In this document: one piece after another, positions 1 to 35,919 of the stretch
Layout of the letters: each line of letters opens with the position of its first letter
Position numbering within the stretch: position 1 is the stretch's first letter
IMG/VR virus record: IMGVR_UViG_3300034110_000089
Span: 1 to 35,919 of that record
Length of the DNA stretch: 35,919 nucleotides
DNA from: a virus
Direction: 5' to 3' (one strand)
Made by a program: the position numbers and the translations under genes
The notes under the pieces: model-generated
Databases searched by the model: none
What the model saw: only the letters and a program-made list of their open reading frames with translations
Told to the model about the DNA's origin: nothing

Positions 1-138
1 GTGATTGGGCCGGTGCTCATGGCGTTCTTGCCCGCAGTGATAGTGTAATTGGCGGTGACGTTTTGGTCATTCTCGTAGAACACCTGATTGCCCCCGCCGC
101 CCGATGCCCCGCCGCCGATGGGCACCACGGTGCCGCCC
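1..138. repeat. Contig-end overlap, left copy
   Basis: Bases 1-138 are repeated at 35782-35919. The only difference I find is position 12 (g) against 35793 (a). The repeat lies inside a fibre gene and restores its reading frame when the ends are joined. It is therefore best read as assembly overlap of a circular or circularly permuted genome, not as a biological terminal repeat. In the gene the difference is a synonymous Thr codon change (ACC/ACT). Confidence 0.93.
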
Positions 139-284
139 GCGTTCTTGACGTACATCTTGCGGTCAGCGGCGTTGACCGCCAGCTCGATGCCGTTGGCGTC
201 GGTGTTCATGTTTGCCGCCAGCGGGACGTTGCCTGCGGTGGTGGAGCCGTAAAGCTGGATGGGGGTTTTCCCGGTCTGTGCCAT
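1..284 (-). CDS. Small tail-fibre protein, N-terminal part (gene split by window ends)
   Basis: The ATG at 284 is preceded by GAGGAAAAATC, a good ribosome-binding site. The product starts MAQTGKTPIQLYGSTTAG and runs off the window at base 1. It continues at the right end (35919 down to 35724) to give a 113-residue protein. Residues about 53-66 are a glycine-rich linker, followed by a stretch rich in Thr, Asn and Val. This architecture, with a short repetitive N-terminus and a Gly linker, is common in phage tail-appendage proteins. It lies 17 bases after the collagen-like fibre gene and before the S74 fibre gene, all in one leftward unit. Fibre role is inferred from composition and neighbours; no receptor-binding domain is recognisable. 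Confidence 0.75.
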   Translation of the reverse strand, partial: MAQTGKTPIQLYGSTTAGNVPLAANMNTDANGIELAVNAADRKMYVKNAGGTVVPIGGGASGGGGNQVFYENDQNVTANYTITAGKNAMSTGPI

Positions 285-301
285 GATTTTTCCTCTGAAA
301 A

Positions 302-2245
302 TTAAAACGTGCCGCCCGAGACGCCGGACCAAACAGGAACACTTGAGCCTGCCGATGTGAGCACCTGACCGGCAGCGCCGTTGGCGATGAACCCGGTCGC
401 GCCAGCGCCGGTTTGATACGCGATCTGGGATGCTGCGCCACCAGCCAGGTTCGTCGCCGTTGTCGCCGTTGTCGCTGTTGTCGCCGAGCCCGCCGTGGTT
501 GCCGTCGTGGCCGAGGTTGCGTTGCCGCTCAGCGCCGCCGTGATTGTGCCCGCTGAAAAATTGCCCGACGCATCCCTGGCTACAACCTTGGAGGCGGTGT
601 TGGCCGAGGTGGCGTCAACCGCCGCCGTCACCGCCGCCGAACCGTTGTAGCTCGTTCCGGTCAAATAGGTGCCCAGCGTCAGTGCGTTCACTACAGAACC
701 GGCCTGCGTGGCGTAGCCTGCCGACAGCGTGGACTGAGCACGGTTCTCCCAGCGTTGATCCACTGCGTCGTACACAATGACGTCACCGGCAGACAGGGTG
801 CCAAACTGCACGTTGCCGTCAGTGCCGCCCAGTGCAGAACCGAAAGTGGGCCGCACAAACAGCACGCCGTTGGATGTACCCACATGCACCACAGCCGCCA
901 TCGTGGCGATGGCGTTGGGTGTGCTTGGTTTGGTGGCTGTGAGGCCGCCAGTCACTGCGGGGTCGTAATAGAGAACTTGGCCTTGCGTGAACGCCGATGT
1001 GTTGACGCCTCTGATCTCACCAAACTCGTAGACCGTGATCCAGTCGTTGGTCGATCCACTCTCGCCCGCCAAGCCAAGAAGGTAATTCGACTGCTCGAAC
1101 GTCAACCCGGTGGCTGGCGCTGCCGTCAACCCGCCACTTGCACCCAAGGTGCCGGTGAACATCAGCACCTGGCCCTTGGTGGCCGAGGCGCTCAGCTTGA
1201 CGCGGTAGAACATCTCTTCACCGACGTGCTGCACCACGCTGCCGTTCATTTGGAACTGCAACGTCTGGTACATGTCCGCGTTGTTGTAGTGCAGCTTGCC
1301 TGTGGCGTCAGTCGCACCAGCCGTTGTGTCAAACTGGATGAAGTCAGGCGACGAAATGCCACCCGTCAGCCCCGTCATCGAGGTGATGTTGTCGTTGACC
1401 CCCGCAATCGCCCAGCTTTGGTCGATTTTTTGCCACGCGGTGCCGTTGAAAATGACCCAGTCACCGGCCTTCCAGTCAGTGATGCCGTCCAAGTTGGTCG
1501 AACCCGCGACCGACACCACGTAATAGTAGCCGTTGGTGCCTGTGCTGGAGACCAGTGTGGGTGTGTTCGTGCTGGCGTTCCAAGCACCTTGGTAGTCCAG
1601 GCCACCGGCCACGTCGCCCCACGACAGCACAGAGCCGTTGGTGGTCAGGAACTTGCCCGCGTTGCCTGTCTGGCTGGGGATCAGGTTGTCGATCTGAGTC
1701 TGGAGGCTGGCCAGCGTGTCCAACACAACTTGGCTTGTGCCGCCGCCGTTGGTGATCACCTTGATCTTCTCGGCCAGATCAGGGGCCACCACCTCACCCA
1801 CGTTGATCGTGCGGCCAGACGACAGGCTGATGATCAGGCTGCCGTCAAAGTCGATGTGTGCGTCTGTGACCGACACGCCGTCGGTGCCGTCCCGGCCATC
1901 ATTGCCATTCAGGCCATCCGCGCCGCGTGGGCCTTGGCCGCCGTCACGGCCTGGTCGACCGTCTTTGCCGTCCTTGCCGTTCGAGCCATTCAAGCCGTCT
2001 TTGCCGTCCTTGATGGTGGCCACGCGGGCCTCGATCTTGTTGCCCACCTCGTCGTAGCGCTCGCGGATGCCCGCTTCCAGTTTCTTGAGTGCCTGCACCA
2101 CGACTTGGACGTTCTCACCCACGCGCTGCTTTTGCAGCGTGCGGGCCTGAGTCATCGTGGTTTTGATGGAGTCCAGAATCGCTTTTTGCTGCTCTTCTGT
2201 CATCCCTTTCAGGATGAGTTGTTTGGCTAGGCTTTCAACGTCCAT
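302..2245 (-). CDS. Collagen-like tail fibre protein
   Basis: The protein has 647 residues. Its ATG follows AAGGAGTTGAGCA and overlaps the portal stop by 11 bases. The first 80 residues are predicted helical and coiled-coil (many K, E, Q and hydrophobic heptads). Residues 81-125 are an uninterrupted run of fifteen Gly-X-Y triplets (GKDGLNGSNGKDGKDG and onward), a collagen-like triple-helix segment. A beta-rich body follows with the motif GDWVIFNGTAWQKID near residue 265, often seen in phage appendages. The C-terminus is low complexity (Ala/Thr repeats), then an AGQVLTSAG-type tail. This suggests a trimeric fibre or appendage with a helical anchor, collagen stalk and distal beta region. Function is inferred from architecture and its place between portal and other fibre genes. 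Confidence 0.82.
   Translation of the reverse strand: MDVESLAKQLILKGMTEEQQKAILDSIKTTMTQARTLQKQRVGENVQVVVQALKKLEAGIRERYDEVGNKIEARVATIKDGKDGLNGSNGKDGKDGRPGRDGGQGPRGADGLNGNDGRDGTDGVSVTDAHIDFDGSLIISLSSGRTINVGEVVAPDLAEKIKVITNGGGTSQVVLDTLASLQTQIDNLIPSQTGNAGKFLTTNGSVLSWGDVAGGLDYQGAWNASTNTPTLVSSTGTNGYYYVVSVAGSTNLDGITDWKAGDWVIFNGTAWQKIDQSWAIAGVNDNITSMTGLTGGISSPDFIQFDTTAGATDATGKLHYNNADMYQTLQFQMNGSVVQHVGEEMFYRVKLSASATKGQVLMFTGTLGASGGLTAAPATGLTFEQSNYLLGLAGESGSTNDWITVYEFGEIRGVNTSAFTQGQVLYYDPAVTGGLTATKPSTPNAIATMAAVVHVGTSNGVLFVRPTFGSALGGTDGNVQFGTLSAGDVIVYDAVDQRWENRAQSTLSAGYATQAGSVVNALTLGTYLTGTSYNGSAAVTAAVDATSANTASKVVARDASGNFSAGTITAALSGNATSATTATTAGSATTATTATTATNLAGGAASQIAYQTGAGATGFIANGAAGQVLTSAGSSVPVWSGVSGGTF
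450..485. repeat. 9-bp tandem repeat in fibre gene
   Basis: A 9-base unit, gttgtcgcc, is repeated three times at 459-485 with one base change, preceded by a degenerate fourth copy from 450. It encodes the Ala-Thr-Thr repeats of the fibre C-terminal region. The unit is a multiple of three, so copy-number change would alter fibre length without a frameshift. Confidence 0.8.
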
Positions 2246-4262
2246 TGCTCAACTCCTTGGTCAACTGATCCAAGAAGTCTTCTTCCATGCCCGAGACCTT
2301 GTTTTGCTTCTCGGCCATCTGAAGCTCGACCATCTTGCTCTTGTTCTTCATGTCCGCTTCTTTGAGCATCAGCTCGGCGATCTTGACACGCTTGTCGAAC
2401 TCGTTGCTTTCGTTGCCAGCAGGCAGGTTTTTGGTGGTCGATGCGATCACCTTGGCCTGCACTTCTTGCGGCATAAGCTGCGCCTCGGTCATCAGCTTGT
2501 TGGCTTCTGCCCGGTTCTGCTCGGCTTGCGTCGTGTTGACCGCGATCTGAGCCTGCGCCGCTTGCAGTGCCAACTGCTGCTGGATTTCCTGCATCTGCTT
2601 GGCCTGGGGATCGGGCTGGCTCATCTGCTCCAGCGCGCCCATCAGCTCGTAGCGGTTGGATAGGCTGGAGTTGTTCAGAATGCCCTTCAAGATCAGCGGC
2701 AGCACCGGGGTGTTTGGGCCCAGTGTCTGGAGCAAACCAATGAATTGCTGCTGCTCGTACTCGCGGGCGATGATGCCCAGAGTGGCCGTCGGGATGAACT
2801 TCATGTCCACGCTTGGGTAGCGCTCGGGGTCGAACTGCATGTAGCGGAACGCCGCTTTTTGCACGAACGGGATCAGGAAGTCTTCTTGGAAGTTGACCAG
2901 CGTGCGCTTGTACTTCTTGATGATCGTGGCCACGGCCATGCTCATGCCCGCGCCGTCGCGGTTGCCTTGGCTGACCATGCCCTGGCTGTCCAGCGTGCCA
3001 GTGGCTTGCAGCAGCATGCGCTCGAACTCTTTGGCCGTGTTCAGGTTGTTGAGACTGGTCTCGCCGAACTTGAACGGGTACAGAATCTCGGCTGGGTTGC
3101 CGTTGACCATGAACGCTTTGCCGGGCTTGACCTCGAACCGTGCGCCGCGTGGCAGTCGGGTCGCGTCCATGCCCATCATGGGGCTGGTTGTCAGCGCCAG
3201 CGAGTCCAGATGCGAGCGCACCTGAGCGTCAATCGCCTTTTGCATGTTGTAAGACTTCTCCACCGTACCGCGACCGAGCAGGCGGTTCGGCACCGTGTCG
3301 TCTTGGTAGCTCAAGATCGGGCGGTCCTTCATCATGTAAGGGTTCGCCTCGGCCTTGAGCAGCATGCCCTCGTTGGCGATCACGACAATCGCTTCCACCA
3401 TGTCTGAATAGTCGTCGGCTGCGCTGTCCTCGGGGAACAAATCCTCGACCTCAGAGTCCAACTGCTCCAGATACTCGCGTGGCACCAGGCCGTAATACGT
3501 CAACAGACGCACTTTTTCGTCGCGGTACTGACTCAGCTCCTGAGTCGGCTCCAGATCGGTGTCCTCGGCGGCGGGCTGGATGTTCACCTTGCGGTAGATA
3601 CCCTTTTCGATGCCCTCGACGATCTTGTGGATGCCCACATACTTCTCAACCGCCACACCCATGCAGTCGTCGATGCTGGTGCCGTTGGGGTCAAACAAGA
3701 AATTCTTGGGGTTGACCGGCATGATCTTGACCGCGATGCGGTTTTTCTCCACCACACCGATGGCCGCTTGGCCAGTTTGGCCAGGAATCGCTTGCGTTGC
3801 CGGTTCGAAGATCTTTTCCGTCTTGACGATGATCTCGCCGATGCCTGTGCCGTAGATTTCGGCCATCAGCTCGATCTGATCAATCGCTTTGCGGATTTTG
3901 TCCTGCTTGAAGTCCTCCATGAGCTGATTTTTCAGCATCTCGACGTCCAACGGGTTGCCGTTGACGTCTTTTATGTCGTCTTCAATGTCGAAAAACTCAC
4001 CCTGGCCGAAGATCGCTTCCATGATCTCCGCGTGCCGGGTCTCCACCGCCTGCTGGGTGGCCGGGGTCACGATGCGTGAGCGCTCAGATTCTCTCGTTTT
4101 GTCCTCAGAGGCCCATTCACCACGGAAAATGCGCTCGTATTCGAGGTAGTCGTCGAGGTAGTTGGTGTCGCGCCAGTCTCTCCAGCGCTCGCAATGGTCA
4201 ACGACGAAAGCCGTCAGCTCCTTGTCGGATTGTGTCGGCTCGTCAAACTCGTTTTGATCCAT
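2235..4262 (-). CDS. Portal protein
   Basis: This 675-residue protein has the size and character of podovirus portals. The N-terminus is acidic (DEPTQSDKELTAFVVDHCE), followed by a DYLEYERIFRGEW segment and a RIVTPATQQAVETRHAEI region typical of portal N-domains. The C-terminal 130 residues are strongly Gln/Ala/Lys/Glu rich and predicted helical, matching the barrel-like crown seen in P22-type portals. The portal forms the dodecameric DNA gate at the capsid vertex and binds the terminase during packaging. The ATG at 4262 lies 1 base after the terminase stop and is preceded by AGGGG. The order TerS-TerL-portal is standard. The identification rests on size, composition and context more than on a single motif. 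Confidence 0.88.
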   Translation of the reverse strand: MDQNEFDEPTQSDKELTAFVVDHCERWRDWRDTNYLDDYLEYERIFRGEWASEDKTRESERSRIVTPATQQAVETRHAEIMEAIFGQGEFFDIEDDIKDVNGNPLDVEMLKNQLMEDFKQDKIRKAIDQIELMAEIYGTGIGEIIVKTEKIFEPATQAIPGQTGQAAIGVVEKNRIAVKIMPVNPKNFLFDPNGTSIDDCMGVAVEKYVGIHKIVEGIEKGIYRKVNIQPAAEDTDLEPTQELSQYRDEKVRLLTYYGLVPREYLEQLDSEVEDLFPEDSAADDYSDMVEAIVVIANEGMLLKAEANPYMMKDRPILSYQDDTVPNRLLGRGTVEKSYNMQKAIDAQVRSHLDSLALTTSPMMGMDATRLPRGARFEVKPGKAFMVNGNPAEILYPFKFGETSLNNLNTAKEFERMLLQATGTLDSQGMVSQGNRDGAGMSMAVATIIKKYKRTLVNFQEDFLIPFVQKAAFRYMQFDPERYPSVDMKFIPTATLGIIAREYEQQQFIGLLQTLGPNTPVLPLILKGILNNSSLSNRYELMGALEQMSQPDPQAKQMQEIQQQLALQAAQAQIAVNTTQAEQNRAEANKLMTEAQLMPQEVQAKVIASTTKNLPAGNESNEFDKRVKIAELMLKEADMKNKSKMVELQMAEKQNKVSGMEEDFLDQLTKELSNGR

Positions 4263-4263
4263 A

Positions 4264-5523
4264 TTAGACCCCTGAAATTACATCCATCGGCTGCCAGTCC
4301 TCGTCATCAGCATCTTCAAAGTAGCTGGTGACAGCCAACTGGTCAATATACGACAGCGCGTCCGGCAGGTCGTCATGGACGCCCTGCGATGGGAACATAA
4401 GCAGTTGGTCCACGAACGTGTCCCAATCTTCCTCGCTGTTTAGGACGATTCTCCCATGCTCGAAGCGCCCTTGCAACGACCAAATGATTCTATCCGTTTT
4501 CTTCCGGTTGCCATGCGTCAGGTCCACGATGTGCGAGTAGACGTTATTTTTTCTCATCAAATCTGACAAATACGGTAAAACCGCGTTTTTCAGCGCTCCT
4601 CTTTCGATTCCGATGCTCAACGGCCTGTAATCCCGCATTTTCATCAGTATTTTTGAGGCCGTTTCTCTTATATCCCACCGACCGTGGTCGATTTCCTTGA
4701 CGAACCACTTGCCGTCGTCGGTCACTTTCACCACCGCGATGGCCGACTCGTCGAGCCGCTTCTTGCTGTTGGCCGCCTGCTTGGCCACTTCTTCAAACCC
4801 GGCCAAGTCCACCGCGACGAAGTAACTGCCGTAGTCCGGCTCGGTGCCGTACTTGATCCAGTCCTCTTTGAAGACGTCCGCGCCCGCGTTGCTGAAGCTG
4901 GCCAGGTATTCCTGTTTGAACGCAAAGCTCGACAAGGTCTTCTTCGCTGACTCGATCTCGGTTGGGTCGATCAGCGGGTTGTCCTCGGTCGTGAAGTGCC
5001 AGCTCTTCCAGTCCTTGTCTTGGTCGTCCTGCCCCAGCTTCCACAGGTCGTGAAACCAGTTGCGCCCTTTTGGCGTGCCGATGAACATGCCGCGCCCCTT
5101 GCGGTCCGACAAGGACGCCCGGATGACCTGCTCCCACGCCTCGGGCTTGATGTCGGCCACCTCGTCCAGAACTGCGTAGGTTAAGGAGACGCCGCGCAGC
5201 GTGTCCGGGCGGTCTGCGCCTCTGACGTAGATACGCGCGCCGTTGACCATCGTGATGTCCAAGTTGTTCACGTGGCTGCTTTGGATCACCTCGCGGCCCA
5301 GGTCGAGCAGCAAGTCCCAGATGATCTGCCGCGACTGACCCATCGTCGGGCTGACGTACAGCACCGCCGAACCCGGTGGGCACTTGAGCGCTTCGATGAT
5401 CAGCGTCGTCGCTGCCAGTCTCGACTTCCCACAGCGCCGCCCGGCGGCGATCACTTTGAATCGATGGTCGTCGGCGTAGACCTGCTGCTGCCAAGGCAGG
5501 AGAGAGAAGTTGAGATCAGACAT
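4264..5523 (-). CDS. terL: Terminase large subunit
   Basis: This is the packaging ATPase-nuclease, 419 residues from the chosen start. The N-terminal ATPase has the terminase-type Walker A loop IAAGRRCGKS (about residues 24-33) and Walker B YAVLDEVAD, with the catalytic acid after the DE pair. The C-terminal RNase H-like nuclease shows an acidic strand YFVAVDLAG, a second one IGIERG, and a final DDLPDALSY, which together supply the metal-binding acids. An upstream in-frame start exists at 5568, but the ATG at 5523 has GGAG nine bases upstream and overlaps the TerS stop by 8 bases (ATGTCTGA), so I prefer it. The protein translocates DNA into the prohead through the portal encoded immediately downstream. 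Confidence 0.95.
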   Translation of the reverse strand: MSDLNFSLLPWQQQVYADDHRFKVIAAGRRCGKSRLAATTLIIEALKCPPGSAVLYVSPTMGQSRQIIWDLLLDLGREVIQSSHVNNLDITMVNGARIYVRGADRPDTLRGVSLTYAVLDEVADIKPEAWEQVIRASLSDRKGRGMFIGTPKGRNWFHDLWKLGQDDQDKDWKSWHFTTEDNPLIDPTEIESAKKTLSSFAFKQEYLASFSNAGADVFKEDWIKYGTEPDYGSYFVAVDLAGFEEVAKQAANSKKRLDESAIAVVKVTDDGKWFVKEIDHGRWDIRETASKILMKMRDYRPLSIGIERGALKNAVLPYLSDLMRKNNVYSHIVDLTHGNRKKTDRIIWSLQGRFEHGRIVLNSEEDWDTFVDQLLMFPSQGVHDDLPDALSYIDQLAVTSYFEDADDEDWQPMDVISGV

Positions 5524-5860
5524 CTGTAACGTCTCCTGCTGCGTCGATGATCTGTGGCTCTTGGCCAAGGCCCGTGATGTTGATCGTGATGGCGCTGCGC
5601 TGACTCTTGTCCTTCTCGAACATGCCGATCGGCAGCGTCCTGTCCATGCACATCTTCAGCGCCGCCATCTGACCTGGGTGGTCATCGTTGAGCGCGATCT
5701 GGATCACTTTCTCTGCGACGTCCTTGCCGCCAGAGCGGATCATCAGCTCTTTGAGTTCCTTGATGCGTTGGTGATCCGTCTTCGGCAAGATCGCAGGCGG
5801 ATTCTCTGCGTACCTCTGGATCGTCATCTTGAGCGGTCGCCCTCTTTTTTTCGGTTCCAC
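5516..5860 (-). CDS. terS: Terminase small subunit (putative)
   Basis: The product has 114 residues from a GTG start at 5860 with AAAGGGCAAA upstream. It begins with the basic patch KKRGRPLK, then a helical middle (HQRIKELKELMIRSGGKDVAEKVIQIALND), which would suit the DNA-recognition and oligomerisation roles of small terminases. The C-terminal third (SAITINITGLGQ) is a beta-type segment. It lies directly upstream of terL and overlaps it by 8 bases, so translation is probably coupled. Small terminases diverge strongly in sequence, so the call depends mostly on position, size and the basic N-terminus. The non-coding stretch upstream (5861-6173) would be a natural place for its recognition site. 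Confidence 0.75.
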   Translation of the reverse strand: MEPKKRGRPLKMTIQRYAENPPAILPKTDHQRIKELKELMIRSGGKDVAEKVIQIALNDDHPGQMAALKMCMDRTLPIGMFEKDKSQRSAITINITGLGQEPQIIDAAGDVTDV

Positions 5861-6173
5861 TTTGCCCTTTCGGAGTTTGGTCTAGGCATTGTAGGTCAGA
5901 TTGTCATTTTTTTTCTACCGCTGGGCTTCGGGCCTGAAGTCCCAAATTCACTTTTTCGGAGGGTTGGGGGCACCTGTAAATTTTTGTCTACAGCCAGTAC
6001 CCCTCCCCCCCATGATTCCGGCCACGCTGGTGAGTGCTCACTGACTTGGCCTGGCTAGTGAGTGCCAACTAACAAACAGCAAACGGCAGGGGGCACTTAA
6101 CATAATGCAGGAAGGGAGAGAGGCGGATGGCCCTTTATCCGCATACCTGACCGATACCTGACCGACTCAGACG
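5861..6173. other. Non-coding region upstream of terS, repeats and palindrome
   Basis: These 313 bases show no convincing gene. They contain a near-palindrome GTGAGTGCTCAC (about 6030), a second GTGAGTGCC shortly after it (about 6058), a C-run (about 6004-6010), a stem GCGGAT/ATCCGC (6123-6128 with 6137-6142, loop of 8) and an 11-bp tandem repeat at 6143-6164. Its place between a small leftward gene and the terminase genes makes it a candidate packaging (pac or cos) or processing region. That is inference; no cleavage site is visible. Confidence 0.5.
6143..6164. repeat. 11-bp perfect tandem repeat
   Basis: The unit ATACCTGACCG occurs twice head to tail (6143-6153 and 6154-6164), just downstream of the 72-codon ORF's stop and 280 bases upstream of terS. 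It could be a protein-binding direct repeat. Confidence 0.85.
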
Positions 6174-6389
6174 TTATGCATTTTCGGCATAACTGTTATC
6201 AGAAAACAGCATGGCATCCAAGTCATCGCCGGGGCGAAAACCTGCATTGTGCAGCGCTGTATAAATTGACAGCAATTCCTTGAAGCCGCGCGTCAGGTCA
6301 CCTTGACCGGCTGTCAACAAAATGGCGCGGTCTTGATCTGACAGTTTGCGCTGAAATTCGACAGTGTCCAACTTGCACGGCCTAGCCAT
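6174..6389 (-). CDS. Hypothetical protein, possible small DNA-binding protein
   Basis: The product has 71 residues from the ATG at 6389; a TTG one codon earlier is an alternative. AAGG lies about ten bases upstream. The N-terminus MARPCKLDTVEFQRKLSDQD is followed by a segment ILLTAGQGDLTRGFKELL that loosely resembles the GGNLSxGIRxAV helix of ribbon-helix-helix proteins, and an acidic C-terminus. It is the first gene of the long leftward late unit and sits beside the repeat-bearing control region, so a regulatory role is possible. I do not recognise the family with confidence. Function remains unknown. Confidence 0.7.
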   Translation of the reverse strand: MARPCKLDTVEFQRKLSDQDRAILLTAGQGDLTRGFKELLSIYTALHNAGFRPGDDLDAMLFSDNSYAENA

Positions 6390-6398
6390 CAAATGCCT

Positions 6399-6644
6399 TT
6401 CTGGGTCAAATAGGTCAAATTGTCACCCTGATTTTATCGCTGAAACCTACGCGGCGTGTTCATGGCGTCCGTCCAATTCTGGCGCTAGCCTATATATATA
6501 TATTTATTCTCTAACATCTAAAGAATACATGACAATTTGACCCAGAACGTCTGCAACCCGCATGGTTACTGGCCTCGCTCTGGGTCACGCCGTCCGAAAA
6601 CATGACCCAGAACATGGCAAGACAACCCAGAACATGACCCAGAA
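6399..6644. repeat. TGACCCAGAA motif cluster (six copies)
   Basis: Forward exact copies lie at 6538-6547, 6603-6612 and 6635-6644. A degenerate forward copy, CAACCCAGAA, is at 6623-6632. An exact inverted copy is at 6399-6408 and an inverted copy with one change at 6578-6587. Three copies share the extension CCCAGAAC, and two share CCCAGAACATG at exactly 20-base spacing (6606 and 6626). The 6399 copy is within 10 bases of the start codon of the leftward gene, and a related TAGGTCAAATTGTC follows it. Confidence 0.85.
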
Positions 6645-6698
6645 ACGCCGCCGCCTGGCGGATAACCACATGATTTTGTCGGGTATTGCACAAAGTTC

Positions 6699-6726
6699 TT
6701 GATGGTGCAAAAGAATCTGTTACAGT
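6699..6726 (+). promoter_or_regulatory. Candidate early promoter, rightward
   Basis: TTGATG (6699-6704) and TACAGT (6721-6726) are separated by 16 bases, each matching four of six consensus sigma-70 positions. They lie 27 bases before the first rightward start codon at 6753. An inverted repeat TTGCAC/GTGCAA spans the -35 element and could be an operator. Confidence 0.4.
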
Positions 6727-6752
6727 AGAGCCATCAACAACCGGAGCACATC

Positions 6753-6917
6753 ATGACAGACGCAATCCGCACTTATCAATACATCCGCGCACAACAGCAG
6801 ACGCGCCCTATAGACGCCTGCACAGACGCCGCGCAGTACCACGGCGTGGCAGTCGCTGCACTCGCTGCCGCGCTTATCGCCGCCGACATTGACGCCGCCC
6901 GCCTTTCCCTCATCTAA
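6753..6917 (+). CDS. Hypothetical early protein, 54 aa
   Basis: This is the first gene of the rightward early unit. The ATG is preceded by CGGAGCACATC, a good ribosome-binding site. The product begins MTDAIRTYQYIRAQQQTR and ends in an Ala-rich helical segment (VAVAALAAALIAADIDAA). That segment is too interrupted by Asp to be a clear membrane helix. First genes of early units in phages often act on the host, but nothing in this sequence indicates a function. The next start codon follows 11 bases after its stop with a nearly identical initiation region. Confidence 0.65.
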   Translation: MTDAIRTYQYIRAQQQTRPIDACTDAAQYHGVAVAALAAALIAADIDAARLSLI

Positions 6918-6927
6918 GGAGCACATC

Positions 6928-7023
6928 ATGCACGAAACCACCAAAGACATTCTGGCCGCCTTGGCCATCGCCGCCGCGCTGACCATCGGCGCGCTCGCTT
7001 ACTTCGACGTCCTCACAAAATGA
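6928..7023 (+). CDS. Membrane microprotein, 31 aa
   Basis: The ATG has AAGGAGCACATC upstream. Eight polar residues (MHETTKDI) are followed by one hydrophobic helix, LAALAIAAALTIGALAYF, and a short tail DVLTK. The layout is a single-pass membrane peptide. The stop overlaps the next start as ATGA (7020-7023), so translation is coupled. Small membrane peptides in early phage units can inhibit host membrane functions or modulate lysis, but no specific role can be assigned. Confidence 0.6.
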   Translation: MHETTKDILAALAIAAALTIGALAYFDVLTK

Positions 7024-7268
7024 ACTACTCCACACCCATCACCAGTGCCGCAGACGCCGAGGGCTTCTTGTTCCAGCTTGTCCAACACGGGCGCGAGTTC
7101 CACCCAGAGGACAACGCCCACGACATCATAAACGGCGCAACGGGTCAACCCTTGTTCACTGCCGCTGACGCTGACTTTATAAACGAGCGCATGGAGGAGG
7201 TGCACACCTTCATGGCCGACCCTTGCGCCTATTTGCTCGACCTCACCACATCAACCGACCGTAACTGA
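7020..7268 (+). CDS. Hypothetical early protein, 82 aa
   Basis: This gene is coupled to the preceding microprotein by an ATGA overlap. The product is acidic, with DAEGFLFQLVQHG, an Asp/Ala segment and a TAADADFINERMEEVHTFM helix. No transmembrane helix or metal-binding cluster is visible. I do not recognise a family. It is one of several small genes transcribed together in the early rightward unit. Confidence 0.65.
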   Translation: MNYSTPITSAADAEGFLFQLVQHGREFHPEDNAHDIINGATGQPLFTAADADFINERMEEVHTFMADPCAYLLDLTTSTDRN

Positions 7269-7281
7269 AAGAAACTAAACC

Positions 7282-7569
7282 ATGAATCGCATCACTGAAA
7301 AACAACTGCAAGCCGTTGTCGACCGTTTGAACCGCATCACGGGTTCACCCCTTGAGCCGTATGCCAAGATTGGCGACAAGCACGCCGCCCAGATTGGTTG
7401 CTACCACTTGAGCCACGCATATGGCGGCGTATGCCTTCACCGCATGTACAACGAGGGCGGCGGCGTGACTTCGCCGCTGTCAACGGGTCACATTTCCAAG
7501 CGTGAGCTATTGGGTTTGCTTCACGCCTACATCAACGGCATCGAATCGCAGCAAGAGGTGGCAGCGTGA
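7282..7569 (+). CDS. Hypothetical early protein, 95 aa
   Basis: The ATG at 7282 follows a weak AAAGAAAC site. The protein begins MNRITEKQLQAVVDRLNRIT, has a central region rich in His, Gly, Tyr and Cys (HAAQIGCYHLSHAYGG) and ends in a helix (KRELLGLLHAYINGIESQ). Similar short proteins occur in other phages without assigned function. Its stop overlaps the following GTG start by four bases. Confidence 0.7.
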   Translation: MNRITEKQLQAVVDRLNRITGSPLEPYAKIGDKHAAQIGCYHLSHAYGGVCLHRMYNEGGGVTSPLSTGHISKRELLGLLHAYINGIESQQEVAA

Positions 7570-7748
7570 CCGACGCCCTCGAACGTTTGCGCCTTGAGTT
7601 GGCGCAAGCCATCGCCCAGTGCGAACGACTAAGCCGCCCAGCCCATGCCGTTCGTAACTGTCCCAGTGACCTACAGGCTGAGGACGCCGCATGGCGTCAC
7701 CGACAAAACCTTGAATTTCAGATAAACCAACTGGAGAAAACACCATGA
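7566..7748 (+). CDS. Small coiled-coil protein, 60 aa
   Basis: The GTG start overlaps the upstream stop (GTGA), and the stop overlaps the next ATG (ATGA), so the gene is locked between its neighbours. The N-terminal helix (ALERLRLELAQAIAQCERL) and the C-terminal helix (WRHRQNLEFQINQLEKTP) have heptad spacing, suggesting a helical hairpin. No function is evident. Confidence 0.6.
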   Translation: MTDALERLRLELAQAIAQCERLSRPAHAVRNCPSDLQAEDAAWRHRQNLEFQINQLEKTP

Positions 7749-8179
7749 TCGAATTCACCCACGCCACTACACGCTACACAGTCAAGCCTGAAAACGCTCA
7801 GGAATACCGCCGACTCGCCGCAAAGCCGCCCACAATCAAGCGCAAAGTTGACAGAAACCACGATGCAACGCGCCGCGATTACCCCGTATTTGAACCCGGT
7901 ATGACGACTGACGACTATGTGAGCCAGTTCAATGGGCTTAATTCGCGTTTGCTGCTCACGCCTTGGAACTATGACAACATTTCAGGCGTCGCGCCTATGC
8001 TGGACCCGTCAATCCCCGAAGTGCTGGAGGAACTCGACCCGGATTATGAATACACGCCCACAAAGGCCAAAAAGCAAACAGTCGCAAGCCTAAAAGCCGC
8101 CATTGTGCAAGCCCTCGAATCAATCAAGCATGGCGACACAGACACGGCACAGTGCATCTTGAGCGAGGCGCTGCGATGA
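7745..8179 (+). CDS. Hypothetical early protein, 144 aa
   Basis: The ATG at 7745 follows GGAGAAAACACC and overlaps the upstream stop. The product is hydrophilic. It has an N-terminal beta-type segment (IEFTHATTRYTVK), a basic stretch (KRKVDRNHDATRRD), an acidic middle (EVLEELDPDYEY) and a C-terminal helix (ASLKAAIVQALESIKHGD). It is the largest and last substantial gene of the early unit, before the terminator at 8230. I do not recognise a family. Confidence 0.7.
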   Translation: MIEFTHATTRYTVKPENAQEYRRLAAKPPTIKRKVDRNHDATRRDYPVFEPGMTTDDYVSQFNGLNSRLLLTPWNYDNISGVAPMLDPSIPEVLEELDPDYEYTPTKAKKQTVASLKAAIVQALESIKHGDTDTAQCILSEALR

Positions 8180-8229
8180 TTTATGCATGCTTGGCGCTGA
8201 TCCTGCGCATATTGACCAACAAAAGATAA
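8176..8229 (+). CDS. Possible 17-residue hydrophobic peptide
   Basis: An ATGA overlap with the preceding stop opens a 17-codon frame, MIYACLALILRILTNKR, ending exactly at the base of the terminator. The peptide is hydrophobic with a basic tail, as in small membrane peptides. The frame is too short to prove by sequence alone. Confidence 0.3.
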   Translation: MIYACLALILRILTNKR

Positions 8230-8251
8230 GGGGCCTCACGGCCCCTTTTTT
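8230..8251 (+). terminator. Intrinsic terminator of early unit
   Basis: GGGGCC (8230-8235) pairs with GGCCCC (8240-8245) across a TCAC loop, and six T residues follow. It ends the rightward early unit. It overlaps the stop codon of the convergent primase-helicase gene and may act in both directions, although the T run favours the plus strand. Confidence 0.9.
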
Positions 8252-10505
8252 ATGTGTTCTCCACCGCTCGCCTGAGTTCTGATTTGCTCAGGTCAACGTC
8301 AGGCGCACAGAATATGTGCTTCTTGCTGGGGTAATCCTGCGCGGCGATGCGGCCACAGTCAACCCAGCCCGCCTCTTTGATCGCGTGCAGCAGCGCGCCC
8401 TGGACAATCTTGGTCCCTTGGGGCGCCAGACCCTGCAAACGATCGCAAAGCGCGTGAAAGGGCGAACCAATGACGCCGCGGGCAAACTCACCAGCCTTGC
8501 GGCGCAGCATGTCAACCAAAAACGCTTCGGCGGTGCTCATGCCATGCTCGACCATGATTTGCTTGGCCTCAGTTAGCGGAGGGGGCGCGCTTGGGTTCCA
8601 CGCTGACACGTCACGCGTGTGCAGGTAGTGAGCCACTGCTTGGAACCCGTTTTGGTTCTTGTACCAATTCCACAGGGACAGCGCCTCGCGCTCAGTTAGG
8701 CGGGGGGCCTCAGACCAGAGCACAAACCAGCGGCGGTCCTCGGACGGCAGCGAAATCGCCACACGCTCGTTAGAAAACGCCACCACGAAGACCCGGTTCA
8801 GGGCGTAGTAGGGGTGCAGGCCCTTGCGGTTGATCGTCAGTAGCTCAGGGGGCGCAGCGATGATGGGCTTGAGGGTGTTCTCCAGCGCGCGGCGGTCCTT
8901 GGCGTCAGCCTGGCGCAGCTCGGCGATCTCCATGACTTCGCACTCGAGGGCGTAGCCCCACTGCGACGTCAGGTCCTCGTTTTTGACCAGCGAACAATTG
9001 CGCTTGGCCTCGCCACCGATGGCCCAAAAGAACGGCGCGAACATCGTGTCCTTGCCCGAGCCGTGCGTGCCGCCCATCAGGATGGCGTGATTGATCTTAT
9101 GGCCGGGGAATTGGACCTTATGCGCCAGCGCGTTCAGCAGGTGCTCGCGCTCGAACTTCTCGGGGATCAGCCGCTCGACATGGCGCAGCCACGGGGTGAC
9201 GTCGCCGGCCACCGGTTGCGGGCGGCTGTTCACCCAGCGGTTGCCGTAGGTTAAGCCGTCACGGTTGACGATCGTGCCCGCGCCAGCCGAATAGGTTACG
9301 CTGACCAGCGACTGCGCGCCCTTGTCCTGGCGCTGCTCGTCAAACGAGTAACTGGCCTCGACCTTGCGGCCATTGTGGACGGACTTGCAGCCGATGTGGC
9401 GGAACATGGCATTGAAAGTGCTGCGTGATATCTCGCGGCGGTCTTGCAGGTCAAAGTAGGCGTCGTCGTCTTGCAGGTACGCGAAGCGGTCCCACCAGTC
9501 GGCCTTCTCGACCCGCGCCATTTCCTTGCGCTGAGTTTCGGCCACCACCGCGGCGGCCACGTTGGGAAAGTCAGGTGTCGGCGTCAGTTTGGACAGCGCC
9601 GACTCCATTGTGCTGACCAGCAGCTCGTCGCGCAGGCCGGGGGTGTGGACCGGGCCGCCACTGTCGGCCACCCACTTGAGGAACGTCGAAGAGTCCAGCT
9701 CCAGGCAGTGGCTGTGCAGGCAGCAGTACGCCCGGTTCGCGGGCATGTAGCGGCCCTCGGGGTTACCGTCGGTGTGCTCGGCAGAGTTGGGGCAAGCCAC
9801 GCCAGCCCAGCCCTCTTGGTTCGGGTTAGAGAGCACCAGCCCGTTCTCTGACAGCCAGGCCATCACGTCGTCGCCGCCATCGTCGGCCACACGGACCGGG
9901 GCGTAGACCGACTCGACCGGGCCGGGCGTGACGTTCATGGCCGCGCACAGCTCCTCGAGGGTGTATTCGCGTTCAGGGTTGAACTCGACCAGCACCGCGG
10001 CGAAGTTGTCGCGGCCAGGTTTGAGGTTGATCGAGCCGGGCAGACGGAAATTGCGCACGGCGTTGATCGCGCCCTTGTCGGTGTAGCCCGCCTCGGCGAT
10101 CGCCTTGATCGCGGCAGCGAAGTCACCCTTGCGCGGCTGCTCGCTGAAGGCGTAGCCCCATTGAAACGAGCCGGGCGAGGTCTCCATGATCCAAGTCGGG
10201 GGCAGCGGGCAGGTGTTGGGCACCTTGTCTGTGCCCACGTCGTCCAGCACCATGACCAGCACGAACTCGCAGTTGGCAGCCGAGGCGCTCGGGTGGCCAT
10301 CCTTGAAACGGTCAACGATGAACGACGCAGTGTTGCCGTACCAAGCGCCGGTTTTCATCTTGTGGCTGGGCAGGAACGCGGGCCAGGTGGCCTTGATCGC
10401 GCCATCGGCGTGCAGTTGAATCTCACGCCCGACGGGTTTTTGCAACACGACCAAAGCGGTCTCGCCCTCGGCGGGCAGTGAGCAGATATAATCCAAGAAC
10501 TTCAT
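8250..10505 (-). CDS. Primase-helicase (primase-like N-terminus, DUF5906/SF3-type ATPase)
   Basis: The protein has 751 residues from the ATG at 10505, chosen for AAAGGAGAAAAC upstream; the frame extends further but lacks such a site. The N-terminal region has an acidic pair VLDDVGTD (about 87-94), then FQWGYAF and VRNFRLPGSIN (about 150-160). These resemble motifs of archaeo-eukaryotic-type primases of the RepB/VirE group. A Cys/His cluster (VACPNSAEH, then CCLHSHC) near 280-325 is a likely zinc site. The C-terminal ATPase has Walker A GGTHGSGKDT (about 478-487), Walker B-like EVMEIAEL, a sensor FSNE and an Arg pair EDRRWF, as in phage DUF5906/SF3-type helicases. It probably primes and unwinds at the fork for the polymerase encoded upstream. 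Confidence 0.88.
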   Translation of the reverse strand: MKFLDYICSLPAEGETALVVLQKPVGREIQLHADGAIKATWPAFLPSHKMKTGAWYGNTASFIVDRFKDGHPSASAANCEFVLVMVLDDVGTDKVPNTCPLPPTWIMETSPGSFQWGYAFSEQPRKGDFAAAIKAIAEAGYTDKGAINAVRNFRLPGSINLKPGRDNFAAVLVEFNPEREYTLEELCAAMNVTPGPVESVYAPVRVADDGGDDVMAWLSENGLVLSNPNQEGWAGVACPNSAEHTDGNPEGRYMPANRAYCCLHSHCLELDSSTFLKWVADSGGPVHTPGLRDELLVSTMESALSKLTPTPDFPNVAAAVVAETQRKEMARVEKADWWDRFAYLQDDDAYFDLQDRREISRSTFNAMFRHIGCKSVHNGRKVEASYSFDEQRQDKGAQSLVSVTYSAGAGTIVNRDGLTYGNRWVNSRPQPVAGDVTPWLRHVERLIPEKFEREHLLNALAHKVQFPGHKINHAILMGGTHGSGKDTMFAPFFWAIGGEAKRNCSLVKNEDLTSQWGYALECEVMEIAELRQADAKDRRALENTLKPIIAAPPELLTINRKGLHPYYALNRVFVVAFSNERVAISLPSEDRRWFVLWSEAPRLTEREALSLWNWYKNQNGFQAVAHYLHTRDVSAWNPSAPPPLTEAKQIMVEHGMSTAEAFLVDMLRRKAGEFARGVIGSPFHALCDRLQGLAPQGTKIVQGALLHAIKEAGWVDCGRIAAQDYPSKKHIFCAPDVDLSKSELRRAVENT

Positions 10506-10520
10506 GTTTTCTCCTTTTAG

Positions 10521-10551
10521 CGCCCGGCTCCCACCGGGCGTTTTCTTTTTT
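10521..10551 (+). terminator. Intrinsic terminator on the plus strand, antisense to replication genes
   Basis: CGCCCGG (10521-10527) pairs with CCGGGCG (10534-10540) around CTCCCA, followed on the plus strand by TTTTCTTTTTT (10541-10551). Genes on both sides are on the minus strand, where no T run follows the hairpin. The structure should therefore stop antisense transcription. In the leftward mRNA it forms a hairpin between the polymerase stop and the primase-helicase ribosome-binding site. Confidence 0.75.
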
Positions 10552-12484
10552 ACGAATAGCGGGTGGTGGTGACGCCCTCGGCAGCCAAGGGCAGGCCCTC
10601 GGCCCAAGCGGGCGGTGTGCACATGATCTGGTGCATGTGCGCGGCGACTGCCTCGGCCTCGTGGGCCGGGCACTCGACAACGATCTCGTCGTGAACGTGT
10701 AGGACAACGCCGTCAAGCTGGCGCAGTGAGTGGCGCAGAATGTCGTGAGCAGCGGCTTGGGTGACGTTTTCGCAGGCCAGACCGCGCCACAGACGGGCGC
10801 GCGGCCACTCCTTGGCGTCAGCAGCGGGTTTCCAAGCGGCTTTGGTATAAGTCACGTTGCCTTCGGCGTCGAATTTGGCGTTGGGATAGCACAGAACCCG
10901 GCCAGAGGGCAGACTGTACCAGAGCGTCTGACCGTCAAACAAGTACACAACACGCCCTGCGGCGAATTCAAAACCTTTGTTTCGCATCGCCCGCAGATAG
11001 GCGGCTTCGAGCTGCTGGCCGTGGGCCTGCGCCCAAGGATTGGCCCTGCGCCAGCCCTCCACGGCCTTGTTGACTTCGGAGGTGGACAACCGGATGCCGT
11101 AGGCCCTGCCGAACACCTCGAACGCGCCTGCGCCACCCAAGAAGCCGAGGGCCAGCTCTTGCACTTTGCCGACCTGGCGCTGGTCGCCGGTCACATCCGC
11201 ATAGGCCACGCCGAAGGTGGCGGCTGCGTTGACTTTGTACGGGTCAAGACCCGAGCGGAACACATCGAGCTTGCCCTCACCTGCGTGGCAGTTGGACAGC
11301 CAGGGGTGCACACGGCCCTCGATGGCCGACCAGTCGTAAGCGATCAGGACGTTGCCGGGCTTGGCGATCAGCGCGGGCCGGAGCATCCCCTTGAGCACAT
11401 CTGTAATGCGGCGACCAAATCTTGGTGTGATTGCGTGGCCGCGCACCATAGCGTGGCGTACTTCATCAGGCTCTTTGGCGCACTTGCGGGTAAAGTTGTG
11501 AACCTGCGCGCCATAGCTCGACGCTCGTCCGGTGGCAGCCCCTCCAGCAAAAACGAAAGCGCCTCGGACTCGGTGATCTTCTTCATCGGCGAGGTTGGAG
11601 AGGCGCGCAAACTTCGCAACCGAAGACGCCCAGAGGTCGTCTGCGCATTGGATAACGTCTGCAACATCGGGCGGAATCTCATCGGGGTCCTCCATTGCGA
11701 GCAGGTTGGCCCGCACGGTCTTGTCAATCGAATACTTCTCGCCCGTCCACATCAGCTTCTTGGCCTCTGGGCCGACGCGCTCGAGCACCCACTCACGCAT
11801 CTTGGGCGAGCGCACGCTGGTGATGGCACCCTCGGTCACCTCGGCCACGATCTGCTGAATCTCGACGGTCTCATCGGCGGCGTATTTGATCGCGGCGTGG
11901 CACAGCGGCACGTCCACCAACACGCCGCGGTCGTTGATGCGCTCGTTCGTGTGATAGTCCAACAGCTCGTCGTCCGACAGTGGGCGCAGCGCCTTGCTGA
12001 CCAGGCGCATCACACGGACGTCTTGTTCGCAGTAGCGCACCATCTCTTCCATGAGCGCAGCGTCCTCGCGGAACTTGCCGTTGGGCTGCGGGATGGACAG
12101 CAAGCGGATCAGTTGCGAGCCACGGTGGTCCTTGCGCATGTCAGCGCCAGCGAAACGGCCCACATCCTCCAGCGAGCCAGGCGCGCAGTTGGCGCGGGCT
12201 TGTGCTGCGGTGCAGTAGAACTGCTCTAGTTTGAAGTTGATCTGGAGGACATACCAAAAGATCAGCCGCTCAAACGCGGCGTTGTGGGCGTAGATCAGGC
12301 CGGTGTGGTTACGCACGTTCTCGGGAAACGGCTGGCCCGGCAGCCAAGTGACGACCTCACCATCGTCGAAGGCGTAGGACATACACAGCACGTCGGTGCT
12401 CGCGTCCTGCGCGTAGTTGTAGACGCCCTTGGCCTTCAGGTCACAGCGGCTACGGGTCTCGAAATCAATCCAAAGCACTGTCAT
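10550..12484 (-). CDS. DNA polymerase, family A, with 3'-5' exonuclease
   Basis: The protein has 644 residues from the ATG at 12484. That start overlaps the stop of the small membrane protein by ATGA, which decides the start over the longer frame. Exonuclease motifs are all present: WIDFET (Exo I, residues 5-10), HNAAFERL (Exo II) and YCEQDVRVM (Exo III). Polymerase motif A reads IAYDWSAIEGRVHPW, matching DxSxIExR. Motif B is QVGKVQELALGFLGG, and motif C is LHVHDEIVVE with the catalytic HDE. There is no 5'-3' exonuclease domain. This is the replicative polymerase, acting with the primase-helicase downstream. The gene is part of the leftward replication unit starting at 14547. Confidence 0.96.
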   Translation of the reverse strand: MTVLWIDFETRSRCDLKAKGVYNYAQDASTDVLCMSYAFDDGEVVTWLPGQPFPENVRNHTGLIYAHNAAFERLIFWYVLQINFKLEQFYCTAAQARANCAPGSLEDVGRFAGADMRKDHRGSQLIRLLSIPQPNGKFREDAALMEEMVRYCEQDVRVMRLVSKALRPLSDDELLDYHTNERINDRGVLVDVPLCHAAIKYAADETVEIQQIVAEVTEGAITSVRSPKMREWVLERVGPEAKKLMWTGEKYSIDKTVRANLLAMEDPDEIPPDVADVIQCADDLWASSVAKFARLSNLADEEDHRVRGAFVFAGGAATGRASSYGAQVHNFTRKCAKEPDEVRHAMVRGHAITPRFGRRITDVLKGMLRPALIAKPGNVLIAYDWSAIEGRVHPWLSNCHAGEGKLDVFRSGLDPYKVNAAATFGVAYADVTGDQRQVGKVQELALGFLGGAGAFEVFGRAYGIRLSTSEVNKAVEGWRRANPWAQAHGQQLEAAYLRAMRNKGFEFAAGRVVYLFDGQTLWYSLPSGRVLCYPNAKFDAEGNVTYTKAAWKPAADAKEWPRARLWRGLACENVTQAAAHDILRHSLRQLDGVVLHVHDEIVVECPAHEAEAVAAHMHQIMCTPPAWAEGLPLAAEGVTTTRYS

Positions 12485-12606
12485 TGCGCGCTCATCTTCC
12501 AGTACATGTACGCCATCCAGACAAACAGCACATTGATGATGGGCGGCGCAAATATAGCCAAGACAGCGCAAGCAACCGCGCAAGCGAGAAAAATTGGGTT
12601 TGTCAT
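12481..12606 (-). CDS. Membrane microprotein, 41 aa, coupled to DNA polymerase
   Basis: The ATG at 12606 has AAAGGAAACGACT upstream. The product is almost entirely hydrophobic: MTNPIFLACAVACAVLAIF, then PPIINVLFVWMAYMYW and a short polar end KMSAQ. It may form one long or two short membrane helices around the Pro pair. Its stop overlaps the polymerase start (ATGA), so it could serve mainly as a leader whose translation feeds ribosomes to the polymerase gene, or be a functional membrane peptide. Composition and spacing argue that it is translated. Confidence 0.6.
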   Translation of the reverse strand: MTNPIFLACAVACAVLAIFAPPIINVLFVWMAYMYWKMSAQ

Positions 12607-12623
12607 AGTCGTTTCCTTTTCCA

Positions 12624-12644
12624 ATGCCCTCTGTCACAGGGCAT
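12624..12644. other. Hairpin between ssDNA-binding candidate and membrane microprotein
   Basis: ATGCCCT (12624-12630) pairs perfectly with AGGGCAT (12638-12644) around a 7-base loop. No T run follows on either strand, so it is not a standard terminator. It lies in the 47-base gap before the microprotein and may affect mRNA processing or stability in the replication unit. Confidence 0.5.
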
Positions 12645-12653
12645 CAGAAAAGG

Positions 12654-13268
12654 TTACGCTGCGCGGCGGCGGCGAGCTGGTGCTTCTTCAGCGGCCACTT
12701 CTGGCGCTTCACCGTCCATGCTCATCCACTCGACGATCTCAAAGACCGGGGTGTAGATTTTGCCGTAGGACTTGTGCTGATACGAGTCCTTCTTCAGGCG
12801 CACGATGGCCACTGGCTTGCTCTGGTCCTTCTCGACCTGATCTGCCAAGGCCACAGCCAAGGTCTGAACCGCACGCTTACCGCCGACTGACGTCACGGTG
12901 TAGCGCGCTTCCAAGCCCTTGTCTTCGCCAGAGACGCACTTGAGCGACATGCCGACCTGAGACTCCCAGCCCTTCTTGGCACCGGGAGGCGCTTCGTCGA
13001 GGTCGGGCAGCGGGTTGGCGATGCTCACCATCTTTTCGGCCAACACCTCGCCGTCACCCCAGGCGATGAAGCCGTGGACGAACGACAAAGGATTGACGGC
13101 CCAAGTGGAGCCTTCTTCGATCTCGGTCTGCTCTGCACCGAAGACCCAATGGCCGCCCTTGTCCATCTTGATGATGGCCACGCCAACGTCACCACCAACG
13201 GGTTGGAGGTTACGCAGTGCGCTGGTCAGGGCTGGGAGGTTTGCTTTGGAGAATGTTGCGAGTTGCAT
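12654..13268 (-). CDS. Replication-module protein, candidate ssDNA-binding protein
   Basis: The product has 204 residues, starting MQLATFSKANLPALTSALRNL. The middle contains GGHWVFGAEQTEIEEGSTW and WAVNPLSFVHGFIAWGDGEVL, a beta-rich region, followed by KKDSYQHKSYGKIYTPVFEIVEW. The C-terminus alternates acidic (EAPEVAAEE) and basic (RRRR) residues. It lies between a DUF2800 nuclease and DNA polymerase, the position often held by phage ssDNA-binding proteins. It lacks the acidic terminal tip of bacterial SSB. Function is inferred from context and a beta-rich profile; I cannot name a domain. Confidence 0.6.
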   Translation of the reverse strand: MQLATFSKANLPALTSALRNLQPVGGDVGVAIIKMDKGGHWVFGAEQTEIEEGSTWAVNPLSFVHGFIAWGDGEVLAEKMVSIANPLPDLDEAPPGAKKGWESQVGMSLKCVSGEDKGLEARYTVTSVGGKRAVQTLAVALADQVEKDQSKPVAIVRLKKDSYQHKSYGKIYTPVFEIVEWMSMDGEAPEVAAEEAPARRRRAA

Positions 13269-13277
13269 ATCTTACTT

Positions 13278-14396
13278 TCACTGGAGTTTAGAAATGGCGG
13301 CCCGAAGGTCGCCGAGTTGCAACACTGCTGGGCGGGAGTCATCCTCGCTTGCCAGTGTTGTGCCGGATGACACCGACTTGACGAGATCGTCAGGCAGTGT
13401 CAACTTGCTCTTCTTGAGGGCCTTCTCCGCTTGGGCTGGAGAGATCACCTCGGGTTCTTTGTAGGCCGCGACGCCTGCGTCTGTCAGCATGGTCGCTGCC
13501 TTGGCTTCGTCAACCCACTGACGACGCGCTTGCTTTTGGACAATCTTATAGCCTGGCACGGGGATGTTCTTCTCAAGCAACTGAAACGCCAGCGCCCGCA
13601 GGTCGGTGATCCAGCCCTCTAAGACATCAGCGTTTTTCAGATACTGGCCCAGCGTAGCGGCGTCGATCTCTTTCAACTGCACTTGCAGTGCGCGGTCCAC
13701 AGCGCCGGTCATCTGCGGGCACACGGGCTTGGCCGCGCACCAGCGGCAGTGGTCGCCAGCTTTGAGACCAGCGTCAGGCTGCTCGGCTGCTTTGACGGCC
13801 TTGACGAGCTGGTGCTCGAACTGAGCAATGCGCTCTGGTGTTGTCACCCAGCGGCGGATCATGGGCGGCTGCACGATCACGCACTCGATCTCTGTTGCGC
13901 CCTCGAAGGCCCACTGCAAGGCGGTGGTGCGCATCGCGGCTGCTGCGTAGAACATCAATTGCTCGTTCTCTTCAGCCGACACGACCACACCGTCGCCGAA
14001 CTTCCAGTCCAGCACGACGGCTTTGTTACCCAAGCGGCCCACGAAGTCGGTCGAGCCGAACACACCGGGCAGCAGATCGCCGAAGCCGACGCGTGTCTCA
14101 ACTTCGTAGGTCATCTCCTGCTTGGGGTCGATCTCGTCGAGCGCAGCCAGTGCTGGCACCAGCTTGTCGTCGATCAGCTCTTGCGTGAGCACTTGGTCTT
14201 GGTACTTCTTGCCGAGGAAAGTCTCCAAGGGTTTCAGCGTTGCCAAGTGCTCGGCGATGGTGTCGTGCAGCAGCGTGCCTTCGTCGGCGTACTTGCTGCT
14301 GGGCTTTGGGGGCATCTTCTGCACCAGCGCCACAGAGCCAGGACAGTTGATGACGCGCTTGGCGGTCGAGCCGCCGACGATGTTACTGTGCTGCAT
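13278..14396 (-). CDS. DUF2800 family PD-(D/E)XK nuclease, Cas4/RecB-like
   Basis: The protein has 372 residues from the ATG at 14396. The N-terminus STAKRVINCPGSVAL supplies a first cysteine, and YADEGTLLHDTIAEHL matches the conserved DEGTxxH helix of this family. The active-site strand is AVVLDWKFGDG (D-x-K). A C-terminal cysteine cluster, CRWCAAKPVC, together with the N-terminal Cys gives the four-cysteine arrangement expected for an iron-sulfur staple, as in AddB and Cas4. It is probably a 5' end-processing or recombination nuclease working with the neighbouring ssDNA-binding candidate and polymerase. Its start overlaps the small upstream ORF by 14 bases; the upstream extension of the frame to 14486 lacks a ribosome-binding site. 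Confidence 0.88.
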   Translation of the reverse strand: MQHSNIVGGSTAKRVINCPGSVALVQKMPPKPSSKYADEGTLLHDTIAEHLATLKPLETFLGKKYQDQVLTQELIDDKLVPALAALDEIDPKQEMTYEVETRVGFGDLLPGVFGSTDFVGRLGNKAVVLDWKFGDGVVVSAEENEQLMFYAAAAMRTTALQWAFEGATEIECVIVQPPMIRRWVTTPERIAQFEHQLVKAVKAAEQPDAGLKAGDHCRWCAAKPVCPQMTGAVDRALQVQLKEIDAATLGQYLKNADVLEGWITDLRALAFQLLEKNIPVPGYKIVQKQARRQWVDEAKAATMLTDAGVAAYKEPEVISPAQAEKALKKSKLTLPDDLVKSVSSGTTLASEDDSRPAVLQLGDLRAAISKLQ

Positions 14397-14547
14397 CTTC
14401 GTCTTCTTTCGTGCTGACCACAAACCCGTCGGGCATTGTGCGGTAGCCGCATGGCTCAATGTGATTGAAACGCTCGTAGGGAGCAATGGCGTTGGCGTGG
14501 GCCAAGACGATGCGCTCGACTTCGGCGCGGGTGAACTCTATTTTCAT
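14383..14547 (-). CDS. Hypothetical protein, 54 aa, first gene of the replication unit
   Basis: The ATG at 14547 is preceded by TGGAGTACAC. The product begins MKIEFTRAEVERIVLAHAN, has a central NHIEPCGYRTMPDGFVV segment and ends acidic (KEDEDAAQ). It overlaps the start of the nuclease gene by 14 bases in another frame. It is the promoter-proximal gene of the leftward replication unit. No family is recognised. Confidence 0.65.
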   Translation of the reverse strand: MKIEFTRAEVERIVLAHANAIAPYERFNHIEPCGYRTMPDGFVVSTKEDEDAAQ

Positions 14548-14634
14548 GTGTACTCCAGTTTAGTTGATGGAGCCTTGATCTTAACACACAAAAAATTTGT
14601 TGTGCAAATCTTTTTTTCATGTATTATTGCGGTT
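14548..14634. promoter_or_regulatory. Divergent promoter region between replication and nuclease-helicase units
   Basis: These 87 AT-rich bases separate the divergent starts at 14547 (leftward) and 14635 (rightward). Rightward, TATTAT (14622-14627) is a good -10 with TTGTGC (14600-14605) 16 bases upstream as a weak -35. Leftward, TTGCAC lies 17 bases before TTAAGA. Both use the same TTGTGCAA/TTGCACAA block (14600-14607). That motif also occurs at 6686-6693 in the other divergent region, so it may be a shared operator. Confidence 0.5.
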
Positions 14635-14910
14635 ATGTTAGAAAAACAAGTCGAAGCCCACCTCGTCAAGCGCGTCAAAGAGCTGGGCGGTCGGGCATAC
14701 AAGTTCACCAGCCCTGCGCATCGCGGCGTGGCCGACCGAATCGTGTGCCTGCCCAACGGTCAGACATGGTTTGTAGAGGTCAAGACCGAAGGCGGCAGGC
14801 TGTCAGAGTTGCAGAAGGTCTTCGCGGCTGACATGGCCAAGATGAATCAGAAGTACGTTTGTTTATGGAACAAGGAGCAGATCAATGACTGGCTTACCGA
14901 TAACGCTTGA
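14635..14910 (+). CDS. VRR-NUC domain nuclease
   Basis: This 91-residue stand-alone VRR-NUC protein starts MLEKQVEAHLVKRVKELGG. The conserved core is visible: helix E-x3-HLVKRVKELGG, then RGVADRIVCLPNGQTWFVEVKTEGGRLS. In it, Asp of ADR and Glu-x-Lys of FVEVK form the PD-(D/E)XK active site. The C-terminal QKYVCLWNKEQINDWL is also typical. Such small nucleases are common in phages beside SNF2-type helicases, as here, and may process branched DNA. No Shine-Dalgarno sequence precedes the ATG, and the predicted -10 ends only 7 bases before it, so the mRNA may be leaderless. Confidence 0.92.
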   Translation: MLEKQVEAHLVKRVKELGGRAYKFTSPAHRGVADRIVCLPNGQTWFVEVKTEGGRLSELQKVFAADMAKMNQKYVCLWNKEQINDWLTDNA

Positions 14911-15163
14911 GATGACGCCTGAAGAAGAACAGGAACTGGAGAACATGATCGCAACATCTGCGCTGAACAAACAGGTCGGCGGCTCGCACTACCGCGACAA
15001 GGGCATCCAGCCCATCATCTACATCCACGCCAACAACCTCGGCTTTTGCGAGGGCAACGTCGTGAAGTACGTCACCCGCTGGCGTGACAAGAACGGCATC
15101 GCTGATCTGAAGAAGGCGATCCACTATCTTGAGCTGCTGATTGAACTCAATGAAACTGCGTGA
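14885..15163 (+). CDS. DUF3310 protein (SaV-like / T7 gp1.7-related)
   Basis: This 92-residue protein has the DUF3310 signature: VGGSHYRDKGIQPI, then GFCEGNVVKYVTRWRDKNG and DLKKAIHYLELLIEL. The domain also occurs in T7 gp1.7, reported as an unusual nucleotide kinase, so a nucleotide-related role is possible; for stand-alone versions the function is unproven. The ATG at 14885 follows AAGGAGCAGATC and overlaps the VRR-NUC gene by 26 bases. An internal ATG at 14912 is less well supported. The gene is followed, with a 14-base overlap, by the SNF2 helicase. Confidence 0.9.
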   Translation: MTGLPITLEMTPEEEQELENMIATSALNKQVGGSHYRDKGIQPIIYIHANNLGFCEGNVVKYVTRWRDKNGIADLKKAIHYLELLIELNETA

Positions 15164-16427
15164 CTACCAAGAGACGGCTGCTGACTTCTTGTACGAGCAC
15201 GACCGCGCCATGATCCTGGCTCCGGTGGGCGCTGGCAAGACAGCCATCACGCTCACGGCCATGTGGGAGATGCTGCGCGACGAGCACGTCAAGCGCTTCC
15301 TCGTGCTGGCACCCAAGCGCGTCTGCACCGACGTCTGGCCAGTCGAGCAGCCCAAGTGGGCACCGATGGCCTCGATTGCCGTCGCCGTGGGCACGCCCAA
15401 GGAACGACTGGCGGCGCTCAAGAGCAACGCCCGCATCGTGGTGACCAACTACGACAACATCCAGTGGCTGGCCGAGCAGAAGCTGAACTTCGACGCCATC
15501 GTGTTCGACGAGCTGACCAAGCTGAAGAACCCATCCGGCACCAGGTTCAAGGCGCTGCTCAAAGTCATGGACCCGATTACTGTGCGCTGGGGCTTGACCG
15601 GCTCGTTCACCAGCAACGGCTTGGAAGACGTCTTCGGTCAGTGCAAGATCGTGGACCAGTCGCTGCTGGGCCGCGCCAAAGGCGCGTTCATGCAGCAGTA
15701 CTTCACGCTGATCAACAAAGAATACGGTGACTGGAAGCCGCGCCCCGGCTCGCTGGAGTTGGTCATGCAGCGCATCAAGCCCGCGACGTTCGTGCTGGAG
15801 CCAGGCGAGTACAAAGACAAGCTGCCGCCTCTGCACACGGTTGAGGTGAGCTGCAAGATGGACATGGCCGACTACAACAAAATGAAGAAAGACTTCGTGC
15901 TGGACGACGTGGTGGCGGTCAACGCTGCTGTCGTCACGCAGAAGTTGCAGCAGATGTCGTCCGGGTTCCTGTACTCCGACAACGGCCCGATATGGCTATC
16001 CGCGCACAAGTTTGATCGCCTTGAAGAACTGCTCGATGAGAACCAACATGCCAATACCCTACTGGTTTACCAATACCAAGAAGAGCTTGCTGAACTCAAG
16101 CGCCGATTCAAGCACCTTACGACGCTTGACGACGATGGCGCCATCGAGCGCTGGAACCGAGGGGAGGTCGCGCTTCTTGCCGTCCATCCCAAGTCAGCAG
16201 GGCACGGCCTCAACCTGCAACACGGAGGACGCCACATCGTTTTCCTGTCCCTGCCCTGGTCGCTCGAACTGTACGAACAAACCGTCGGGCGCTTGCATCG
16301 TGGCGGCCAGCGGCATGACGTGTGGTGCTACGTATTTCTGACCGACAAAACCGTCGATGAGAAAATCTGGCGCTCACTACACGACAAGCTATCCCTTTCT
16401 CAAATCGCCTTGGAGGCACTTAAATGA
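15150..16427 (+). CDS. SNF2-family DEAD-like helicase/ATPase
   Basis: This 425-residue superfamily 2 protein begins MKLRDYQETAADFLYEHD, the Q-motif-like entry of SNF2 proteins. Motif I is APVGAGKTAI, motif II is IVFDELTKLKN (DELT instead of DEAH), and motif III is LTGSFTSN. In the second RecA lobe are LLAVHPKSAGHGLNLQ and the signature QTVGRLHRGGQRHDV (motif VI with its arginine finger). The ATG at 15150 is preferred to a TTG three codons earlier. Phage versions of this helicase are usually linked to VRR-NUC and thought to act in recombination or replication restart. Its stop overlaps the next start (ATGA). Confidence 0.94.
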   Translation: MKLRDYQETAADFLYEHDRAMILAPVGAGKTAITLTAMWEMLRDEHVKRFLVLAPKRVCTDVWPVEQPKWAPMASIAVAVGTPKERLAALKSNARIVVTNYDNIQWLAEQKLNFDAIVFDELTKLKNPSGTRFKALLKVMDPITVRWGLTGSFTSNGLEDVFGQCKIVDQSLLGRAKGAFMQQYFTLINKEYGDWKPRPGSLELVMQRIKPATFVLEPGEYKDKLPPLHTVEVSCKMDMADYNKMKKDFVLDDVVAVNAAVVTQKLQQMSSGFLYSDNGPIWLSAHKFDRLEELLDENQHANTLLVYQYQEELAELKRRFKHLTTLDDDGAIERWNRGEVALLAVHPKSAGHGLNLQHGGRHIVFLSLPWSLELYEQTVGRLHRGGQRHDVWCYVFLTDKTVDEKIWRSLHDKLSLSQIALEALK

Positions 16428-16585
16428 AACGAATCGACCAATGGAAAGCCAAACTGCGAGCGGCCAAGTCTGAGCTGCGGCACAAGACGCGCCAGCTCAA
16501 CGCAGCCCAGCGCTCGCACAACCGCACGACCAAACTGATTAACGAACTGGAGAGCAAAATTGAACTACACATGGCGAAGTCTTAA
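16424..16585 (+). CDS. Small basic coiled-coil protein, 53 aa
   Basis: The ATG overlaps the helicase stop and has TGGAGGCACTTAA upstream. The product is strongly basic and helical (KRIDQWKAKLRAAKSELRH and a later NRTTKLINELESKIEL) with heptad-like spacing. It could bind nucleic acid or form an oligomer; no domain is recognised. Its 3' end overlaps the next gene by 26 bases. Confidence 0.6.
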   Translation: MKRIDQWKAKLRAAKSELRHKTRQLNAAQRSHNRTTKLINELESKIELHMAKS

Positions 16586-16751
16586 CGACGTGCTGACCTC
16601 CCTGCCGGAGACAGACCTCAAGGCGCTGCTGGACGCTGAGATGGCAGGCGCTCGCCGCGTCAAGATCATCGAACGCCTGCACCAGCGCTACAACACGCTG
16701 CGTGTGGCCAGAGAGAGGGCCGAGCTGCTGGCGCTGGCCACCAAAGCATGA
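16560..16751 (+). CDS. Hypothetical helical protein, 63 aa
   Basis: A TTG start at 16560 is supported by GGAGAGCAAAA upstream and by the compact overlap with the preceding gene. The product (NYTWRSLNDVLTSLPETD, then a long charged helix with RRVKIIERLHQRYNTLRVA) resembles short adaptor-type phage proteins but is not recognised. The basic helix could contact DNA. The stop overlaps the next ATG. Confidence 0.55.
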   Translation: MNYTWRSLNDVLTSLPETDLKALLDAEMAGARRVKIIERLHQRYNTLRVARERAELLALATKA

Positions 16752-16963
16752 GCCGGTTTGCTGCGTGGGAAGCGCACAACACCGCAAAGTTTGCCCGCGA
16801 CTGCGCCAAGGCGCTGTCTGAGCAAGAAGAGCTGATCAAGAGTCTGCAAGCAGACTTGAAGACGGCAATCCGTGCCTACCGGCACTTAGTAATCGAAGGA
16901 GCAAAAAATGACAGTCTACCCATCAGTACCGAACAAAGATTTCAAGTGGACCAGCGGGGCTGA
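16748..16963 (+). CDS. Hypothetical protein, 71 aa
   Basis: The start overlaps the preceding stop (ATGA). The product is helical, MSRFAAWEAHNTAKFARD followed by EQEELIKSLQADLKTAIRA, with a polar tail. The last 56 bases overlap the next gene in a different frame, an unusually long same-strand overlap for this genome. The tail after residue 52 may therefore be weakly constrained. Function unknown. Confidence 0.55.
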   Translation: MSRFAAWEAHNTAKFARDCAKALSEQEELIKSLQADLKTAIRAYRHLVIEGAKNDSLPISTEQRFQVDQRG

Positions 16964-17045
16964 CGTTCAGGCCACCTGGCGCAAGTGGGGTTGGACCCCA
17001 CCGTCCGAGAAGATGACGCCTCCGCCAGCGGAGAAATCAAAATGA
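16908..17045 (+). CDS. Hypothetical protein, 45 aa, Trp-rich
   Basis: The ATG has the strong site GAAGGAGCAAAAA. The product contains KDFKWTSGADVQATWRKWGWTPPSEK, unusually rich in Trp, and a Pro/Lys-rich end. Short proteins of this W-rich type, often ending in a PPSE-like tail, occur in phages without known function. It overlaps the previous gene by 56 bases and the next by 4. Confidence 0.6.
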   Translation: MTVYPSVPNKDFKWTSGADVQATWRKWGWTPPSEKMTPPPAEKSK

Positions 17046-17290
17046 AGTGCCCTACCTGCGGTACGTTCACCGAAGTCATCGACAGCCGTATGCGCTCGGA
17101 CGGCACTCGCCGCCGCCGCTACCTGTGCGCCAACATGCACCGGTTCACCACTGCCGAGATGCCAACGAAAAGTTGGCGCGGCCTGACAGACGCCGAGGTG
17201 GACGCGCTGCCTCTGTCTGCGGTTACGAAGAGCGACGCGTACAACGACGCCAGAGTCATCGACGCTGAATTACGTGCGAGGAACGCATGA
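17042..17290 (+). CDS. NrdR-like zinc-ribbon protein, altered fourth ligand
   Basis: The product has 82 residues with GGAGAAATCAAA before the ATG. The N-terminus MKCPTCGTFTEVIDSRMRSD then RRRRYLCANMHRFTTAEM closely follows the NrdR zinc-ribbon pattern CPxCG...VxxSR...RRRRxCxxCxxRFTT. The second CxxC is C-A-N-M-H, so the fourth cysteine is absent; the next-door His may replace it. The NrdR ATP-cone is missing. It is probably a small nucleic-acid-binding zinc protein, possibly regulatory. The rest (GLTDAEVDALP and YNDARVIDAELRAR) is helical. It lies in a run of coupled small genes. Confidence 0.75.
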   Translation: MKCPTCGTFTEVIDSRMRSDGTRRRRYLCANMHRFTTAEMPTKSWRGLTDAEVDALPLSAVTKSDAYNDARVIDAELRARNA

Positions 17291-17442
17291 AGACCCACAT
17301 CTACACCTACATTGCCATCGGCATCTGGGCTGTGGCTGCTGTGCTGGTGCTGCTGTACGCACCGAGGACGAACAATCCAACAGACTGCCAAGAGTTGGCA
17401 CAACCAGAGCAAGACAAATGCAAAGCGCGGAGGAGACTATGA
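17287..17442 (+). CDS. Single-pass membrane protein, 51 aa
   Basis: The ATG follows GAGGAACGC and overlaps the upstream stop. Residues about 5-24 (IYTYIAIGIWAVAAVLVLLY) form one membrane helix. The 27-residue tail is polar with two cysteines and ends in KARRRL. There is no lipobox. It may be an inner-membrane peptide with an exposed tail; its role is unknown. Confidence 0.6.
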   Translation: MKTHIYTYIAIGIWAVAAVLVLLYAPRTNNPTDCQELAQPEQDKCKARRRL

Positions 17443-17783
17443 GAAGCGCAATTGAAATGGCGAAAGAAGCTGGCTTCATGCTGAGAGCCGAATCTGTAAA
17501 AGGACAAAGCGATTGGTGGGAATGTTTTGACGAAGCAATTGAAAAACTTGTTGCCCTTGCCCGTGCTGATGAGCGTGAGGCCGCGCAAGCAGAACATGAA
17601 GCCGACAAGGTCATCATTGAGTACCACGAAGCAGCGATCAGGCGGCTGGAGGCCGGGATACTGGCAGAGCGTGAGGCGTGTGCAAAGATTTGTGATGAGC
17701 TTGCAAATGACGAGAACACAGATGAATATATTAATGCCGCAAACTGGTGCTCAGTGCGAATCCGAGCAAGGGGAAAAACATGA
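17439..17783 (+). CDS. Hypothetical helical protein, 114 aa
   Basis: The ATG at 17439 has GGAGGAGACT upstream and overlaps the previous stop; an earlier in-frame ATG at 17418 lies inside the preceding gene. The product is acidic and mostly helical: RSAIEMAKEAGFMLRAESV, WWECFDEAIEKLVALARAD, and an AEREACAKICDELAND segment seen in many uncharacterised phage proteins. No enzymatic motif is visible. Confidence 0.65.
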   Translation: MRSAIEMAKEAGFMLRAESVKGQSDWWECFDEAIEKLVALARADEREAAQAEHEADKVIIEYHEAAIRRLEAGILAEREACAKICDELANDENTDEYINAANWCSVRIRARGKT

Positions 17784-17872
17784 CCGAGTGCAAACACCGC
17801 TGGGAAGAAGTTCCAGACAAGCCGCTCTACAAGTGCGTCAAGTGCGGCGCGTTTATGCGGGTCATCAAATGA
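17780..17872 (+). CDS. Zinc-finger-like microprotein, 30 aa
   Basis: The frame is MTECKHRWEEVPDKPLYKCV followed by KCGAFMRVIK. CxH and CxxC pairs separated by 12 residues make a plausible single zinc site. AAGGGGAAAAAC precedes the ATG, and both ends overlap neighbours by four bases. The conserved-looking Cys spacing argues for a real gene despite its size. Confidence 0.55.
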   Translation: MTECKHRWEEVPDKPLYKCVKCGAFMRVIK

Positions 17873-18174
17873 CACCTAGCCGCCAAAAGAAGATCAGGGC
17901 GCTGCTGCGCACACGCCCGCAGGGCATGACGCCGATAGAGCTTTCAGAGCTGCTGGACATCCACGTATCCAACGTCAGGGTGTCGCTCAAGGCCATGCCG
18001 GACGTCTATGTGGACCGCTGGCGCGCGGCCAAGCGCGGCCAGTTCGAGAAGGTCTGGGTCGCCGTGCCCGTGCCGGAGGACTGTCCTCACCCACGCGACA
18101 GATTGAAGTGGGGCACCAACACCAAGAAACCGCGAACCAGTTGGGTAGGAGGCGTGTATGCGCAAGCGCAGTAA
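17869..18174 (+). CDS. Winged-helix DNA-binding protein
   Basis: The product has 101 residues from the ATG at 17869 (ATGA overlap). The pattern KKIRALLRTRPQGMTPIELS, then ELLDIHVSNVRVSLKAMPDVYV with a wing region (DRWRAAKRGQFEKVWVAV), is a typical winged helix-turn-helix: recognition helix in SNVRVSLKAM and wing ending in VWVAV. The C-terminal third is Pro and Thr rich. It could be a transcriptional regulator of the phage or a host-gene regulator. It is the only clear HTH protein in this window. Confidence 0.75.
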   Translation: MTPSRQKKIRALLRTRPQGMTPIELSELLDIHVSNVRVSLKAMPDVYVDRWRAAKRGQFEKVWVAVPVPEDCPHPRDRLKWGTNTKKPRTSWVGGVYAQAQ

Positions 18175-18628
18175 GTACCGGCCAAAGCCGATCATCACCG
18201 ACACCATGACGTGGGTTCGGGCGGGCATGAAGCGTGTTGATGAGGTCAGCGCCAGCGCCACGATCAAGATCAGGAACCACGACGCGATGAACACGCTGCG
18301 CCTGGGCGCGGCCACGCGCCTACAGATCGACACGATCATCGACGCCATGAACATCGCCGAGGCGCTCGCCAAGCGTGGCTTCGGTAGCGACTGGCTGCCT
18401 GAGCTGCAAGACGCTCAAGACAAGCTGCTGGGCCTGGCCAGACGGGGCGTGGCCAACGACTTTCGCTTCATCGTGCGCGGTGACGAGCTGACCGCGCTTA
18501 ATATGGCGATGGAGATACACGATGCCCAACTCGAAGCCGTCACGGTCAAAGAGTTGGAGACGGCCATGCACGACGTCATGGAAAACCTGCGCCTCAAGAA
18601 GATGCGCCCAATTTTGGAGACAGTATGA
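18158..18628 (+). CDS. Conserved hypothetical phage protein, 156 aa
   Basis: The ATG at 18158 has TAGGAGGCGTGT upstream and overlaps the preceding gene by 17 bases. The product starts MRKRSKYRPKPIITDTMTWV, a form I associate with uncharacterised proteins of small phages. It is mostly helical (RLQIDTIIDAMNIAEALAKR, LQDAQDKLLGLARRG, MAMEIHDAQLEAVTV). No catalytic motif is seen. Presence near the end of the unit does not suggest a role. Confidence 0.7.
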   Translation: MRKRSKYRPKPIITDTMTWVRAGMKRVDEVSASATIKIRNHDAMNTLRLGAATRLQIDTIIDAMNIAEALAKRGFGSDWLPELQDAQDKLLGLARRGVANDFRFIVRGDELTALNMAMEIHDAQLEAVTVKELETAMHDVMENLRLKKMRPILETV

Positions 18629-18807
18629 ACCCGTTTGAATGGAAGAAAGACCCACGCCCGAGCATCTTTTTGCAAGACCCTGCGTTCAGGGCCAAGGGCG
18701 TGACCGTCACGACAGACTACAAGCAGTTCGGCATCTACAGCCGCGCCCACCCGAGCGTCAAGCCGACGCTCAACAAGCACGAAGTGCCAAAGGGTCGGCT
18801 GGGATGA
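18625..18807 (+). CDS. Hypothetical protein, 60 aa
   Basis: The start overlaps the preceding stop (ATGA) and has TTGGAGACAGT upstream. The product MNPFEWKKDPRPSIFLQDPA, then TVTTDYKQFGIYSRAHPSVK, is hydrophilic, with many Pro and Lys. No domain is recognised. Confidence 0.65.
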   Translation: MNPFEWKKDPRPSIFLQDPAFRAKGVTVTTDYKQFGIYSRAHPSVKPTLNKHEVPKGRLG

Positions 18808-19001
18808 CGCCGCTGCTGTTCGACATCTGCCGGTGCGATCCTGAAACGCCCGACAACTATTGCAGGAACTGCAAGCGCTGGCTCAGTCACCCTGAACAAG
18901 TGACTGGCCCGCGAACGCCGATTGTCAGCGTAGAAACAAGCGCGTCAGAGGCTTGTTGCTACACACCGATCAGCCGCCTAGAACTTCCAAAGCGTGGTTG
19001 A
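18804..19001 (+). CDS. Cys-rich hypothetical protein, 65 aa
   Basis: This is the last gene of the rightward unit, coupled by an ATGA overlap. DICRCDPETPDNYCRNCKRW contains four cysteines (CxC and CxxC) that may bind zinc, and there is a later CC pair. The C-terminus overlaps the convergent endolysin gene by 32 bases. No terminator is visible between the two units. Confidence 0.6.
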   Translation: MTPLLFDICRCDPETPDNYCRNCKRWLSHPEQVTGPRTPIVSVETSASEACCYTPISRLELPKRG

Positions 19002-19569
19002 TGTGCTTGATGCGGTCGTCTAGACCGATGACGCCGCCATTGATCTTCTTGGTCATGGCGGTGTAGTCCTTGGCGTCGGCTTCTTTGTTGAGGCCGCGCT
19101 TGTTCCAGTACCAAGCGGCGCTCAGGGCCGCGTACTTGGGTGCCAGCACCAGGTCTGGCGAGTGGATGAAGTCCATACCCAACGCGTCGCCGCACAGGGT
19201 GTAGTTGTCCTTGCCGGTGAGCTGGATGAGGCCACGGCCTTTGTACAGGCTGCCCTCGCCGGTCTCCTCGGTGCCGTTACCCATCCGCCCGCCGTAGACC
19301 TTGTTGGCGATCTTGTCGGGGTTGCGGTGGTAGGGCTTGGCTGCCTCCAGCGTGGGGAATCGGCTTGGCCAGACGCGGCACAGGCCCTCGGCGCTGTAAT
19401 TCAGGTTCTCTTGCAAGGTCTTGAAGTTGCCGGACTCGTGGGCGCACTGGCCGATGAACGCCGCCATCCGCAAAGGTGTGTTGATCTCGTACCGCTGGAA
19501 GGCCTCGTTCAGAGGCTCCAGCCAGTCGTCGTCGATGTGCAGCTCTTTGAGTTGTTCAGCGGTGATCAC
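18970..19569 (-). CDS. Endolysin, GH19 family
   Basis: This 199-residue GH19-type enzyme is predicted to cleave peptidoglycan sugar bonds. The first conserved block, MAAFIGQCAHESGNFKTL (about 35-52), contains the catalytic Glu in HESG. Later blocks SLYKGRGLIQLTGKDNY and AALSAAWYWNKRGLN are hallmarks of phage GH19 lysozymes. There is no signal peptide or wall-binding domain, so it is released by the holin encoded just upstream. A GTG start at 19569 overlaps the holin stop (GTGA), with AAGG upstream. It ends the long leftward late unit. Confidence 0.94.
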   Translation of the reverse strand: MITAEQLKELHIDDDWLEPLNEAFQRYEINTPLRMAAFIGQCAHESGNFKTLQENLNYSAEGLCRVWPSRFPTLEAAKPYHRNPDKIANKVYGGRMGNGTEETGEGSLYKGRGLIQLTGKDNYTLCGDALGMDFIHSPDLVLAPKYAALSAAWYWNKRGLNKEADAKDYTAMTKKINGGVIGLDDRIKHINHALEVLGG

Positions 19570-19976
19570 TTTTTGCCCTTCATGTCCATGATTTTCTCAA
19601 GCGTGCGGCCACCAAAGTAGAAGGACATGATCAACATGCCCCACTGCCCAAGCAGCTCAACGTAAGCCTGGTTGGTCTCCAGATCGAACGCCGACATCAT
19701 CGCAAAGGTCGAATACGCGATCAAGATGAAGATCAGCGTCATCGGGCGGATGTTCTTGGACAGCCAAGAGTCGCTGCCCATGTCGGCCTTCAGGCGGTCG
19801 GTCAGGTTGTTCTGCTCCGTCTCGAACAGCTTGGTGTCGTTGGCCATCTTGGCCAGCTCACCGTCCTGCGCCATCTTGGCCAGTTCAGCCGTGGCCTTGG
19901 CCTTGGCTTCTGGGTCCGGGATCAGCTTGTCGATCAGCTTACCGCCGACGTTTAAAAGCGCGTCGAGTCCAAACAT
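19566..19976 (-). CDS. Holin, GTA_holin_3TM-like
   Basis: The product has 136 residues with AGGAGTAAGCC before the ATG. The N-terminal half is amphipathic and charged (LLNVGGKLIDKLIPDPEAKA, ELAKMAQDGELAKM). Membrane helices follow in IRPMTLIFILIAYSTFAMM and LLGQWGMLIMSFYFGG. The SKNIRPMT element before the first helix is characteristic of GTA-type holins. It lies directly before endolysin with coupled translation. It would form the inner-membrane lesion that lets the cytoplasmic endolysin out. Confidence 0.85.
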   Translation of the reverse strand: MFGLDALLNVGGKLIDKLIPDPEAKAKATAELAKMAQDGELAKMANDTKLFETEQNNLTDRLKADMGSDSWLSKNIRPMTLIFILIAYSTFAMMSAFDLETNQAYVELLGQWGMLIMSFYFGGRTLEKIMDMKGKK

Positions 19977-19979
19977 GGC

Positions 19980-22652
19980 TTACTCCTGTGGTTCTTGTAC
20001 AGCGCCGCGAGCAGCACCTGTCATCACATCGTCAGCAGCGTCTTTGACCCACTGGATGCCGTACTTGCGACCAATGTCGATGGCGTCTTGAATCTTCTTC
20101 TGATCGAACCCTGCGGTGCGGGGTTGGACAGCCTGGAAGACCTTGACGGCGTCGCTCGGGTTGAGCAGCAGCTCCTTGAGGCGCGCTTCGGTGGCGTCAG
20201 ACGCCTTCTTTGCCCAGAACTTGCTGAACAGCGAAGTGATGGCGTAGGTCGCACCCGACACAGGGTTGTATATACGCGAGATGATTTGCTCGGGAGGCAC
20301 GCCAGTCAACTGCTCAATCGGTGTCTTAGGCACGGTCTCGCCCCTGAACGGGACATTGGTGATGTCTTTGTTCAGACGATCAGACGCCGTGACGAAGTCC
20401 TGCACCTTCTGAGCGTAGGTTGGGCCGAACACGCGGTTGAACACCGCAGCGTTATTGCGGTCGGTCAGCGCAGCAATCGGGTCTTTGGACCTGACCAGAT
20501 CATCCAGCATGAACGCCCGCACGGCGTTGACGGAATCCTTGTTTTCGCCATAGCCTGACTTGCTCATGAACTTGTTGGTGAATTTAAGGTCGCCGTACAT
20601 CTTGTTGACCAAGTCCTGGGGGCTACCCAAGCCTTCGGCGCTGATGATCTGATCGCCAGCCACGCGCTGGAACTCGGTGTTCAGACGAGTCCGTTCGGCC
20701 AACAGCTTCTGCACGTCAGTAGTCGCAGACTGCAACTCATCGCGCAGGCCTGGCACCATCGACACACCACCTTCGTTTTTCTTGAGCCACTTGGCGGCTG
20801 CCTTGGGGTCCAAGACGTCGTTCTTGAGCGCGGCTTTGGTGAAGCTGTCCAAGAAGGCCGAACGCACCAGTTGCGTACCCTCTGGCCCAACTGCGTTGAC
20901 GAACTCGGTGACGTTGGACTTGTTGCCGATGATCGCGGGGGCGATTTGCTCCACAAACTTCTTGCGGTCCACAGCCGCCAAGGTAGCCGTATCAAATGGC
21001 AAACCCACCTTTTGCAGATACGCTTTGTCGGCGTTGCGGTAAGCGGTGACAAACTCAGGGTCGAGGTTGTCGATGTGGCCGCCAACGCGCTGCTTCAGCT
21101 CGGTCAGCAGTCGAATGTCGGCAGCGTCGTCGGTCTTGCTCAACTGGCGGTTAATCTCGCGCTTGAGCGAGTCCAAGTCTTCGATCGTGGCCGCGCTGAA
21201 CTCTCTGCCACCTGGCGTCATTGGAGCGCCTTCGGCGGTCAAGATGGCGCTTGGCTCAGTGGTCGTAGGCTTGAACCGCGACTGGACCCGGCTGTAGATG
21301 GACGGAAACGTCTTGAACACGTCAGACGCACGCTCGCCAGCCACGAAGTTGTAGATGTCGTCCACCGATCCGGCGGGCAGTTCCACATTCTTGGCCTTGG
21401 CGATGTCAAACGCTTCGGTGTACAGGGGCTTGACCTCGGCATAAGCCGCTTTTTCTTTCTGCGCAACCAGGTTGGACACGCGCTGGCCAAACACAGTGGG
21501 GTCCACCGTCTGGCTCTTGTAGGCGTCGGCGATCTGCTCGTCCAACGACCGAACGCGGCGAGCCTGTGCCTTGGCCAAGTCAGGGCCAGTCGCCGTGACG
21601 ACGGCCTTCGTTGGGTCACCGAACAGGCGAATCTGGTTTTGTAGCAGTGCAGCCTTGGCAGCCTCGTACTGGTTGCCGTACTGAGCGCGGAACACTGGGT
21701 CACGCGAGGACAGGTTCTGGATGAAGTTGTTGATGACCGGGTTGTCGGCCAGCATGGCCGAGATCGGCATCTGCACCGTGGCACCGCCAGGCGCTTTAAG
21801 GGACACGCCCTCTTGCGCCTTGGCAGCGTCGGTCAACGTCTTCATAAAGTTGGGGTCGGCAGCGCCTGCCGCGATGAAGATGTTGCTGATGCGGTTGTCC
21901 ACATCCTTGAGCAGCTCGTCCTCTGGGACCGTGCCGCGCACTTTGGCCCATTGGCTCTTGACCACGTCAACACCTTTGCCCACCAAAGGCGCGCCTTTCA
22001 AAGCGAAGCCCAAGTTTTGGGCTGCTCCAGCGCCGCCCAGCAAACTGCCAGTGACTTGACCGACTGTTGCGCCTGTGTCACCACCTATCTTTGCACCAAA
22101 CGCGCCGCCTGCTTGACCGCCGCCTTCAGCGCCAGCGCCCACGACGACCTGCTCGGCAGGGCGCATGACCGTCTGGCCAAACAAGCCCATGCGACGCGTT
22201 GCTGCCAGTGCAGGGAACAGATAAGACTCAGGCGACGTAGCGGCTTCAATGCCAGCAGCCACCATCTTCTGGCCGCCGGTCTGAGGCATCGCGCCCGTGC
22301 TGCCCATCGCTTGCATCAGCGGCTGACGCACAACATCGCGCCCGGCTTGGTATGCTTGCGCTGATGAAACAGGTGCCTGCTGCGCAGGCGGCTGCGTACC
22401 AGTAAAAAAACTGGCCAATCTTGCGGAAATGTCCAGCGGATTGATGCCCAAGCCCGACAGCGTCTCGGACGCGACGTTGCCTACGCCAGCTAGCGCGCCC
22501 ACCGTGCCTGCCAGGCCCCGGCGGCCTGCCTCTGCGCGGTAGTCGCCTGCGGGCGCTGGTGTTGTGGGCTCTTGGTCCAGAACAAAGCCAGAAGGCAGCG
22601 CCGAAGCCTGCGCGGATTCTGGGTCTAAAACAAATCCTGCTGGTAGTGCCAT
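19980..22652 (-). CDS. Putative ejection / internal virion protein, 890 aa
   Basis: This is the largest gene. The N-terminus repeats a short motif, LPAGFVLDPESAQASALPSG, in which LPxGFVLD occurs twice within 25 residues. Such repeats are often seen at the start of large phage structural proteins. A Gly/Ala-rich hydrophobic region spans about 45-220, and the remainder is long, charged and helical. Size, composition and position after two other Ala/Gln-rich proteins suggest a P22 gp16- or T7 gp16-like protein ejected into the host envelope with the DNA. No lytic transglycosylase or protease motif was found by eye. GAGG precedes the ATG. Confidence 0.65.
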   Translation of the reverse strand: MALPAGFVLDPESAQASALPSGFVLDQEPTTPAPAGDYRAEAGRRGLAGTVGALAGVGNVASETLSGLGINPLDISARLASFFTGTQPPAQQAPVSSAQAYQAGRDVVRQPLMQAMGSTGAMPQTGGQKMVAAGIEAATSPESYLFPALAATRRMGLFGQTVMRPAEQVVVGAGAEGGGQAGGAFGAKIGGDTGATVGQVTGSLLGGAGAAQNLGFALKGAPLVGKGVDVVKSQWAKVRGTVPEDELLKDVDNRISNIFIAAGAADPNFMKTLTDAAKAQEGVSLKAPGGATVQMPISAMLADNPVINNFIQNLSSRDPVFRAQYGNQYEAAKAALLQNQIRLFGDPTKAVVTATGPDLAKAQARRVRSLDEQIADAYKSQTVDPTVFGQRVSNLVAQKEKAAYAEVKPLYTEAFDIAKAKNVELPAGSVDDIYNFVAGERASDVFKTFPSIYSRVQSRFKPTTTEPSAILTAEGAPMTPGGREFSAATIEDLDSLKREINRQLSKTDDAADIRLLTELKQRVGGHIDNLDPEFVTAYRNADKAYLQKVGLPFDTATLAAVDRKKFVEQIAPAIIGNKSNVTEFVNAVGPEGTQLVRSAFLDSFTKAALKNDVLDPKAAAKWLKKNEGGVSMVPGLRDELQSATTDVQKLLAERTRLNTEFQRVAGDQIISAEGLGSPQDLVNKMYGDLKFTNKFMSKSGYGENKDSVNAVRAFMLDDLVRSKDPIAALTDRNNAAVFNRVFGPTYAQKVQDFVTASDRLNKDITNVPFRGETVPKTPIEQLTGVPPEQIISRIYNPVSGATYAITSLFSKFWAKKASDATEARLKELLLNPSDAVKVFQAVQPRTAGFDQKKIQDAIDIGRKYGIQWVKDAADDVMTGAARGAVQEPQE

Positions 22653-22656
22653 GCTG

Positions 22657-23889
22657 TTACCTCACTGGGGTCCATGTTTTGCCGCCGTCAGTAGACATGA
22701 TACGTTCTTTGGTCTGGGGGTTGGTGGCGTATTGAGGTGCAACAGGCGCGGTTTGGAACTGAGGGAAACTCAGAGCCAAATTAACTGCTTCTGGGTCGTA
22801 TCCTTTGTTGCGCAGGGCAATCTTGCGCTGGCTGTCAATCTCGGCGTTGGCCTTGTCGGTGGACACCTTCTTGATAGCCTGCAAAGTGCTTTTAATCTTG
22901 TTCTGCGTATCTACCGTCGGGGTTGAGGTAAACAAGCGCGACAAGTAATCGGCTGTGCCACCCAACAAAGCGGGGTCGGCACCGGCTGCGGTCAGTTCTT
23001 TCTGGCTCAAGTCGCCAGCGCCAGCGATGGCCTTGGCAAACTGCACTTGCGCGGCGCGGAACGACGCAAAGTTTCCAGTGTCGATCGAATTTTGGATGTT
23101 AACCAACGCATTGTCGGCGGCATCCACCGCCTTGAGTTGCGGTTCAATCGTCTTCTGGACCGTTGCGCGGAAGCCAGGGATGTCCACCAGCGCTTTGTCG
23201 CCTGGCAACACGTTGGTAATGGTAGTTCCTTTGCCCCGGCTCTCCGCGTCGATTGCAGCCTCTACCTGCTTTCGCAGGACTGACCCAACGGGCAGTGTAG
23301 CGGCGTACTCTTGCAGCTTCTGGATATTGGGTTTGGCTTCTGCTGTGGGTTTAGGAGCCATCTGCTCTCGCAGCGACTCTGCATACGCGGTGTTGTACTG
23401 AGGCGTGCCCGGCTCAAACCCTGTTAGCGCCGCGACTTCACGCGCCAACTGCACTTCTTTTGGCGACGCTTGCGTGCGCTCGCGCGTAGCTTGGGCGGTA
23501 GACGCCAGGGCAGACGCCTCGCGCTGACCCACCAAGGCTCTGCTCTCCACCAGCTTGCGGTACTCAGCTTGGAGCATCATCGCGCCTTGGGAATCGCCAG
23601 CTTGCGACAACGCCGAGATGCCCTGCTCAATAGAAGCGGGGTCGTTGGGGTTGAGCTGACGAGCGATCTGTTGGCGCATCGTGATGCGCTGCAACTCAGG
23701 GTCTTGGCCGCCCAGAGCGCCGCCGATGGCCCCGCCCAGCATAGTGGCCCCACGGCCAATGGCGAAGTTCGCCTGCTGAAACGGGTCGAGCTTGGCGTAC
23801 TGCAACGCTTGCGCGTCGGCTTGCTGCTGCTGAGTGGCTCGGTAAGACTCCGGCGTGATGCCGAACAGGGACTGCACAATTTCTGCCAT
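22657..23889 (-). CDS. Putative ejection / internal virion protein, 410 aa
   Basis: The gene has GGAGATTAATC before the ATG. The product begins MAEIVQSLFGITPESYRATQ, then a Gln-rich stretch and a Gly-rich hydrophobic patch (GRGATMLGGAIGGALGG, about 48-64). It continues as a long helical region rich in Ala, Gln and Glu. This resembles middle ejection proteins of podoviruses, and the neighbours on both sides have the same character. Function is inferred from composition and position. Confidence 0.6.
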   Translation of the reverse strand: MAEIVQSLFGITPESYRATQQQQADAQALQYAKLDPFQQANFAIGRGATMLGGAIGGALGGQDPELQRITMRQQIARQLNPNDPASIEQGISALSQAGDSQGAMMLQAEYRKLVESRALVGQREASALASTAQATRERTQASPKEVQLAREVAALTGFEPGTPQYNTAYAESLREQMAPKPTAEAKPNIQKLQEYAATLPVGSVLRKQVEAAIDAESRGKGTTITNVLPGDKALVDIPGFRATVQKTIEPQLKAVDAADNALVNIQNSIDTGNFASFRAAQVQFAKAIAGAGDLSQKELTAAGADPALLGGTADYLSRLFTSTPTVDTQNKIKSTLQAIKKVSTDKANAEIDSQRKIALRNKGYDPEAVNLALSFPQFQTAPVAPQYATNPQTKERIMSTDGGKTWTPVR

Positions 23890-23891
23890 GA

Positions 23892-25055
23892 TTAATCTCC
23901 TGAACCGCCGGTGCCGTAGAAAAAGCTGGACTGAGGGGTGCCGCCAAAGCCACCAACGCCGGTCGCTGGGTTATAGACGGTGTTGCCCATAGAGTTTGTG
24001 TTGCCGAACATCCGCCCGAAAGCGTCAGTCAGCGCAGGGCTGCGCGACGCGCCGATCAGCGCTGTTGCAAACGGGTTGTAGGCGTCGGCAGCAGCTTGAG
24101 TGCCCGCCGCAGCCATACCACCTTGGTACAACGCGTTGGCGCCTGTCGGGTTGGCGATACGCCCGCCCAGGGCCGAACCCAGCTCCAGCGGTTGCTGGCC
24201 AAGGGCTTCCAAGCCAGTGGCCCCGGCCAAGTAGGCTTTGTATGGGTCGAGAGCACCGGCTTGGCCTTGGTAACCCTGCGTGAGCAAGTTGCCGCCTGTA
24301 CCGAACAGACCAGCACCGAATGCGGTCTGCCGTTGCCCGGCTTCTGTCGCTTGCGCGGCCAGCGCCGCATCCTGCTGAGCGATGGCGTTGTAGTACGCCT
24401 CCATCTCGGGGCTAGAAGCGCCAAGACCGGCTGCGCCGCTTGGGCGCGCGCCTGTTGCGCCGACGGCCAGACCGGTTCGGCCTGTATTGAACAAGCGGTT
24501 CTGGAGCTGGGCAAACTCACGCTCGCGGCTTGGGGCCAGGAGGTTCTGCTGACCCGTCATGTACTGCTGCGCGGCCTGCTCAGGCGACTGCGCCAGGTAC
24601 TGCTGGCCAAGGCCAAACAAACCCTGCGCCGCACCTTGCAACGGCGCAAACTGCTGCCGAGCCATCTCGGCGTCGGTCAGCGCTCCGCCCGTCAGACCCA
24701 AGAAGCGGTCTTGCAGCGCTCTGAGCTGTGGGTCGAGAGCGTAACCGGCGCTCGACACGCGACCTTGCTGCATCGCGCGCGCCTGATACGCGTTTTGCGC
24801 GGCTTGAAATTCCGCAGGCGTCGCAAAGTCTGTCGCAACTGGTGCGGGTTCACCAGGGATCGCATACTGAAAATTAGACTGACCAAAGCGCGTCGTGATG
24901 CCGACTGGGCGGAACCGCGACTCTTCTGCCGCCATACGCGCAGCGTCGCGTTGCCCAGCCGCTTGCGCGTATGCTGCGTCTTCGGCGGAGTCGCCAGCCA
25001 GAGCGCCGCCGAGAAGGCTGGCACCGGCTCCAATAAGTGCACCCATAAATGGCAT
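23892..25055 (-). CDS. Putative ejection / internal virion protein, 387 aa
   Basis: The start is the ATG at 25055 (MPFMGALIGAGASLLGGALA), chosen because GGAG lies ten bases upstream, instead of the earlier ATG at 25067. The N-terminus is a hydrophobic Gly/Ala segment followed by long Ala/Gln-rich helices. The C-terminal third is low complexity and Gly/Asn rich (GNTNSMGNTVYNPATGVGGF). It is the first of three consecutive proteins of this type. Such proteins leave the virion with DNA and help span the cell envelope. Confidence 0.6.
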   Translation of the reverse strand: MPFMGALIGAGASLLGGALAGDSAEDAAYAQAAGQRDAARMAAEESRFRPVGITTRFGQSNFQYAIPGEPAPVATDFATPAEFQAAQNAYQARAMQQGRVSSAGYALDPQLRALQDRFLGLTGGALTDAEMARQQFAPLQGAAQGLFGLGQQYLAQSPEQAAQQYMTGQQNLLAPSREREFAQLQNRLFNTGRTGLAVGATGARPSGAAGLGASSPEMEAYYNAIAQQDAALAAQATEAGQRQTAFGAGLFGTGGNLLTQGYQGQAGALDPYKAYLAGATGLEALGQQPLELGSALGGRIANPTGANALYQGGMAAAGTQAAADAYNPFATALIGASRSPALTDAFGRMFGNTNSMGNTVYNPATGVGGFGGTPQSSFFYGTGGSGD

Positions 25056-25056
25056 A

Positions 25057-25350
25057 TCAAACTCCAATCAAAACGTCGTCCACCTTTGACGGGTCTTTCT
25101 CGTCGGTGGCGTGAATACAAAACCAAACGCAATCCGTGATCGCCTTGACGCCGTGCGTCAGGCCAGCCTTGATCTCAATGCAGGCTGGCGCTTCAATAAC
25201 TTCTATCTCTTCACCCTTCATCACCGCCACCTTGCCAGCAGCCAGGATCGACAAGTGGCTGAAGTCATGCGTGTGCTTCAAGATGGCTGTGCCTGCGGGT
25301 ATAACCGCTTGCTTGGCGTACAGGCCATCGCTGAAGTGATGCGTGATCAT
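25057..25350 (-). CDS. Small cupin-fold protein
   Basis: The product has 97 residues; the ATG at 25350 overlaps the preceding stop (ATGA). The sequence PAGTAILKHTHDFSHLSILA, then AGKVAVM, matches the cupin first motif with an HxH metal pair. A second motif, AGLTHGVKAITD..FCIHATD, supplies further histidines. The fold may bind a metal or sugar. It lies between a fibre and ejection proteins, so it could be a virion component or an assembly factor. Enzyme activity cannot be inferred. A GTG five codons earlier is an alternative start. Confidence 0.8.
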   Translation of the reverse strand: MITHHFSDGLYAKQAVIPAGTAILKHTHDFSHLSILAAGKVAVMKGEEIEVIEAPACIEIKAGLTHGVKAITDCVWFCIHATDEKDPSKVDDVLIGV

Positions 25351-25973
25351 GCAGTCCGCTTCCACATGTACACGGTGATGTACGGTTGGATGTTGGCATT
25401 CGTCGCGCTGGAGCCACTAGACGCAGTGGTAAAACTGTGCTGGTGGTCTCCGACACCATTAAGCGATATGCCTGTAGTGTTAGTCGTACTGCTCTGGTTT
25501 GTCCCCGTGATAGCTCGGTACTGCTGCGAACCTATATCGGAACCAATCTCAGTACGCCCATCAGAAATGCCGTGAAAGTGGCCAGGATCGTTAACGCTGT
25601 GGTTGTGCGAGCCTGCGCTATTTGTTGTCCCCGTGTGCGTGTGCGAAACCAAGGTGGCGTCGTAGCTACCCCCAGTCTCTTCGGCTGCGTCGAACAGCGC
25701 ATTGCTGCTGTTAAAACCGACAAGAACACGGCCAGCACCAAAAGCGGCCCAAGTGCCAAAGCCAAACAGCGACGCTGGGCTGGTGCTGTCTGAAGCGTTG
25801 ATGTAAACCGATCCTACGGGGTACAACGATGTGATGTCCAATTTGGTCGCAACCGCCGTGGCGATGTTGTTGAACTCGGTGTCGATCTCGGTGCCCTTGA
25901 CGATCTTGAGCGGGTCACCCGATGGCAACGCATCCTTGGTCGCAAAGTTGGTGCTCTTGGTGTAATTACTCAT
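25347..25973 (-). CDS. Tail collar / fibre protein with His-rich tip
   Basis: This 208-residue protein begins MSNYTKSTNFATKDALPSGD with a short adaptor-like N-terminus. Next comes LYPVGSVYINASDSTSPASL, the classic entry motif of phage tail-collar domains. The HTHTG, GSHNHS, GHFHG and DHQHSF elements (about 110-190) are like the metal-binding HxH motifs of T4 gp12-type short fibres, which coordinate metal at the trimer axis. The C-terminus, IQPYITVYMWKRTA, is a frequent ending of such proteins. It is probably a virion fibre contacting the host surface. The start overlaps the upstream stop. Confidence 0.88.
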   Translation of the reverse strand: MSNYTKSTNFATKDALPSGDPLKIVKGTEIDTEFNNIATAVATKLDITSLYPVGSVYINASDSTSPASLFGFGTWAAFGAGRVLVGFNSSNALFDAAEETGGSYDATLVSHTHTGTTNSAGSHNHSVNDPGHFHGISDGRTEIGSDIGSQQYRAITGTNQSSTTNTTGISLNGVGDHQHSFTTASSGSSATNANIQPYITVYMWKRTA

Positions 25974-27514
25974 GATATTTTCCCGTCTTTGGACTGAATC
26001 TCAATCCGTTGAATTGACAGAGGCGCGCCGTTGATGTTCGACTCGTAGCCCGTTTGCACGATTTTACCGCTACCACCCGCTGAAACGGACAGCGTCTGCA
26101 AGGCCACGCCTTCGGCGTATTCAGCGATGCCGTACTCGCCAATGCCGTACTCCGAGATGCCCTGGGTTGGAATCAGGGCGTTTACAGATTGGTAATTGGC
26201 GATGAAATCGAAGCCCCACTTGATCGTCACGTACTGATTGGTACCACCGATCACCACGACTTTGAGCCTTTTCAGCAGCGACGTGACGTTGGCGTTGCCA
26301 AGGTCAGCGTGGTTCGTGTAGTACAGCATCCGATACAGCGACGTGTAGTCTTGGTAGGTGCCGTACTTGCCAACATAGCCATTCTTGCCGATCAGCACAT
26401 CGCCATTACGACGCGAGAGCAGCGCTGTCGGCTCAATCGAGTCCCACTTGGTGACGCGGAACGAGCCGTCTTGCAATTGCAAGCGGGTGTCGAAGCAGTA
26501 CACCTCTTTGACCGATGGGATCGTTAGCAGGTAGAACGCCTCTGTCTCAGAGTAAACCGACTTGATGTTGGCCAGGGTCTCCCCCGCAACCACTTGCATC
26601 AGATCGCTGCGCACGTTCTTGGACAGGTCGCCCAGCGGAGCCGACTTCTCGATGATCGTCCGGGCAAACGACCGCAGGCCAGAGTTGGACAAAAACAAGA
26701 TGTCCTTGCCCGTGCTTTGAATCGAGTCGCGGGCGATGCAGCCAATGCCACCCACCGTGTCTTGCAGCGTCATTGTGGCCGGGGTGGTTGCGCCGGTGTA
26801 GACCAGAATCTGGCGCTGGCCAAAGATGATCAGGAAGTTGTTGTGCGCGGCCAAACCAGTGATGTTGTCCGCGCCGTTTGGCCACACTCGGTCGATGTTG
26901 AGCGAGCCAGATGTGCCGGTGCTCCAAATATGCCCAGACAACAGGTCCGAGAAGTAGACCGTCACGTTGTCGGTTGCCGTGTCTGCCACCCACAGCCGAC
27001 CGAAGGCAGACAGCACAATGTTGCCCGCAGGCACAGTGCCTACGTAGCCAGTCTTCTCGCTTACGCGGCGATAAGTCGTCGTGCTGACGGTTGGGTCAAA
27101 GATCAGCGGGTCGTGGCCAGCCTGGAAGAAGTAGGTGATGCCGTTGAGCGATGCGCAGGCCCAGTTGCTGGCTGTGATCGTCGGCGCAGTGCCCCCGCCC
27201 CCGTAGGTCAGCTCGACCACGGCGTTGGAGCCGTCCAGCTTGAACAGCTTGTTGTTGCCCGCGAACAGCACTGTGATCGTGCCATCCGCCTGCACCAGCT
27301 CATGGATGACGCCGACATTGTTCGCGCCCAGGTTGCCGGACGAGCTGTTCACGCGGCTCCAGCCCTTGCGCGAACCGACGCGGCCATACTGGTCAATGAT
27401 GCAGTTTGTGGCGACCAGCGCAAAGCCAGACGCCAAGTCCAGAGGCGAGTCTTGCGTGTTCAGGCCGAAGAAACCCGGCGCTGAGATTGCAGCAGTCTGG
27501 AGGACTTGGCTCAT
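25970..27514 (-). CDS. Tail hub / packaged-DNA stabilisation protein, P22 gp10-like
   Basis: This 514-residue protein is rich in beta strands, with repeated blade-like units (LFAGNNKLFKLDGSNAVVEL; FFQAGHDPLIFDP; LWVADTATDNVTVYFSDLL; NFLIIFGQRQILVYTG). This recalls P22 gp10, a beta-propeller tail hub that closes the portal channel. The N-terminus, GFFGLNTQDSPLDLASGFAL then NCIIDQYGRVGSRKGW, is common in podovirus hub proteins. Near the C-terminus EYGIGEYGIAEY is an internal repeat. It follows the adaptor gene with an ATGA overlap, the same order as P22 gp4-gp10. The homology is inferred from layout and pattern, not from alignment. Confidence 0.72.
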   Translation of the reverse strand: MSQVLQTAAISAPGFFGLNTQDSPLDLASGFALVATNCIIDQYGRVGSRKGWSRVNSSSGNLGANNVGVIHELVQADGTITVLFAGNNKLFKLDGSNAVVELTYGGGGTAPTITASNWACASLNGITYFFQAGHDPLIFDPTVSTTTYRRVSEKTGYVGTVPAGNIVLSAFGRLWVADTATDNVTVYFSDLLSGHIWSTGTSGSLNIDRVWPNGADNITGLAAHNNFLIIFGQRQILVYTGATTPATMTLQDTVGGIGCIARDSIQSTGKDILFLSNSGLRSFARTIIEKSAPLGDLSKNVRSDLMQVVAGETLANIKSVYSETEAFYLLTIPSVKEVYCFDTRLQLQDGSFRVTKWDSIEPTALLSRRNGDVLIGKNGYVGKYGTYQDYTSLYRMLYYTNHADLGNANVTSLLKRLKVVVIGGTNQYVTIKWGFDFIANYQSVNALIPTQGISEYGIGEYGIAEYAEGVALQTLSVSAGGSGKIVQTGYESNINGAPLSIQRIEIQSKDGKIS

Positions 27515-28158
27515 ATCGCGACAAACTCTTGGTTCTCTGGATAGCGGGTGCCCTCCAGCGCAATGTAGTCGGCCAGCATGGACTTGTACAAGTTGTACGC
27601 CTCCGAGCTGTTCAGGCCGCCGTCTTCGCCGCGCTCAACCAGAGCACGGGCGTAGGCGTTCTGCACCACCAGCACGTCAGGTACCAGCACCAGCGTGTTG
27701 TCAGCCGACAGTGGTGCTTGTGGCACAGTCAGCGAGAAGGGCAGGTTGTAGACGTTGTCTGGGCGGGCGTACAGCACCACCTTGGTGTCGCCGTTGCCGT
27801 CCACGCCGTCGAAGCTGTAGTATTCGGGGATGCCGTCGATAGCAGGCACGAAGTTCTGGAAACGGTTCATTTCCACGAAGCTGATGTTGCGCAGGCCCAC
27901 ATTGGCAGTCGTGTTGATGGCGTCCATCACTTGGAACTTCTGGCCAGCGCCCGTCATCGAGTAGATGTAAGTGCCTGGCGTGGTGGTGATCGTCACCGTC
28001 TGACCCAACACGTTCCAGCCGTAGGCGTCCTCGATCTGGCGCTTGGCGTCGTTGACGAACTTGCCGATCAGGGAGGAGTAGGCCGTCTCAGTGCTGGTGG
28101 AAACTTGGGTTTCGCGCAGCCGCACTAGCACGTCGTTGATCAGTTGAAGGTAGGTCAT
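27511..28158 (-). CDS. Head-tail adaptor protein (SU10/P22 gp4-like)
   Basis: The product has 215 residues with AAGGAACAAGAA before the ATG. The N-terminus MTYLQLINDVLVRLRETQVS is the helical start seen in podovirus adaptors. FVNDAKRQIEDAYGWNVLGQ follows, and TTTPGTYIYSM and AIDGIPEYYSFDG lie in a beta-rich middle. The C-terminal helical segment (VVQNAYARALVERGEDGG, EAYNLYKSMLADYIAL) is also typical. Adaptors bind below the portal and receive the tail hub. Context with the hub protein downstream supports this. Confidence 0.82.
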   Translation of the reverse strand: MTYLQLINDVLVRLRETQVSTSTETAYSSLIGKFVNDAKRQIEDAYGWNVLGQTVTITTTPGTYIYSMTGAGQKFQVMDAINTTANVGLRNISFVEMNRFQNFVPAIDGIPEYYSFDGVDGNGDTKVVLYARPDNVYNLPFSLTVPQAPLSADNTLVLVPDVLVVQNAYARALVERGEDGGLNSSEAYNLYKSMLADYIALEGTRYPENQEFVAI

Positions 28159-28448
28159 TTCTTGTTCCTTGCTGAGATCGCCTTGGCCTTAGCCTTTGCG
28201 TCCTCTTTGGACGATGCGCCCCAAGCCTTCAGAGACAAGAGCAGCCGGGTGGGCTTGCCATCTTTCATCTCAGGCCCAGGCATATTGCCCATGCGTGCTA
28301 AGAAGGAGGCCCTACGAGGGTTGTCGCCCGACTTCACGGGGGCTTTGAGATCGCCGCCGGTTGCCGCATTATAAGACGCCCGACCCTTGGCGTTCAAGCC
28401 CCCGGTCTTGGACTGCCCTTCTTTGCGTTGCCAGGCGGGTGTTTTCAT
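28155..28448 (-). CDS. DUF6321-like basic protein, 97 aa
   Basis: The product starts MKTPAWQRKEGQSKTGGLNA and ends KAISARNKK. The N-terminal signature TPAWQRKEGQ with GGLNAKGRASY is shared by a family of small phage proteins (DUF6321) of unknown function. It is basic and mostly lacks hydrophobic core. It overlaps the adaptor gene and the next upstream gene by four bases each. It is one of four small basic proteins in a row that could bind DNA or the capsid interior. Confidence 0.75.
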   Translation of the reverse strand: MKTPAWQRKEGQSKTGGLNAKGRASYNAATGGDLKAPVKSGDNPRRASFLARMGNMPGPEMKDGKPTRLLLSLKAWGASSKEDAKAKAKAISARNKK

Positions 28449-28591
28449 TTCTTTTTGGCCGTTTTGGCCGCAGCCTTGAAGGCGGCGGCTGTTGGAGCAC
28501 CCTTGGTGCCGGGCTTGCGCATCTTCTCGCCAGAACCGGCCTTGATGCGCTCTTTCTTGGCTGCAATGTTGGCGTAGAGACCGGGCTTCAT
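28445..28591 (-). CDS. Lysine-rich protein, 48 aa
   Basis: The frame MKPGLYANIAAKKERIKAGS continues to a Lys/Ala-rich tail (AFKAAAKTAKKK) resembling histone H1-like tails. It is extremely basic and too small for an enzyme. Both ends overlap neighbours. It could be packaged with DNA or be an assembly factor. The KPGLYANI start is recurrent among phages as I recall it. Confidence 0.72.
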   Translation of the reverse strand: MKPGLYANIAAKKERIKAGSGEKMRKPGTKGAPTAAAFKAAAKTAKKK

Positions 28592-28725
28592 TTTTTCTTT
28601 GCCTTGTTGGTCATGGTGCGCTGACCGCGTTTTGGCATTGGCTTGGGCTTGCCAATGGCAACCATCACCGTCACTGGGACGGCTTTCTTCTTGGATTCAG
28701 ACATTTTGGGGGCTTTGCCGTACAT
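28588..28725 (-). CDS. Basic protein, 45 aa
   Basis: The ATG at 28725 follows TCTAAGGAGCACATC, an excellent ribosome-binding site. The product is MYGKAPKMSESKKKAVPVTV then MVAIGKPKPMPKRGQRTMTN with a Lys tail, strongly basic and rich in Pro and Met. The 18-base initiation region is identical to that of the membrane microprotein gene at 6928. No domain is recognised. Confidence 0.68.
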   Translation of the reverse strand: MYGKAPKMSESKKKAVPVTVMVAIGKPKPMPKRGQRTMTNKAKKK

Positions 28726-28735
28726 GATGTGCTCC

Positions 28736-28951
28736 TTAGATGATTGCTTCTGCTGCCTTACGAGGGCGGCCCATGCGCTTCACAGGCGTCGGAGCCGTCA
28801 TCGGTAATTCTTTGTTGGCCTCTTGGACCTGCACTTGCTCGCCTTGCTCATCGACCAAAACGTAGCCGCCGTGGCCGCGCATCGAGTCAATGTCGTGTTG
28901 CAAAGTGAACGTCACCGTATTACCACTTGCCAAACAACGATATGTAGCCAT
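28736..28951 (-). CDS. Small virion-operon protein with AT-hook-like tail, 71 aa
   Basis: I start it at the ATG at 28951 (MATYRCLASGNTVTFTLQHD), after AGAAAGAAAATC; the longer frame runs through the terminator and is unlikely. The N-terminal part is beta-type, and the C-terminal end has VKRMGRPRKAAEAII, a GRPRK core like an AT-hook. It could bind the minor groove of DNA. Related phage proteins with MATYRCxxSGNxVxF are seen in capsid-region operons, with no assigned role. Confidence 0.72.
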   Translation of the reverse strand: MATYRCLASGNTVTFTLQHDIDSMRGHGGYVLVDEQGEQVQVQEANKELPMTAPTPVKRMGRPRKAAEAII

Positions 28952-28970
28952 GATTTTCTTTCTGTAGAAA

Positions 28971-28986
28971 GGGGGCCGAAGCCCCC
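28971..28986 (-). terminator. Probable terminator after decoration protein gene
   Basis: On the minus strand GGGGGC TTCG GCCCCC (28986 to 28971) forms a 6-bp stable stem with a TTCG tetraloop, followed by TTTCTAC. It lies after the stop of the decoration protein at 28995 and before the gene at 28951. The T run is short, so it may be leaky, allowing reduced expression of downstream tail genes. Confidence 0.65.
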
Positions 28987-28994
28987 CCTGTCGT

Positions 28995-29318
28995 TTAGAC
29001 CATGCGGCCGATGACCAACTTAACAGTCGTGGAGGCCAAGTTAACAGCCCCGCCAGTTGTGTTGGTTGTGGCAATAGTCACAGTGCCTGCGGCGGACACG
29101 TAGGCGCGGCGAACAACGCCAGCCTCGCTCACACCAGCCGACATGCCGATCACCATGTCACCCAAAGCGACGCCAGGGATAGCAACGGTGTCAGTAGCCG
29201 CAGCTTGGTCTGCAATCTCAGCAGTGTCCAAAGTGCAGGTAACAGCCCAAGTATCCGAAAAGATACCTCGGAATTGGTCATTTCCCCGACGGGAAACGAT
29301 TGCGGATGCAGCAGCCAT
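28995..29318 (-). CDS. Putative capsid decoration protein
   Basis: The product has 107 residues with TAGGAGATTCAA before the ATG. It begins MAAASAIVSRRGNDQFRGIF and is Val, Thr and Ala rich with predicted beta strands (TDTVAIPGVALGDMVIGMS, GTVTIATTNTTGGAVNL). It has no cysteine pairs beyond one residue and no signal peptide. It lies directly after the capsid gene and between two terminators, which fits an abundant structural protein. Decoration or head-fibre function is inferred. Confidence 0.68.
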   Translation of the reverse strand: MAAASAIVSRRGNDQFRGIFSDTWAVTCTLDTAEIADQAAATDTVAIPGVALGDMVIGMSAGVSEAGVVRRAYVSAAGTVTIATTNTTGGAVNLASTTVKLVIGRMV

Positions 29319-29330
29319 TTGAATCTCCTA

Positions 29331-29362
29331 GAAAAAGATGCCCCCGGCTTGTGGCCGGGGGC
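29331..29362 (-). terminator. Strong terminator after major capsid gene
   Basis: A 9-bp perfect stem, GCCCCCGGC (29340-29348) with GCCGGGGGC (29354-29362), is followed on the minus strand by ATCTTTTTC. It lies 6 bases after the capsid stop codon. It should end part of the transcripts so that capsid mRNA is more abundant than that of downstream genes, or protect its 3' end. Confidence 0.85.
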
Positions 29363-29368
29363 TATTCA

Positions 29369-30343
29369 TTAGGCTGGTACAGCCAAAGCGTAAGCGCCGG
29401 ATGCGTTAGCAGCCGACGAAGACGCGGCGGTACGCAGAGCCTTCACGCCGTACAGAGTGTCAGCAGTGAACAGGGTACCGAGGTATTCCTGCTTGTACTG
29501 AGTCTGCGAACGGATGCCCATCTGCTCAACCAGAACCATCGAATCGCGGTGGCCCATCAAGCAGATACGGTCAGCGCCAGCGTTACCAGCGCCAGTGTCG
29601 GCGTTGGAAGAAGCGAACACAGCCATACCGTACAACTGACCGATCTCACCGTTGCGGATAGCGTCGCCGTTGCCGATGAACGCCTGCTCGGTGTAACGGG
29701 CCAGACCCATCAGGGTGTTGCGGCTCGAAGGAGGGATCAGGAAGAAACGACCGTCCATAGGAACGTCGTTGTCGTCCAGGCGCTGGATGGTGCGGCGGAT
29801 AGCAGCATCAGTCAGAGCAGCAGCGTTGGAAGTCGAGCTGTTGTAGGCAGTTGTACCGTCGGAACCAATGTAAGCCTTTGTGGAGCTGGCGCTGGTTGCG
29901 TAGTCATCTGTACCCACGGTCGCGCCGTTGAAGGCACGGCCCAACTGGACCAGGCTGGTGTCGATGCGGCGGGCCAAGGCATAACCGGCGTCTTCTGTGT
30001 AGAAGGAACGCAGGGATGTCAGGGCTTGCACTTCGACGATGTCCTCGATCAAGCGGCTGTATTCGTAGTGTTGGTTGATCAACACTTGAATGTTGGTGTC
30101 GCTCTCTGCGATCAGAGTCACGGCATCAGTTGCGGCTTTGGCCGAGGCGCTGCCACGGGCTGGGCTAGGGATGTTGACGGTGTCACCCTTCTTGCCTTTG
30201 AAAGACATCTTCTTGACCAGGTTGGCCAAAACAAGGTTCTTCTTATAGGCGGCAACAATTTCATCAGACCAGATTTCTGGAATGAAGTTAGCTGCCGAAG
30301 TGGTGGTTACTGCATTGGTTGGGGAAAAAGCGGTGTTTGCCAT
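29369..30343 (-). CDS. Major capsid protein
   Basis: This 324-residue protein has TTTGGAGCTTTTAAC before the ATG. The N-terminal part, ANFIPEIWSDEIVAAYKKNL then VLANLVKKMSFKGKKGDTV, is typical of HK97-fold capsid proteins (N-arm and E-loop strands). The later YGMAVFASSNADTG and GIRSQTQYKQEYLGTLF match P-domain and C-terminal strand regions. It is rich in Ala, Ser and Thr. It follows the scaffold gene and precedes decoration, in the usual order. No cleaved delta domain is evident because scaffold is separate. Confidence 0.92.
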   Translation of the reverse strand: MANTAFSPTNAVTTTSAANFIPEIWSDEIVAAYKKNLVLANLVKKMSFKGKKGDTVNIPSPARGSASAKAATDAVTLIAESDTNIQVLINQHYEYSRLIEDIVEVQALTSLRSFYTEDAGYALARRIDTSLVQLGRAFNGATVGTDDYATSASSTKAYIGSDGTTAYNSSTSNAAALTDAAIRRTIQRLDDNDVPMDGRFFLIPPSSRNTLMGLARYTEQAFIGNGDAIRNGEIGQLYGMAVFASSNADTGAGNAGADRICLMGHRDSMVLVEQMGIRSQTQYKQEYLGTLFTADTLYGVKALRTAASSSAANASGAYALAVPA

Positions 30344-30364
30344 GTTAAAAGCTCCAAAGTTAAA

Positions 30365-31105
30365 TTACCGTACACGCCCTTCAGAGTACGCCTGCATGAT
30401 TTCATCACTCAGTGTTTCGTACCTTGCCGGGTCTGTCATCTTGAGACGAATGAGGTCGGCCCGTCGATAGACTCGTTTTGAACTCTCGCCTGAACCACCC
30501 ACATCGACTTGCGCGGCTTTCATGCTCTTGGTCCGTGCAGCATTACCTGCCTGCTCGGTTTCCTTGGCCTTGACGCCACGAAGCTGCTTGAAGGTAGACA
30601 ACAATTCATTGGCCGAGTCATAGTCAAACTCACCATCGGCTTTCGCGTAGAGGCCCATGCGTACAGGTGAAGACTTCACCCAGCTTTGGAACTCAGAATC
30701 ATTGACCACTTGGGAGAAGTCAGGGTGATCTTGCGCCAGCTTTTGCTGAATCTGCATCCGTTTGAAGTCTTGGCTCGCCTGGCGGGCCGCGAGAACGTCG
30801 GGGTGCTTATCAATCGTCGCTTGAACTGCTTTTTGAGGGTTCTCAAAAAAGTCAACTTCAGGTTCGTCCTCTTTGATATGCTGCTGCTTAGAACTGAGGT
30901 TCTGCTTGAGCAACTCGTCAGCCAATTTACGGACCTCGCCGACCTCTTGGGCCTGCTTGCCAATCAGCTTTTCAGCTTCTTGGTGCATCCGCACGACTTC
31001 TTCGAGACTTTTAGCCCTGTATTTCTCAGGAAGCTCTTGCGTTGTCGTCTTAGCTTCTTCAATTTCGAGTTCGCCTAGCGGCTCTGCTTCATTGTCAATC
31101 AACAT
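30365..31105 (-). CDS. Scaffolding protein
   Basis: The product has 246 residues with AGGAACATAAAT before the ATG. It is highly charged and almost wholly helical. It starts MLIDNEAEPLGELEIEEAKT, continues through YRAKSLEEVVRMHQEAEKLI and a Gln/Lys-rich middle, and ends with the basic MTDPARYETLSDEIMQAY segment. This profile fits internal scaffold proteins, in which the basic C-terminal helix binds capsid. It is immediately upstream of the capsid gene. No protease domain is seen. Confidence 0.85.
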   Translation of the reverse strand: MLIDNEAEPLGELEIEEAKTTTQELPEKYRAKSLEEVVRMHQEAEKLIGKQAQEVGEVRKLADELLKQNLSSKQQHIKEDEPEVDFFENPQKAVQATIDKHPDVLAARQASQDFKRMQIQQKLAQDHPDFSQVVNDSEFQSWVKSSPVRMGLYAKADGEFDYDSANELLSTFKQLRGVKAKETEQAGNAARTKSMKAAQVDVGGSGESSKRVYRRADLIRLKMTDPARYETLSDEIMQAYSEGRVR

Positions 31106-31157
31106 ATTTATGTTCCTGCCAAAATGGTTGTAGGATAATCAACTCGGCGCTGGGCGC

Positions 31158-31385
31158 TTATGAGTTGGCTTTGCGCTCGGCGGCTAACTTTTCCGTGTGG
31201 CGGCGACCAAACTGCGCTGCCGCAGTGGGGAAATGGCCGGACCAACCTTCCAAGTTAAACGCCGGAGCGCTTATGACGCGGTGGGCAAGCCCCCCGCATC
31301 CGCACTCAATTTCGGTGGTCTCATAAATCACCAAAGATTCAGTGCGTTGCCCGCATTCGCAGGCAAATTCATACATTCTTCTCAT
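31158..31385 (-). CDS. FmdB-like zinc-ribbon protein
   Basis: The 75-residue product starts MRRMYEFACECGQRTESLVI and has CEC and CGCG pairs about 20 residues apart, then AHRVISAPAFNLEGWSGHFP. The pattern of YEF-CxCG, C-x-CGG and VISAPAFN is that of the FmdB-type putative regulatory zinc ribbon. The first CxxC is shortened to CxC. Such proteins are frequent in phage capsid-gene regions with unknown function. GAGG precedes the start, and the gene overlaps its upstream neighbour by 17 bases. Confidence 0.82.
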   Translation of the reverse strand: MRRMYEFACECGQRTESLVIYETTEIECGCGGLAHRVISAPAFNLEGWSGHFPTAAAQFGRRHTEKLAAERKANS

Positions 31386-31608
31386 TCAAATCCTCATATG
31401 CTCGTTCGCTGACCCCTTTCAGGGTTTTCAGCCAAGTCAGGATAGAAATCTCGCCTTTGCGAAATTGTAGACTTTTTTCATCCGCAATGGTAGAGACATT
31501 GTTTGTTGCCTCCAACATTACGTCCACATCTTCCATCAAGTCTTTCCAGCCCTGTTGGGAAAACAGGTCAAACCTGGCCTCATAGTACTTTTGGAGTTCG
31601 GGTGTCAT
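31369..31608 (-). CDS. Hypothetical protein, 79 aa
   Basis: I place the start at the ATG at 31608 (MTPELQKYYEARFDLFSQQG), with AGAGGAAACTG upstream, which lies inside the previous gene's 3' end. The product is helical and acidic (WKDLMEDVDVMLEATNN; then EISILTWLKTLKGVSERAYE). Small proteins with a KYYEARFDLFSQ start are common in virion operons. No function is known to me. Confidence 0.7.
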   Translation of the reverse strand: MTPELQKYYEARFDLFSQQGWKDLMEDVDVMLEATNNVSTIADEKSLQFRKGEISILTWLKTLKGVSERAYEDLNEKNV

Positions 31609-31885
31609 CAGTTTCCTCTTTGTGTTCAATAGCCTGAGCAACAGCGCTCACGGCACGTTTACCCATAATGCCGCCAATGCCGCCGACGATTAGCAGCACG
31701 ATGTCGTTGAGCATCTTGGTGTACGCCTGGTCGATAGGCGCCATCGCCTTGATCGGCTGGGTCACGAACGTCACAGAATACAGCAAAGCCCCGACGATGA
31801 ACATCAGGATAAGCGTCACCGAAATGACGACAAAAGCCCAGATTCGGACTTCAATCTGGTCGGCGGTCAGGTGTGACTTGCTCAA
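31580..31885 (-). CDS. Two-helix membrane protein, holin-like
   Basis: The product has 101 residues. MSKSHLTADQIEVRIWAFVV leads into a first membrane helix (VVISVTLILMFIVGALLYSV). A second one is DIVLLIVGGIGGIMGKRAV with two Gly-rich faces, and the tail is charged. Topology N-in/C-in with about 28 residues between helices fits a small class of holins or antiholins. The genome already has a GTA-type holin 12 kb away, so this could be a second membrane effector. It overlaps the lipoprotein gene by 35 bases. Confidence 0.68.
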   Translation of the reverse strand: MSKSHLTADQIEVRIWAFVVISVTLILMFIVGALLYSVTFVTQPIKAMAPIDQAYTKMLNDIVLLIVGGIGGIMGKRAVSAVAQAIEHKEETDDTRTPKVL

Positions 31886-32051
31886 TTTGCTTCTCCAAAA
31901 CAGGGGCTACAAGGTATTCGGGGCAAGTCTGCGTAAACTGGCAGCGAGGCTTCTGGCATTGCTCTTTCTGGAAGTTGTCGGGGTTCTGGCAGAAATACCG
32001 GTACTGCTCTTCGCAGCCAACAAGCAGAAGCAGAAAAATCAATTTCCACAT
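31851..32051 (-). CDS. Small lipoprotein, possible o-spanin-like
   Basis: The ATG at 32051 opens MWKLIFLLLLVGCEEQYRYF. LLVGC is a lipobox with Cys 13 as the lipidation site, and Glu follows, so the mature protein would be sorted to the outer membrane. The mature part (about 54 residues) has five further cysteines and QCQKPRCQFTQTCPEY. A longer frame begins at 32255 without a ribosome-binding site and lacks the signal peptide. It overlaps genes on both sides. Rz1-like spanins are short lipoproteins, but this one is not Pro rich. The role is open. Confidence 0.75.
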   Translation of the reverse strand: MWKLIFLLLLVGCEEQYRYFCQNPDNFQKEQCQKPRCQFTQTCPEYLVAPVLEKQIEQVTPDRRPD

Positions 32052-32530
32052 TTGAACTCCCGGCAGTAGTAGACGATCTCGACGCCGATCCACATCAGCA
32101 CCACAAAAACGATGGTGGCCAGTGTGATGGCGGTCCACAGCTCCAGGTCTTCCTTGCGTTTCTTGATGGCCTGCTTGGCTGCATCTGCGGCCCTGCGGCG
32201 CTGGGCCTTGTCGTCCGCATCCATCTGGGCGCGGCGGTTGACGATCTTTTCCCAAACGTCCATGTTGTGGGGGAAGAAGAGCTGCTTGACCTGTTCCTCG
32301 AACTGGCGTGCGTTCTCGATGGCCAGCTCCAGCTCCACAGCCTTGCCCATGTTGGAGCCTTTGAAGCCACCCTTGTTGGACTCCTCAAGCACCTTGACGG
32401 CATCGGCCTTGGCATCGAAGTATTTGCCCAGCACAGGGCCAAGGCTGCGGACATCATCGACAGTCTTGACGGCCTTCTTGACCAGATTAACAGCAGCCGA
32501 CACGGCTGCAAGGGCTGTTAGCGGGTCCAT
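32039..32530 (-). CDS. Coiled-coil membrane protein with C-terminal anchor, 163 aa
   Basis: The product begins MDPLTALAAVSAAVNLVKKA with a mildly hydrophobic amphipathic helix. It continues with a long charged helical region (AVELELAIENARQFEEQVKQ, VNRRAQMDADDKAQRRRAAD). It ends with a membrane segment (AITLATIVFVVLMWIGVEIV) and the tail YYCREFKCGN. This layout suggests a tail-anchored membrane protein with most of the chain in the cytoplasm. It may pair with neighbours of the membrane cluster. Function unknown. Confidence 0.7.
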   Translation of the reverse strand: MDPLTALAAVSAAVNLVKKAVKTVDDVRSLGPVLGKYFDAKADAVKVLEESNKGGFKGSNMGKAVELELAIENARQFEEQVKQLFFPHNMDVWEKIVNRRAQMDADDKAQRRRAADAAKQAIKKRKEDLELWTAITLATIVFVVLMWIGVEIVYYCREFKCGN

Positions 32531-32616
32531 AGCACCTCAACCATCACTTTGGTAGTCCAGATGACAATACCGACAATGAAAATCGCCGCGACCAGAGCCT
32601 CGGCGAAGTCTCTCAT
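32518..32616 (-). CDS. Membrane microprotein, 32 aa
   Basis: The frame MRDFAEALVAAIFIVGIVIW continues as TTKVMVEVLWTR, giving one membrane helix. The start overlaps the preceding stop (ATGA), and the end overlaps the next gene by 13 bases. It is well embedded in a coupled cluster, which supports translation. Role unknown. Confidence 0.55.
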   Translation of the reverse strand: MRDFAEALVAAIFIVGIVIWTTKVMVEVLWTR

Positions 32617-32837
32617 GTCTTATCGGCTTTGCCGTCCAGCTTGTCAAAAATTTGCTTGACCATCGACTTGATCTCAGCGATGTCCGAGCGGTAGTCGTCC
32701 TTGGCCACATAAGTGTGCGGCATCTCATTGACCTTGTCCTCCAGACGCTGGATCGTGCGCGTCAGGTTGTTGATGACATAGATCGCCAAGAACCCGGCTA
32801 CCGATACTACGAGGTTGAAGAGTTGTTGGTTGTCCAT
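32613..32837 (-). CDS. Membrane-anchored coiled-coil protein, i-spanin-like topology
   Basis: The product has 74 residues. A short N-terminus leads to one membrane helix (LFNLVVSVAGFLAIYVINNL), then a charged region with heptads (TRTIQRLEDKVNEM, then YRSDIAEIKSMVKQIFDKLD). Type II membrane topology with a periplasmic coiled coil would match Rz-like i-spanins or XhlA-type proteins. The nearby lipoprotein could be its partner. The motif HTYVAKDDYRSDIAEIK is frequent in unassigned phage proteins. Spanin assignment is inference. Confidence 0.68.
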   Translation of the reverse strand: MDNQQLFNLVVSVAGFLAIYVINNLTRTIQRLEDKVNEMPHTYVAKDDYRSDIAEIKSMVKQIFDKLDGKADKT

Positions 32838-32869
32838 GTCACGACTCGGCTAGAAAGTGTTGCCAGATT

Positions 32870-33037
32870 TTACTCAGGTTGTGGGTCCGCAGGCAGCGGC
32901 GTGTTGCCCTCGGCCAGCCATTTCAGGTACTCGGCGTAGTCTGTGTTGGCTGGGTCGAATGGGATGAAGGCGTTGTCAGCGATGCGTTTGATGCAGGTTG
33001 CTGCGCCGAGTTCTGTGTCAGGGCAAAGTCGGTACAT
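32870..33037 (-). CDS. Small fibre-associated protein, 55 aa
   Basis: The ATG at 33037 has GCGGAGCTTTAATC upstream, overlapping the end of the fibre gene. The product contains IPFDPANTDYAEYLKWLAEG followed by NTPLPAD, a short motif (PFDPANTDYxEYLxWLAEGN) found in phage tail-fibre accessory proteins. It probably assists fibre folding or attachment. The Pro-rich end is unstructured. Confidence 0.7.
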   Translation of the reverse strand: MYRLCPDTELGAATCIKRIADNAFIPFDPANTDYAEYLKWLAEGNTPLPADPQPE

Positions 33038-33039
33038 GA

Positions 33040-34077
33040 TTAAAGCTCCGCTGACAAGTTGTAAACAATTGACTGCCGTTGCTCACCTGTTGCAGTTGTT
33101 GTCCAAACGGCTCGTTGTGATGTAGCTGAACCCGACCAATCCGATCCGATGGTGTCTGAACGTGCCGTGATGGTTAGCGTAGGAGCTGCTCTCATCTCCA
33201 CAAGGTTCCACGAGTTAATAAATTTTGTGTTCCCGGTCGTAGAGTAAATAAACAAATTTACACCGCCTGCTGCGTAATACCGCTGGCACATCATCAACTC
33301 ACGCCCGTAGTCCCTGCGCTCAAACGGGGAAGCAACGCTGCCAGCTTCAAGCTGTACGCCTGTGATGTAGAAGGTGGCTCCGACAGTGGAAATTAAATTG
33401 ACTGCGCCTGTGGCTGAACGGTAATCAGCGCCAGCCCAAGCACCTGCTGTGCCGCTGACTGTGGAGCCAGCACCCGTTGCAAAGTAAAGGTATGCGCCAA
33501 TCCCGTTGGTTGTCAGCCAAGTGCCAGTCGTATCACCGGGGATGGTAATTGTTTCCAACTCCCATGTGTTGGCGGCACTGATTGTGTAGGTAAAGGGGTA
33601 GCTGCGGTTGGCGGCTGAATTTGAAATTGCGCCGCCAAATGTCCCGGTTAAACTTGAGCGTACCCAAAAGGACAATGTGACTGCTTGAGCAGAGGCTGTT
33701 CCCCACCCAAAATCAGCCATGTTGAAGCCTTCAACGCGCTGCTGGATAGAGTAGTTTTGTGTTGCGCCCAATGACGCATCTGCTGTTGTAACCGTGTACA
33801 GCAAAGAGTTGTTAAAACCAGTTGGCGCAGTGGAGGATTGCTGAACAGAGACAACTCCTTCCGCATCGTTTCGGATTACCCACCGATCCAGAGTGTATGT
33901 GTTCACTGTGCCGCTGATGCTCACACTCGCTCCAGCCTTACGCTGGTCAATCCGCATGTCGGAATTTATCAGACGATTCCTGAAGCCCATGCTGTTTGGA
34001 GGCGAAGCAACGCCGTACAGTACCGCAGCACTGCCACCAGAAGCGTCATAAATTGCGTTTGTGTTTACTTGGCTCAT
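33040..34077 (-). CDS. Tail fibre protein, 345 aa, beta-sandwich type
   Basis: The start has GAGGAGCAACTCGC upstream. It opens MSQVNTNAIYDASGGSAAVL, a common fibre entry. FRNRLINSDMRIDQRKAGAS and YTLDRWVI follow, a motif found in phage fibre and carbohydrate-binding-module-like proteins. The body is beta-rich, with TLSFWVRSSLTGTFGGAIS and a jelly-roll-like WELETITIPGDTTGTW segment. It ends the conserved part with GVQLEAGSVASPFERRDYGR and ELMMCQRYY, a signature found near the end of many phage fibres. It may bind surface sugars. Overlap with the XkdW-like gene is ATGA. Confidence 0.85.
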   Translation of the reverse strand: MSQVNTNAIYDASGGSAAVLYGVASPPNSMGFRNRLINSDMRIDQRKAGASVSISGTVNTYTLDRWVIRNDAEGVVSVQQSSTAPTGFNNSLLYTVTTADASLGATQNYSIQQRVEGFNMADFGWGTASAQAVTLSFWVRSSLTGTFGGAISNSAANRSYPFTYTISAANTWELETITIPGDTTGTWLTTNGIGAYLYFATGAGSTVSGTAGAWAGADYRSATGAVNLISTVGATFYITGVQLEAGSVASPFERRDYGRELMMCQRYYAAGGVNLFIYSTTGNTKFINSWNLVEMRAAPTLTITARSDTIGSDWSGSATSQRAVWTTTATGEQRQSIVYNLSAEL

Positions 34078-34235
34078 GCGAGTTGCTCCTCAGTTGGTCG
34101 TGCCAGTGTGGGGTGATCCCACGCAGCAATGTAGTCGCCTTTGCCGTCAGAGTCGTTCTGCAAGCGGATGACGGTCATGAAGTCACGGTCTGTGAGTTCA
34201 GGGTACAGGGCTTTGATTTTGTCGTACAAGGTCAT
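34074..34235 (-). CDS. XkdW-like tail-assembly protein, 53 aa
   Basis: The product begins MTLYDKIKALYPELTDRDFM and includes GDYIAAWDHPTLARPTEEQL. This pattern (YPELT.DF....IxLQND and HPTLARPTxEQL) is characteristic of small XkdW-like proteins encoded beside tail-fibre genes. CGGAGCGCAAC precedes the ATG, and both ends overlap neighbours by four bases. It is probably a fibre-assembly helper, but the mechanism is not known to me. Confidence 0.78.
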   Translation of the reverse strand: MTLYDKIKALYPELTDRDFMTVIRLQNDSDGKGDYIAAWDHPTLARPTEEQLA

Positions 34236-34801
34236 GTTGCGCTCCGTGCGAGGAAGGCCGTAAGACTACAACCCGTCACCGCCCCACCTGCAAACGATGC
34301 GCTGGATGCTGCAACCCACCCGTAAAGTTCAACATAATCGGTTGAGCCGTTAAGATACAAAAGCCCGTTACATGAAATTGCGCCGCCACCGGAAGATACT
34401 GATCCGTCCCCGCCACGCAAAAATTCAGCCCCGTTTTTATATAAAGACGCAATCATGCGAGTTGGAGATGTGGAAGTACCTACGTTTACCACCCCCGAAA
34501 ATTGGTAGTACCCGGCAACAGTCGGTGTGAACCGGGATGTTGCCGTACTAAATTCGCCAGCAGTGTCAAAGTATTCCGACTGAAGCGTAACTTTCGTAAA
34601 CGTAGCCGAAGACACGGATTGGTTTGTGCTGTTATAAGCACTAAACGCAGGACCATTCACAGGCACACCCGCTGTTGCAGTGGTCAGGATCGTGCCAGTG
34701 TTGTCGGGCAAAGAAATTGTCCTGTCGGTAGAACCGGCAGGTGCTGAGATTGTGTAAGTTGCTGTCCCGGAGGCCGGGCTGCTCACGGCAATTTTAGACA
34801 T
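34232..34801 (-). CDS. C1q/TNF-like domain fibre protein
   Basis: The product has 189 residues from the ATG at 34801; an upstream ATG at 34825 exists. It begins MSKIAVSSPASGTATYTISA, followed by an RTISLPDNTGTI segment typical of fibre necks. Residues about 50-189 show the C1q jelly-roll pattern: GPAFSAYNS, TKVTLQSEYFDTAGEF, RFTPTVAGYYQFSGVVNV and MIASLYKNGAEFLRGG. Such domains form compact trimers at fibre tips. It overlaps the S74 gene by 8 bases and precedes the XkdW-like gene. It is probably a receptor-binding or structural tip. Confidence 0.82.
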   Translation of the reverse strand: MSKIAVSSPASGTATYTISAPAGSTDRTISLPDNTGTILTTATAGVPVNGPAFSAYNSTNQSVSSATFTKVTLQSEYFDTAGEFSTATSRFTPTVAGYYQFSGVVNVGTSTSPTRMIASLYKNGAEFLRGGDGSVSSGGGAISCNGLLYLNGSTDYVELYGWVAASSASFAGGAVTGCSLTAFLARSAT

Positions 34802-35714
34802 TTGCTTTTCCTTCGAGGGCTTCAACTCGGGCGGTCAAAGCGGTGATGATGGCTTGCTGCTCTTGGATGGCTTTGACCAAAACGGGCACCAGCTTGGGGT
34901 AGTCAAGCGACAACGAGCCGTCTGAGTTTTCCCCAATTACCTCGGGTACAAGCTCCTGCATTTCTTGGGCAATAAAACCAAGTTCGCGCTGTTTTCCAAA
35001 GCGATCTTCATCGATCCATTTGAAATTGACAGGTCGCATTGCAAGGACTTCGGGCAACCCTTGAGAAATTTCTCTGTCGTCTTCTTTCAAATTGCGGTCA
35101 GACGACGAGTTAGTCAAGCCGCCAGAAGCATCCGAATAAACCGCCCGGTTTCCGCTGCCGGATAAGCTAGAAACAACCACATACCCATCGTTGCGGCAAC
35201 CAAATATGTCTGCGCCGCTGGCGCGATCAACCACAAGGGCATAATCTGCAGAAGTTGAACTCGCACCTACAACTCGAAGTCGAGAGCCAGCATCTGCAAC
35301 AGTTGCCCCCACCAGCAAGTTACCGCTGGTGTCGATACGGGCGCGTTCTGCATCTCCTGCCCATAAAGCCAAAGGCGATGTTCCAGCAAATGAGCCCACT
35401 TGAGTAGCTGATGCCCCACCATCGCGCTGTCTGCGAATACCTGAAACAACGGTACTTCCGTCTTGAATCACCCAACCAGCGAATGTTGTAGAGCTAGCGG
35501 CTCCATCGTTTTGCACGATTCCGTAAGTCGCAGCAGCACTTTGGTCTTTACGACCATGAATTAAATTTGAAGGCGAACCCGTCCCAATACCCACGTTACC
35601 GCCAGTGGTCGTCACCAGCGTATTCGCAGGGGTCGTGTCGGCAAAGACTACGCCGTCACCTGTGTAGCCACCATCGTTGGTGATGCCCGTTGTTCCGTTC
35701 AAAACGATGCTCAT
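34794..35714 (-). CDS. Tail fibre/spike with S74 intramolecular chaperone
   Basis: The product has 306 residues with TTTAAGGAGCAAGT before the ATG. The first 200 residues form a beta-rich stalk with recurring VGIGTGSPSNLIH, ARIDTSGNLLVGAT and LRVVGASS units. The C-terminal 100 residues contain a Peptidase_S74 domain: SSDRNLKEDDREISQGLPEV, FKWIDEDRFGKQRELGFIAQ and EMQELVPEVIGE. The Ser of SSDRNLKED is the predicted cleavage serine. A final coiled coil (LVPVLVKAIQEQQAIITALT) follows. The domain folds the trimer and cuts itself off. Confidence 0.95.
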   Translation of the reverse strand: MSIVLNGTTGITNDGGYTGDGVVFADTTPANTLVTTTGGNVGIGTGSPSNLIHGRKDQSAAATYGIVQNDGAASSTTFAGWVIQDGSTVVSGIRRQRDGGASATQVGSFAGTSPLALWAGDAERARIDTSGNLLVGATVADAGSRLRVVGASSTSADYALVVDRASGADIFGCRNDGYVVVSSLSGSGNRAVYSDASGGLTNSSSDRNLKEDDREISQGLPEVLAMRPVNFKWIDEDRFGKQRELGFIAQEMQELVPEVIGENSDGSLSLDYPKLVPVLVKAIQEQQAIITALTARVEALEGKANV

Positions 35715-35723
35715 ACTTGCTCC

Positions 35724-35919
35724 TTAAAGCACCACCCACACCGAGCCCGAAGGCACGGTGACGGAGACGCCGCTGTCAATTGTGATTGGGCCAGTGCTCA
35801 TGGCGTTCTTGCCCGCAGTGATAGTGTAATTGGCGGTGACGTTTTGGTCATTCTCGTAGAACACCTGATTGCCCCCGCCGCCCGATGCCCCGCCGCCGAT
35901 GGGCACCACGGTGCCGCCC
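35724..35919 (-). CDS. Small tail-fibre protein, C-terminal part (gene split by window ends)
   Basis: This piece continues the gene that starts at 284. It reads VVPIGGGASGGGGNQVFYEN, then a polar segment with TITAGKNAMSTGPITIDSG, and ends SVWVVL before the stop at 35724. The whole product is 113 residues. NQVFYENDQNVTANYTIT is a motif frequently found in phage fibre accessory proteins. The stop lies 9 bases before the S74 fibre start. The Thr codon in STGP carries the base difference between the two contig ends. Confidence 0.75.
   Translation of the reverse strand, partial: GGTVVPIGGGASGGGGNQVFYENDQNVTANYTITAGKNAMSTGPITIDSGVSVTVPSGSVWVVL
35782..35919. repeat. Contig-end overlap, right copy
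   Basis: This is the second copy of bases 1-138, with the single mismatch at 35793. Joining the contig here gives a circle of about 35,781 bp. The mismatch means the two ends were not collapsed from one identical sequence, so it may reflect a strain variant in the source population or a base error. Confidence 0.93.

Follow-up and report, generated by a model that had tools for sequence, protein, structure and literature searches.

In PMC4234260, which cites Ziegelin and Lanka (1995) and Yeo et al. (2002), the alpha protein of phage P4 is described as joining a primase, a helicase and a winged helix that binds the origin repeats in one polypeptide. PICI origins carry two sets of iterons that always flank an AT-rich region (PMC6092414). 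For SaPI Rep, a self-loading helicase, PMC7581432, citing Ubeda et al. (2007), attributes recognition of the iterons to the C-terminal domain. SCCmec encodes a D5-type helicase, Cch2; its C-terminal domain, taken alone, binds direct repeats located next to the gene (PMC7581432). In PLE, the DNA-binding domain of the initiator RepA and the iterons of the origin co-vary and are swapped as modules, as proven by origin swaps; a nuclease that cuts the origin, Odn of ICP1, can drive these exchanges (PMC8263062).

The locus described here lies in a viral DNA of 35,919 nucleotides (IMG/VR record IMGVR_UViG_3300034110_000089), the whole of which was analysed and is called the window below. Its last 138 bases (35782-35919) repeat the first 138 (1-138) with one mismatch, so the record closes to a circle. 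A terminase (4264-5568), a portal-type protein (2235-4262) and a capsid-type protein (29369-30343) were named from sequence and neighbourhood, and the window also encodes a family-A polymerase (10550-12637), an SSB-sized protein and a PD-(D/E)XK/DUF2800 protein. The closest match to its primase among 50,697 phage records, at 50%, is an uncultured podovirus (Manatee Spring), and no DNA similarity of the array region to cultured phages was found; the phage appears to have no close cultured relative. A primase relative at 60% is located in a betaproteobacterial metagenome bin, which hints at a betaproteobacterial host. Relatives of terL were found on 482 viral-contig stretches and relatives of the primase on 244. 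The small early genes at 6753-7748, between the array and the primase gene, have almost no homologues in 19 related contigs, and this segment appears to be a turnover hot spot. One relative (L099, G009) has an extra open frame resembling a homing-type endonuclease between terS and terL (1862-2416), and in several others terS lies about 500 bases farther from terL.

Exact copies of the 10-base word TGACCCAGAA occur four times in the window, all within 246 bases and at no other place in the 35.9-kb record (0.07 expected under a first-order Markov model). The array and its surroundings comprise the following features, in which iterons and the melting site are putative:

6174..6389, minus strand: gene of a 71-residue neighbour protein, conserved at this place
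6399..6408, minus strand: iteron of the left set, exact TGACCCAGAA, ending 10 bases before the ATG of the 71-residue gene
6413..6425, minus strand: TGACAATTTGACC, left set, perfect inverse of the same sequence at 6530-6542
6491..6540, no strand: AT-rich putative melting site, holding a TA tract at 6491-6502
6530..6547, plus strand: extended iteron TGACAATTTGACCCAGAA, right set, including the exact copy at 6538-6547
6578..6587, minus strand: iteron TGACCCAGAG, one mismatch
6603..6612, plus strand: iteron, exact
6623..6632, plus strand: iteron CAACCCAGAA, two mismatches
6635..6644, plus strand: iteron, exact
6699..6726, plus strand: promoter-like TTGATG-16-TACAGT ahead of the rightward early genes, inferred from sequence

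An earlier note on this DNA had described a six-copy array in both orientations around a TA tract; all six copies and the tract are present as described, and the genome-wide search it proposed confines the exact word to the array region. Clustering of 8-mers reaches 5 in about 240 bases in the window, against a maximum of 4 across 60 simulated genomes. No other 50 bp of the genome are as AT-rich as 6491-6540 (82% AT). The outer copies extend beyond 10 bases: the right one reads TGACAATTTGACCCAGAA and the left one consists of the same elements inverted with a 9-base insertion, which places the TGAC half-sites 8-9 bases apart. In addition, ATTTGACCCAGAA at 6535-6547 has a perfect inverse at 6399-6411. 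No DnaA box was found in the window. The inflection in GC skew that the same note proposed to look for speaks only weakly for an origin, with a minimum at 8553, about 2 kb from the array, and scattered, inconsistent positions in relatives; GC skew was therefore left out as evidence. In L275 a second repeated palindrome, TTAGTGAGTGCTCACTAA, occurs next to copies of GTCCACA, some 2300-2540 bases beyond the primase; the primase frame of this locus could not be recovered, and the locus was therefore not scored. The window also contains GTGAGTGCTCACT, at 6030-6042.

Many relatives keep a non-coding array upstream of terL, although the word varies even where terL is up to 98% identical to that of the window. 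Words found at this place are TGACCCAGAA, TGACCCATA, TGACCCACA, TGACTACA, TGACCCTA, GCCCCTA, TTACACAA and ATCGATGCA, and replacement words in relatives include TGACTACA, TGGCACA, TGTGGAC and TGACAATTA. Conservation, which the earlier note would have taken in its favour, thus holds for the array, the word itself being replaced in many relatives. Two replication modules occur behind the same structural genes. That of the window contains the primase-helicase and polA. In the examined genomes with the other module (words TGACCCTA and GCCCCTA), a protein of 671-682 residues has its end immediately next to the array; its C-terminal half differs strongly between the two words, whereas the small neighbour protein is almost the same. 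DnaA-box sequences (TTATCCACA) flank the array in L005, L007, L016, L018 and L040, all with this module and the word TGACCCTA.

Further primase relatives were searched for arrays without prior words. Nearly all of those with enough downstream DNA have an array of a locally unique word, 1.1-4.0 kb past the 3' end of the primase gene. L178 has enough DNA past the primase and no array was found there, the array of L278 could not be identified, and at some primase loci (e.g. L119, L140, L251 and L273) the contig ends early and the array is not visible. Word calls are local k-mer clusters, and some classes are degenerate. Classes K, O and R were merged after inspection: O and R had been candidates for outlier words, and both turned out to have the K wing, with TGGCACA present among their degenerate copies. 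Tandem runs (GGTCGGGCGGC, GCTGGCT and TGGTGC) lie beyond the TGGCACA arrays in L143, L159 and L174.

The protein that appears to read the word is the primase-helicase, which was absent from the earlier list of candidates:

8250..10505, minus strand: primase-helicase, proposed initiator, 807-codon frame
8253..8480, minus strand: predicted C-terminal winged-helix domain, residues 732-807 of this frame
8325..8351, minus strand: wing turn RIAAQDYPS, residues 775-783, co-varying with the iteron word
8286..8291, minus strand: second co-varying spot, residues 795-796

The open frame reaches 10673 from a GTG, and the ATG at 10503-10505 fits the homologues. The protein matches DUF5906 significantly, RepB_primase weakly at its N-terminus, and a DNA primase PHROG; no match to TOPRIM was found. 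In a structure model the last 75 residues are predicted to form strand-helix-helix-strand-strand, with pLDDT near 90, and the C-terminal domain is accordingly a predicted winged helix. The top-ranked solved folds are mainly winged helices (ArgR, replication terminator protein and the C-terminal region of NrS-1 primase), with modest Z-scores (VIA Z-scores up to 6.8, a range common among unrelated folds). The P4 origin-binding domain is not among the structural matches listed, an absence that excludes nothing. Foldseek with the winged-helix model gave no match below E 0.001 (best E 0.07), and a PDB profile search with the C-terminal domain gave chance matches only.

The main comparison set 10 loci with word A (TGACCCAGAA) against 8 with word C (TGACTACA). 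Seven alignment columns separate the two groups fully, all of them at primase residues 777-796, within the last 31 residues; no separating column was found in the rest of the primase, the polymerase, the SSB-like protein, the exonuclease, terL or terS. In the model, most of the separating residues map to the wing, the turn that joins the last two strands. The fewest A/C label changes required on trees were 1 for the wing, 3 for the neighbour protein, 5 each for the primase body and the polymerase, 6 for terL and 7 for terS; shuffled labels averaged 5.5-6.3 changes for wing, body and neighbour. A packaging site (pac or cos) for the nearby terminase might be proposed, as terS and terL both lie within 2 kb, but with neither gene showing a separating column and both at the high end of the label changes, we give this reading next to no credence.

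The same wing positions recur in two other lineages that changed their word. Between words M (TGTGGAC) and N (TGACCCA) only four columns separate (776, 777, 782 and 794), and between K (TGGCACA) and C2 (TTGACTACA) 12 of the 16 separating columns fall at 771-799. In a fourth case, L188 and L245, which are 89.6% identical, wing and word both differ, L245 having an M-S wing with a TGACTA word. Among 111 non-identical primases, pairs with bodies at least 95% identical share 99% wing identity when the word is the same and 38% when it differs. The sole pair with identical bodies and "different" words, L188 and L200, is one contig scored twice. A later scan yielded 61 previously unseen contigs, counted after removal of contigs already seen; in all 56 of these new loci with a VAS.D or LKSR wing and a scorable array, wing class matched word, these out-of-sample loci belonging mostly to two wing classes already seen. 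In the new loci, all scorable VAS.D wings went with TGACCCA and all LKSR wings with GTCCACA. Because common descent links the loci of a word class, independent switches number about four and not as many as the loci.

A link between word and wing could be only apparent if both were carried in one recombined block, and at 1.1-4 kb apart they are in reach of a single recombination event. The gene between wing and array (7745-8179, 144 residues) argues otherwise: it occurs as two types and is sometimes absent, and all three states are found with both words, which makes simple hitch-hiking unlikely. Moreover, lineages just 60-70% identical share the same pairing of wing type and word, A..D(Y/F) recurring with TGACCCA and M/T-S-R/H with TGACTA. 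We regard the recombined block as a remote prospect. Among the genes tested, only the C-terminal winged-helix domain of the primase-helicase appears to track the word. Because the word and a short loop near the end of this protein change together, the reader can be named from sequence alone.

The earlier note had offered two guesses, an iteron-type origin and a repressor-operator array, with two candidate binders, the 71-residue product and a winged-helix protein at 17.5-18.2 kb. The latter (17527-18174) is missing from relatives with the same word A and was rejected as reader. For the former, an operator through which it or another regulator controls the divergent units would fit an array between those units, a copy so close to the start of its gene, and the presence of this gene beside the array in nearly all relatives. 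Near-identical neighbour proteins nonetheless occur with different words (L013 versus the window; L018 versus L030) and different neighbour proteins with the same word, and its tree requires three label changes against one for the wing, where adjacency alone predicts some tracking. As the 71-residue protein does not track the word, the operator was rejected as the main reading and we consider it improbable; the guess of an iteron-type origin is strongly supported. The 71-residue protein, a candidate ribbon-helix-helix protein, is predicted to form two helices after an extended stretch, gave no structural or Pfam match, and may perhaps act in transcription control here. Its identity across relatives is 32-89%, compared with 87-98% for terL, and its variable residues 11, 13 and 15 surround two invariant ones, F12 and R14, a pattern that would suit a protein whose own target changes too.

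The layout of the array bears on what the primase-helicase would do there. In 91 of 99 relatives the AT-richest 30 bases inside the array rank within the top 1% of their locus, and sites lie on both sides of the AT-richest stretch in 97 of 99, as they do around 6491-6540 in the window. Binding by the primase-helicase might serve to control early transcription or the use of this protein itself instead of initiating replication, as the position between divergent units and upstream of the promoter-like sequence at 6699-6726 could suggest; yet sites on both sides of an AT-rich stretch are what is reported for PICI origins (PMC6092414), and a helicase-primase would be an unusual regulator. We hold such a regulatory role to be very unlikely.

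Four things are observed directly: the array, its AT tract, an architecture kept across relatives, and words that co-vary with the wing. From these we conclude that the array is very probably a replication origin read by the winged helix of the primase-helicase, with the wing turn setting the word. The TGACCCAGAA words would be iterons, with one set to the left and one to the right of an AT-rich site of melting. The C-terminal winged-helix domain would bind them, the wing turn (RIAAQDYPS in this phage) determining the word that it recognises. With the sites on both sides occupied, two opposed helicase rings would be loaded at the AT tract and would open it. The primase-helicase would then prime the opened tract and hand over to the family-A polymerase of the phage for extension, so that replication would start at the array. 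In relatives, wing and iterons change together, and the lineage would thus hold many origin types.

More tentatively, and with the balance somewhat against it, about six residues of the wing turn may form a portable cassette for origin specificity, exchanged together with the iterons to give mutually exclusive replication groups and perhaps to escape origin-targeting parasites or nucleases. Its code would be simple and centred on residue 777, where A would stand for TGACCC, M or T for TGACTA, K for TGGAC, H for TGGCAC and G for TGACAA. No stand-alone copy of the wing domain, as an Odn-like decoy, was found. As PLE swaps can be nuclease-driven (PMC8263062), the word diversity here may point to a similar pressure.

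These results name a probable origin and its reader from sequence for a common, uncultured phage lineage with freshwater relatives. The roughly eleven natural wing/word pairs, several in near-identical bodies, form a data set on change of initiator specificity, and the joint switching of the cis and trans parts of a replicon is a long-standing question.

The array is best read as an iteron origin like those of P4 alpha and PICI Rep, but carried by phages that are not satellites and with specificities shuffled in nature. As in P4 alpha, a single protein is proposed to hold primase, helicase and a repeat-binding winged helix; the P4 primase is of the bacterial TOPRIM type (PMC4234260), whereas the protein here has a weak RepB_primase match at its N-terminus, and P4 is a satellite, whereas the phages here encode terminase, portal, capsid and polymerase. 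The likeness to PICI and SaPI lies in iteron sets flanking an AT-rich region and in a C-terminal domain that, judging by co-variation, sets specificity. Their ori is directly 3' of rep, whereas here it would be 1.1-4.0 kb downstream, between divergent units, an array adjacent to the initiator-side gene being found only in some relatives with the other replication module. PICIs are also helper-dependent satellites for virions, whereas the window encodes its own terminase, portal and capsid-type proteins. SCCmec Cch2 belongs to a different element, and its primase is a separate protein. In PLE, initiator domain and origin iterons co-vary as word and wing do here, but the domain is RepA_N rather than part of a helicase-primase, the types are few and the iterons are about 30 bp. 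Initiator-origin co-variation with domain swaps is thus already known, and proven, in PLE satellites (PMC8263062). As far as the open-licence literature shows, four points appear to be new: such an iteron origin occurs in phages that are not satellites and have a family-A polymerase; the array stands at a distance from the initiator gene; there are about eleven types of word; and specificity can be narrowed to the wing turn and one nearby spot.
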